DNA of 64,000 nucleotides from assembly GCA_035048485.1 (NCBI GenBank), contig CM068587.1, forward strand, positions 36,946,816-37,010,815. Reading direction: 5' to 3'. This DNA comes from Pteria penguin. Taxonomy: Eukaryota; Mollusca; Bivalvia; Pterioida; Pteriidae. The notes beneath the pieces are model-generated. The model worked only from the letters and a program-made list of their open reading frames with translations. It searched no databases and was not told the origin of the DNA. Below are positions 1 to 64,000 of the stretch, piece after piece. Numbering within the stretch: the stretch's first letter is position 1; each line of letters opens with the position of its first letter. Both the position numbers and the translations under genes were made by a program.

Positions 1-715
1 GTGTAACGACCTTCACTCAAGGCTATGAATGCAAGTTCAAGGTCAGTGTCAAATTGGGATAAATTTTGTTTTCCCAAGAATGATTTCTGTGTTTTATTCT
101 ATTTCGGAAAAATGTTCCTTATAGGACAATGGTACAATCCAAGGCCAAGTTCACAGTCTCATGTGCTCGGGTTTTTAATACCTCAACAAAGTCCGTTAAA
201 AAATCACCTTAAATGGTGGTATATTTCAGGTATTGAACTTGGTTCACCTATGGCGCAAGCACCTGAAAAATCAAAACCATCTGAACAAGGATGTCGGTAT
301 CATACTGAGGATCAACCCTTGTCGTAAAAATTGATGTAGTTCGTCACCTCCATAAGGTTGCAGTTCATAACCTTGTCAGGGCAAGTCGGAAGGTCTGCCA
401 GCGTATCCCATCGATGGTTGATGGTATCTGGTAAAGTGGTTTTCTTTTTTCATAAGCCTTGACAGCCACCATATAAGACTAATAATTCTGATCTGGCAAA
501 TATGCAAGATTGTGATTAATGATTGACAGATTTAAGTCGTGCGTTTAATCACACCAATCTTTTGTTCTTCATTGGGGCAGAAAATCTACCCAAGTTTAGA
601 ACAATAGATTTGGATACAAAACATGAACAGAATGAGAGTTTGCAATCTTGCATAAATACATGTATACAAATAAGCTAAATACAATAATATCATTAACTGT
701 TTTGCACGATTTAAT
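1..715. other. 3' flank of RRP15, no gene seen
   Basis: This stretch lies downstream of the RRP15 stop codon and should hold its 3' UTR. The open frames at 25-327 and 648-986 carry no recognisable domain; the second is the antisense of RRP15's acidic last exon, which explains its serine-rich translation. I see no RNA gene or clear repeat boundary. Confidence 0.4.
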
Positions 716-3700
716 TCATCCAGCATCACTCTCTGAATCCTCTATATCGTCATTATCATTCACATCATTGTCCTCATCATCATCACTTTGTTTATCCCAG
801 TCTTTCATTTTAGCGCCCAACATAAAGTCCTCTCGTAAGGCGTTCCACTTGCTGCTGTCTTCTTCCTCCTCATTTTCTTCTTTTATCTCTATAGGTTCAA
901 CCTACACAAAGTACAGAAAAAAATGTGAAACACTGCGCCATAACTTCTTTCTGAGTCAATATTCCAGAAGTTATACGTGCACATAATTGAGTTTAAGTAT
1001 GAGTACAGAGTAGCTTATTATTATTGCCAGTATGACTGGTCAAAATAGCAATACAGACATGTGTGCGAAGGCTCAAGAATAATATTGAAAATATGTTGCA
1101 TGTGCAAACTATCTGTATAATTATAAAATGCTGTACTTTAATGTTAAGTACTACATGTCTGGAGGGTTTTTTTTTATAAGTTTGGAAGCTTATAGAAAAT
1201 CTTACACTTTTTACATTAAATCCAAACCCCTCCCCAAATGGAGAACATCACAAGCTAGAATTTTAATTGATTCACACAAAATATCACCCTTTAAAAAGTT
1301 ATATGTACAGCTTTATAAATTTTACATAATCATGAAGAAAACATGGCTCAAAGATGTCTGAATAAAAAGGAGCAACAGGTAGTAAATAAATAATTCCATT
1401 GTTGACAAATTTTTTTCCCCAATATGCAGGGAACAACTGTATTCACATTATAGGAATATTACATAATGTATGCAAAATAATTCCTTTGTAACTTGCTTTA
1501 CATTACACAAAGACCATTTCACTTATATGGTGACGGCTCTCGTCCACAATCAAACACACTACTGACCAAGCTATGCAGACTTCCCTTTTCAATAATATGC
1601 AGAGCTGGTACACAGGAGGTATGTAGTACAAATAAATTGTGCAAGAGGTATACACTTTACAAGAGCCAAGTTTATTACAGTAAATCTGGTCATCACAATG
1701 TTCGAGAGTTAACTGTAGTTTAAATACACACTATTTTCCGTATAGAAACTGAAACTGTAAAATGAGGTTGGGAGAATTAATCAGTTTACTAATAATGCGT
1801 ATAATAAGTGGTGGAATTGTACATGATGAGAATCAAATTCAATACAACAAAGTACTAAAGCCAAAGGAATGAGTGTTATTGTTCGTGTTTATAAAAAATG
1901 AAGCCAGCATAATATTAAATATAAATTTTCCAGGAATCACTTCGCAATTCATGGAATTAGCAATTTCCATGCTGCTGTCTTCATTTGCACTAGAGTGGAA
2001 GGGATGAGAGAGTAGTTATTGTTGATGTTTATAGAAAATGAAGCCAGCATGATAAACATAAATTTTCCATGAATCACCCAGCAATTCAATGAATTTTCAA
2101 GTTCATGCCGCTCTCTTCGTTACACATGAACACAAACAATAAAGCAAATACTTTTAAAACATACAATTATGAATTTTTGAAAGGAAATGACTTTACAAAT
2201 TATTTATTATTTTCACAACATTACTTTCAAAATATTACTTTCACAACACACTTTTATTTTAAAGATTTTCACCAAAAAAAAATTAAAAACAAAAAGAAAA
2301 ACAAACCTTTGGTATAACCGATGTTGATTTAGCTTTATTTCGTTTCTCATTTGAATCTCTTCCTTTTAATATATCTAAGAACTTGGATTTTGTAACTGTT
2401 TCCATGACTTTAGCTTGTTTCCTCTCAGATGGACCAACTTCTGACATTTTGTCTTCAATAATTTTCTGTTGTCGTCTCACAGCATTGAAAAGCTGGACCA
2501 CTCCTCTACAAAATGGAGATAAAATTAACTACATGTATTCTAAAATCATTTACTTTGTGTTTGTTATTTCTACTAGAAATTCTAGATATCAAAGACATGG
2601 ACAACATTCTGCAGCTCATAATTCATCTTCAGATTTAATAAAAATCTTGAGCAGTAGATACACATATACATGTATTTGTCATTTCCCTTAAAACGAGAAG
2701 TTCAAAAATTTTTGATAAAGCTGAGAATGGAGCGACAAGCTTGAATGTAAATGTACAGTCATATACATGTTATCGGTAAAAACATAAATTAATATTATAG
2801 TAATATCATATCATAATACATACAATATAATTTAAAGAATATCTTCTTTCTGTAAAGCAATGCACATTTTTTTTAATGACAAGAATTGTCAGAAGACAAA
2901 GCTTGTCAGTGACAACCAAATTTCAATAGCAAAAGTTTTTTGTAAGAAGATCAATCTTCAAGGTCAAGATCAGAACAAAAACTTTTGATTTGTAATGAAA
3001 GGTCTTGTGACAAAGAATTATATACATGAAATATTTAAGCCTTATGTCTTACTGTTCATAAGTTATGACCAAGGTATTAGTTTTTGGAAAGTAGCGGCTA
3101 AAACACAGTATTTATCCAGTTTTAAATGATGTTATATACAGTTTAGAAATAATTTTTAGCATTTACAGTTAATTTCTTTTATTTAAATTATGTAATAGTG
3201 ATCACTCCCAATGGCCACCAAATTTCAGGTTGATTCATAATTTCGTTTTTAAGTTATGAAAATATAAATGCCCTCAAAATAGCCATTTTTGGGCGTTATG
3301 CTGTCTCACTTCAATATTTTATAATTTCAAACTAAATTTAATATATTATCTATGAATTGTTTTCTAATTACATTAACAGAACTTTATAGAGCATTTCCTA
3401 TCATAAATTGAGGTGGTTGCTTCATAAAAATAGGCCAAATATTAAGAAAGTTATGAATGAATAACAAAAACATGTGCTTCTGTCAAATTCTTAAAAACAG
3501 AGCAGACATGTTGTGTTATATGCCTGAAAAAAACAGAAAACATACTAATTTGCAAATGTTTGTTATTTTTTAAGATTCATGTTTGATCATTGTTTGAAAT
3601 ATTGGCATATATCGCCTTTCATAAGTTGCGTCTTTAAAAAATTGGGCATTAAAAAGCTTAAAAGTGAAAAATGACTTATATGTAGTGTCTGTAACCATGG

Positions 3701-6700
3701 GCTTTTACCTGAGGATACACTTACAATAAAAATGGAATATACAAGAATATTATAGTTCTCAATTTGCAAGTTTTTAATACAAAAATATTTGTATTGATTT
3801 GAACTTGAAACTTTATTTTTTCATATTGAATTATATTCAATTTTCACAAGACAAATATATTATTATGTCATACACAAATTTTGTGTCCATACTCAATCAA
3901 TTATACCAATATAAGATATTGATAGCCCATATGGATGAATTTTATCCAGAAGAATTGCTGTAACATGAGCTTTAGAAAAATGGACTTAATAATTGGGGGA
4001 AAGCATAAATGATTGTGATTTTCAGACAGCAAAATAGCTATATCTATGTTTTCTTTCTAATTTACAGAAAAGGACAGAAAACCTTCACTGCGACCCAGAA
4101 AACCAGAAAAGGTTGCTGAGGATAAAGTGGTTGAAGACAAGGTAAAAAAGCAAAAACAGAAAAACAGACTAAAAGTTAAGGCATGGGGAAATCGTCAGAA
4201 AACAGAAAACCCTACAAATTATGATGCTTTGAAGAAGGCAGACGAAGATAGAAAAAAGAAGGAAAGAATAAAAGTTAAACAGATGGCTAACTCGGATCCT
4301 GAATTAAAGGCTTTACTAAGAAAGAAAGACTTGTCTCAAGAGCTTAAAGAAAATATCCTTGCAAAACTGGAAAACCCTCTACTTGTTAATGAAAGGGGCC
4401 ATTCTAAATTCAAAACAGATGAATTACATGCCATTAATGTTGATGTTATGAAAATACACAATCATACATGTTTCAAGTAGAAAACATGAAAGTGGAGCAT
4501 GGCTAGGTTACAGGTGTAGTGTCCGTAACCAAAGTGACAAACCATTATCCTGTTAGCTTTAAACAGCTAAGAGTGGTTGAGTGACTTGAACTTCTATGAA
4601 TAGTCTTCATACTAGTCAGTGTGTTTTTAACAAGGAGTTATGAGGAAGAAAAGTCTTCTACATGATTATTGTTGAAGAAAAGAGAGTTAAAATTTATATC
4701 TGTGAGAAAATGCTAATTTTGTTTGTTTGAAATACTGTCTCAGGAAGAGTGTATTGTTATTATGTTGTTTGAATTCCATTTTTCACATTTCAATGCAAAT
4801 GTAAATAGAAAAGTCTTCTTTTCATTAAAATATTAGTATAATATGGCTGTTATAGAATGTGTAGTGTCTGTAACCAAAGTGATATAATTTCTCTTGTGTA
4901 CAAATTGACTGAAAAATTGTATACCGTCCACAGTATCCACTTCAAAGTTGAAAAACTTCTGAGAATAGTGTTTATATTTGTCACTAAATGTCTTTTCCAC
5001 ATTGAGCAATGTTGGATTCTTTTACTATGATTAAAGTTTATTGGTAAAATTGTTTAGATTTTTTTGTGTTTTGGTAAATGACCCAAAAAATGTTCAAATT
5101 TTTTTCTTTAGGGAGAGTATATGGTTTAATAATGTTGTTTGTATTACACTTTTGACATTTCTTTGTAAATTTGAATAAAAGAGTCCTGCTTTCAATAAAA
5201 TATAACTTGTTATATACCTGCTGTAGTGTCCGTAACCGAAAGGTGACCTGTACTTAGAAAGCTTAGAAAAAAAAATTTGTAACAGCTGCTGAAGTGAAAC
5301 GCATATCAATTTTAATGACTTAGGTGCTAAACTTTTGATACTTAGAATGTTAAGGCACTGCAAGAAAGTTGATTTTTTTACCCTGATGAGACACTTTTGT
5401 CCATGAATACTGTGTTTTAGCCGTAGGTCAAATTTGAAGGTCAAAGTAATAAGGTAAAAAAATTTGGTACCCAATGAAAGGTCTTCGCACAAGGAATACA
5501 CATGTGAAATATTAAAGGCCTGTTATGATCTAGGTTAAACTTTAAGTCTAGTAGGTTGAAGTCACAATACAAAAAAAATTTTAAACGTAATGAAAGGTCT
5601 TGTCACAAAGAATACACACATGAAATATTTCAGCCCTTTCTCTTACTGTTCCTAAGAAATGACCAAGGATAAAGATTTTGAAAAGTAGGTCAAACTTCAA
5701 AGTCAAGGTCACAAGGTTAAATATTTTGGTACACAAAGAAAGTTCTTGGCACAAGGAATAAAGTTATCATCCAGGTTATAGTTTCTGATGACGCTGGGGA
5801 TATAACAATAGCACTCTGGACATTTGTCCGGACAAGCTAAAACATCATAATAACATACCTCTGAGCGATTCTTTGTAAAGATTTCTCTCGATCTCTCTCC
5901 AAAGGATCTGGCTTTACTCGTCCTAATTCTTCCCACAATTTTTTCTAATAAAAAATAAACCAAAAAAAATCCATAAAATCTTAAATAAGTCAGCAGTTCA
6001 TCAACACAAGAGACCATAAATTATTAGGAAAAATATAAAATGACTTGTATCAACTATGCTTTAACTACAGTACTAGCGTCGTGGATCGCCTATTTCCCAC
6101 CCCCCACGGACCACGTGGATCTCTAGTGGGAGATCTTAACGCTCCACTCAATTTGAGTGGGACGTCACTCCCACTCCCCACCGAGTCACGCCACTCACCT
6201 GTACAGGTGATTAATCCCACTCGTCCACCGGTCCGAGTATCGGGTCGGCGCGTTTGAAGTACCGATGCGTCAGCGGCTTAATGTGTACATGACCGCAGCC
6301 GTTAAATTCACATTCTGTATTTAATTTCTCATAAGATATATTTTATAACAAATATTTAATGCCATACTGCATAGAATACATTTATCAAAAATTAAATTCC
6401 CGTCGACTTTTCAGTTTCATAAACGTACATTAAGGGAAGTTTTAGTGTTGGTGTGCGATAAATTTTACCAGGTTTTCAGCCATGCGTTATTAATATCTTT
6501 CCATGACAATTTAAACTTTACATTACTTGCGCCGTTGCACCGAATCTTCAAAGGAGTGTAATTAGACACAGATCTATGTAAATTTTATAATCAAGCGTTT
6601 GCCGCGATGTGTGGCTTACCTAATTAACACTGATCGGCATCAAACTTTACAAATTAAATTTAACCGACAAATATTGTAAAATACACACATAACGCTGTCT

Positions 6701-9700
6701 GTGTAAACATTACTTTATAAATGTCAATTAGCTAATTAATCCATTGTTTATAATTTTCCAATTAAAACCAGCGGTTTTTCAGATCTATCCGCCTTAATTA
6801 TTTAAGTATGATAATTGGTTCTTTTCTTTGAAGATCCGCGAATATAAGAAATGTAGTATCGTTGTTTCTTCATTCCTACTTTGGATTTCTACCATGGCAC
6901 TTCTTCGGGGGCAGGCGTGGTGTAGTGGTTAAGCGATTGGCTTGCGGCGCCGACGATCCGGGTTCGATTCCCGGGTTGCGCCACTATGTTTAAGAGGTTG
7001 GTAACCTCCTGCTTCCATGTCGCGATATAACTGAAATATTGTTGAAAGCGACGTAAAACACCAATCAACCAACCAACCAACCATGGCACTTCGTCAACTC
7101 ACTCGTGTACTGAAGTTCTTCCTCGTGCGGTATCTTTGCGACCAGACGTGGCAGGTCCGGGGCAGAGGTTATTTCCGCATCGACGAGAATCATGATGTGA
7201 GTATATTTTATCCATACTCTTTTTATTCACAGTTTCACTTTTTCCGTCACCAGTCTTACTGTAGGCTATCATGTGTATAAGTATCGAAATGAGAAATGTA
7301 AAATTTCCCGATCTATATTTTTTATTTAGTTTGTTCATTTGTGACCACATTGTTGTATAATTGGTGTTCACGAAATCACTTTAAAGGACGTGTAGGTCAC
7401 CGACCTTGCCCTTCATACTAGAATGGCGTTTTTTTTTTTTTTTTGCTGTCGGGGCATACGTGTTTACAAACACATCCTTATGACTTGGTTTCATTAATTT
7501 GAAATCAAATAATTTTGCATTTAGTTAATTTATGTATTTAATTTTTTTTAAATTCATTTTATTTATTCAATTAATATTCTTAATTTAATTAAAATATAAA
7601 ATACTAATCGGGGTTTGAGAAATTGATTTAATAACATTATCCCCGCGCAACAGAATGACAACAGAGATATAGCATCTAATAGGACTTTTTCTTTGTCAGG
7701 TTGTCACAGGCGGGTTGTATGAGGTTCAAGGGGGGGGGGGGGGCGTTCCAACCAGGTTAACACTGCCGTTGCCCTAGCCAGTGGTGATGAGAAAGAGATG
7801 CGGGCCGACCTCCAGAGACGTAATACCGAGACGGCCACCAATCCCCAACCACGTTCATCTACATCACCTCCACCAGCTAAGCGGCAGCGGACGGACGACG
7901 ATGAGGTATAATTTTTATTATAAAATACAAGACAAATATTGTATTATTATTGTAAAATATGGGAAGCTTATATAAGGAAAACCGTTTTTGTGAAATTGCA
8001 TGCTGGTATCAAAATCAATAAATAAGCCCCAATATCTTCAAACAAATGAAAATACAAAGTAGTAGGTTACAACATTGCTTTAATTTTGCCAATTTCAACA
8101 ATCATAATTTTACGGTGTTAAAGTACACTGATTTTTTCTTGAATTATTATTATTTAGTGTCCATTTTCATATCCACAAATTGCAACGTTTAAGAATTATT
8201 TTTTAAAAATTTCTGGCAGCTCACCATTGCCATTCCCCTCGCTACATCCTGTCTTTTGTTCAATCAAGTAATCATGTCCTATATGGCTTTACAAAGCATT
8301 TCCACACTAATTAATCAATTATGAATATTACTTAACCTACCTTTTCCCCCCATACAAGCCCACAACCGCCGACCTGTCAATTTCACGGTGGCAATCACCG
8401 GATGAAATGAAATGAAATGAAATGAAAATGAAAATGAAAATGAAAATGAAATGAAATGAAATGAAATGAAATGAAATAATTACATGCATACATGAAAGTA
8501 ACCAAGAAATCGGTCAATAATACCGAATTAATAAAAACGTAAATAAAGGAAATAATTTTTTCAAAATAAAAATAAAACACCTTGGGATTACTCCCGTATC
8601 TTTGTGACGGATCTTTCTGTATGACGTTTAAATTCTTATTCTTATTTATTTCACAGACAGAGCTTGAGACAGCCAGCAATGCCACAGAGCCGTCATCACC
8701 TGAACTCCGGTCACCTACCCCGCCTTCATCGCCTACACGACCGGGGTCTAGCCCGTCGCCAGTACCACCACCTGTCCGGGAAACTTTGCGGTCCGAGTGG
8801 TAGAAAGACTGTTCCCCGAGTTATTTGGCGAGGACAATCTAAGATTTGGATATACAATGTAGTTACAACGGCGGTGGTGTCAAGAATAAAAAAGGACTAG
8901 ACGAGAAGAGAAAGGGGTACTTAAGGAAATACGTGTGCCAACATTATCCGGAAGTCAAAGAAATTCAAGCATGGAAAATGATGGTTGTAAACCCAGTGAG
9001 CGAACGGCTTCGGCGTCCGGTAGAAAAGAAGAAAGATCTCCTGCACCGACTAAGTAGACCAACACTTGATCTGGAGCCGAACACAGAGGACATCTTCACA
9101 CGCCTGTGAATTTAACGTGACATGTTATGTGAAGTTACATGTGTGATGAGAAGTTTCGTCTATGAGTGTGACATGATACACGTATAATTGAAATGTGATA
9201 TATTTATATTGATGAAATTATAATCAAATAAAAGCTACATGAATATTAAATATGCCATGTACTAGTATATGATCAAAGGTTATAATATATTGATAAAATC
9301 ATGATCAAATAGATGAGTTTTCGTTTTATTTACTGAAAAGGAGTAGTGTAGAGATTTACCATCGGGGTCAGTGAAATTTCAGCTGCTATAGTACATGCAT
9401 GTAAATATTTTGGGGGACAACCATTTGATTCTAAGGGGGGGGGGGCTGGCAAATTTGATTAAAGAGGACAAGAATATCGTATATGTATTCAAGGAAATTC
9501 AGGAATGATATGACGTGTATAAGAATAATTTTCCATTTTCCTTTAAATTGTTGCGAGTGAAGCAAGCCGAATAAAGAAAAGTTCGGTCGACAAGACTCCA
9601 TCAATCATGTTAACGGACAATGATGGCTGTACCTTGAGTACATTATATCACACACAATACTGTGACAAAAGAGTAACGTAAGTTATCCGGTGCTTGACAA

Positions 9701-12317
9701 CACTGATATTGATATTTGTTTGTCGGACAATACAAGCCTCAAGGGTAATAAATTGTCTCTTCCTATAAAGTATAATAGTTCTTCGGGTTCAATTGGATTT
9801 TTATTTAATGACGACTCTTCAATTCTTTGAAGCGCAGTGTTTGTCGGAGGCGCGAGCCGATGGCTTATCAGATACTTACCAAAAATTGCACACTGTTGTA
9901 AGATTGTATATATGAATTATATGAAAGCTCGCACCTTCACCGTTCACACCAAAAAAAAAAAAAAAAAACTCAGCATAACCAGGTACACGTACGTTAAACC
10001 CATGTTTCCTTCACACCTTTACGCTTGATTAATACACAAACTACCGCAATACCTCCCACTCGCTCAGGTGTTATCCAGGTGAGTGGGGAGCCGTAGTGGC
10101 GAGTGGGAATTATGTAACTCCCACTTGTCCCACTAAGGTAGACAAGTGGGATTTGAGTGGGAGCTCCCATAGTGGGGGGTGGGAAATGGGCGATCCACGA
10201 CGCTAGTACTGTATACACAACACATAATACACCTATACCTTTTCCATGGCAGCAATAAAATGCTGATGACTTTTAATGTTTGTGGTTTCCTCATTCTCTA
10301 TTCCATTCTCTTCTTTTACTTCTATTCTTTTCTGGGCTATTTCTTTGTCAGTCTTCGATTTTGCCAGTATCACCTGAGTATGAGTTGGCACTTTCTTGCC
10401 CAAAATTTTGGCCATAGCATCTGCCAGGCCAGCTTTTGATGTTGTTTCCTCCATCTCATCATCTTCACCAGAATCTGACACATCTAGAACCACGAAAGAA
10501 AAAAAAACGATAACAGCATACCTTTAAAAATAAACGAATCATAAAAATATTACACACCTACATTAATATACTAGTTCATCAGAAGTTTTTTCTTTTTTTT
10601 TCTGCAATCCATACATTTTTCCCCTCCTCTGTAATTGCTGATGAATTTCTGAACAAAGTAAAAAGCATCATACATCACTACTTTTATTGTTGGTGTAATT
10701 GACGGGTATTGGCCTAGACAGCTCAGTACTGAGAGTGTCCATCTTGACAGCAGAAGGTTCTGGGTTTTCCTGGGTTCGGCCACAAGTCTTTCTCCTGTCT
10801 GTTAGATTCTGCTATATTTATTTATAATGCTCTTTTGGCTGCCAAGAGCGTTGGGTCATTTATGTATATACTATAGTATCTAAATCCGTAAATGTTAGCC
10901 ATAACTGATATGAAGTGAAAAACACTGTTCAGAAGAACATCACCATACATGTAATATGCCGATAAATAATGCGCACCCTCAAAATTAAGAAAAATTCTCC
11001 AGAAAGAGTCTTCTTCCTAATGTACACGTATTCAGTCATGATATAGTGTTAATTAATTGGAAATTTAAGATTTTGGCAAAGGAATTAATACAAACTGGTG
11101 TTTTGTCCTTTTGGATATATCAATTATCGGTTTTACCATACCAGTAATCATAATTATTATAATACTGTACAGTAACCATTGGTTGTTCTTCTTCTACCAG
11201 TGCAGTGCCTGAGAAGGTAAACGTCTATATACAACGCTCAGCAAAACAATGAAAGTAAAAACTGGTAAAACTGTAGTGTCCTCTAATACACTGAGGTGTT
11301 GGACATCTGGGTCTTGAAGCTGTCCAAGGTTGGTGCCTCCACTACTCCTCCAGGAAGTTAGTTCCAAAGCCTAATAGCTTGGGGGAACAAGAAGATCTTG
11401 TACACTGCAGTTCTGGTGTGTGCATGTACAAGGAAGGACAGGGTGTGGCCTCTGGTCTTCATTGTTGACTTCTGAAGGCAGCAATCTCCAGCTATGTCCA
11501 CTAGGTTGTATACTATGCTGTACAGCATGACTACCTGGGATGTCTCTCTTCTGACCTGGAGCAGCTGCCATTGGAGTTGTTATAGTATAGATGTTACACT
11601 GCTTGTGCACTGGTAATCTCCAATTGCGAATCCAGCCGCCCTCTACTGTACTCTCTTGCTTGTTGATTGCTTCCTCTTTGGTTGGGCTCCACACACTGCT
11701 AGCATACTCAATAGTGGGTCTCACTAGGGTGGTGTAGCAATGTACCTCGATGGGTGTTGGGCATCTGCTGATGTTCCTTCCAAGAAAGGCTAGGGTGGCT
11801 GGAATTTGGTAATCTTATCAATATGTGTATCCCAGCTAAGGTTTTTAGTGATGGTTATGTCTTGGTACTTTGAAGCGTCAACCATGCTCAATGTTTGGCC
11901 ATGGATGGTGTAATCAGTAAGAAGGGGAGACTTTCTAGTATTGGTAACCCATAACACTTCGCACTTATCAGGGTTAAAACGCAGAAGTCATTGGCAATCA
12001 TAAGATTGGTCCTCCCAATCCTGCCCAGGGCACTGAAATTCACCTCAACATGTATTATATCTCTATGAGCTATCGTTAAACTTAGATAAAACCTTTATGC
12101 AAAGGCGTTTTATGATTCGTAAAACCGTTAATGACTTAACTACACGTATCTGACAAAAGTCAGAGTAAATTCGAACCACGCATAAATAAAAATGTCTACC
12201 ACAATGATCAACAAATCAAATACAGTAAAACAAAAAATGTCCATTGTGACCTGCGTCTGATCCATTTGGACTTGACTTCTCGTTGACAGTAAACTTCCCC
12301 ACGTGCACTTTCGACAT
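716..12317 (-). CDS. RRP15: RRP15-like ribosomal RNA processing protein, five coding exons
   Basis: Homologue of RRP15, a nucleolar factor needed for maturation of pre-60S ribosomal subunits. Minus-strand coding exons are 12251-12317 (ATG at 12317-12315), 10239-10483, 5859-5944, 2307-2505 and 716-901 (stop TGA at 718-716). They sum to 783 nt, 260 residues; human RRP15, as I remember it, is about 282. Phases agree at every junction (1, 0, 2, 0). Family landmarks are present in order: an acidic N-terminus, ADAMAKILGKK, LWEELGRVKPD with QRIAQRGVVQLFNAV across the next junction, then LREDFMLGAKMKDWDK and a very acidic tail. The joins rest on GT-AG signals; the exon 1 donor (CGCAG/gtcac) is the weakest, but it completes a GAT codon and keeps the frame. 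Intron 3 is filled by a DNA transposon. The gene diverges from DCAF4, so a shared promoter region is possible. Confidence 0.9.
902..2306. other. RRP15 intron 4, no feature recognised
   Basis: AT-rich intron sequence. Two similar stretches near 1870-1960 and 2010-2100 (atgaagccagcat, aattttccatgaatcac, caattcat) look like a local degenerate duplication. Around 1500-1545 there is a short 'atatggtgacggc' similarity to the SINE bodies found elsewhere here, possibly an old fragment. No coding exon is supported. Confidence 0.35.
2880..3110. repeat. dispersed 'aaggtca' repeat, copy 1 (RRP15 intron)
   Basis: About 2950-3100 (aaggtcaagatcag, aatgaaaggtcttgtgacaaagaat, atgaaatattt, cttactgttcataag) matches 5570-5700 in the same intron closely enough to be the same repeat. 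Its richness in AAGGTCA and TGACCTT words is typical of bivalve dispersed repeats. No coding potential is seen. Confidence 0.55.
4068..4480 (+). CDS. lysine-rich open frame of unknown function, antisense within an RRP15 intron
   Basis: A plus-strand open frame follows a good acceptor (ttctaatttacag, AG at 4066-4067) and runs in one frame to a stop at 4478-4480, about 136 codons. The product is highly charged: runs of K and R around KVKKQKQKNRLKVKAW, then KKADEDRKKKERIKVKQ, then a probably helical segment with LLRKKDL and ENILAKLENP. I do not recognise the family and see no zinc-finger or catalytic signature. It sits in the opposite orientation inside RRP15 intron 2 and is followed directly by degenerate tandem repeats, so a captured exon or a transposon-gene remnant is as likely as a live gene. 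No partner exon was identified. Confidence 0.35.
4515..5246. repeat. degenerate tandem repeat, about 350 bp period
   Basis: The word tgtagtgtcYgtaacc recurs at 4515, 4860 and 5222, with an outlying copy at 3681. Between the last copies the sequence also aligns: 'ttgtttgaattccat...cacatttcaatgcaaatg' near 4765 and 'ttgtttgtattacac...gacatttctttgtaaat' near 5133, each followed by 'tc..ttttcaataaaatat'-like text. This indicates units of about 345-362 bp. Function unknown. Confidence 0.6.
5400..5710. repeat. dispersed 'aaggtca' repeat, copy 2
   Basis: Same family as 2880-3110. It holds sub-copies of 'aatgaaaggtcttSKcacaaRgaatacac' near 5472 and 5590 and ends with 'aaagtcaaggtcacaagg'. It lies just downstream of RRP15 exon 3 in the intron. 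Confidence 0.5.
6891..7092 (+). mobile_element. tRNA-headed SINE with 13-bp target duplication at the BEN gene start codon
   Basis: The SINE body is 6904-7079. It has an A-box-like head (GGTGTAGTGGTTAAGCGA), a B box (GGTTCGATTCC), a middle 'ttggtaacctcctgcttccatg' and a 3' tail 'gaaagcgacgtaaaacacc' followed by (aacc)n. The flanking direct repeats ACCATGGCACTTC lie at 6891-6903 and 7080-7092. The duplicated target contains ATG GCA CTT, the probable start of the BEN gene, so the insertion copied the start codon and left a 12-codon upstream frame from 6893. Confidence 0.85.
7083..9109 (+). pseudogene. BEN-domain protein gene with frameshifts, inside the TIR transposon
   Basis: Exons are 7083-7196 (donor gtgagt), 7700-7905 (acceptor tttgtcag, donor gtataa) and 8657-9109 (acceptor tttcacag), joined in phase 0. 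Exon 1 encodes MALRQLTRVLKFFLVRY and on to a GYFRIDENHD end. Exon 2 has an acidic, proline-rich stretch ending KRQRTDDDE. Exon 3 starts with a Ser/Pro-rich linker, then ERLFPELFGEDNL, YNGGGVKNKKGLDEKRK, YLRKYVCQHYPEVKEIQAWK and NPVSERLRRP. That order of LF, LD, FP/YP, W and a basic end resembles the DNA- or protein-binding BEN fold. The frame breaks three times: in the 14-G run at 7730-7743, near 8760-8790, and near 8860. These are real decay or homopolymer assembly errors. A polyadenylation signal AATAAA is at about 9227. Confidence 0.6.
8398..8476. repeat. (AAATG)n microsatellite
   Basis: A run of gaaatg and gaaaatg units lies inside the intron of the BEN gene. Confidence 0.95.
11270..11995 (-). 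pseudogene. LINE reverse transcriptase 3' remnant
   Basis: On the minus strand, different frames give in order: NPDKCEVLWVTN, YTIHGQTLSMVDASKYQDITIT, NLSWDTHIDKIT, RPTIEYASSVWSPT and FLFPQAIRLWN, then LPGGVVEAPTLDSFK. This is the familiar C-terminal half of jockey/CR1-type non-LTR reverse transcriptases. The catalytic palm is absent, and stops and frameshifts separate the blocks. It sits in RRP15 intron 1. Confidence 0.8.
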
Positions 12318-13122
12318 TGTTTTGATGGGTGAATTTAAAATTAAGAATACTTATACAAAACGAAATATTATCAATGTTATGATTTGGTAACACTCTGTAT
12401 CTTCAGGATATAATGATGAGAAAATTTTTGTCAAACATTACTTGAAACATTCGAGAATTCACAGAAAATTTTAGATATTAAACGTTTACTTAAAAGGGAT
12501 ATATATTTGCGTTTTGACAAATGTAATTCATCTTACTTTCATTTTAGCAAAACTGTTTAGTAGTGCAGACCAGAGACATAAACTAGTGAAAGTACAGACT
12601 AAGTAGTATTATCGAATTAGCGAGAGAATACTAAAAGATGCATGTCTCCGATTAGAATTAATATAATAGATAAAGGTAAATTCGCTTTAACAGAGTGATC
12701 TTCAAGTTCATGGTGCTCCTTAAACACCAAACACTACCAAACTCTACCAAACACTACCAAACTTTGAGGTTTTTTTTACTTTTAAATGCAGTTTCTAGGT
12801 GTTTTAAACTATTCATATAATCTAACTGAAAACAATATAGTTTGAAGTCCCATTCATGAGTAAATACAAATAAAGGAATTACGTATGACTGCATGCACAC
12901 CGCAATAATTATGAATCAGGAACAGGACTGACGTTTCAAACCTTCTCCACCCTTTTCTCAACTGAAAAGCATTCATGGCAGGTCGAAACCCCCTTTACAA
13001 AACTTTCAAGATCTGACTATGGATGTGTCTGTGCTGTACATCAGAAATAATATAGTCATGAGAAAGCTGATGAGTCAGATTTATAAGAAGCTCAGACCTG
13101 CATGACTCTGCTGTATGAAATA

Positions 13123-13250
13123 ATCTAATTTCTTTTGAGATTCTTGTATGTGGCCATTTCATTTTGCTGTTGTTTACACCTGAGCGGCAATTAATTAAAC
13201 TACAGCATAATGAAACGGCCATGTGCAAGAATCTCAAAAGAGATTAGAAA
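13123..13250. mobile_element. palindromic MITE
   Basis: The arms are inverted copies: left 13123-13170 (ttgagattcttg, tggccatttcatt), right 13202-13250 (aatgaaacggcca, caagaatctcaa). The loop is about 30 bp. Confidence 0.8.
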
Positions 13251-13594
13251 TAATCTATGCACAACAGGTACAACAAGAATAACAAGGTATATTAAAAAGA
13301 CATGAATAACATTACAAAAAACCTTAAAGTTTGATTACACACTATATAACTGCGGTAATGACTTGCGACCCTAAAACCAGCTCCAAATTGCAGGAACCCC
13401 TGAACCTGATCCCTAAACATGGTTCTGCCCTGGACCTACTGGGGACTAAAGCAGTCCCCAGGAACCCCCTCCCCCAATCTTAGTTTCACCCCTAAAAACT
13501 AATTCCATATAATCCTCATAATTAAAAGCACATGCAGACACCACTCCAACAAAAAGTATTGATAGTACTCATACGAAACCTCATTCTTAGGTAG

Positions 13595-13750
13595 CAGATT
13601 TGTTGTTGTGAATGGGTTGTGGCACCGACAATCCAGAGTTCAATTCCCGGAATGTGCCGCTATATTTAAGAGGATGGTTACCTCCTGCTTTCATGGCACA
13701 TTATAACTGAAAAATCGTTGAAAGCAATGTACAACACCAAATGCATAATG
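13595..13750 (+). mobile_element. degenerate SINE, same family as 6904-7079
   Basis: It shares the B-box region (gagttcaattcccgg), 'aagaggatggttacctcctgc', 'cattataactgaaaaatcgttgaaagc' and the 'acaacacc' tail with the SINE at 6904, but is clearly older. The A-box region is decayed. Confidence 0.75.
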
Positions 13751-13837
13751 TATTTTTTGGTAACATGAAGTTTAGTGATAAATTATAGCCTTATGGATTA
13801 CCTTTTGATCTGATATAAATATCAATTGTTTTCATAG

Positions 13838-16800
13838 ATGTCATCCAAGAAAAGAAATCACAAGTGGCGAAATGGTGTGGCTCAGGAATCTAAAACGGAA
13901 GAAAATTATGACGATGCAAGGACAAGATATGAAACTTATGACAAGTCCAAACAATCATATCAACAACAGCAGAGACAAAAAAGACATCAGAAGGTGTGGA
14001 AAGGTGATGAAAAAATGATCAAAGATGACAAAGATGGTAGAGTATTAGAACGAAACATGAAAGACAGGAGGAAATCATGTGAACAATTATATTTTAGGTC
14101 ACCAAAATGCAAGAAACCTAGACGAAAGAAAGCAGAAATAGATTCAGAGACTTTTTCTGATCCTTTGCGCTATCACAGGCCAACCTCAAACACTATAACC
14201 AGCAAAAGTAGTGATACAGACAAAACTGATATGACGTGTGCTGACAGGTGTTCAGCTACAACATGTAAAGTACTGTCTTCAAGGAAAAATATAACGAGTT
14301 CTAGGAAAATTTCATATTCATCAAAGTCTAAGAATGTTGGGAATTCTATGAAGTCAACAGAAGTGTGTCCTACAAAGAGATTTGACACAGGAAAGCAGTC
14401 TAGTATTTCTAATGGAGGGCAGTCATGTAGCCAAGATGCTTTTGGTATCCTTTATTGAAATTATAATTGTTGTGATATTTCACACCAAATTTCATTTATT
14501 GAATTTATACTGAATATTTTGTGTCTAACAATAGATCTTATTCTTCATAGTAAAATAATAGATCCTTACAATATATTGTTTTTATATCACTGCATGGCTT
14601 ATTTTCCAAATGACATCAAAGTGTAAGCTAGTATGGTCTTTCCATTTGCAGGGACTAAGACCTAATGACAGATACCTAGGTATGTCAGTCTTTATGCATG
14701 GGACATCTTAAAACAAAACAGGTAGATAAATACTTTTAATAATTTTGACATTTATCCTCCCCAGAAAGCACTTTTAGACTTTCAAAGGGAAGTGCCTTGG
14801 TTATAATAAAAACAGAAACACGTCTATATACAGTATCACAAACTTTTGACATTTTGGCCTTTACCGGTATCAAGTGATCAAAAAGATTTAGGTAGAGAGC
14901 AATGTATCCATCACTATGCCATCACTATGTGATAGATTTTACATAGCTCTTTATATCATTTTAATCACATGATAAATGCCAAGAGGCCAAATTCTATTTA
15001 CTGTTTCTGTTTTTACTACATATATTTATGGGTTTTTTTAGTACTAAGGACCACATGGTGATATGTTAAAACCTCTCTTCAAGTATCTTTTAACTCTCAC
15101 TACCAGTACCTTTCAGAGATTGAAGAAATATTTGCCTTGACTGATTGAATAGAGATACCTGGATTTTACTATGACCCAGAGAAGAAGAAGTACTTCAAGA
15201 TACAAGCAAACCAGTTCAGTAAAGTGGAGCATACTCTCACAAATGAAAGTATCCACAAAAAGAGGCAAGAAAACCAGAGATGTAAAGATCTCCAATTGTC
15301 AAAATCACCAGCAGTCAAGAAGTCTGCTAGTATTGCAGATTCTTGCTTACCTTCAATGTTAAGCGAATCCAGACTAGGTGTGGGAAATCCAAGGCAGTTT
15401 CAGCAAGACTACATGTTCTGTCGTATATCAAATATTGATAAGCATGCACATGGTAAACCGTTGGTGATTGAATCATTTGGTGACAGGACCATCAGGCTGG
15501 ATCACTCCATACAATTGGAAAAGAACAAAGCTAGTGACAGAATCGTTGGTCTGTATTCAGTGAAAACTAACCTTAGTCAGAAGATTCAACTTATGAAAGT
15601 GGAGGAAGATAAGAGGACGGATCTCAGACCGAAGCTCAGTTTAAACATATGTCCAGTAAACTCTGAGGGAGGAGTGAACAATGTGGGACTCCTCCTGGCA
15701 AACAAAGTGACAAGTATGTGCTGGGCAGAGCAGACGTCACACCCCAAGGATCTCTGTATTCTATACTCTGTGATATCATATGTACACTTAGCGAGTCATA
15801 ATTATGTATCGCTACACACTTTAAATCATAGTACTGAAGGTACTGGCATTAATTCGTGCTTCCTCCTTGGGAGTGAATTTATATGGACCTGTGGTTGGGA
15901 TAAATATTCTGCACGTATTAGTATAGGTACAGAGAAAAAGGCATTATTACTGGATACAAGGACAAGAAAAAAATGGGAATTTAATACAGATAAGAGTGAT
16001 GTGTTTTCTCAATTGTTTTCTGGCAAGGTAAATTTATATTGTGCAAACAAAAGATTTATTATGAAGAACATTTTCTTTATTTGTAAATGTTCTCTAACAG
16101 TGGATGATAGAGAATCTAATTAAAAGGTGAGGGTGGGTACAAAAACTTGAGGTGAAAATATAAAGAAAATAATTTATGACCACATTAGATACAGTGATTA
16201 GGCAAATAGTGGCCTCAAGATATGTTGCCTGTCATTTTCTGATGCTCTCTGAGAAGTTTAAATAGTATCAGATGAAAATTTTCATATAGATTAATTATTT
16301 CCATTGTCATTGAATTTTGAAATCCTTCTTGTCCATGAAAAAAGTTTTCAATAATGGTCAGTTTGTTCAATTGACTGGTTTTGAGGTTTATAAGTATATA
16401 TTCTTTTAAGTGAAGGGTATGAAGGAGAATCAGAATTATTCAAATGACAAATTCAATGTGCTGGTGATCTGAGCTTCGTCCCAGATCTCTCTGGTATGAT
16501 TGAACTTGGCAATAAACATTCTGCTTTCATGTTGTAGGCAAATCAAACCAAATCTTAGTGTAAGATGTTGTTTTCATTGCTTGTAGTCTTGATGTTTGTT
16601 CAGTGGAACCAGAAATGGAAAAATAGTCATCCATGACTTACGAAGCCGTTCAACAACACCGGTCAAGAGAGTGGATATGAGCTGCAGTGTATGTAGTCTT
16701 GGAATACAACAGGATGATATACATCTCTTGGCTAGTGATGTTAAAGGAAAGGTAGGTAGAAAGGTGTGTTATTCCACAAGTGACATTAAGCATAGAACCA

Positions 16801-19736
16801 CTTGTTTATGGACTCATTGTACATGTAGCTCAGTTTGCTCAGGATATATTGGTCAAGGATCAGTTCCCAGCTAAGACCAATTAGGAGTATTCAAAACATA
16901 AAATTACAAAATTTTCATTTGTAATGGTAGGTGCCCTTATGTATTATACACAATCACATGAAAAAATCTCATAAATTCATGTCTCATAAGGTGATATATA
17001 GAAATAAACCTCTTCACAACAACTGCAGAACTGTAGCATCGGACGGTAAATTGATTAACGTTCCCTCCAAATTTATTATGTCATAATGTAATTTGATGTC
17101 ATTCTGATCGAATTGGAGGGAACGTTAATGATTTTGCCGTCCAGTCTTACAGCTCCAGAGTTATCGCAAAAAGGTCAAAAATTCAAAATGTAGTTTGACA
17201 CCTTGAGCCTTAGTTCACGTCAAGATCAGGGTGAGTTGGAATGTTTTTCAGTACTATACCTGTGTGAAGGTCGTTTTTCTCTTAGAACCACCAAGCACTG
17301 GCAGCCACCATATACATGTACTGTGGATCAACATTTTTTTTCATCAGACTTATAATTATGGATAAATTTACGAGTATGAGAATAATGAAGATGTCTACTT
17401 TGTCTGAAGTATTAAAACTGTAAAATTTGGTCTCGTGAATAAATTGGAATTGAGATCTTTGCAATGTAAAAGTTACATGAAATAATGTAAATCACCTGTA
17501 TTTTGTGTGACTTAAGTTTTGGGATCATCTCTTTTGGATATATTCGCAAGACATAATTTTTACGAGAAACCATATTCTTGTTATACACACTGTCAGTCTT
17601 CATGAAAACTTTTTTTGAACTACTAGCTCGCTGACAAATTTACTAGCCCATTGTATACTTTGTCAGAGAACTTTTAATAGCCCAGCAATAAATCTGGTAG
17701 CCTCTTGTGTTGGGCTAGTGAGATTTCACAAAGACTGTTATACATGTAGTTTAATAGTTAAAAAGAGGGTAATGAGGACTCCAGGTGGAGTCAATATGTG
17801 ACCAGCTGGGTTTCCTGTTATCATTAAAATATAGAAAAATACTGGATTATTACTGCTTATATTCAGAGAATAATGGTGCTAGTGCTTTTATATTTTCAAA
17901 CTACAGAACCAATGACATCAATTTGAAATAGACTCTGGCAAATTTTTATTAAAAACCTGCAGTCAGTCGTGCTTCTCTTACCTCAAGATAGGGGAAGCAC
18001 GATCGTCCATGGGTTCTGATGATAGAGCTAATGGAAGAGATGCATTATATTATTCTTAAATATAATCTAGCTACAGGTCTCAGCAAAATACTCAATAATT
18101 TTTAAAAGTATTCACATCATTTCATATTTCAGATCTGCTTGTGGGATCTTAGAATGTTAAGGTCATCAATAGTAAATTATTATGGAAACTATAATGTGTA
18201 CAGTAGAATTCCTGTCCATATGGAGGAAAAATTGGATTTAGTATACGGAGGCAAGTAACAGTTAACTAGAATTTTGTCTGGACTATGGAAGCAGTTGCAG
18301 GGCTCAATATTGGCAAAAGTTTGGGGTTGTCAAATATGCAAATTTAAAGAAAATTTAGATGACATCTATTATATTTACTGAAATAGTAGGTTGCCCAAAA
18401 AGATTTTAGGTTGTTTTTGACGACCGGACAACTGATAATTTCGAACTCAGCAGTTGTTACATGGAGAGTCAATATGAAATTAAGAATGGAGTTAAAAATT
18501 AACTGTATGGTTGTGTCCAAGTCAGCAAAGCAAACTGTTACTGATGCTTTGTCACTGTAGCTCTCCATAAATAGTTGACATTTTGGACCACTAGAAATCT
18601 GAGTGCATGGTCTCTAGCTTGTGGTCAGAGAGACTATCTGTATCCACCATCAAGATCTTATCAAATGTTTTCTGAATTGAAATGCTTTCATGTATATGAC
18701 AGTGTATTCGTAGTATTCAGTGAATAAATTAAAATTAAATAAGAAAAATGTTAATTCTAGGTCACGCTTAGAGATGAGTTCACAATATCTTGGCATGAGT
18801 ACAATGTAAATTCTGCCAGATAATTTTTTGATTCAGTTTTCACTAGAATGTCAGTAATGTTTAAGAAACTGAACGGTGAGGAAGGTAGATAACTACATAC
18901 ATACATATTTGACAAACGAAAGGTAAAAGTCTTAAAGTTTTGGCATCATTAAAGAATGCTAATTCTGTTGCTTCTTTTAATACCCAAAATTTGAAGATAT
19001 ATTGGCGAAGAGTTCCTTAAAGCAGATAACTTATATGTAATGTTCCAAAATAAAAGAAAAACGAAAGAAAGAGATCTGACTTATTTACATGATAAATCCA
19101 CCCAAGAAATATGAAATATAAATAGAAGAGCAAGAAAATAGAAGATGTCGCAAAAATATTTGATTACATTGCATTCACAGCACCGACTTGGGACCTGGAA
19201 AGGTAGGTATAACAATAGAGATATGTGACAGATGCACAGACAGATGGAGAAAAAGGGGATTCCCAAGTACCACTGTACTGTTGAGGCAGCACCAGTGGGG
19301 GTTTTTTTCTTCAAATCAGGTCCATGATAAGGACCCTTCCCAATTTTTCCCAAACATTGATCTTTTAGCATTATGTAAATGGGACAAAAACTTCTCAAAT
19401 GAAAAGGTACAGGCACCTTTGAAAAAAAAACAAAACAAACAACAAAAACACTGAGCGCAAAATTCCATTCAATTAAAATAAGGTGTATATCTAAGTGCAA
19501 ACATGTCCATGCAATAACTTGAACTTTTTCTGTTTTCCCTTTTAGTTGACTTGAATGGATATACAAGACTGTGGAAGATGTCAGATGGGAGACTGTTGAG
19601 AACGATACCCCCTCCTGTACCAACCTGTATAGAGACCCTTCCTACAGTATTATACTCAGAGAACTGGGGAGATGCTATAGGAAATGCAGGACTTCTCATG
19701 GGAATAAACAATAAAATATATCTCTACCCAAGCTGA
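13838..19736 (+). CDS. DCAF4: DCAF4-like WD40 protein, CUL4-DDB1 substrate receptor
   Basis: Homologue of DDB1- and CUL4-associated factor 4 (WDR21), a WD40 substrate receptor of CRL4 ubiquitin ligases. Coding exons are 13838-14444, 15153-16027, 16587-16751, 18133-18250 and 19546-19736, totalling 1956 nt (652 codons). Exon 1 is a basic, Ser/Lys-rich, probably disordered N-terminus. Exon 2 opens with the family signature EIPGFYYDPEKKKYFK; later landmarks are NKVTSMCWAEQT, FIWTCGWDKYSA, SDVFSQLFSG, FSGTRNGKIVIHDLR, LASDVKGK with ICLWDLR, YTRLWKMSDGRLLRTIPPP and GLLMGINNKIYLYPS. The human protein aligns block by block; this one is longer at the N-terminus. Two oddities are reported as findings: an in-frame TGA at 16590-16592 near the start of exon 16587-16751, and a GC donor at 18251. 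The start codon abuts a splice acceptor, so a 5' exon is missing from this annotation. Confidence 0.9.
17004..17177. mobile_element. palindromic MITE in a DCAF4 intron
   Basis: Inverted arms: left contains 'cggacggtaaattgattaacgttccctccaa'-type sequence (about 17039-17072), right is its complement (17115-17147). Outer ends (cctcttcacaacaactgcag / ttatcgcaaaaaggtc) resemble the MITE at 25357-25559. Confidence 0.7.
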
Positions 19737-20168
19737 TGACAAAAAATGATAAACTTTCTATCTGCATTATAAATTCTTATGTACTTGTTACATGTATAAT
19801 GAATTTGTTTAGAATTAAATTTTGATTTATTGTTAATTTTGAATTTATTATTTCTTCATGCAACTTGTTGCTTAGTTACATTATTCTGTGTCAGACCATT
19901 CATTTAATTCATTTAGGCAACTGCCCTCTTGCGTTGTTGACATACTACAAAATACACTTTACAACATGGGTTCATAAGGTTTGGTGTAATTATTTCTTAT
20001 CATATGATCTAGAATCTCATTGATTTTCAAGGTCAGAGGTGTAAAGGTCAGTTGGCAAAATCAGTTATGAAAGGGATTCTCTACTTTAAGATGCCTTTGT
20101 TTTACATTCATCTGCAGGCTTTTTACTTTTCCCAACCTTTTACTTTGATCCTACATTTTCGTAGTTCG

Positions 20169-20222
20169 AGATTCTCTGCCCTTCTTCCACTTTTGATATC
20201 AGGGAGAAGGGCAGAGAATCTG
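20169..20222. repeat. short hairpin present only in copy A
   Basis: The arms 'agattctctgcccttct' and 'agaagggcagagaatct' face each other across about 20 bp. In copy B (near 50400) the flanks are nearly joined, so the hairpin was gained in A or lost from B. Confidence 0.75.
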
Positions 20223-20239
20223 GGAATCCCTCCTACTGT

Positions 20240-20520
20240 TCCTATTTTTTATGTCCCCAGATCGGGGGGCATATTGTTTTTGTCAAGTCTTTGTTTGTTT
20301 GTTTGTCTGTCTGTTGTCAATGTGAACTTTAACCTTGGCTATAACTTTTGAACCATGAGGGATAGAGACTTCATATTTGACATGCATACTCAACTAATGA
20401 AGCCCTTTTAAATGACACCAAGGTAGATGACCTTTTGACCTTGATAATGACCTTCATGCTAAATATAACTTTTTGGACTTTAGTGCTGATGGGGGCATTA
20501 GTATTTCACAGAGCTTGTTA
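20240..20520. repeat. dispersed 'ATGTCCCCAGATCGGGGGGC' repeat
   Basis: A repeat with (gttt/gtct)n, 'aactttaaccttggctataac' and 'tgaccttcatgctaa'. The paralogous copy B is at 50430-50670. This type is very common in bivalve genomes (from memory, not searched). Confidence 0.65.
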
Positions 20521-21049
20521 ATTACATTAATTTAGAATATAGTAATACATGTATAGTTGAAGACTAAAGAGAAAGTAAGAGTGAAGTAAAACAGAAATGT
20601 AGTATAAATCAAACTGATCGAGTAAAAGACAATAAGAGTATGATTTTGTATATTCACAGATGCAAACTAGCATTCATTTCTGTGGTAAATGACTGAAACC
20701 ACCTTGATGAGATTGTTTAATGAGCTAGCGTGAACTCAGAGTATTTGATGCTGTCCAGGTCACTTGAAAGGTAACGTAATGCTCTATTTGATGAAATTTT
20801 TTCCTTATGGTATTTCTCTGCTAACATTAGTAGTGTACACTGCAGCACATAATTACTAAATGACATTTGCCTACATATGTATACTTGCTCGTACACGTAC
20901 GACACTTTACTGTTGTATAAAGATATAATGTCTTGAGTATGTTTTCACCCTGGGACGTGTTCATGTAGGATTTTTACTTTTATTAGTTTTGATTTTTGGA
21001 ACACGGTGTGTTCATTGGATATGAAATGACTTGAAATGCGGTATTAAGT

Positions 21050-21332
21050 GATTGATTGATTGAATATTGTTTTACGTCACTTCACGATTATTTCATGTAT
21101 TTGAAATAAATTCATGCATCTGCCGGATGCATTGCATGCAAATTTAGACCTTTGCAATAGACCCTTCGGAAGCAGTGACGGATCTTTTATGTGCCACACC
21201 TACCGTGACACGGGACCTAAGTTTTTACTGTTTCATCCGAAAGACAGAACACCGGTGCGCCCAGGGCGGGAGTCAAACCAGGACCTCTCGATCATGAGCT
21301 GAGCACCTTATCCATTAGACCACACCAGCTTA
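21050..21332 (-). mobile_element. tRNA-headed SINE, minus orientation
   Basis: Read on the minus strand: AAGCTGGTGTGGTCTAATGG head, a B-box remnant, 'aaagatccgtcactgc', 'gaaataatcgtgaagtgacgtaaaac' and an (atca)n tail. It is shared with copy B (51003-51283), so the insertion predates the duplication. Confidence 0.85.
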
Positions 21333-24265
21333 AATGTAGTATTAACCAAACAGTGTTGTGATAATCTTTCTATAGGAAGTTGTTGCAATGTGTGCAGTAT
21401 GGTGAAAGTGCATTCAGAATTCATTTTCTAACTACTTTAATCACCTATATAAATGTAACAATAGTTAAATATAACAGTAAAGTATTCTGGTTTAAAGACA
21501 AAAACCATGATTGATGGACAATTTGTTCATTTCATCGAGAAGTATTATTGGCTTTTAAAGTAGTTAGAAAACCACCAACAGTGAATTTACAATTTCTTTT
21601 GATTACATGTGTATGGTATATACTTTAGACTTTTCTTGTATCTATGGGCTACCTTTCAAATGCTTTTTTAGGTTTACACTTTTGCTTATACACTAACATA
21701 AGAAATGTTCTGCAGGGCTATAAAATAAGAATATAGATTTTTCTTATAGCCATGCTGTGGTCAGCTTGCAAATGAATTTTGCTCACACTTAAGCTTGCAT
21801 AAACATGCTAACTGTATGCTACTTGTTCCATTTCTTGAAGAATAGTATTTGCATGTTCTGTACGTAGTATAGAATACATTTTGTTTTGTAAATAATAACT
21901 AAGGAAGCTGATACTTAATGTTGTTTGTTTTGAATGTTGATTTGAATGCATCGGTAAGCAATCACAATTTAACCATTTTACATGTTTTAGGTAAACACTG
22001 CCAGTTTCCGGTCTTGTCAAGGTGGTTATAAACTCAGACACTAGATTTGCATTTGTGATAGTAATACAATGATCACCACAAGATGGTAAGCGTCCTACAT
22101 TTTATTTTTTGGTAAATTCCTACTTTTACCACTTTTTGTCTTCTAATTAAAATAAGTTACTCTTACTTTTTTTCCAACTTTTTTCTTCAAGGTAGAGTAG
22201 AAAACCTGAAAATACTACCTCTTCCGTTTATTGTTTAGATTTGATATTACCCATATTTATAGAAGTCGAATTATTATTGGTGCAAATGTGAATTTCACTC
22301 TTAATCTAAGCTTGTCAGGTTTTTCTCAAAATTTATTTAACAAAAAGGGTAAGTGAATCTGCTGAGCCCAAACCCAGTGCTTCAAATTGTCCAAGCTACA
22401 TAGAAAACTCAGACAAAATTAAAGGTATGCTTTGTTGCAAGATTGTGATTTACCATCCCTCTGCATGCTTTTTTCTTTACAATCAGAGACAAATCAAGAT
22501 AATGACACACAAAAAAGGCTTACTTTTGCTTGTTCTTGGTAGTGGGAGCCATCCATATGATCAACATTACCAAACACAATGTCTAGAATATTTAGTGTTC
22601 ACATAAGAACATATATGCTAAGTTTAATATAGCGCATAAGATGAATATATTGACAAACATTGTTTCCATACCGAAACTCCGGAGAGTTTAAAATACTTCT
22701 AAAGGGATTTTACTACTAAAATGATTGAATAGAAGAATCAAAACACCACCTAAGAACAGAACATGAAAAAGCTCAGGTTTGAAACAGTTCATGGTCTTTT
22801 TTAGAAGAGCTTAGAACCCTCTACAATGGCATGGACTAAGAATTTCAAGAATCTTTTGTAACCAGTGGTGGATTCAGAGGGGGTGGAGAAAATGTCCCCT
22901 TCCCCCTAAAAATAAAAAGAGAAAGAGAGATAAAGACTAATATAGTATACTTTGAGTACTACCGTATATTCTACGTGGTTTCGAAGTAACAGTAATATGA
23001 ACCAATATTATTTTAGCATATTATGCATATTTCAACAAATAATGTCTCCTCATCAATACCAAAGGCTGAAAGCATGGAAGTCTAAAACAAATGTAGAGCA
23101 ATATAATTACCAAAATGATGTAATAGAGCGAAAGCTATGCTCTGATTAGGGAAGTATTCCTTAGTTTTCAGATATAATTTACAAAATTATGTCATTGTAC
23201 AATAAAGGTACAAATAATTTTATGACCATTCTGCATTGATTGTAGTGATATTCCTTTTTCTGCATATGGAGTGTTGCACTTTTAGATGTGTTCCTATTCT
23301 GCTCTCATGTTTAATCAGAAGGTAAAGCCTGTAAATGTGATTGCATTTCAAGTGACCATCCCAAGTCAACTCTGTGGTTGCCAAACAGTCAAACATCTGT
23401 GTCCCTTGCATATTTAATTTTATCACATGTTTTGCTGTTTATGCAGTGAAATATCTCCATGTCATAGATTAATTTATGGCATAGGTGATGTCATAGCGTG
23501 GAGAAGAATTGTGTCAAGCCAGTGTTTGATGTAATAAACACCTTTAAACTGAGTGTACACAGAAATGAATTTTCATTTCATACGGTATTTATGAAATTCG
23601 TTGTGTGTTTTATATCCTCTCGCCAAGGCTCGGGGTATAAACCAAATAACTAGTTTCATAAATACCGTATGAAATGAAAATTCATTTCAGATCCTCTATG
23701 TACATGTATATTGTGTTCTGTTTTTCATTGTAATGTAAATATACATATCCGAAAGATCCAGGCAACACAAATGCAGTTCAAGAAGGAGTTATCTCCCATA
23801 GATATTTCCTTTCCATTTAAAACCTGGCTGACTAATCCCCATTTCGTTTTTTGATTGCCGCAGGAATAAATTTTGCTAAAATATGATTTATTGTTTATCT
23901 CTATGAATATCCACCAAGAAACGTGGAAAATTGTTTCATAATGTGACATTATTGAACGTCCATATGACATCACAAACACACTTAACTGACATATATTAAT
24001 CTTTTTCAATAGGAAATTTAATAATAGAGCGTAAGCTTTACCCACTTTATTTTATGCCAGACTTGTTGATTATTTGAAAGATTGATTGACACAAAAAGAT
24101 CTAACAATGGGTCATGCATGTGCTGATATCAGAATTTAAGAATGTGTCCCTATCTGTGCTGATTTTGCCAAAGAAGTGCATTTCAATGAAATATTTTTCC
24201 TAGAGAAGATGTCGAAATTTTGCATTAAATCCATATTTTTATAGTGTATATATAAAAATATCAAT
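21333..24265. other. copy-A-specific spacer, no gene recognised
   Basis: From 'gcattcagaattc' (about 21426) to 'aattgatgagtaacc' (about 24262) this interval does not match copy B, which holds different sequence (about 51376-52008) between the same flanks. An inverted pair ttttctaactactttaa / ttaaagtagttagaaaa (21424-21577) and the hairpin at 23562-23688 are the only structures seen. The ORFs here are short and unremarkable. Confidence 0.5.
23562..23688. mobile_element. hairpin MITE with 35-bp perfect arms
   Basis: The left arm, starting gaaatgaattttcatttcat, is repeated exactly inverted at the right end. The loop is about 57 bp and holds 'cctctcgccaaggctcgggg'. Confidence 0.85.
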
Positions 24266-24559
24266 TGATGAGTAACCAAGTGTTTCTGAAAGGTTTTCAA
24301 ATTTAGGCAACTTTAGGGGGTTATTGAACAATGTCCTTTGATAAAACTCTCTGGAACTAAAATTTTGAAATTGAAAACTATGCGATATAGAAGATACACA
24401 AATGTTGACCATTAAATGTCAAACAGATTGCAGTTTTGTTCCAAAAGAATTTGTCCTTCAGAAATGACAGACGAGAACAGAGCAAAACCGAAAAATTCCT
24501 GCTCAAATTCACATGTAGGGTAAATGATAAAGAAAAAATATTTTTGAAATTGAACATAT

Positions 24560-27500
24560 TTATTGCTTTGAGCAACAGCACATACATCTCATTGCTTTCC
24601 GGACTCTCCGAAGCATTCTTCTCATCTGTTAAGAATAATTTGATAAAATTATCTATGATCTTGAAAATGTATAATTCTGTGTTGAAAATTATCTCAAATT
24701 CAAGATCAACATAATAAGATATACATTGATAAAATGATTGTGATAATTTATTATCTAAGACTACACAAAAATTAATAATAGCTAACTTTATTCATTAACT
24801 TTATATTCATTTAATTACCTTTGTCTCCTTTTTCTCCTTTGTGTATATATCCTGTGAACAGAAGAACTCCTAAAAAACATGAAAATTTTGCATGTAGAGT
24901 TAAATATATACAAAATGTATTCATTGCACAAGATGACTTGCATGTTGAATAGAAAATAAATATGCTGTCTAAATATTAAAATAACAATTTAATATGTATA
25001 TCATATAAAAGAATCAAAATCAAGTGATTTCAATTTCTTCATAATTAGAAATGCAAATTTTTGCACAACAAATATTGACAAAGTGTAGGAGAGAATTATG
25101 TACCTACCATGTCTGTATCGTTTACAACGAGCTTTTTCAAGGAAGTGGTGTCATTTGATGAGGTGGTATCAAAAGTTGAAACGATATCAGTTCCAAAGTT
25201 GGGAGTTGCTGAGGCATCTGTATTCATCGTTTCATCAAACAGCTGACTCTACAAGATCAGGTTTTAGAACTTTTACTATTTTTCTTTAAATATTTAGATC
25301 TAATTTACTATAAAAACAGTAGTATTTTCTACAAAATTTCTTTATATATACATGTATAGACCTTTTCACGACAACTGTGGTCTTACAATTTGTGTATGCA
25401 CATTAGCCCTTCCGGGAGGTTAGCTAAAAGCCTGAAAGAAAAGTAATCTCTTTCTATTGCTGAGCAACGTTCAGTAGGTTCAAATTTTGTAGCTAACCTT
25501 CCGGAAGGGCTATTGCGCATATATACATGGTAAGACCGCAGTTATCGTGAAAAGGCCTATTATATACTACTAATTTATATCTCATAAATATTTTTTAATA
25601 AAAGAACCTACCACCTCTTTCCTATAGCCTTCCAAATGTGAGAGTTCAGAAGAAACTCCGGGCAGTATGATGGGTGATTCCCGAAAAAACAACTGAAGAA
25701 GAGACGTAGATTCCAAATCTTGACTTTCCCATGGAACTGGAGTTTCTTCTATCTCACTGCCTGACTTTGGTTGCTCATCTTCTTGGTCAATGCATCTACG
25801 TAAATTATTGTTGCCACCAGTTTTAGCCTTATCTTCATTCTGGTGTTCCATGTGTTTCAATGAATATAAGCTATTCTTGATTATCTCATCGACTAATCGT
25901 TTTGCTATGTCTCTCAAATCTATTTCATTTGTTTCGCTGGAACATATTATATCCTCAGATTTTCGTACCTCATTTTCATATGAATCCTGAATATCGTCTG
26001 TCTTTGCTCTCTTCTGGTTTTCTTGATCTTCAGCTGGTGACTTTGGACTTTGTGCCTCTTGTTTGGTACATTTTAGTAATGCCAAGCTAGTTTTTATTTC
26101 GTCGTCTACTAATCTTCTAGCTGTATTTTGTAGTCCTTTTTCAGATGTTTTGCTTTTAGATTCATCATGCTTTGGTTCTATTAATGTACATTCTCCTGAC
26201 TCTGGGATGTCACTGACCCTCTTTATCTCTTTGTTGTCTCGTTCTGATGAATAGTTACCTCCTCTGGCTTCTGCTAAAGGAGCTGCATGCTGTAGATATT
26301 CAGTTTCCTCTTGTTTGTTACACTTAAGTGAAGCCAAACTATTTTGAATTATATCATCAATGTACCCTTTCACCATATTCCTCAGTTCCAGCTCATTTGT
26401 ATTCGATTGATCATTTTTACACTCAACTTGTAGTTCAATATATTCTCTTCGACCTCTGATGCTGCTGCTGCCATTTTCTTCTTCAGTGCGTTTTGGTTCA
26501 TGTGTTCTGTTCTCTGAAATTTGGGTAGCAGGCTTCATTTGCATGGTTTCTGATTCATTTAAAGTTAGTTGTTCTGATGAATGGCTACATCCTCTGGCTT
26601 CTGATAAAGGATCTGCAAGCTGTAGATTATCAGTTTCCTTATTTTTGTTGCATTTAAGTAAACTCACACTTTTACGAATTATATCATCAATGTACCCTTT
26701 CACCATATTCTTCAGTCCCAGCTCATTTGTATTTGATTGATCTTTTTCATGTTCAACTTGTAGTTCAATATATTCTCTTTGACATGGGATGCTGCTGCCG
26801 TTCTCTTCTTCAGTGCATTTTGGTTCATGTGTTCTGTGCTCTAAAATTTGGGTAGCAGGCTTCATTTGCATGGTTTCTGATTCATTTATAGTTAGTTGTT
26901 CTGATGAATGGCTACATCCTCTGGCTTCTGATAAAGGAACTGCAAGCTGTAGATATTCAGTTTCCTCTTGTTTGTTACACTTAAGTGAAACCAAACTGTT
27001 ATGAATTATATCATCAATGTACCCTTTCACCATATTCATCAGTCCCAGCTCATTTGTATTCGATTGATAATTTTCATGATCAACTTGTTCAATATATTCT
27101 CTTTGACCTGGGATGCTGCTGCTGTTCTCTTCTTCAGTGCTTTTTGGTTCATGTGTTCTGTGCTCTAAAATTTGGGTAGCAGGCTTCATTTGCACGGTTT
27201 CTGATTCATTTAAGTTGAGTAAAACCAAGCTATTGTGTATTATTTTTTCCACGTAGTTTCGTGCCTTGGCTTTTATTTCCTGATTATTCTCATAATCAGC
27301 ATGCTCGACTTCTTGTCTCTGATTGTCTAAGGAATTTTGGATATTGCAGATCTTGCCTTTTTCTTGGTGTTGGCATTCAGGAGACAATAGATGTAATCTG
27401 TCTTGTGCACAAAGACCTGCCATTTGTTGATCTTGCTTTCCTTGTCCATTACAATGCAGTAAGATAATGCTGTGATTTATTACATCTTCCACATACTTCC

Positions 27501-27789
27501 TTGCCTTCTCATTCAGTTCTACCTCCCTTTGGTTTGTATCATCTTTATCTTCTCTGTTCGTGCTTGACTCAGTTACAGACTCTTTTCTACTGTTTCTTTC
27601 TTCATGTTTGACCTTCTTGAGGTTGCAGCCCACTTCATATCCGACCTCCTCTTGGAGGTCACCCTCTTCACTTCTGACATTTTCTGAGTGGCTGCCCTCT
27701 TCATATCTGACCTGTCTTACTTCTTCTTGATTATCACTTTCTGCTTCTCCTTTATCATTATTTCCTTGGCGTATCATAAGCTGCTGTTG
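24560..27789 (-). pseudogene. 5'-truncated paralogue of the AKAP-helix-like repetitive protein gene
   Basis: Minus-strand exons are 25612-27789 (2178 nt), 25108-25248 (141), 24819-24869 (51) and 24560-24625 (66, stop TAA at 24562-24560). They are phase 0 throughout, with intact acceptors and donors matching exons 8-11 of the complete gene at 52308-58958. The large exon encodes seven candidate helices: ARKYVEDVINHSIILL, ARNYVEKIIHNSLVLL, three MVKGYIDDII units in 109-residue repeats, ARRLVDDEIKTSLALL and AKRLVDEIIKNSLYSL. The C-terminus keeps the basic, cysteine-rich tail (VRKAMRCMCCCSKQ). Homology stops about 105 bp upstream of the large exon, so the seven 5' exons with the start codon are missing. 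The frame is nevertheless free of stops over 2.4 kb, which suggests recent duplication or use of another 5' end. Called a pseudogene for lack of a start; it could be transcribed. Confidence 0.7.
25357..25559. mobile_element. palindromic MITE in the intron of the truncated paralogue
   Basis: Ends 'tagaccttttcacgacaactg' and 'cagttatcgtgaaaaggccta' are inverted copies, as are 'gcccttccgggaggttagcta' and 'tagctaaccttccggaagggc'. An eroded copy lies at 53022-53193 in copy B, so it predates the duplication. Confidence 0.85.
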
Positions 27790-27894
27790 CTGAAATTTCA
27801 AGAAAAAGATTACTTCACCAGAATAACAAAAAAATTGACAGGAATCTCTAAATTATTTATTTACTTATTGTATTATGTATATTAGATTTTAATT

Positions 27895-28449
27895 CAGGAA
27901 AACTGCATCATATTTGTTGGGGATAAGTCTCGGGATTTATCATCGCTGTCTTCGAAGAATCCGATATTTTGAATCTTATTTTTGCAAAGTGCGGTCATAT
28001 GAAATTCGAAGAATGAAAGAGAATCATCATATAGTTCATCAAAGTTGCATTACGGTCTATGATAAACACCGAGTTTACCCCCCAGGTTTTCCTCGGAATG
28101 TTTCGGGGATTATCTTCATTTAGATCTTAGTTTGATGTCACGCCGACTTCGAGAATAAAGAAGAAAATTGGTAGCGTGCTAGACCAAAGACATATATATG
28201 TCTCTGGCTAGACTATCCAGTGTTTTACCACTAGATCAGGACCCCTTCGGTTTAAATATACCACCTCGGACGCTAAATAATGATCAGGGTATTGTCATAT
28301 TTAATCATAATGAATTAACAGGGTATTCAGTTTCAGGAAAACGGGAGTTATTCCCAGGACAGCATCAAGCACCCTAAACCCTATATATGATTTTCTTGTA
28401 TCAAAATCCATATCTATTACATTTTCCCGGCTGAAAATATAATCAGAAA
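27895..28449. other. start of the insert between duplication copies, no gene
   Basis: Unique sequence right after the duplication boundary. The only structure I see is the short palindromic insertion at 28178-28213, listed separately. Confidence 0.5.
28178..28213. mobile_element. ultra-short palindromic insertion 1 (22 bp) with 7-bp direct repeats
   Basis: GCTAGAC (28178-28184), then the 22-bp near-palindrome caaagac-atatatat-gtctctg (28185-28206), then GCTAGAC (28207-28213). Confidence 0.75.
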
Positions 28450-28746
28450 CTTATACATGATTAATTGATTGATTGATTTTTGTTTAACGTCACACCATAA
28501 ATATTTCACGTATATGGTGACGGCATCTGCCTGATGCAAGGCATACAAATTTTGACATTTGCAACAAACCCACCCGAAGCAGTGAGGGATCTTTAACGTG
28601 CCATGCATACTACGACATGGGGCCTCGGTTTTACTGTCTCATCCGAAAGACAGGACACAGACATGACCGGGACTCGAACCCCGGCCTCCCGACCACCAGA
28701 AGGCGAGCGCGATACCACTAGGCCACGCCGGCTTCGGCCTTATACA
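28450..28746 (-). mobile_element. tRNA-headed SINE with 8-bp target duplication
   Basis: Minus orientation: the head 'aagccggcgtggcctagtgg' is near 28735, with a B box and 'gtgccatgcat', 'cacgtatatggtgacggc' and an (aatc)n tail near 28461. CTTATACA flanks it at 28450-28457 and 28739-28746. Confidence 0.85.
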
Positions 28747-28836
28747 ATATCTAATATAAGGCCCTGATCAAACTGAACAGAAGAACTAAATATCTAGGAA
28801 ACACCACGTACGCGATAGACCATCAGGTATTACTGC

Positions 28837-28966
28837 CATGTTCCATTTTTTAAAATTTACTTGGAGGTGGTAAATACAAAAATTAAAGCATGACAACTAG
28901 TTGTCATGTTTTAAGTTTGGTATTTACCATCCTCCACCCCCAAGTAAATTAAAAATTTAGAACATG
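28837..28966. mobile_element. foldback MITE, about 130 bp
   Basis: The arms run from catgttc / gaacatg inward through 'aatttacttggaggtggtaaatac' and its inverse, meeting at the perfect palindrome catgacaactagttgtcatg. Almost the whole element is stem. Confidence 0.85.
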
Positions 28967-29035
28967 CATATTACCACGGTCGGGTATTACCACGGTCTGT
29001 TACACGACTGAAATAACGATTGACACTGTCGATGC

Positions 29036-29088
29036 ATGACACCAGAGACATAGACTACTTTCAAAGTAGTCTATATCTCAGATGACAC
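29036..29088. mobile_element. ultra-short palindromic insertion 2 (39 bp) with 7-bp direct repeats
   Basis: ATGACAC (29036-29042), insert 29043-29081 (cagagacatagactacttt / aaagtagtctatatctcag), ATGACAC (29082-29088). Confidence 0.8.
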
Positions 29089-29153
29089 ATCAAACACAAC
29101 AACCTTTAAATTTCTAGGAAACACAACGCGCTTGATAGACCATCGCGTATTAC

Positions 29154-29197
29154 CAGAAAGACAGACTAATTTCAAAGTAAAGTAGTCTATGTCTCTG
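29154..29197. repeat. related palindrome without clear flanking repeats
   Basis: Starts cagaaagacagact and ends agtctatgtctctg, matching insertion 2 in its right half. No direct repeat is seen (gtattac versus tcaccat), so it is old or rearranged. Confidence 0.5.
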
Positions 29198-29452
29198 TCA
29201 CCATTCGATTGGGTAGTTACTTAATAGTTATCTGCCCTTTATCGATAGGTATCCCGATCGTATCCGCCATTACGGTACTGAAAAAAGTTATCGAGATAGA
29301 AAAAAAAAAAAGACCTATGAGCGTAGTGGTTAAAACAATAGTTGCGTTTATTATTGTTTAATTAAATGATCTGATCGGTGACTGTGATTGAAAATTAATA
29401 AACGTGTTTGTTTTTATTTTCTATCATGAATTTCAGTTTTAAATTAAGATAT

Positions 29453-29486
29453 GAAAAACCAGACATACATATGTCTGTGGAAAAAC
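29453..29486. mobile_element. ultra-short palindromic insertion 3 (20 bp) with 7-bp direct repeats
   Basis: GAAAAAC (29453-29459), insert cagacatacatatgtctgtg (29460-29479), GAAAAAC (29480-29486). Confidence 0.75.
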
Positions 29487-29569
29487 AGAAAAGAAACTTT
29501 CCTAACTTGGTCACCCAAGCTAAGTAATGAATTATGTATTTATGTATTACAGATTTTAAAATTAGATAA

Positions 29570-29624
29570 GAAGTATCAGAGACATAGACTACTATCAAAA
29601 CCTAGTCTATGTTTCGGCAAATAT
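29570..29624. mobile_element. ultra-short palindromic insertion 4 (41 bp), eroded
   Basis: The insert 29577-29617 starts cagagacatagactac and ends ctagtctatgtttcgg. Flanks gaagtat and caaatat agree at 5 of 7 positions, consistent with a decayed target duplication. Confidence 0.5.
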
Positions 29625-30600
29625 CAATATCAATAATATCTTCTTGTTATCCATGATTCTCGATTCGACTCTAAGTCGAAATGGTGTATATCTTTGCAAA
29701 TTAATTAAATACATTAAATATTCAACAAAATATTTCATATATATATATATTATATATAGGTATAAGACTTAGAATGACCATGACAGAAACCAGCATACCA
29801 TTTCACAAACGAGGATTTTTCGTAACTTTTACTCAGATGGAATATGACTTTAAATTTCAGTATGCAGATGAATTGTTGTTTTCGGGGATGAGAAACTTAA
29901 TTATTTCCAAATTGAGACTACCCTATTATGCAGAACCTGGAGTTGAAAGTTTCAGAAAATCCTTTTAAAATTTCGTATATGATCTCTAAGGTAATAAAAC
30001 TGTAGTATTAGGCCTGTGAAAATTGAATACAACTCTACTTCGTAACCGAAATCAACTTGTCAAAAATAGCTTAATTAAACAATGGCGGATTTAGGAGGAG
30101 CGGAGGGGTCCTCCCCCCCCCCCCCCCCGACGGTGGCCCGAATTCTACCAAAACCCTGTAATTAACTTAGTCCATTTTCGGCTAAAATTGACAAAATTCG
30201 TCCCTTGATCCCTCGGCAAAGGGAGTGATGGATCCGCCACTGGATAAAGAACGATCAATTCACTATGCTTTACTTCCCTCGTGTATGCAATGTTAATTGA
30301 TTTGCTCCAATCAACATACACGTGTATCAATTATAGTCTTACGGATGATGGGGTTAAACAGCTGACATAAATCATGTAAGTTTATTGCGTAATACGGACG
30401 ACAGTTTCTGGAAAGTCGCTTTCACTTTTGCCAAGGATACCTGGACTGAGATATTATTGACCACAGGTGACAACTTGGTTTTACACCTATTACACAATCC
30501 ATTTTCTGTCAGTACAAGCTTAAAGGAAAGTGTTTTAATACATCTGAATCTCTTCTACATATCATCATTCTGTTTCTAAAACCCAACAATGAACACCGTA
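29625..30600. other. spacer with a MITE-like element, no gene
   Basis: Contains a (TA)n run near 29738-29757. A MITE-like element spans about 30081-30243, with ends 'aatggcggattta' and 'tggatccgccact' inverted and an internal poly-C tract at 30109-30128. The ORFs are short and without domains. Confidence 0.55.
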
Positions 30601-31107
30601 ACTTTGAATCTATCACCTGATAAGCTTCAAGCGTAACAGACATTTTTGCACACAATGACTGGGATTGGACAAATATTCCGCCAGTACTTTGACAGAGGAC
30701 CTTGTGGACACTGAGTCGCCTGGCAATGAAGCCTCTCAGTCCAAAATTTGAAGGGGAACACGAATGCCCAGACTGCTTTTCATGACCCTGTATGATAGAT
30801 GATCGCAACCGACAGATGTGGTGACCAGAATCAGACGTCCCTCCTCACCATCGTAATCCGGCATAGAAAGAGAGAGGACCTATACAAGAAGTGCTGGACA
30901 ATGCTATGCCATCATGTTGTGTGGGATGATTCTCGGTATTTAGATAGAAAGACTCGGAAAGTCAGTCTGAACAGAAGGCGAAACAGATTTGTATGGCAGT
31001 CCCATGGATATTGGGAGGAAATTATGCCCAATTGTGTATTTCGTGAAATACGGGAGAAATATCGGCTTATGTCCTCAAACTCCTTCAAAATAAAACTCTC
31101 CAAATAG
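30600..31107 (+). pseudogene. decayed fragment resembling transposon-associated P2X7-like domain genes
   Basis: Across two frames the plus strand gives MKPLSPKFEGEHECPDCFS, MIDDRNRQMW, PESDVPPHHRNPA, EDLYKKCWTMLCHHVVWDDS with RYLDRK, and EIMPNCVFREIREKY. The mix of paired cysteines, WDD and a late IMPNCV...IR segment recalls the uncharacterised cysteine-rich domain often annotated 'P2X purinoceptor 7-like' in bivalves and cnidarians. Stops and shifts make it a remnant. I am not sure of the family. Confidence 0.35.
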
Positions 31108-31369
31108 AGATCAAAACAAACAAATACATCAAACACCCCACCCCCTAAAAAGTAATAAAACCAATTAAAATGAAGAAATAAAATACAACTAGAATCGTCA
31201 TTACTGCACTAAAGTATGTACTTTCTATTACCAATTCAAATCCCAAACATTGTTTTACACCTCCCGATTACCATGCGCTTCCAGGCATATCCAATACCCC
31301 GATTACCAAGCGCCTCTAGGCAAATACCCCGAGCTGGAGACAAGCAGTGATTTCGGCGACCAGTTAATA

Positions 31370-32612
31370 CGGAATACGGAAAAGCTATAAATATTTGGGG
31401 GTTATACTTGACGAATATCTGGATTTTACTACAACATCTAATGCGTTGTCAGATTCTGCTAGTCGTGCATTTAGCGGAGTGGTTGGGAACTTACTACATC
31501 AAACCGATGTTACGTTTTCAACCTTTACAAAATTATTTGAAAGTAAAATTGTGCCTATAATGGACTACTGCAGTTCGATATGGGGAGCAAAGTTGTATTC
31601 TAAAGCTGACACATTACAAAACAGAATTTTAAAATATTTTCTTGGAGTTTATAAATACACATCAAATGCCGTCGTGCACGGAGATACTGGATGGTTACCT
31701 AGCGTTGTAAGGAGAAAGTTAAATATGTTGCGATTATGGTACCGGCTATGCCAACTTGATGATAGTAGATTGGTGAAACGTGTGTTCATCTGTGATTACT
31801 ATAATTGTAAAATTAATTGGAGTGCAGATATTCGACGAATTTTTGCAGAATGTAATCTTCAATATTGTTACGATAATCTTACCACCGTTGGAAATAATGT
31901 AAACACCTTTCTTGACATAGCAAAAAATGCATTGATGTCAACCGTTGTTGAGAAATGGAGAATCGAAAAAGGAAGTCAATCTAAACTTCATCACTACGAT
32001 CCGGTCAAAATAAATTATTGTGCAGAAAATTACGTCACACTGAATTTCTCTAAATCTACTAGATCTACTATTTGTCAGTTGAGGTCGGGAACACTACCGC
32101 TAGCTATAGAGCAAGGACGACATCATGGGATACCACATGATCAACGTATATGTAAAGAGTGTACCCTGAATGCAGTCGAGTCGGAAGTACACTTTTTATT
32201 TCATTGTTCAAAATATATAACAATTCGATCTATATTATACCAATCGGCAATCACTTTAGTAACTGATTTTCCTTCACTGTCCGATAAAGAAAAACTGCTA
32301 TTGTTGTGTTCACATAAAAAGTTAATTTCTCCATTGGCAAAATATATTAAAACAGCACTTGTAATTAAATCACAATATTAACTTAATATTAAAGGGTGGT
32401 CAGGGACACTTTTATATAGACCACCTTTCATCTTTCACCTTTACGTTCATTATTGATTATTCGTGACTGATAAGCCAATTGGCTGGGTTATCTATACATT
32501 GCATTCTATGTAGTATATATTTCATATGTTAAACTTACTTGTTTTGATATTATACAATGTATATACTTCCTGTCACGTTAATAAACAGTATTATTATTTA
32601 TTATTATTATAA
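31370..32612 (+). pseudogene. 5'-truncated non-LTR retrotransposon (LINE), reverse transcriptase C-terminal part
   Basis: The open frame starts in KYLGVILDEYLDF, the usual thumb-region motif, and continues through FESKIVPIMDYCSSIWGAK, LGVYKYTSNAVVHGDTGWLP and the C-terminal cysteine/histidine block CKECTLNAVESEVHFLFHCSKY to a stop at 32379-32381. The palm and endonuclease are absent, as expected for a copy that truncated during target-primed reverse transcription. The frame is intact for about 328 codons, so it is fairly young. The 3' UTR carries a ggtggtc...gaccacc hairpin (32393-32427) and ends in a (TTA)n tail at about 32590-32612. Confidence 0.8.
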
Positions 32613-32682
32613 ACCACGCCCCCAGCTTAATCACGTGACTTCAACCGTACGGTCAAAAAGTTTCCCCTTTAAACTCTATATC

Positions 32683-32783
32683 ATGGGAATAATCAGAGAC
32701 TTATGTCTCTGGAATAATTTAATTTTAGTAGATCAGTACTAAACAGTCAATTATTCCGGGGACATGCGTCCCTGATTATTCAT
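32683..32783. mobile_element. inverted-repeat element whose arms each hold a palindrome with 7-bp direct repeats
   Basis: Left arm: GAATAAT (32687-32693), cagagacttatgtctctg (32694-32711), GAATAAT (32712-32718). Right arm: ATTATTC (32750-32756), cggggacatgcgtccctg (32757-32774), ATTATTC (32775-32781). The arms are inverted copies of each other, so these two palindromes are probably one event duplicated within a hairpin element. Confidence 0.8.
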
Positions 32784-33363
32784 AAAAAAAAACTCGCATT
32801 ATTAGCAGTATGATTGGATATATCTCCGTTTGCGTTAGGTTTTGTAAAGTAATGTTATCAAGGCAAATGGCAAATAGTCTGTATTTTAGTCATAATTACA
32901 GTCAAGACCGCAAAAATGCATAACAACTTATTAAAGATATAAATGATGAAAAAAGAGATACCAGTAGATAGTGTAATCTGATGCAAGGACTTATAAACAT
33001 GTGTAAAAGTCCTTGGCTGATGATATGAGACTAGGCTGATGATAGCTACCGTAATAGTCACGTGATCAGAAGATGGCCGCGTACGTGTATTACGCGTAGG
33101 AATGGTCTATATCTAAAGTAAACTTTAAAAGTACGAATTCAAGAGATAGGCGGTCACTAAAAGTGATAGTCCGAGTCCGAGTCCGAGTTGAAGAAAAGCC
33201 GAGTTGAGAATTAAATCGCCCACAACTTCCTTAATTTGGCATGTATTGACACCATATTTGAAATAATACATTCAAATATGTGTAAAAAATATATTGACCT
33301 TGTCAAAGTTTGAAAATTTTTAGCATTCTTAAAATTATGGTCGATGTTCCTATTTTCAGGTCA

Positions 33364-33411
33364 CTAAAAGCAGGGACGTATATATCTAGATATATACGTC
33401 CCTGCTAAAAG
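33364..33411. mobile_element. ultra-short palindromic insertion 5 (34 bp) inside a foldback subrepeat
   Basis: CTAAAAG (33364-33370), a perfect 34-bp palindrome starting cagggacgtatatatctaga (33371-33404), CTAAAAG (33405-33411). Sister units read ggtcactaaaactggtag without interruption. Confidence 0.9.
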
Positions 33412-34184
33412 TGGTAGTTGGGAGCCGAGTCGAGAGCCGAGTTGAGATTTTAATTGCCGATCATCTCCTTCATTATAAATGGATTCACATAAAATTAGGA
33501 ATAATATATTCTGATAAACATTGCAATGTACTGATATTATCAAAATTTGAACATTTTGAACATTGTTACGATAATTTATGATTTTCTGATTATCTAGTCA
33601 CTAAAACTGGTAGTCCGAGTCCGAGCTGAGAGCCGAGTTGAAATTTTAACCGCCCATTGTTTCCTTAATTTTATTTGTATTGACGCCAAATTTGGAATGA
33701 TATATCCTGATATATAGTTACATGTAAGAACATTATCAATGTTTGAACTTTTTGAACAATGTTATAATGATCGAACATTTTTCCGAATTTCAGGTCACTA
33801 AAACTGGTAGTCCGAGTCCGAGCTGAGAGCCGAGTTGAAATTTTAATCGCCCACTATTTCCTTAATTTTATTTGCATTGACGTCAAATTTGGAATGATAT
33901 AATCTGATATATAGTTACATGTGAGGACATTATCAAAGTTTGAAAATTTTGAACAATATTATAATAATCGAGCATTTCTCCGAATTTCAGGTCACTAAAA
34001 CTGGTAGTCCGAGCTGAGAGCCGAGTTGAAATTTTAATCGCCCACTATTTCCTGAAAATCTAGATTTAACGGCCCAAAATTCTTCTCCAGTTTTTAAAGG
34101 CAGGAAAATCGACTCAATTTGTCCCGCGGTAAATCTTAGCAGATTGATGATATGCAAAAGAGTTTTCATGTATTTTCTTTCAGG

Positions 34185-34983
34185 GAAGATATTCCAGATA
34201 CTCCTCTTGATCATCAGGGTAGCCAGGAATAGGTTGAATTTAATCACGAATCTTTAAAAGTCGATCACAAGGATACCATCAATGACAATGGTAAACTATG
34301 TGGCGACATTATGAACTATGTCTGTAAAATAGTAAACAATCAATTTAAAATCAGTGGTCTGCAATATACTGGTAGAGTGCCTTTTTTTAAATGACAAAGG
34401 AAAATGGGAGTATGTTTTACAGTTTGATAGTATAGAAACTTCTCCATTAGCTCAAATTCATCATACTGGGAAGAATCACTGGGTTTTATCAATTATGCAC
34501 AATGAAGATGTTTTAGATAGTTTAAGGGGAACTGTAAATGTTCTCACTGCTTCCATGGAGATACAGCTGTCAAAATTATACAAAAAATCAAGAATTGTTA
34601 TTCCATATGTCCAACAACAACAAAATTCTGTTGATTGTGGAGTTTTCGCTCTTGCTTATTTGGTTGTATATTGTGAATATGGTATTGACGGACTATTTGA
34701 TAAAATATTTGATGTCACAGAAATGCCAAACCATTTAATAAGTTGTATTGAAAATAGTTCTTTTTCAGGATTCCCGAGAGTCAACGAAGGTCAACGAGCT
34801 AAAAGACGGCGGCCAACTGTATACGAAATAGAAATGGACTGTGGCGCGTGCATACTGCCGAACATATTTGACAACATGGTGCAGTGTAGCAAGTACCACT
34901 GTAATAGATGGTTTCATGTGTCATGCAGCAGCGTAGAGAACACTATCACTGACAGTTTCGAGTTTAATTGTGATTTTTGTTGA
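34185..34983 (+). pseudogene. ULP1-family (C48) cysteine protease with C-terminal PHD finger, carried by the foldback element
   Basis: The long frame 34354-34983 has the SUMO-protease-like core: GKNHWVLSIM (catalytic His), a following DSL Asp, and QQQQNSVDCGVFALAYL (Gln and catalytic Cys). It is followed by a C4HC3 PHD-like zinc module, DCGACILPN, MVQCSKYHCNRWFHVSC and FNCDFC. An upstream exon probably begins at about 34185 after ttttctttcag (CGDIMNYVCKIVNNQFKISG), but a stop near 34230 and a frame change near 34390 separate it from the long frame. ULP1-type proteases are known passengers of several DNA transposon groups (Mutator-like and KDZ, for example). Here it is the only gene between the arms. 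Catalytic residues look intact. Confidence 0.7.
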
Positions 34984-36097
34984 CTTTTATTCATATGTGA
35001 TTTTGTTGATTTTTATTCATTCATGTATTTCCTGTATGCAAAATGTTGTGTACCTGTGACGACTAAATTAAACGATGTGCGTAATTATATGGTTGTTTAA
35101 TTACCTATGATGTGATTATGTATGTACATGCGCATTTGCTGCTAATTCAATAAATGTTGCCTTGTATGTATTAATTTATATGAATGAATAAATAAAATCA
35201 TTATTCCAGTTAACGTATATGTAATAATATGGTTGTTATAAGCAACATTATAACCATGTATAGCTGTATTTCATGTTGCTTCTAAAATTAATAAAAGTTG
35301 ATGTGACAAGTCTATGTTTTATTCCTGAGATAATAAGGAAGATTTCCCAACTTCCGACTTGGCTTAGTTGATGCATTAAAAGAAAATTATGTGATATGTG
35401 CAGTTGAAAGCTGATTTGAAAGCTGGACGATTAAAATCACAACTCAGCGCTCAGCTCGGACTCGGACTACCAGTTTTAGTGACCTGAAAATCGTAAAATT
35501 CTCCATTGCTATTAGAATGTTCGAAAATTTGAACTTTTGATAATGTCACCACATTTTACTGTATATCAGAACATGTTATTTCAAATCTGGTGTCAATCAA
35601 TGTAAAATTAAGGAAAATGTGGGCGATTAAAATCTAAACTCGGCTCTCAGCTCTGCTACCAACTACCACCTCTAATGACATCCCCCATAATTATTACAAT
35701 GATCGATTTTTTTAAATCTAACAATATCAATATATTTAACTGTATATCAGAATATATCATTCCAATTTTGGCGTCAATCCATATTAAATTAAGGAAACAG
35801 TGAGCAATTAAAATCTCAACTCGACTCTTGACTCGGCTCCCAACTACCACTTTTAGTGACCTGAAAATAGGAAAATCGACCATAATCATAAGAATGCTAA
35901 AAATTTTCAAACTTTGATAATGTCAATATATTTCTACATATATTTGAATATATTATTTCAAATATGGTGTCAATCCATGCCAAATTAAGGAAGTTGTGGG
36001 CGATTTAATTCTTAACTCGGCTTTTCTTCAACTCGGACTACCACTTGTAGTGACCGCCCAAGTTGTTTGCGACAATAATTCAGATTCATACAGGTCG

Positions 36098-36143
36098 GTT
36101 TCAACCAGAGACATACATACACATGTATGTCTCTGGTTTCAAC
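36098..36143. mobile_element. ultra-short palindromic insertion 6 (30 bp) with 8-bp direct repeats
   Basis: GTTTCAAC (36098-36105), insert cagagac...gtctctg (36106-36135), GTTTCAAC (36136-36143). It lies 40 bp outside the foldback element. Confidence 0.8.
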
Positions 36144-36179
36144 CATGTAAACAATAAGACAATCACGTTTCAATTACTG

Positions 36180-37039
36180 ATTTTTTTTTTTTTTTTTTTT
36201 TTTGGCAAAGAACGTATAAACAAGATAGGTCCTTGTTTTTCTTTGTTTTTTCCTTGAAATCAATTTGTTTAATTTAATTCTAAAGAATTTCTTACATATC
36301 GCGTGCCTACGGACATACTGGTAGTAGTTACCGGCTATGACCAGTTACCGGCTACTACTTTTTTTTCTCTTTTGAAACGTGATTTTATGAGATTTTTTTT
36401 CACGTGATTGCCTGCAATACACAGAATACATATGAATTCATGGTTTGAATACCCTTGATAACGTAGTAGCCGGAAACTGGTCTTAATCGGGGACTGATCC
36501 TTAGACGGTATACTTCTACATAAATTCTAAGATTTTATTGTAAGTAAAGGAAAATCCGAAATGACCTATTCTATACATTACTTGTCGAATTAATGACCAC
36601 TACTTTTGTACATTATTCATAAGACATACCCGCTGTGCGAGATACGATTTCAGCTTTCCTTTTTTGCTAAGATAGCATTTCCAAATTAATCACAATAAAA
36701 TAAAAGATATGTTCATTAATTCATATACAAGTAACATTTATTAAGAGCGACAGTGTTCGAACCATTGTAACACATTACCCTTTTAAAGTTAATGCAATTG
36801 CGTATAATATTCTATTTTACTAACGAATAACTTTTAAATGCATTGTTTATAGAGAGTATTTCACATCAAAATATAAGATACATATGTCAAAGTACATTAA
36901 ATTTCATAGACACCTAGCTCCCGTAAGTGGAATATAAATAGGACAATACAAGATTCTGCAACGATGATAACGATTGCGGTGGCCCGCCGCGTATTTGTCT
37001 TCAAGTGCCTGCGGCGATATGACCAACTGCGGTGACCCG
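36180..37039. other. spacer before the satellite
   Basis: Holds a poly-T tract (36180-36204) and an inverted pair, gaccagttaccggctactac (36338-36357) versus gtagtagccggaaactggtc (36465-36484), suggesting a small MITE. No gene is seen. Confidence 0.5.
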
Positions 37040-40026
37040 TGGTACTTGTTCAGTTTTGTGTACTGCAGAGATGTAGATCCTGGTACTTGATCAGTTAGTT
37101 GTACTGCAGAGATGTAGATCCTGGTACTTGATCAGTTAGTTGTACTGCAGAGATGTAGATCCTGGTACTTGTTCAGTTTGGTGTGCTGCAGAGATGTAGA
37201 TCCTGGTACTTGATCAGTTAGTTGTACTGCAGAGATGTAGATCCTGTTCAGTTTGGTGTGCTGCAGAGATGTAGATCCTGATACTTGATCAGTTAGTTGT
37301 ACTGCAGGGATGTAGATCCTGGTACTTGATCAGTTTGGTGTGCTGCAGAGATGTAGATCCTGGTACTTGATCAGTTAGTTATACTGCAGAGATGTAGATC
37401 CTGGTACTTGATCAGTTTGGTGTGCTGCAGAGATGTAGATCCTGATACTTGATCAGTTGGTTGTACTGCAGAGATGTAGATCCTGGTACTTAATCAGTTG
37501 GTTGTACTGCAGAGATGTAGATCCTGGTACTTGATCAGTTTAGTGTGCTGCAGAGATGTAGATCCTGATACTTGATCAGTTAGTTGTACTGCAGAGATGT
37601 AGATCCTGGTACTTGATCAGTTTGGTGTGCTGCAGAGATGCAGATCCTGGTACTTGATCAGTTAGTTGTACTGCAGAGATGTAGATCCTGATACTTGATC
37701 AGTTATTTGTACTGCAGAGATGTAGATCCTGATACTTGATCAGTTAGTTGTACTGCAGAGATGTAGATCCTGGTACTTGATCAGTTAGTTGTACTGCAGA
37801 GATCCTAGTACTTGATCACTTTGGTGTGCTGCAGAGATGTAGATCCTGGTATTTGATCAGTTAGTTGTACTGCAGAGATGTAGATCCTGATACTTGTTCA
37901 GTTTGGTATACTGCAGAGATGTAGATCCTGATACTTGATCAGTTAGTTGTACTGCAGAGATGTAAATCCTGGTACTTGTTCAGTTTGGTGTGCTGCAGAG
38001 ATTTAGATCCTGATACTTGATCAGTTAGTTGTACTGCAGAGATGTAGATCCTGGTACTTGATCAGTTGGTTGTACTGCAGAGATGTAGATCCTGGTACTT
38101 GTTCAGTTTGGTGTACTGCAGAGATGTAGATCCTGGTACTTAATCAGTTGGTTGTACTGCAGAGATGTAGATCCTGGTACTTGATCAGTTAGTTGTACTG
38201 CAGAGATGTAGATCCTGATACTTGATCAGTTAGTTGTACTGCAGAGATGTAGATCCTGATACTTGATCAGTTGGTTGTACTGCAGAGATCCTGGTACTTG
38301 ATCACTTTGGTGGGCTGCAGAGGTGTAGATCCTGGTACTTGAACAGTTGGTTGCACTGCAGAGATGTAGATCCTGGTACTTGTTCAGTTTGGTATACTGC
38401 AAAGATGTAGATCCTGATACTTGATCAGTTAGTTGTACTGCAGAGATGTAAATCCTGGTACTTGTTCAGTTTGGTGTGCTGCAGAGATTTAGATCCTGAT
38501 ACTTGATCAGTTAGTTGTACTGCAGAGATGTAGATCCTGGTACTTGTTCAGTTTGGTGTACTGCAGAGATGTAGATCCTGGTACTTGATCAGGTGGTTGT
38601 ACTGCAGAGATGTAGATCCTGGTACTTGTTCAGTTTGGTTAGGTTGTGCTGCAGAGATGTAGATCCTGATACTTGATCAGTTAGTTGTACTGCAGGGATG
38701 TAGATCCTGGTACTTAATCAGTTAGTTGTACTGCAGTGATGTAGATCCTGATACTTGATCAGTTGGTTGTACTGCAGAGATGTAGATCCTGGTACTTGAT
38801 CAGTTAGTTGTACTGCAGAGATGTAGATCCTGATACTTGTTCAGTTTGGTTTGCTGCAGAGATGTAGATCCTGATACTTGATCAGTTAGTTGTACTGCAG
38901 AGATGTAGATCCTGGTACTTGATCAGTTAGTTGTACTGCAGGGATGTAGATCCTGATACTTAATCAGTTAGTTGTACTGCAGAGATGTAGATCCTGCTAC
39001 TTGATCAGTTGGTTGTACTGCAGAGATGTAGATCCTGGTACTTGATCAGTTGGTTGTACTGCAGAGATGTAGATCCTGGTACTTGATCAGTTGGTTGTAC
39101 TGCAGAGATGTAGATCCTGGTACTTGATCAGTTGGTTGTACTGCAGAAATGTAGATCCTGGTACTTGATCAGTTAGTTGTACTACAGAGATGTAGATCCT
39201 GGTACTTGATCAGTTTGGTGTACTGCAGAGATGTAGATCCTGATACTTGATCAGTTGGTTGTACTGCAGAGATGTAGATCCTGGTACTTGATCAGTTAGT
39301 TGTACTGCAGAGATGTAGATCCTGGTACTTGTTCAGTTTGGTGTGCTGCAGAGATGTAGATCCTGATACTTGATCAGTTAGTTGTACTGCAGAAATGTAG
39401 ATCCTGATACTTGATCAGTTAGTTGTACTGCAGGGATGTAGATCCTGGTACTTAATCAGTTAGTTGTACTGCAGAGATGTAGATCCTGATACGTGATCAG
39501 TTGGTTGTACTGCAGAGATGTAGATCCTGGTACTTGATCAGTTGGTTGTACTGCAGAGATGTAGATCCTGGTACTTGATCAGTTGGTTGTACTGCAGAAA
39601 TGTACATCCTGGTACTTGATCAGTTAGTTGTACTACAGAGATGTAGATCCTGATACTTGATCAGTTGGTTGTACTGCAGAGATGTAGATCCTGATACTTG
39701 ATCAGTTGGTTGTACTGCAGAGATGTAGATCCTGGTACTTGATCAGTTTGGTGTACTACAGAGATGTAGATCCTGATACTTGATCAGTTGGTTTTACTGC
39801 AGAGATGTAGATCCTGGTACTTGATCAGTTAGTTGTATTGCAGAGATGTAGATCTTGGTACTTGATCAGTCGGTTGTACTGCAGAGATGTAGATCCTGGT
39901 ACTTGATCAGTTGGTTGTACTGCAGAGATGTAGATCCTGATACTTGATCAGTTAGTTGTACTGCAGAGATGTAGATCCTGGTACTTGATCAGTTGGTTGT
40001 ACTGCAGAGATGTAGACTCTGGTACA
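37040..40026. repeat. satellite array of 41-bp monomers (about 70 copies)
   Basis: The head-to-tail monomer is 41 bp, with core ctgcagagatgtagatcctg followed by RtacttgWtcagttWgttgta. Nearly every unit has a PstI site (CTGCAG) and most a TGATCA. Two monomer types alternate irregularly (ttgatcagttagttgta and ttgttcagtttggtgtg), and a few units are shortened (near 37800 and 38285). Length divided by period gives about 72 units. It ends just upstream of the tyrosine recombinase remnant. Confidence 0.97.
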
Positions 40027-40128
40027 AAATTGTTTTATTATTATTCTGAACTTAATTAAACTAATTGCTATTTCTTTTTACAAATGTATTTTCAGTATTT
40101 TCTACAGGAAAATGGACTCTGATTAAGC

Positions 40129-41094
40129 ATGACCTCATTGGACAAGATATTAGACTTAGAGAGCTTGCAAAAAAAGTTACCTGAAATATTTCTTCATTCT
40201 AGAGCGAATAATACTGTTAAAAATATAGTTATGGTTTTCAAATTTTTTTGAAATGGTGTGAATCCTTCAATCCTCCTTTATCTGCTTTGCCGGCGTCTGA
40301 ATTACACGTATCACTATATTTAACTCATTTATTTGAGTGTGCTTCTTCTTCTTTTATTGATGAAGCAATTCACTCGATTACATGGATTCACAATGTAGCT
40401 GGTTTAGACCATCCTTGTACTTCTAAGTTTGTAATGCATGTTAAAGAAGGTAGTAAACGACTTTCCAGTCGTCCTGTTAGTAAACAGTTACCCATTTCTC
40501 CAGATATTCTAAAATCCCTGCTAAAATTTTATGAAGATCGTATACCAAATTTACAAGATCTTAGAACAATTGCTATGTGTCTATTGGGATATGCGGGGTT
40601 TTTACGCTCTTCTGAACTCATCAATTTTAAACGTTCTAATGTTGTGTTTTTAGAATCTCATGCTACCTTGTATATTGAGAATAGCAAGACTGACGTTTAT
40701 AATGCTGGAAATACTCTTAATATAAGTAGAACATTTTTACCTACCTGTCCAGTTGCTGCATTAGAAAAATATCCGGCGTTATCTGACATTGATTCTTATT
40801 CTGATGAATACATATCTTTCTCAGAAAGACAACTCTTACAAGTTACGCGTTTCAAATCGTTCGTTGTCATATACTAAAGCTAGAGAAATACTTTTATCTG
40901 CTCTGAAATTTATAGGAGTTGATAGCAAAAACTATGGTCTACATAAACTGCGTTCTGGCGGTGCTACTGCAGCTGCTGCTGGCTTGAACGATAGGGTATT
41001 CAAAAACATGGCCGATGGAAATCCGAAAATGCCAAGGATGGGTATGTGCAAGAAGATTTGTGTCAAAAATTGTCAGTGTCAAAAAATCTAGGTA
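40129..41094 (+). pseudogene. tyrosine recombinase (Crypton/DIRS-like integrase) remnant with frameshifts
   Basis: An ATG at 40129 opens MTSLDKILDLESLQKKLPEI, then the frame shifts near 40230. Next come the SAM-like N-terminal domain (SELHVSLYLTHLFE) and the catalytic core: LLGYAGFLRSSELINFKR (Arg box) and IENSKTDVYNAG (Lys). After a second break near 40815 comes GLHKLRSGGATAAAAGL (His-x-x-Arg box). The last block, HGRWKSENAKDGYV, is in another frame because of a shift in an A-run near 41008, and it lacks the usual following Tyr context in the open frame. At least three frame breaks make it non-functional as assembled. Such proteins occur as Crypton or DIRS-type elements in invertebrates; I cannot choose between them. 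Confidence 0.8.
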
Positions 41095-41201
41095 TTTAGC
41101 TTATAAAAATTCAATTTTCTTAATTTAGCTTTGAAAATCAATGATGCTTGTCTGTAATTAGTAATATTATGTTTCATACTCACTTCTTTATTGTCGAAAA
41201 G

Positions 41202-41983
41202 CTCTCCATAGAGCGCTTCATTCCTAATGAGTTCTTATGTTTATATTATAAATTATTTATGTTCGTTTGAGTGAAATTAGAACATAAATGTATTTATCAT
41301 AGTTTAATAACAGATAAAGCCGGCGTGGCCTAGTGGTATCGCGTCGGAGGCCGGGGTTCGAATCCCGCTCTGGTCATGCCGGCCCGTGTCGTGGTATGCA
41401 AGGCACGTTAAAGATCCCTCACTGCTTCGGGTGGGTCCGTTGCAAAGGTCAAAATTTGTATGCCCCGCATCAGGCAGATGCCGTCACCATATACGTGAAA
41501 TATCCGTGATGTGACTTAAAACAGGAATAAATCAATCAATCAATCATAACAGATAACCTGTTCTTCAGGTTTTCTATTTATAGATCGTAATATCCAATCA
41601 CGTGACGTGATTGGTCATTTGTGAAAAGAATGTTCGAATAGCCATTCGAAGGCTCTTACTCGGTGCGTGCAGTCGCATGTTGTTTCCCGCCCGCCAAAAC
41701 CCTTCAAGTTATTAAGTTTTGTTTATATTAATGCTGTTGTATACACATGTAGTACTGATATGCTTATTAAGATTAAGATATTATTAAGATATGTTTGTAT
41801 TTTCAGATCAATCGATGATCGAAGGCATGGAAATGAAAATTGCCAATTTTGCTATATGTAATATAATGCACATTAAACGCACTCCATAGAGCGCTTCATT
41901 CCTAATGAGTTCTTATGTTTATATTATAAACTATTTATGTTCGTTTTGTTCGTTTGAGTGAAACGAATTAGAACATAAGTAGA
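41202..41983. repeat. pair of 90-100 bp direct repeats flanking about 590 bp
   Basis: ctccatagagcgcttcattc and the following tcctaatgagttcttatg... run from 41204 and again from 41882, ending with 'ttcgtttgagtgaaa..attagaacataa'. The interval contains the SINE at 41318. These could be the ends of an element, possibly the one that carried the tyrosine recombinase. Confidence 0.7.
41307..41556 (+). mobile_element. tRNA-headed SINE with 11-bp target duplication
   Basis: SINE body 41318-41545 between ATAACAGATAA repeats (41307-41317, 41546-41556). A box ggcgtggcctagtggtatcg, B box gggttcgaatccc, tail (aatc)n. Confidence 0.9.
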
Positions 41984-42090
41984 GGTATGGTATGTTTTAA
42001 ACACAGTTTGACTTTATATGATACAACAATACTATTAGGTCTAATTTATGGGTAAAAGGTACATAATTTACTTGTTACTATGCAGTGTGG

Positions 42091-42358
42091 TGGAAATTTC
42101 TACAAGCCGGTGTGGCCTAGTGGATAAGGTGCTCGGCTCGTGGTCGAGAGGTCCCGGGTTCGACTCCCGCCCTGGGCACACAGTTCTTCTGTCCTTCGAA
42201 TAAGACAGTAAAAACCGAGGTCCCGTGTCACGGTAGACGTTGCACGTAAAAGATCCCTCACTGCTTCGGGTGAGCCTGTTGTAAAGGTGCAGGCACCATA
42301 TACGTGAAATAATCGTGGAGTGACGTAAAACAATAATCAATCAATGGAAATTTTCACA
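42091..42358 (+). mobile_element. tRNA-headed SINE with slightly diverged target duplication
   Basis: Body 42105-42344; head aagccggtgtggcctagtgg, B box gggttcgactccc, 3' 'gtgaaataatcgtggagtgacg'. Flanks tggaaatttctaca (42091-42104) and tggaaattttcaca (42345-42358). Confidence 0.88.
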
Positions 42359-42849
42359 GGTTAAGTATGGGGGAAATGTTAGTCAAATGGATTGAAAATA
42401 TATAATATACGATTTGGATTATTAGCCATGGTTGGCTGTAGTGCACAATGCACTGGTCTATATACACTATACATAAATGGGACAATTGTCTTTAATGTCT
42501 CTTTTAAACACATACGAAGTATAGCATAGGCACTAGTGGTCATCGTGATTTAAACAGCATATAAAAAGAGAGGTGGATCACAACCCTGCCCACATTTCTA
42601 TGGATCAGCAAATGTGATCTATCATATGTAGATAAAATGGTCTATTCGTAAATTAAAAGATAAAGCTTTTGTTTGGGGCCAGTATTTAATAGTGGCGGCA
42701 ATAATACTTGTATATGATGCCATGAGCTTTGGGATATATTTCTCAGAACTTACAGGATGGTGTATAAAAATCTTTAGATAACCTTTAAAAGATAGTATAC
42801 ACAGCAGAAAAAAAACCTGCAGGCAGGATTAGGTGCAATTACACCCTAT

Positions 42850-43225
42850 TTAGAATGTTAGACATTCTTGAGCTTCATAACTCTGTCTTGGTGTAGGGCA
42901 CATAACAGATTCCGAGCCACGGCCTCAATGCTGAGCGGAACATCATCCCCTCCTCCCAGCCTTTGAAGTAATTTTGACGACGTGCAGTCGATTATTAGTT
43001 GTAATGCTAAATCCTTATTGTCTAGAATTTCCCTGGCCTGCACGGGCCTACTTTTTCGGGCAGTACAAATTGTATGGCTGCCATGTACTTTTTTTTTCTA
43101 ATATTGGATAGTTTAACACAATGTTAAATGAAATGCTCTCTGTCTTCAGGGCCCTGTTTACATAAAGGACACGTAGGCTCTATTGTATACTGGATAAATT
43201 TACTTCTATTACATTGAAGAAGATA
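42850..43225 (-). pseudogene. LINE reverse transcriptase C-terminal zinc-knuckle remnant
   Basis: The minus strand gives CNRSKFIQYTIEPTCPLC, KQGPEDREHFI and, after a break, REILDNKDLALQLIIDCTSS and EAVARNLLCALHQDRVMKL. The TCPLC...EDREHF block is the usual C-terminal Cys/His module of many non-LTR retrotransposon polyproteins. It is frameshifted near 43090. Confidence 0.65.
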
Positions 43226-43244
43226 TACATGTCATAATTTGGAC

Positions 43245-43390
43245 CTTAAAGCTGGCCTCTCACCATAAAAAGCCGAAATGTTTCGAATTTTTTACGGGAT
43301 CGAGGTCGACATAGGTCAACCCCGCTCCCGTATGTTTTATGAATACTAAATGAACGTCTGACCCAAATGCTCTCGCTTACCATATTAAAG
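43245..43390. repeat. 'aaagctggcctctcacc' MITE, copy 1
   Basis: About 140 bp, running from ccttaaagctggcctctcac through a self-complementary centre (gaggtcgacataggtcaac) to 'ctgacccaaatgc'. Further copies are at 45406-45545 (inverted) and 45668-45805. Confidence 0.8.
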
Positions 43391-45405
43391 AAATGTCAAA
43401 TCGACAAACTGTGACATTTAATTGGCAGCAACCTGCACGGAGAGTCAGCATGGCTGTACAAAACGTATGAAAACTTTTTCCATCACTATGCACTTTACAT
43501 AGATGTTTAACACTTACAGCATTAGACGGATTCATTTATTTACATTTTTACATTTATTTAATTCCTTTACAACAATTTAGTTATGTGTTTATAATTTCAT
43601 TTTTGACTGATCTTACACAATACAGATGCAAGTCTAGATGTATAGTGTACACATGCATATGTTACTGCATTTCATAACATGATCCACTGCAGATAATAGA
43701 CGCAAGGGTCTTTTCTGACTAAACCGCTTCTTGCCTTATCCTTTAAACCCGTCTTCCATATTCGACCCGGGTGGCATTCGCCCAAGTTCACTGCCTATAA
43801 ATTTACACTTTTCCCCTGCATCCCACCCCTTCCCTCATTTCTTCTCCTTCCCACTTCACCTCAAAAATAAAATGAAATTCGAAATTAGTATACAGCATTC
43901 CCAAGGACACTTTCTTGAATTCAGAGTGTTCGATTATAAGTATTTTTACATTTACAGAGACAGAAATGATGGAGAGAAGAAAAAAGCTGTTTGTTCTTCA
44001 AACAGCATACATGTATGTTCTTTTCACCTAGTCTTTCTTTGGGGTGGGTGGGATAACAGTTATTGATTGGTAAGAAGCTCCGCAGTGTTTTGTATAATTT
44101 TATGAATGGGGATCCATGTCAAGTCGAACAGTTACAAACAAACAGCATTATTATCAATTCTAATTAATATATGATTTTTAAACATTTTTCGTTCTCTTAA
44201 CACCTGCGCCTCCCCCTTCCGTTTTTGAACCTGTCTAAGAGATCATGGGCAAAAAAGCGTTCGGTCGTTCCGTCCGTCTGTATGTACCTCCGTTATTCTG
44301 CAGTACCAATAACTTTAAATAGAATGTGGTTACAGTTACCAAAATTCAACAGTAAGTATATCCCCTAAGCGTCATCATGTGACCCGGGGGTACAACATTG
44401 ACAACTATGTTTATTTGTAGCTGGGGCTTCGTGTTTCAAAAACGCAGGTTGTTTAGCTAAAAATGTTACTAGTTCTTGAATTTGTATGAACACCGTACTA
44501 GCCCGTAAATAACAATTAAAATTATCACAAAAGTGTCATATATTTTTCTGTTTCTGTACTATTATTGATGAAAAATGTTTGTACTTGAAATAAAATAAAT
44601 AAAACAAAGTAAAACCAAATAAAATAGATTAAAATAATACCTTTGTGAATCTAGACGTCAGAAGAGTCCTATAATTTACAAATAACATTATTCAGTATGC
44701 ATCCACTATGTAGGATCGTGAACAGAATATTGTGTATAATTTTGAAGATTTCGTCTTCAATCTATACCATTTCCTGTTTGTTTGTTACTTATTCGAACAC
44801 TCCAACAGATATGTCAACAAACGAATGTGTAAACTGGTGTGTATTTTTTTACAGTAAAGTATACATGTATAAATAATATTAAGCTTTCCAAATGTGTGGT
44901 CTTTTGTGTAGTATTGGAATTTGGCTCTTGTAATTTGGAGAAAGGATAGTATTACCTTAATAACGTAAGTTTTCAAATTACCTTTATCTTATTGGCCTTT
45001 TTACATTTGCACGGAGAGGGTGGGTTCGTTAAAAATGAATACACGCTACTATTTATACATTATGATATATGTCATACCTGGTCATATTATAATATCTAAA
45101 TAACTAGACCATGTAATATAATTTGTTCGTTCAACTTTAGAATTTGTTTATTTACGTTACGCATGGTTGGGTGGGTGACCTTTTCGTGGCAAATGCATAC
45201 AACATTACAGTATCATGTGATCTTTTGTTATAACTAACTTTGTATTATTTATGTATGTTACTTCAAAAAATGAAGAAACAAAAAGGAAATATATAGAGAT
45301 AATTATATGTACTTCTGTTTGTGACACCATGCTGCCTTTGTCGTGTCTTTGATGAAATGTCACGGTTGCATGACTACGCCTGTTTCTTTTATATCGTGGG
45401 AGAAA
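43391..45405. other. spacer, no gene recognised
   Basis: AT-rich sequence with short ORFs lacking domains. No RNA gene, and no clear repeat boundary beyond scattered low-complexity tracts. Confidence 0.45.
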
Positions 45406-45805
45406 GCTCTGTTCGAGCAATTGGGTCAGACGTTCATTTAATATCCATAAAACATACGGGAGTGAGGTTGACCTATGTCAACTTCGCTCTCGTAAAAAAT
45501 TTTCGAAACACCTTGGCTTTTTATGGTGAGAGGCCAGCTTTAACTGCAGCCTTTTCTGAGGCTTTTGGAGAGTGGAGAGCGCTTTTCCATACCAAATGTG
45601 CAACTTCAGTAGAGTTATCTTGAATCTGGTTGAAAGCTAAGGTAGTCTTTCCTGCCATGTCAGACTCATTAAAGCTGGCCTCTCACCATAAAAGCCGATG
45701 TGTTTCGAAAAACTTTTACGGGAGCGAAGTTGACCTAGGTCAACCTCACTCCTGTATGTTTTATGAATATTAAATGAACGTCTGACCCAAATGCACGAAC
45801 AGAGC
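45406..45805. repeat. head-to-head pair of the 'aaagctggcctctcacc' MITE
   Basis: One copy is inverted at 45406-45545 and one direct at 45668-45805, separated by about 120 bp, so the pair can form a 135-bp stem. Confidence 0.85.
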
Positions 45806-46589
45806 TTTCTAGAACAGAGAACATGATTTTTCGAGTGAACATGATTTTCGAGAGAAGTCATATTCTTGTTATACACAGTCTTCACAAAAAATTTTTAAAC
45901 CACTAGCTCACACACAAATTTACTAGCCCATTGTATACATTGTTAGAGAACTTCTACTAGCCCAGCAATAAATCTGGTAGTCACAAAAATGTGTTGGGCT
46001 AGTGAGATTTGCAAACATTTAGTTTAATGGACAAATTAAGGGTAATGAGAACTCCGGGTGGAGTCAATATGCAACCAGCTGCGTTTCATTAAAATATAGA
46101 AAAATATCGAATTTCACCATATCTCAAAATGCTTATATTCAGAGAATAATGGTGCTAGTGCTTTTATATTCTCAAACTACAGAAGTACAAATCCAAGATA
46201 TTGTTCCGAAATCCACATCTCGAAGTCGAAGAAACACGAGAATACATATTTAAATGTAATACAAGAAACATGTTGGTGCAAACAACAAAGTGTGGGCCGG
46301 AATGGGATGTTTGATAAAACTGCAAAGAACTTCAAAAACAAAATAACGTTTTAAAATTTGTATTGTACAGCTATGTGACTGTTACTTAGCAGACATATAA
46401 AGACCATGATCATCGACCATAGACGTATAAATCTCCAATATCCCTTCCTTTTCAGCTAATAGTTTATATTTGGGTTCATTTAGCCCATTCAGTGCATAAG
46501 ACAATGACGAGTTTATTAGAAGTACGGATTAGCCTACATTTAGTATGGAAATGAACTTTTAGAATTACTAGTCATATTATCTACTATTT

Positions 46590-46672
46590 CTTTTAAGCCG
46601 ATGGGCGTGAAATATTCGTGGTGTGACGTTAAACAAAAATCTATCTATCAATCAATCTATCAATCAACAACA
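46590..46672 (+). mobile_element. SINE 3'-end fragment
   Basis: gggcgtgaaatattcgtggt...gacgttaaac followed by an (atct/atca)n tail matches the 3' end of the 28.4-kb and 41.3-kb SINEs. The head is missing. Confidence 0.7.
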
Positions 46673-47329
46673 CATAACCAGTCTATAAGCAACTGGCTGT
46701 TTGCTGGGGTAAACATCCCTTTACTGGTTAAACTTTTGGTAGTGGTATGGCCGTACTGGTTGGTAATCTGTTTAATCTCAAGTTTTAATTTATAAACAAT
46801 AATTAAGGTTTATCGTCTTGCCAGATGTAACAATTGCAGAATGTAATTGGTTATGTTGGTCGTTCTTTGCGTAGCATTCTATATTCTGAAAGTTTAGTAG
46901 GACTTACATCACTCTATCATTCAATCGTAACAACTCGTCCATTTCCGTACGTAAATAAGATGTATTTTTAAAATTGGCGATGATGTTCCGATTGGCTATG
47001 ATTAACCAAAAGCCATTTCGGCAAGCGAATAATAATTTTGCTTATGAAGAAAGCACGTCAAATATTCAAAAATTGTAAGGTTACACCCATCCCCAGAAAA
47101 TATTTCAACTTAATTCTCCTCTGCTGTAACGTAAATCAGCGAATGTCTCGAAGAGACTACGCTTACATAAATTTATCAAACTGCGTCAGCGAGGTGACAC
47201 ATGCTCTCTCCGCAGTGAATATAATCCTAATTTTATCATTGGTGTAAAATCCCTAACTGTACCGCAGAAACACATGCAGCTTTCCCAAACTTACATCAAT
47301 AGATGGGCCGGCCCACAATAAACAATCAC

Positions 47330-49745
47330 TAACCTCTGTCAAAACTGAGGTGGTATCAGGTGCCATGGAGGAGTAAGCATCCCCTGCCGACTGGTCACAC
47401 CCGTCGTGATGCCATAAGTATAAGCGAAATAGTATTATTCGCTGTCACAGAATTAGGAAACGGCACAGCCGTAGTCAAAATAGGTATATGTCATAATCAG
47501 TAAGAATACTGCTGCATAGTATAAGTAATACAGATGGTTTAGTTACTGTGAAATAAGGAAGTCAACATGTCAGACAACGATACATCATATAAGCAAATAT
47601 AAGGTCTTTGTCACGACCGTAAAATTTGCAGAATGTTGACATAAGTCGTGATATCTCATATCCTTGTTTGAGTAAATTTTCTCCTGGTAATTAGATTCGA
47701 TAAATGAAAGAGCAATACTCAAAAGACGCTCGCGCATATCGAATCAGTTGGGATACATAAGCACTGTACGCAGGTGATAAAGGGATGTTGCCACTAGTAT
47801 ATGGAAAGCTAACAATGGGGAAACTTAAGTCATCACGTTTGTCATAAATTGAATTAGTAAGTTTACTATCTTGGTCGACATCAATAAGTAGATCTTAATA
47901 TGAAGCACATGAATTGGATATTGTAGTGTCCTTAATTTAAAGTTCCTTTGGATATATTGTATGTACATATGTATCAAAGTGTTTGTTATTTATATATAGT
48001 ACATCATCAATATATCTGAATGTAAAATTAAAGGACAAGCCCAATTGCTTCTCATTTTGACTTATAAGATTTTGTATGAAGTCAATTTCGTACGACGAAA
48101 GGAACAAATCGGCTAGCAAAGGAGCACAGTTAGTCCCCATAGTGATTCCGATGGTTTGTTGGAAGACCTGGTCACCGAACACAACATATACATTGTCAAT
48201 CAGAAAGTCCAGCATGTTCTTGATGTCATCTCCTGAGTACTTATATTTAGATTCAGAGTGTTTTTCACAAAATATGTATATGGATATCCTTAAAAAATTA
48301 ATATATATCTGCGTGAACCCTTTTTGGTGAAGAAACAGTTATCAGTAATTCTAAAGAGCCTGTTTTCCAATTTATCTTAATGAATTCAATAGTTGTCAGA
48401 TTTTGAGATTTTAAGTTTTTCAATAATTCTTTGGAGTTTTTGGTATCCAAAACTGATTAACACCACTTCGAGAGTAAATCACATCGGAGTACGTCTGAAG
48501 TTTCTTCTTAATTGCAGATAATATTTTGGTAAGGAGGGCTGATAGAGGGTTTGGTGGAGCATTTACTGGATCCTGTAATGAACCTATGTTTATATGGATC
48601 TTTGTGTAATTTAGGGATCCAATATAAATAGGGTAACTCGAACTCGCTATCCTTTGTACATAAGTTAAAGTCACTCAACACTGACTTATGGTTATTAATA
48701 ATTTCATCTGGTGAGAGTGTAGAATGAGTGTAAGTGGGATTTCCAGTAGATTTGATAATGCCAAGTTCCTCCAAAAGACATTTTATATAAAACGCCTTGC
48801 AAATAAAAACGATATTGTTCGAGGCTTAATCAGATGGTACTAACACATATTTGTCCTGCATTCTTTCGAGTTCTTCTCTGACTCTGGGGTCGTCGAAGAC
48901 AGCCGGATGACTGGTCTTCATGTTCCTTTTTAAATTACTAATACGTGTGAGTATCAAACCTCTTACACTCTTAACCCATTCTGACAACGTATTTAGTTCA
49001 ACTTCTTCACGTTTTGGCCATCTACGAGCATATTCCTGAACCGAATCCATAATAATACGGAAGTTGGTTCGCTAATTAAATGTTTAAGGCTCTCTAAATT
49101 TTGGACCCGGGTAATTAGCTGACGAAGAGTTATATTGTTCACGATGTTGACATCGCCAGTGATGACGTGACCAACGGGACTACATGTAAATTTGGATAAG
49201 GGGCATGAACACGCGGTATGGTTTTGTGTTTGATATCTAGGCATTTCAAAGTTTGTTTGTAATTAAACAGTTTAGAAGCAATGGTGGGTGTATAGCTGTA
49301 GGATATACATGGTGTTTCTGTATATTTAAAGTATGGTGGAATGCAAGATTAAACTTTCTTATGGTTGAGGATATTGCCGATGTTAAATGCGTCTATGTCA
49401 TTATTGGCAAACTTCAGCTTTAAGAAAAAGCAATGAGAATTAGAAGACATGTCCTCCATATGACGAACTGGATTGAACAACCGAAATTTGGCAACGTCTA
49501 TAATAAGAAAGCTCAATCTGCATTCTGGTGTAGAAGAGTCATTATATGTATATTCTCTGGCTTCCTCATACAGCATATGAAGTATACGAAGAGGAACAGA
49601 ATAAAGTTTACTGCGAATGTGATGTACACCTAACTGTTTATTGACGTGTGGTAAAAGCGTAGAAAAAGATACATTATGTATATTAGCCTTATTGTAACCA
49701 ATGGCATCAATTTGAAATTGCCAATCTGCCAAATTTTGATTACCA
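47330..49745 (-). pseudogene. Penelope-like retroelement, decayed reverse transcriptase
   Basis: Minus-strand frames, in order: ADWQFQIDAIGYNKANIH and SKLYSVPLRILHMLYEEARE (49732-49349); CSCPLSKFTCSPVGHVITGD (near 49200); VQEYARRWPKREEVELNTLS and YVLVPSD (49050-48826); ELPYLYWIPKLHKDPYKHRF (near 48640); the palm GITMGTNCAPLLADLFL with FRYIDDVLYINN (48215-47937, catalytic YIDD); then IKDTT, YDKRDDLSFPIVSFPY and SQLIRYARAS with stops. This is the Penelope-like or related family widespread in aquatic invertebrates. The downstream 'ggtatcaggtgccatggagg' block (about 47350) probably belongs to its 3' end. At least five frame breaks or stops are present. It splits segmental copy B. Confidence 0.75.
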
Positions 49746-49775
49746 TTTAAGTCAGCTTAGAGTAAAATGTGCATT

Positions 49776-49987
49776 TGTTTTCCCTTTTAGTTGACTTAAA
49801 TGGTTATACAAGACTGTGGTTGATGTCAGATGGGAGACTGCTGAGAACGATACCCCCTCCTGTACCAACCTGTATACATGTAGAGACCCTTCCTACAGTG
49901 TTACACTCAGAGAACTGGGGACATGCTGTAGGAAATGCAGGACTTCTCATGGGAATAAACAATAAGATATATCTCTACCCAAGCTGA
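49776..49987 (+). pseudogene. orphan copy of the last DCAF4 exon
   Basis: The acceptor ttttcccttttag plus exon 49791-49987 encodes VDLNGYTRLWLMSDGRLLRT and ends INNKIYLYPS with a stop at 49985-49987. It is nearly identical to 19546-19736 apart from a two-codon insertion (CIHVETLP) and a few changes. None of the other DCAF4 exons is present in copy B; exon 18133-18250 is missing where it would be expected. It is a duplicated fragment rather than a gene. Confidence 0.9.
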
Positions 49988-50429
49988 TGGCAAAAGATGA
50001 TCAACTTTCTATGTGCATTATAAATTCTTATATACTTGTTACATGTATACTGAATTTGTTAAGAATTAAATTTTGATTTATTGTTAATTTTGAATTTATT
50101 ATTTCTTCATGCAACTTGTTGTTTAGTTACGTCATTCTGTATCAATCCATTCATTTAATTCATTTAGGCTACTGTCCCCTTCCATTATTGACATACTGCA
50201 AAATACATATTGCAACATGGGTTCATAAAATTTGGTGTAATTATCATATTTTCTAAACCCTTATTGATTTTCAAGGTCAGATGTGAAAAGGTCTGTTTGG
50301 CAAAATCAGTTATGAAAGGGGATTCTCTACTTTATGATGCCTTTGTTTTACATTCATCTGCAGGCTTTTTTACTTTTCTGAACTTTTTGCTTTGATCCTA
50401 CATTTTCCCACCCACTGTTCCTACTTTTT

Positions 50430-50670
50430 ATGTCCCCAGATCGAGAGATTGGGGGGGGGGGGGGGTATTGTTTTTGTCCTGTTTGTCTGTTTGTTTGTTT
50501 GTCTGTCTGTTGTCAACTTTAACCTTGTCTATAACTATTGAACTGTGAGGGGGAGAAACTTCATATCTGACATGCATGCTCAGCTAATGAAGCCCTTTTA
50601 AATGACTCCAAGGTCGATGACCTTTTGACTTTGACAATGACCTTCATGCTAAGAATAACTTTTTGGACTT
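50430..50670. repeat. dispersed 'ATGTCCCCAGATC' repeat, copy B
   Basis: Paralogue of 20240-20470, with a longer G tract (50449-50466). Copy B then lacks about 200 bp present in A (20475-20690). Confidence 0.7.
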
Positions 50671-51002
50671 TAGCTAGCGTGAACTCACTAAGAGTATTCG
50701 ATGCTGTCCAGGTCACTGGAAATGTAACGTAATGCATTATTTGATGAATTTTTTTTTCCTTATGGTATTTCTCTACTAACAATAGTAGTGTACACCGCAG
50801 CACAGGATTACTTAGTGACATTTGCCTACATATGTATACTTGCTCATACAAGTGCGACACTTTACTGTTGTATAAAGATATAATGTCTTGAGTATGTTTT
50901 CCCCCTGGGACGTGTTCATGTAGGATTGTTACTTTCATTAGTTTTGTTTTTTGGAACACAGTATATTCATCAGAAATGAAATGACTTGAAATGCGGTATT
51001 AA

Positions 51003-51283
51003 TAGATTGATTGATTGAATATTGTACTTACATCACTCCACAGTTATTTCGTGTATTTGGTGATTGCCTCTGTCTTTTGCATGGCATGCAAATTTCTACC
51101 TTCGCAACGGACCCACCGGAAGTATTGAGGGATCTTTTATATGCCATGCCTACTGTGACATGGGACCTCTGTTTTACTGTCTCATCCAAAAGACAGAACA
51201 CCAGTGAACCCAGGGCGGAAGTCGATCCAGGACCTCTCGATCATGAGCCGAGCACCTTATCCACTAGGCCACACCGACTTAAA
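51003..51283 (-). mobile_element. tRNA-headed SINE, copy B of 21050-21332
   Basis: Same orientation and position in the duplication; head aagtcggtgtggcctagtgg at about 51281 on the minus strand. Confidence 0.85.
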
Positions 51284-51370
51284 TGCAGTATTAACCAAAC
51301 AGTGTTGTGATAATCTTTCTACAGGAAGTTGTTGCAGTGTGTGTAGTATGGTGAAAGTGCATTCAGAATT

Positions 51371-51560
51371 CAGGGATTTACCCGATGTAAACGCATGTGG
51401 ATCCTCTGAAAGAATACAATCACTGAAAGAGAAAAAAGATACAATCACTGAACTGAAAGAGAAATAAACATATAAAGCACGAATATGTTTATTTCTCTGT
51501 CAGTGATTGTATTCTTTCAGAGGATCCGCCTGCGTTTACGTCGGGTAAATCTCTTCACTT
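51371..51560. repeat. inverted-repeat hairpin specific to copy B
   Basis: gatttacccgatgtaaacgc...ggatcctctgaaagaatac (51373-51420) recurs inverted at 51510-51555. The arms also share 'caatcactga' and 'agagaaataaacat'. It sits exactly where copies A and B diverge (after gcattcagaattc). Confidence 0.8.
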
Positions 51561-51625
51561 TCCGCGGCCGTGTTGTCATACATGCGATTACCTAGTGATT
51601 GGCTATTAAAGCTCTATTTTTGTGG

Positions 51626-51722
51626 AGCTCGGGTAGCTCTGTCGGTTAGAGGGTCGGATGCATGACAGCTAGATGATTCGGTACCATAGGTCTTGGGTTC
51701 GAGTCCCAGACGGGGAACGAAT
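51626..51722 (+). mobile_element. tRNA-like SINE head
   Basis: gctcgggtagctctgtcggt (A-box-like) and ttgggttcgagtccca (B box) lie about 50 bp apart. The extended middle and lack of a clean acceptor stem argue for a SINE promoter rather than a tRNA gene. Confidence 0.5.
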
Positions 51723-51863
51723 ATAAATGAAATATAGGGTGCCTTGTTAGCTGTAGTGTCTTTGTGCTTTATATGTTTGTCTAATTTGTCTTTATATTCT
51801 GCGGATATTTCTTCGGAGATCCAAGGTCCATAGTACTCCCAGGTGTTTCACTGATTCTCTTTG

Positions 51864-52008
<145 letters not shown>

Positions 52009-52307
52009 CTCAATTGATGAGTAACCAAGTGTTTCTGAAAGGTTTTCAAATTTTGGCAACTTTAGGTGATTTTTTAACAATGTCCTTTGATAAAACTCTC
52101 TGGAACAAAACTTTTGAAATTGAAAACTATGCGATATAGAAGATACACAAATGTTGACCATTAAATGTCAAACAGATTACAGTTTTGTTCCAAAAGAATT
52201 CGTCATTCAGAAAAGACAGACGAGAACAGAGCAAAACCAAAACATTCTTGCTCAAATTCACATGTAGGGTAAATGATAAAGAAAAATATTTTTGAAATTG
52301 AACATAT

Positions 52308-55300
52308 TTATTGCTTTGAGCAACAGCACAAACATCTTAATGCTTTCCGGACTCTCCGAAGCATTCTTCTCATCTGTTAAAAATAATGTGATATAATTAC
52401 CATCTCAAGTTCAAAATCAACATACTAAATATACATTAATAAAATGATTGTGAAATTTTATTATCTAGGCCTACACAAAATTTAATAATCATAGCTAATG
52501 TTTTTCATTAACTTTGTATTCATCTAATTACCTTTGTCTCATTTTTCTCCTTTGTGTATATATCCTGTGAGCAGAACTCCTGAAAAACATGAATATGTTC
52601 CATTTAGAATTAAATATACGCAAAACTTATTCATTGCACAAGATAATTTCATGATGAAAAGAAAACAAATATGCTGTCTAAATATTGATATAACAATTTT
52701 ATATGTATATAAATGCAAATTTTTGCACAACAAACATTGACAAGGTGTAGGAGAGAATTATGTACATACCATTTCTGCATCGTTTACAGCGAGCATTTTC
52801 AAGGAGGTGGTGTCATTAGATGAGGTGGTATCAAAAGTTGAAACAATATCAGTTCCAGTGTTGGGAATTGCTGAGGCATCTATATTTATCATTTCATCAA
52901 ACTGCTGACTCTACAAGATCGGGTGTTTAGAACTTTTACTGTTATTTTCTTTAAATATTTAAGTCTAATTTACTGAAAAAACAGTAGTATTTTCTACAAA
53001 ATACCTTTATATATGCATGTATATACCTTTTCATGATAACTGCGTTCTTACAATTTGTTAGCTACAAACCTGAAAGAAAAGTGTTCTCCTGGAATTACTG
53101 AGCAATGTTCAGTACATACAAATTTTGTAGCTAACCTCCCGAAAGGGCCATTGCGCATATACAAATTGTAAGACCGCAGTGAAAAGGCCTATTATATACT
53201 ACTAATCTATATCTCATGAATATCTTCTAGTTAAAGAACCTACCATCTCTTTCCTATGGCCTTCCAAAGGTGAGAGTTCAGAAGAAAGTCCAGGCAGTAT
53301 AATGGGTGATTCCCGGAAAAACAACTGAAGAAGAGACTTGGATTCTAAATCTATACTTTCCCATGGAACTGGAGTTTCTTTTATCTCACTGCCTGACTTT
53401 GGTTGTTCTTCTTCATCAGTGCATCTCAGTAAAGCCTTGTTGCCACCAGGTTTAGCCTTCTCTTTATTCTGGTCTTCCATGTTTTTCAATGAATACAAGC
53501 TATTCTTGATTATCTCATCCACTAATCTTTTTGCTATGTCTCTCAAATCTATTTCATTTGTTTCGCTGGAACATATAATATCCTCCGATTTTCGTTCGTC
53601 ATTATCATACCAATCCTGAATATCGCCTGTCTTTGCTCTCTCCTGGTTCTCTTGATCTTCAGCTGGCGACTTTGGACATTGTTCCTCTTGTTTCTTACAT
53701 TTTAGTAAAGCCAAGCTACTTTTTATTACATCATCTATCAATCTTCTAGCTGTGTTTTGTAGTTCTTTTTCGGATGTTTTGCTTTTAGATTCATCATGCT
53801 CTGGTTCTATTGATATACAATTTCCAGAGTCTGGGATATCACTGACCCTCTTTTTCTCTTTGTTGTCTCGTTCTGGTGAATGGTTACATCCTCTGGCTTC
53901 CGCTGAAGGATGTGCAAACTGTAGATATTCAGTTTCGTCTTGTTTGTTGCATTTAAGTGAACTCACACTTTTACGAATTATATCATCAATGTACCCTTTC
54001 ACCATATTCCTCAGTCCCAGCTCATTTGTATTCGATTCATCATTTTCACGCTCAACCTGTAGTTCAATATATTCTCTTTGACCTGGGATGCTGCTGCTGT
54101 TCTCTTCTTCAGTGCTTTTTGGTTCATCTGTCCTGTCCTCTGAAATTAGGGTAGAAGGCTTCATTTGCACGGTTTCTGATTCATTTAAGTCAGGTTGTTC
54201 TGATGAATGGCTACATCCTCTGCCTTCTGATAAAGGAACTGCAAGCTGTAGATATTCAGTTTCCTCTTTTTTGTTGCATTTAAGTGAACTCACACTTTTA
54301 CGAATTATATCATCAATGTACCCTTTCACCATATTCCTCAGTCCCAGCTCATTTTTATTCGATTCATCATTTTCACACTCAACTTGTAGTTCAACATATT
54401 CCCTTTGACCTGGGATGCTGCTGCTGTTCTCTTCTTCAGTGCGTTTTGGTTCATGTGTTCTGTTTTCTGAAATTTGGGTAGCAGGCTTCATTTGCATGGT
54501 TTCTGATTCATTTAAATTAAGTCGTTCTGGTGAATGGCCACATCCTCTGGCATCTGATAAAGGAACTGCAAGCTGTAGATATTCAGTTTCTTTTTGTTTG
54601 TTACACTTAAGCGAACTCACACTTTTACGAATTATATCATCAATGTACCCTTTCACCATATTCCTCAGTCCCAGCTCATTTGTATTCGATTGATCATTTT
54701 TACACTCAACCTGTAGTTCAATATATTCTCTTTGACCTGGGCTGCTGCTGCTGTTGTCTTCTTCAGTGGTTTTTGGTTCATCTGTCCTGTCCTCTGAAAT
54801 TTGGGTAGAAGGCTTCATTTGCACGGTTTCTGATTCATTTAAATTAAGTCGTTCTGGTGGATGGCTACATCCTCTGGCATCTGATAAAGGATCTGCAAGC
54901 TGTAGATATTCAATTTCCTCTTGTTTGTTACACTTAAGCGAACTCACACTTTTACAAATTATATCATCAATGTACCCTTTCACCATATTCCTCAGTCCCA
55001 GCTCATTTGTATTTGATTGATCATTTTCATGCTCAACTTGTAGTTGAATATATTCTCTTTGACCTGGGATATTGCTGCTATTCTCTTCTTCAGTGCTTTT
55101 TGGTCCATGTGTTCTGTTTTCTGAAATTTGGATAGCAGACTTCATTTGCATGGTTTCTGATTTATTGATGTTGAGTAAAACCAAGCTATTGTGTATTATT
55201 TCTTCCACGTAGTTTCGTGCCTTGGCTTTTATTTCCTGATTACTCTCATAATCAGCATGCTCGACTTCTTGTCTCTGATTGTCTAAGGAATTTTGGATAT

Positions 55301-57947
55301 TGCAGATCTTGCCTTTTTCTTGATGTTTGCATTCAGGAGACAATATATGTAATTTGTCTTGTGCTCTAAGACCTGCCATTTGTTGATCTTCCTTTCCTTG
55401 TCCATTACGTTGCAGTAAAATAATGCTGTGATTTATTATATCTTCCACACACTTCCTTGCCTTCTCATTCAGTTCTACATCCCTTTGGTTTGTATCATCT
55501 TTATCTTCTCTGTTCGTGCTTGACTCAGTTACAGACTCTTTTCTACTGTTTATTTCTTCATGTTTGACCTCCTTGAGGTTGCAGCCCACCTCATATCCAA
55601 CCTCCTCTTGGAGGTCACCCTCTTCACTTCTGACATTTTCTGAGTGGCTGCTCTCTTCACATCGGACCTGTCTTACTTCCTCTTGATTGTCACTTTCTGC
55701 TTCACCTTTATCATTATTTCCTTGGCCTATAATAAGCTGCTGCTGCTGCTGCAATTTCAAGAAAAACATTACTTCACCAGAATGACAAAAATTGACAGGA
55801 ATCTCTAAATTATTTATTTACTTGTTGTATTATGTTTATTAGATTTTAATATATTTTATCATGATTTCAAAACCTGAATTAATGCATAGATGCATACCTT
55901 TTTCTTCCATCTCTCAAACTAGAAATAGAAGGAAAAATATTAGTAATAAAGAAAAATTGAATAATCTAAATAGTAGAAAGACACAATGAATGTAAACTTA
56001 GGATAACTGACACAATGAATTTTTCTTTTTAGATTATACCAAAGTAAATCACTGTCATGATTTATGCAACTTTTGAATTATTTATACATTTGTAACACTG
56101 CTTCCCCCACCCCCAAGAAAAGAAGAAAAGAAAGAAAACAGAGGCAAACGGAAATAGAATTCAACACTTTAACAAAATATCAAAATTAAACTTAGTAAGT
56201 AGTATACATACCTTTTTCTTACGCTTTTGCTGTAAATAAGGGAAAAAATACATCATAATAAATCTGACAAATAACAAATTTAGCTTTATCATTAACTTAA
56301 GAACAAATTAGAGTTCTATTCAGGAATCTCAACACATAAAATCATTAAAATATTGAAATTACATATACATAACACAATATTTTGTGCAGGTTGCAGTTTA
56401 AAAGTGAATTTAATTAACAATCACTGTTGATCATAATTTCTATTTTATCAGAAATGATTATCATATATGATCACGATTATTATCACATTTTGGTGTTTAA
56501 CATATCATAAACGAAAAAGTACTATTGTTTTGAGTTCAGTTTATATTAAGTTGAGTGCCCTAAGGATAACCCATACAGCCTAATGGCTTATTTCCAATGA
56601 GGTACTTTTAGAAAAAATAATTATGTGCATTGTGCTATATATAACAATGAGAAAATATCTAATCTACACTTTAAAGTATCTTTACTTATCAATTTCTTTG
56701 AACTTTTATTAATTACCAATTCTCCATAAGTGTATTTATAAATATATTCATATACACTACCCTCCATAAATAAGTACACACTCTAATATTTTTCAAATTT
56801 TTGAAATAAATTTGACAAAACTGAAAGAAATAGAAACAATTCAGGTATTTTGCTGTTTATGTTCAATGAAAGAACATGTTTTATGATGAAAAAAGTGAAG
56901 TTCAAAAAACATTTTTTTCAAAATCATATACAAATGCAATACTAATCAATTATACACATTTCAGTCTAATATTTTGTGTACCTTCCTCTTGCCCTTATCA
57001 CAGCTTGAATACGTTTAGGCATGCTTTTAACAAGTGTTCTGCATCTCCTGGTAGACAAATTGTCCCAACATTCTATCGGTTAAAATCTAACAACCTAAAA
57101 TACTGACTGATTATTTGTTGTCTGTGTAGAAAATTCCTGGGGTGGGTACTTACTTATGGAGTGTATAAGTTTTGAACTTCATTAAATAAATTATTAGTAA
57201 GCAACACTAAGCAATTAAGGTCCTTATTGATTGACATACCTCTCGCATCTCATGTTCAACCTGAAAATGAAGAAATACATGTATAAGAACTAGTAGGTAT
57301 CGGGGTAACTGATGAGCACATTTATTCATTCTATTAGTCCCTATTTCCAGGAGCATTTCAAAATGAAAACTATCAAGCCAATAACACAATTGTTTGAATG
57401 TGCAATGCATTGATATACTGCAGAAAACATAATTATTATTATTATTTTTAAACTTTGTACAGAAATTTGCACTTGGAATATAGTCTTCAAATAAAAACAA
57501 AAATGCAACTTACAGGTGGCAAGTCGGACACAAGTAGTCGGCCTTTAGTGTGTCCATCTTCTCCCTTGTACTCGTACCGATGTACAACCTATTATATATT
57601 AAATAGATAAATTATAGTAAGAAACGCTACATCACATGCCATGTCACTGTTCATAAAGTAAATCTTTAGGATAATCCCTTAAGTTATGTTTTATCAAAAT
57701 ATATAGTTAGAATCTTTATGTGACATGTACTGTAAACGTTTATAAATAAGGAAATGAAAAGCTGCATTAATATTGAAAGATAAAATGCATTTTAGTTTTT
57801 AAGGGAGGGGGTCGGCTTGATATACTTACATAGTATGAAGGGAATCCGGGTTCTATTTTCTTCTACAATTTAAAATATTATATTTAGTAACATTATAACC
57901 TAAATATGTGTTTATATGATAGAAAAGCGATATTTATTTATTTGTCT

Positions 57948-58008
<61 letters not shown>

Positions 58009-58477
58009 TTTGGATATATCATATAACTAATAAATTGGACATTTGTTTTCCGTATAATATCATAATAATTAATAATGATATTTTATTCAACTAACAAATT
58101 CAAAATATGAATAACATCATACCTCACATTTCTTCGTTTTCTGAAAAAAAAAATGTATATCCATGTATATATACTACTAAGCAAAGGAGTATTGTTTGCT
58201 TCACTGAAAATGTATTAGTCGAAATAGTTCAACAATGGAATTCCTTTTGGACAAAATGTAAAGTCATGTCCCGAATATCACAATCACATTGTGGAACTTT
58301 TACAAACTTCAGAGGTTATCCGCCCATTTTCATCTATTAAAGGATAGTCCATAAGTCGTATGAGAAAGCAAAGCTAACCAAAGCATTGCACACGAAACAA
58401 AAATACACAAGTAAAGAATAAGCATTGCTCGGAATAGTGTTCATTATGTCTTGATAATTATGTTTTAAACCCTCCCC

Positions 58478-58508
<31 letters not shown>

Positions 58509-58958
58509 TTCAAGCTCGCAGCCACACACATACACCCCGTTCTTTTCGTGATGATAATTTTGTTTTAAACACTAAGCGCCTCCCCCCCCCTCCCTTTCTG
58601 CATTCACGTTCACAACTACACACATACACCCTGTTCTTTTTACTACATGAGCGTATATGCGTATGGTCTGTACAAAATGTTAGAAAGATTTCAAGAATTG
58701 AATATATATATAATCCATTACCTTACTCCAACCCGTTTCATCAAAAGATGCTTTGAACCTGTCAAAGTCTCGAATGTAGCTAAAGTGAAATTTCGATCTC
58801 TAAAACGTAAAAAGAAAGAAGACAAAATTAATTACAGATTTAATATGACAGTGAATAGCATCATGAGCGATAAACGAGTGCACAAATGCCATTCGCGTAT
58901 AAATATTCATAAATTATATCAAATAACCTCGATAAATTATACTTACTTCGCTCGTCAT
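52308..58958 (-). CDS. Repetitive acidic protein with eight AKAP-like amphipathic helices, 11 exons
   Basis: Minus-strand exons: 58947-58958 (ATG), 58123-58140, 57830-57862, 57514-57588, 57240-57260, 56212-56229, 55898-55918, 53244-55748, 52770-52910, 52532-52579 and 52308-52373 (stop TAA at 52310-52308). All introns are GT-AG and phase 0; total 2958 nt, 985 aa. The N-terminus has GFPSYYVVHRYEYKGEDGH, then basic micro-exon segments (QKRKKK, FERWKKK) and poly-Q. The large exon holds helices near residues 163-178, 243-258, four in 109-residue repeats (321-338, 430-447, 539-556, 648-665), 733-748 and 805-820, e.g. AKRLVDEIIKNSLYSL. These fit or nearly fit the hydrophobic spacing of PKA regulatory-subunit anchoring helices (compare AKAP14's ALALVEDVINYAV, from memory). 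The tail VRKALRCLCCCSKQ is basic and cysteine-rich, as in palmitoylated proteins. I infer a multivalent kinase-anchoring scaffold. I do not recognise a named orthologue. Confidence 0.75.
53022..53193. mobile_element. eroded palindromic MITE, copy B of 25357-25559
   Basis: Keeps 'accttttcatgataactgcg' and 'gtaagaccgcagtgaaaaggcct', but part of the left arm is deleted. Confidence 0.7.
56753..57166 (-). mobile_element. Tc1/mariner deletion derivative in intron 5 of the AKAP-helix-like gene
   Basis: The ends tacactaccctccataaataagtac and, inverted, gtacttacttatggagtgta are terminal inverted repeats. The minus strand near 57050-56970 encodes LVKSMPKRIQAVIRARGRYT and KY-stop, the typical C-terminus of Tc1-like transposases. 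The catalytic DDE part is deleted. Confidence 0.85.
57947..58008. repeat. (TCTA)n microsatellite
   Basis: About 15 tandem TCTA units in intron 2 of the AKAP-helix-like gene. Confidence 0.97.
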
Positions 58959-60140
58959 ATTGTTAGCGCCTTCTCGCTTTGATGAGCATCGTTGCGAATA
59001 AACGTAACGTCGTTTTATGACGTCATAAGGAACGCAGAGCTAGCTTTCGATACTAATATACTTAGTCGAATAGATTCTGACTGCTTTTCATTTGATATTT
59101 GATATTGTGTTTAAATCTGAATATTGTTAATAAACAGGCAAATAAATAAACAAATATCTATATATAAATGATTCGTTTTAATAACTTTACTTTAATCTAG
59201 CATCTCTATTGGTAGTTTCGTATAACATCTCATATCAAGAGAATGTGGATTAGAAACGTAAGATTTATTATCTGTTGTAGTGAGTCTCTTTGATAGTTAC
59301 GTTCATTATATAGAGGTTCAGGATAATGAATTTGAGACTTCTTGATCGAAATGTGTATGTTTGTGTGTCATATTTTTGTATTTTAATTTACGAAACGAGT
59401 ATATTAAAAATACAAACAGCAAAATACCAGAAAATATTCTAGTGCATGTATGCAAAATATTTTTGCTGAGAACATATGAGTCTAAATTTATGGTTAGAGG
59501 AATGTTGATATACATGTATATACTAAAAATATAACTTGGGTTGTGCCAAGTATGACTGATTTTATACAAAGACTTTTTTAAGGCCTTGGTTTATAAGAGA
59601 TAATTTTAGAGCTCAAACGTCGAAAACCCGACATAATTATGCAGTGCCATTAACATTCTGACTCGGTTTTCAACTTAGAAAACTCGAACATACCAAAATC
59701 TCCGAGTGATTTCCCGAGTCTGTTGCATTTGACGTTATCGAAGTTTGAATAGATAAGTTGTAACATATGATTTCCATTATAACTTTCGCTTTACATTTAT
59801 TAACTTATATACGAAAAATGTTCAATAGCGTAAATTTCACATATAATACACACCCATAATGCGTAGGTCTGTGTTGAGTACATACATGCCACATGCGGAT
59901 GCAGACCCACCCCCGAGATTCGGCGAAAATTACTTTTCTTGATATTTTTTATGTAAACTAAATAATTTTACACACAAAACATGAATTGACCCCCTCTCGG
60001 ACAATTCATTTAGGGTGGGCGTCCTCTCGACAAAATTTCTGGATCCGCGCCTGCATGCATCGTTTCTTTTGAAGAAAATGTTTTCATGAATGAACTTCAT
60101 GGAAGACAATTTTGAACGATACTGAAATGGGTGCTTGGAC
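58959..60140. promoter_or_regulatory. upstream region of the AKAP-helix-like gene
   Basis: The start codon is at 58958-58956, so promoter and 5' UTR lie here. 58975-59050 has several CpGs and 'tgacgtca' (about 59018-59025), a perfect CRE-type octamer about 60 bp upstream of the ATG. A MITE-like hairpin lies at about 59893-60055 (gcggatgcag...ctggatccgc). No gene is seen. Confidence 0.4.
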
Positions 60141-60146
60141 TCAAAA

Positions 60147-60480
60147 GATAATTAGGGGGACAGATTAGTCGAATGGTATCGCACTGAACTTCAAATGTTT
60201 GGCCTCGGGTTCGATTCCAGTTGTCGACCGTGATTTTAAGGTGATTCATCGTCTTCCGCTTACCTATCTGTCCTACGGATGAGACAGTATAAACCGAGGC
60301 CCCGTATCACGGTATAAACCGAGGCCCATTGTCAAGATATACGGTGGAATGTAAAATATCCCTCACTCCTATATGTGTGTCCGTAGCATAGGACGAAATT
60401 ATGATGCAATACACCAGTCAGGAGCCGCCATCTTATATGATCAATACTCTTGGGAATGGCATAAAACAAAAAATAGTTAC
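60147..60480 (+). mobile_element. tRNA-headed SINE, diverged, with an internal duplication
   Basis: A box cagattagtcgaatggtatc, B box gggttcgattccag, 'gagacagtataaaccgaggcccc' partly duplicated at about 60285-60330, and a 3' 'cataaaacaaaaaata' end. Confidence 0.65.
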
Positions 60481-60754
60481 AGATATGGGAAGCAAAGTGG
60501 TAAATGACATCAGATAGATCAGATAGACATCAAGATAAAGTGGGTACTGGTCAATGGGGAAGAAAATTTGGGACGGTATGGTGTCCAGCTAGTGGAAGCC
60601 CGACTCTCATCCACCTGACATCATAGAAAACGGATATAAGCCAATGCGAGTTACAACCCTTGATGGGTAGAGGAATTTAACTTAAAGTATTCCTTGTATA
60701 ATGTTGGTTGGTTGATAGATTGGTTTTATGTAGTTTTCAACATTTTTTTCACCA

Positions 60755-60925
60755 CATGGTACATGCACGGATACAGAGGGGGTACGGGGGGTCTGGACCC
60801 CCTGGCATCCGAAAATTTTACCAAAAGTAATATTTGGGCATTTTTGGGGTTGGATCCCCTCCCCTCGGCTAAGAGAAAAATTTACCTCTTTTGTTTGGAC
60901 CCCCTCTGACAAAAATTCCTGGCAT
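60755..60925. mobile_element. MITE-like hairpin rich in GGGG and CCCC
   Basis: 'acatgcacggatacagaggggg' and 'accccctctgacaaaaattcctggcatgt' are roughly inverted, with an internal gggtctggacccc palindrome. It belongs to the same loose family as 30081-30243 and 59893-60055. Confidence 0.55.
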
Positions 60926-61228
60926 GTGGTAGCAGGAGGTTACTACCCTCTAATCACAGTGGCGCCATCTCCATGTATAATGTGCCTCAAGTGACAAAAT
61001 TTCATAAATGTGGATATATATATATATATACATGTATAGCTGTATGAGATTGTGCAATATGAATGTTCCTATAGGAGTTATCACCTCTTGTTAAGGACAT
61101 GAAAAACTTAAAGAACAGAAATTGTGCTCTGTAGACTTCACGTTTAATTATTAAACTTCACGAATAAATGAAATTTCCGAACTTTTGTCAAGTTTTTTTT
61201 TCAATAAATTCTGTCTTTTCTGATAAAA

Positions 61229-61557
61229 TGCAAAACATAAGTAGTTCCCATAGGGTTCAATACAAACTTAAGTTACCCTATTTCAATGGAATAATGTATT
61301 TTGAACAAATTCTTCGCAGAAAGTTCTCTTTAATAGTTTGCTTCAAAATGATATATAGATTTTAAAAAGAAGGCTTTGAATAAGGTAACAAATGCAAAAC
61401 ATAAGTAGTTCCCATAGTGTTCAATACAAACTTAAGTTACCCTATTTCAATTAAATAATGTATTTTGAACAAATTCTTCGCAGTAAGTTCTCTTTAATAG
61501 TTTGCTTCAAAATGATATATAAATTTTAAAGAGACGGCCTTGAATAAGGTAACAAAT
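61229..61557. repeat. tandem duplication, 164-bp unit
   Basis: caaaacataagtagttccca starts at 61231 and again at 61395; the units differ at only a few positions, so the duplication is recent. Confidence 0.93.
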
Positions 61558-61897
61558 ATGGAGAGTTCTTGCCTATTCTTGACTATTGTAACCTATACAA
61601 GGCATTCTCTATACACTCATTTGGAATATACCGCAACAGGATGTATTAAAACCATCAACAATCATGCTATGGAAAGCCTGTGCACAATGAAATTGCTTTT
61701 TGCTTTTTGCCAATTGCTTATGGTGTTAATTTAAATTTTGGGTAGTAATTTTGCCTGATTTCCTACCTGCGACGGATTGACCCCTACCCCGCTTTCGTAG
61801 ATCAAAAGTTGACTTCTTATGGGTGAAAAAAAAATGTGCTCAGAAATCGCAAACGGCTGTTTTACTGGTTGCTTTTTGCCAATTGCTGATTGCTTTT

Positions 61898-63552
61898 TAG
61901 CTCACCTGAGCCAAAGGCTCAAGTGAGCTACTGTGACCAATCGTAGTCCGTCGTCCGTCAGGTTGTCCGTCGTAAACTTTTCACATTTTTGACTTCTTCT
62001 TCAGAACCGCTGAACAGAATTTGATGAAACTTGGTATGCATGAAGTACTCATGGTTCCCTACAAGTGTTGTTGTTTTTGTGTCTAGATCCGTCAACAGGT
62101 GGCGCCACCACAGGCAAAAGGAGGTCACAGAGGTTACCCTCCTTTAACAAACTTCTTCTTCAGACCGGAGGCATACAGAGACAAATCGAATACATAGGAA
62201 TGATCTAGAGGGATGTGTGAAGAAGTGTTGGTTTTTTTATTCCGTTCCAAAATCTAATTTTTGAGGTTTTTTCGACATTTTTTTGACTTAGTAATTTCAA
62301 TGCAGAAAAGTGTCATGTTTTTCAGTTAATTGATAATGATGACTTCTTATGGCCTAATTTGATCATAATTATGGTAAGAAATATCATTGTGAAAGAATTT
62401 TGTCAACATCTCAATTTTTGGATTTTTTTATGAATTTTTTAAGACTTCCAAAAAGGAGGGGGGGGGGTGGCCATTTTTCATATTTTCAACTTTTTCTACA
62501 AAACTCTTCGAAGGATTTTAATAAATCTTGGTAGAAATAAATCACTTATGATCCCCTTCAAATTCTGTCGTTTTCGTCCAAACCTCTTTACAGGTGGTGC
62601 CACCACAGTTAAAAGTAGGTCACAAAATAGTACCCTTCTTTGACAATCTTCTCCTTCATACTGGCTGTATACAGAGACAATCAGAATGCATAGAAATGAT
62701 CTAGAGGATGAGTGAAGAAATCTTGTCATTGTTGTTCCCTTCCAAAATCAAAGTTTAGAAAGTTTTTCGACATTTCTTTTGACTAGGTGATTTCAATGCA
62801 GAAAAGTGTCATATTTCCTAGTTAATTGATAATGATGATTTCTTATGGACTTTTTTGATCATAATTCTGGTAAGGAATGTTATTTTGAAAGAATTTTGTC
62901 AATATCTCAATTCTTGGATTTTCTATAATTTTTTTAAGACTTCCAAATGATGATGTATAGGGACAATTCTACATATTTTTATACCACATGAAAGATTTTA
63001 ATGAAACATGGTATACATGAAGTACTATAGGTCCTTTTGTTTTACATTTCATCCAAATTGGTCAACAGATGGTGCCACCATGTCTAAAAAATGGGTCTCA
63101 CAATTGTAGATGTACCACTTGGTAACAAAAATTAAGAGAGTAGCGGTTCAAATCAAGCATGTGGTCAATAGATTATCTTTTTATTTCTTTACACATCTAA
63201 ATAAGTTTTTAGATGTTTCTCAACACTCAACATTTGAAATTAGGCCATTTTAAATTGTGACCCTGACTTGAAATCAGTCAACAAAAGGCCCCACCTAAAG
63301 AAAATGACAAAGTTGTTGCCCTGAATCACATCTTGCAGAGACAGAGCAAATGCTGAATATTAAAATCATCTGAAAGGATGTGCAAATAACTGTTGTTGTT
63401 ATTTATTCTGGTCTGAAATAAAATTTGACATATTTTCAACACTTTTGTTGACTTAGTCACAGTAATGCAAAAATAAATAATTCTTCCTTCCTGCATGAAT
63501 GATAATCTAGGTACTCGGGTGAGCGATATAGGCCCACTTGGGCCTCTTGTTT
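61898..63552. repeat. 'tagctcacctgagcc' dispersed element with internal repeats
   Basis: Begins tagctcacctgagccaaagg and ends near gggtgagcgatataggccca. Inside, the block 'gtcaacaggtggYgccacca' recurs at about 62090, 62585, 63060 and 63270, each preceded by similar text (gatgaaacttggtatgcatgaagtac), showing two to four degenerate subrepeats. It is a very common bivalve repeat (from memory). No coding capacity. Confidence 0.75.
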
Positions 63553-64000
63553 GCTTACTTTTCCAAATTGAAAATTGCTTTTGTGCTATTTTTTCTTTAC
63601 TTGGTAATTATATAGTTCCGCAGGAAGTAAAATTATCATTTGCAAATATTTCTTGAGTGACGGATTCAAGGAAAGAGGGGACTGGAGGGGACGTTCGCCC
63701 CCCCCCCCCTCCCCCCTTAAACAGCAATGAAGGTGGTGGTGGTTGAGAGAAATAGAGAGAGAAACGCGACATACTATTATCATCCGATAATCTACGTCTA
63801 CTCGATGTTAACCGCCTTAAAGTCCGACAGCCCGATAATCCGACGGCCTGATAGTCCGACAGCCCGATAGTTGGACTGATTACGAAGCTAAACGTACCTG
63901 AACCGTGCAAACAGTTTTCGGAATGCAAAAACATTTTCACGGCTAAGCATCACAGAAACAGTTTTCGGAGTGTCCCTCTACCCACCCCTACAAAAATCAA
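63553..64000. other. spacer, no gene recognised
   Basis: Includes a poly-C tract (63698-63718) and repeated 'gtccgacagcccgata' words (63822-63880). No coding exon is supported. Confidence 0.4.

Follow-up and report, generated by a model that had tools for sequence, protein, structure and literature searches.

Short palindromic insertions with 7-bp target duplications in Pteria penguin, possible excision scars of P-superfamily-like transposons

The stretch of DNA analysed here, which we call the window, comprises 64,000 nucleotides of the Pteria penguin genome. Between 28 and 36 kb it carries a series of short palindromes, their eroded relatives and two empty sites, as follows.

28178..28213, no strand assigned: TIR-TIR palindrome of 22 bp (28185-28206), flanked by GCTAGAC repeats
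29036..29088, no strand assigned: palindrome of 39 bp (29043-29081) with arm CAGAGACATAGACTACTTT, centre C and ATGACAC repeats
29154..29197, no strand assigned: eroded relative of the 39-bp type, without an exact flanking repeat
29221..29227, no strand assigned: empty site TTAATAG, single copy in the window, filled in other copies of the host repeat
29453..29486, no strand assigned: palindrome of 20 bp (29460-29479), GAAAAAC repeats on either side
29577..29617, no strand assigned: eroded, related to the 39-bp type; the flanks, AAGTAT and AAATAT, are similar only, with no exact repeat
32687..32718, no strand assigned: palindrome of 18 bp (32694-32711) with GAATAAT repeats, in the left arm of a larger hairpin
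32750..32781, no strand assigned: imperfect palindrome of 18 bp (32757-32774) with ATTATTC repeats, in the right arm of the same hairpin (32683-32783)
33364..33411, no strand assigned: perfect palindrome of 34 bp (33371-33404), CAGGGAC type, with CTAAAAG repeats
35850..35856, minus strand: empty counterpart of the 33364 site, a single CTAAAAG in the right arm of the foldback element whose left arm holds that site
36098..36143, no strand assigned: palindrome of 30 bp (36106-36135) with 8-bp GTTTCAAC repeats

The five main sites (28178, 29036, 29453, 33364 and 36098) were all found as the initial annotation had described them. Each of the two palindromes that it had placed in the arms of the hairpin has a 7-bp repeat of its own, and its two eroded relatives were recovered at 29154 and 29577, neither with an exact repeat. 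The 33364 palindrome sits within the left arm of the foldback element, and the GTTTCAAC repeats of the 36098 site are of 8 bp or else of 7 bp plus one chance match. A Pfam scan of seven open reading frames in the window gave matches in one only (C48 peptidase and PHD-like).

We scanned the window for exact 7-bp repeats enclosing inserts of 14-150 bp whose mirrored ends had at most one of 7 positions mismatched. The scan returned 10 matches, 3 of which were at least 70% palindromic; the same scan on 40 shuffles gave a mean of 2.4 matches (maximum 7) and 0.175 palindromic ones (maximum 1). These strict settings miss three of the five main sites: 29036 was recovered with 6-base ends, and for 29453 and 36098 the sequence was read directly. 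The motif CAGRGAC was seen 24 times in the window against 7.8 expected, a count reached in none of 100 shuffles. A genome-wide excess, proposed earlier as a check, is present: the pattern CAGRGAC-N4-34-GTCYCTG has 5591 matches in the 838-Mb host genome versus 531 for a reversed control. The cluster lies wholly within the 28-36 kb insert as far as this window goes, but the family is genome-wide, and the count rules out a feature limited to that insert. Four 10-kb stretches taken at arbitrary places contained no palindrome of this type. Among 50 sampled genome matches, half were flanked by an exact duplication (23 of 7 bp and 2 of 8 bp), 16 by a 7-bp duplication with mismatches (13 with one, 3 with two) and 9 by none; the chance of an exact duplication match is about 0.0001 per site. 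Chance or an AT-rich artefact is ruled out by the window shuffles, the CAGRGAC excess, the genome count and the sampled duplications.

Comparison of copies of the host repeat revealed both filled and empty sites. At the 28178 place a palindrome is present in all 28 copies compared, with a core of 22-32 bp, and the eroded remnant at 29154..29197 is common to all 8 aligned copies. Two copies, L006 and L133, have two adjacent remnants at the 29453 site that share three copies of the repeat. At the TTAATAG site, a 24-38-bp palindrome with a 7-bp duplication was found in 13 of 28 copies, none of them exceeding 38 bp; the insertion is absent from the other 15, where a single TTAATAG stands. Together with the 35850 counterpart of the 33364 site, these empty sites bear out insertion with a 7-bp duplication; they attest insertion events and say nothing on whether a longer element preceded. 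In a tree of the 28 copies the 13 filled ones cluster, and within this group the 36-38-bp cores look basal and the 24-26-bp cores derived. By this length pattern, some of the core variation probably arises in place. The collapse suggested in the initial annotation is therefore upheld in part: cores of 36-38 bp apparently shrank to 24-26 bp at one site after insertion, but collapse of a larger foldback was not seen. At the 39-bp site there are few changes among copies, located in one arm or in the centre, and continuous arm-to-arm correction as the source of the mirrored arms is unsupported there.

Full palindromes, of about 36-39 bp, consist of two arms of 17-19 nt, and families differ in arm sequence (CAGAGACATATATACACA, CAGAGACATATATACTTT, CAGAGACATAGACTACTTT and CAGGGACGTATATATCTA). 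Ends are constant among copies and centres vary. Since about 17-19 nt are common to the members of each sequence family, the idea that about 7 terminal bases suffice for the transposase is unsupported. The statement that cores are always palindromic goes too far: in many copies one arm is complete and the other shortened, and copies that are clearly one-sided (chosen for having 17 nt of arm) diverge, as judged by eye, right after nucleotide 17-18. Cores of 40-46 bp are also present. For the comparison of arms and junctions, reference arms of 18-21 nt were set by hand. Of 57 sites flanked by a target duplication (TSD), 44 start with CAGAGAC or a one-base variant. With three hand-set tails, 27 of these 44 can be written as overlap joins and 3 as blunt joins; the filler is 1-3 nt in 5 and more than 3 nt in 9. 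One-armed remnants stand between exact duplications at L079 (20 nt) and in one of the two adjacent remnants of L006. The junctions include microhomology, blunt, filler and one-armed forms, the range expected of end joining, part of it being later slippage. An identical 26-bp core occurs at the independent sites L027, L048 and L049, and the cores of L067, L090 and L101 have a different arm type at each end. At L014 and L021 the flanks are inverted. The target, read from 43 independent sites with an exact TSD, is palindromic, with T at position 2 in 72%; RTANTAY fits 5 of the 43, versus 0.27% of 7-mers in the loci examined.

On balance, we lean towards reading these palindromes as excision scars of P-superfamily-like cut-and-paste transposons that duplicated 7 bp of target. 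A parent transposon would have inserted with a 7-bp target duplication; on its exit, the transposase would have cut one of the strands about 18 nt in from either end, leaving on each donor flank the duplication plus 18-19 nt of transposon end in single-stranded form. The two identical tails would then be fused head to head by end joining, through a short self-complementary overlap (e.g. AT or TATATA), as a blunt join or with the addition of a few filler bases. The predicted product is TSD, end, junction, mirrored end and TSD, mostly of 18-46 bp, and AT slippage and deletion between two TATATA tracts would shorten some scars later; the arm families would derive from different parents. On this view the palindromic design would reflect the inverted-repeat relation between the two ends of a single transposon, and the variable middle would be the repair junction. 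Directly observed here are insertion at a 7-bp target, ends that stay constant around a variable centre, empty sites, one-armed copies and cores of different length at the same site; both target duplications are kept with remnants between them, which would be transposon terminal repeats. The scar reading is favoured by retention of both duplications in most sampled matches, by full palindromes made of two 17-19-nt arms and one-sided copies that exit after nucleotide 17-18, by junctions writable as overlap, blunt or filler joins, and by one-armed remnants between exact duplications. Seven-base-pair TSDs moreover occur in the P superfamily, at palindromic targets, and P excision junctions in flies share this anatomy (PMC2895639, Table 1 and accompanying text).

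Hairpin-templated de novo formation, offered in the initial annotation, is not needed, because mirrored arms follow if the arms are two transposon ends. Such formation, or slippage without any transposase, would suit the AT-rich self-complementary arms, the length differences at one site and the inverted flanks of L014 and L021. However, it gives neither 7-bp duplications at a preferred palindromic target nor the same ends at thousands of sites and is disfavoured already by empty sites with a duplication; we consider it very improbable.

Several observations speak against scars. Neither a parent element nor a P-type transposase was seen among the one-sided ends and loci covered. We searched for one-sided ends as starts CAGAGACATATATACAC that fail three palindrome positions and listed about 100 of the 1002 matches; the clearly one-sided places among those run, by eye, into mutually different sequences. 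Eleven were followed for 1.5-4 kb. In 8 of them no second end-like sequence with a matching TSD came up, 2 proved to be one-armed remnants, and for 1 the wrong copy had been measured. In 156,929 bases, most loci being of 0.3-4.5 kb, no end pair with an exact TSD lay more than 46 bp apart, and the one-sided ends and loci covered yielded no full-length element bearing the same ends. A parent with this end may thus be rare, hidden by the filter or gone. A scar also needs insertion plus excision whereas direct insertion is one event, and the TTAATAG fillings are all at most 38 bp. Identical centres recur at independent sites, as copying would also give, and part of the variety postdates insertion. 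Finally, the arm boundary at nucleotide 17-18 is also the centre of a 36-bp palindrome and so marks no cut by itself, and there are the 40-46-bp cores.

The class of transposase bears on this choice. A 7- or 8-bp duplication at a palindromic target, a trait of the P superfamily, is found here, and the 8-bp duplication of hAT elements is seen in only 2 of 25 exact duplications, the other 23 being of 7 bp. Elements of the hAT type, too, are compatible with CAGRG ends and with a T at the second target position, which counts against P-type scars. The hAT target is NTNNNNAN, with an 8-bp duplication. In a Repbase paper, one example query asks for hAT families annotated with a '7-bp TSD', so that a length of 7 bp may by itself be insufficient to exclude hAT.

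There is a lesser but appreciable possibility that the double ends of 36-39 bp can themselves transpose, either as whole palindromes or as detached end pairs, with a 7-bp target duplication. Its main form, which we regard as rather unlikely, is that of ultra-short MITEs: units of 36-39 bp that consist of nothing but two adjoining terminal inverted repeats, are moved in trans by a P- or hAT-like transposase with a 7-bp duplication and later shrink in place through slippage. Constant ends, the 7-bp TSD, thousands of copies, several sequence families, clean empty sites and recurring identical cores agree with it, and a single insertion suffices for the 13-copy group, in which 36-38-bp cores are apparently basal. 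Yet the centre has the variability of a repair junction between fixed ends, although drift of an unneeded centre could do likewise; cores with two different arm types exist, as does a one-armed form with an exact duplication (L079). A 36-bp duplex would be too stiff to join both ends at targets 7 bp apart, and a P-like 17-18-nt stagger would split a 36-bp unit into two single strands. Nor was a partner transposase or autonomous element with the same terminal repeats found among the one-sided ends and loci covered. In the other form, a transposase inserts two detached, protein-protected ends of about 18 nt each and the host joins their inner ends. With no parent needed at the site, insertion in one step, the 7-bp TSD, the arm length and the variation of the centre would all be explained. 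This form needs an extra, hypothetical step, loss of the transposon body before integration; we know of no precedent and think it improbable.

If the palindromes are scars, thousands of natural excision junctions left by a long-stagger transposase are preserved in one genome. They would be a fossil archive of end joining and of a transposon that may no longer exist, from which cut position, target choice and repair outcomes could be read. If the double ends are mobile, they would be the smallest transposable units known in a eukaryote and would break the assumed lower size limit of transposons. Being so short, either would probably be missed by repeat annotation. Among the matches listed for open-access literature on scars, short palindromic insertions or MITEs, and 7-bp TSDs, none pointed to such a report.

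Like P or hAT MITEs, these sequences have terminal inverted repeats, a target duplication and a high copy number; unlike them, they measure about 18-46 bp in all, with nothing between the ends. To our knowledge, this is below the size of any MITE. Galileo, a Drosophila member of the P superfamily (PMC4168063, PMC2775673), has a 7-bp TSD, a few of 8 bp, with the consensus GTATTAC or GTAGTAC. The duplications here are alike in length, including the few of 8 bp, and in a palindromic target of the GTANTAC kind; Galileo copies, in contrast, are long with long terminal repeats, and the third flanking base of their target motif appears to be A versus T here. According to PMC7776569, P transposase makes its cut 17 nt inside the end. 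P excision junctions in spn-A flies, as given in Table 1 of PMC2895639 and its accompanying text, consist of an 8-bp TSD, at most 17 nt of each end, a junction and the TSD, joined by microhomology, bluntly or with filler, one-armed products included. The palindromes resemble them in having a duplication on both sides, presumed terminal-repeat arms head to head, microhomology or filler, and some one-armed forms. They differ in a duplication of 7 bp and CAGRGAC ends, as against 8 bp and CATGATG... ends. In that same material, 20 P isolates had lost most or all of both ends via long microhomology, a class invisible to the pattern used here. The P junctions were laboratory products of a single donor in spn-A mutants, whereas the palindromes here number thousands of genomic copies.

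The initial annotation described five short palindromes with CAGRGAC/GTCYCTG ends between direct repeats of 7-8 bp (28178-28213, 29036-29088, 29453-29486, 33364-33411 and 36098-36143), and all five were found in the sequence as described. A comparison with shuffled controls revealed an excess in the window: a strict scan found exact 7-bp repeats around 3 inserts that were 70% or more palindromic, whereas 40 block shuffles averaged 0.175 such inserts and never gave more than 1. The family is spread across the whole genome (838 Mb in 49 contigs, the window occupying 36946816-37010815 of contig C8). The pattern CAGRGAC-N4-34-GTCYCTG, which is its own mirror and so yields the same count on both strands, gave 5591 matches, compared with 531 for the reversed pattern.

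Target duplications were examined in a first sample of 50 of the 5591 matches, in 49 loci, all from the leading 12 Mb of contig C1 and partly non-independent (loci L029 and L031 are apparently copies of a single site, and the two matches in L028 are related). The duplication was exact over 7 bp in 23 matches and over 8 bp in 2; it had one mismatch in 13 and two in 3, and was absent from 9. By chance, an exact 7-mer flank match is expected at about 0.0001 per site. Since the two duplication copies differ at 7% of positions (39 matches with at most two mismatches), many of the insertions are not very recent. A second sample of 47 loci, 40 of them hand-picked, came from the listed places starting CAGAGACATATATACAC (see below), which are selected for an intact 17-nt arm, and included three sites of the first (L062, L067 and L068). 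In it, a 7-mer pair with at most one mismatch lay within 110 bp in 40 loci, or in 32 of 47 once eight doubtful pairs, in simple repeats or distant, were set aside (L069, L081, L102, L106, L111, L112, L113 and L117). The target itself is palindromic: across 43 independent sites with exact duplications, both strands counted, T occurs at -3 in 64%, A or G at 1 in 76% and T at 2 in 72%, plus the mirror image. RTANTAY matched 5 of these 43 targets, against 0.27% of the 7-mers in the loci examined. For Galileo the duplication consensus is GTATTAC or GTAGTAC (PMC4168063, PMC2775673).

The surroundings of the palindromes in the window include the following features.

33153-36054: foldback element whose inverted arms carry a repeated unit beginning GGTCACTAAAA
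34336-34983: ORF in the foldback element; Pfam gives a Ulp1-type C48 peptidase and, weakly, a PHD-like match
28837-28966: hairpin-like element of about 130 bp, matching its own reverse strand in many host-repeat copies
28480-28740, reverse orientation: tRNA-derived SINE-like sequence, judged by eye, GACCGGGACTCGAACCCCGG
25582-27852 and 53214-55817, minus strand: two long ORFs, related to each other, for a repetitive charged protein; a Pfam scan of the first gave no match
40221-40877: ORF akin to phage-integrase (tyrosine recombinase) proteins, with PF00589 in 4 of 6 relatives found
31368-32381: ORF that looks, by eye, like the C-terminal portion of a protein from a non-LTR retrotransposon; a Pfam scan gave no match

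Empty sites exist for two targets. The other, closely similar arm of the foldback element carries a single CTAAAAG and lacks the insert present at 33364. The second case lies in a dispersed repeat that contains the sites at 28178-29617; a search scored 40 copies of its 28.1-29.6 kb part at no less than 89% identity, the window's included and one broken. In eight copies compared first, similarity runs from about 27.9 kb to about 31 kb, except that one copy differs near 27.9 kb and another ends near 30.7 kb; within window positions 27900-31100, most of the eight agree best over 30300-30600. We compared 28 of the 40 copies over 28.1-29.6 kb. The palindrome at 28178 is present in all 28 (21 pass the strict test and 7 have an altered first base or flank). 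At TTAATAG (29221-29227), 13 copies hold a palindrome and 15, including the window's own, are empty. The 13 filled copies cluster together in a FastTree tree (1226 columns, midpoint-rooted, four palindrome regions masked, grouping read without support values); their cores measure 36-38 bp in 4 copies and 24-26 bp in 9, the short ones nested within. We read this grouping as a probable single insertion followed by shortening in place; the length classes might instead be separate repair outcomes of one parent. At the 29453 site in two host-repeat copies (L006 and L133), two adjoining end remnants share three GAAAAAC copies, as if the target had been hit twice.

The commonest family has the arm CAGAGACATATATACACA and a full palindrome of 36 bp. 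Further arms (CAGAGACATATATACTTT, CAGAGACATAGACTACTTT and CAGGGACGTATATATCTA) are all mirrored, with full lengths of about 36-39 bp, and cores of 40-46 bp also occur. The cores do differ between copies, as first claimed, but they are not always palindromic, since shortened forms of the commonest family keep one arm complete and have partly lost the other. Whether the palindromes are excision scars of a P-superfamily-like transposon or mobile MITEs, the arms would be the two ends of one transposon kind, and the centre either a junction or an AT tract prone to slippage. Junctions were fitted at 57 duplication-flanked sites from both samples, with full arms over-represented through selection and three tails set by hand after the data were seen, so that the fit describes rather than tests. 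Thirteen CAGGG-type sites fell in the class with filler above 3 nt solely for want of a fitting tail; the other 44 comprised 27 with overlap, 3 blunt, 5 with 1-3 nt of filler and 9 with longer filler. Two CAG palindromes without a target duplication, L021 and L014, have inverted flanks (about 40 bp and 14 bp, respectively), as a break end that was copied back onto itself might produce.

Candidate parent ends were sought as places starting CAGAGACATATATACAC and failing three palindrome positions, a filter that would have passed over any parent sharing even one of those positions with the palindrome; 1002 were found (476 forward, 526 reverse), against 0 for the reversed control. Among about 100 of these that were listed, the one-sided ones run on, by eye, into differing sequences. 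Eleven one-sided ends were followed outward, L064 for 1.5 kb and L070-L079 for at most 4 kb. In two cases the end belongs to a one-armed remnant flanked by a target duplication (one mismatch in L071, exact in L079), and for L077 the copy measured was another one in the same stretch, not the intended end. The full-length element with the same ends envisaged by the annotation did not appear at the other 8 of the 11, which had no end-like mate bearing a matching duplication within 1.5-4 kb; L072 and L076 each had an identical 7-mer once, 1.1 and 1.5 kb off, without end-like sequence.

We prefer to regard the palindromes as excision scars, a reading that seems somewhat better than even, although no parent was seen among the one-sided ends followed. 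That they are themselves mobile units of about 36 bp appears less likely, partly because so short a duplex would not easily be synapsed at both ends. The main reason for favouring scars is that their plan matches fly P excision junctions. P transposase makes its cut 17 nt into the element, and the donor DNA keeps 17-nt element tails (PMC7776569). In PMC2895639 Table 1, junctions from spn-A mutant flies carry a target duplication on either side, and between the two lie partial ends joined through microhomology or filler; an (AT) join yields a near-perfect palindrome in 14 isolates, one-armed joins occur too, and in 20 isolates both ends are mostly or wholly gone through long microhomology. The pattern CAGRGAC-N4-34-GTCYCTG would miss scars of this last class. 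Drosophila P excision junctions share a common plan with the palindromes described here, in which the target duplication is 7 bp and the tails would be 18-19 nt.
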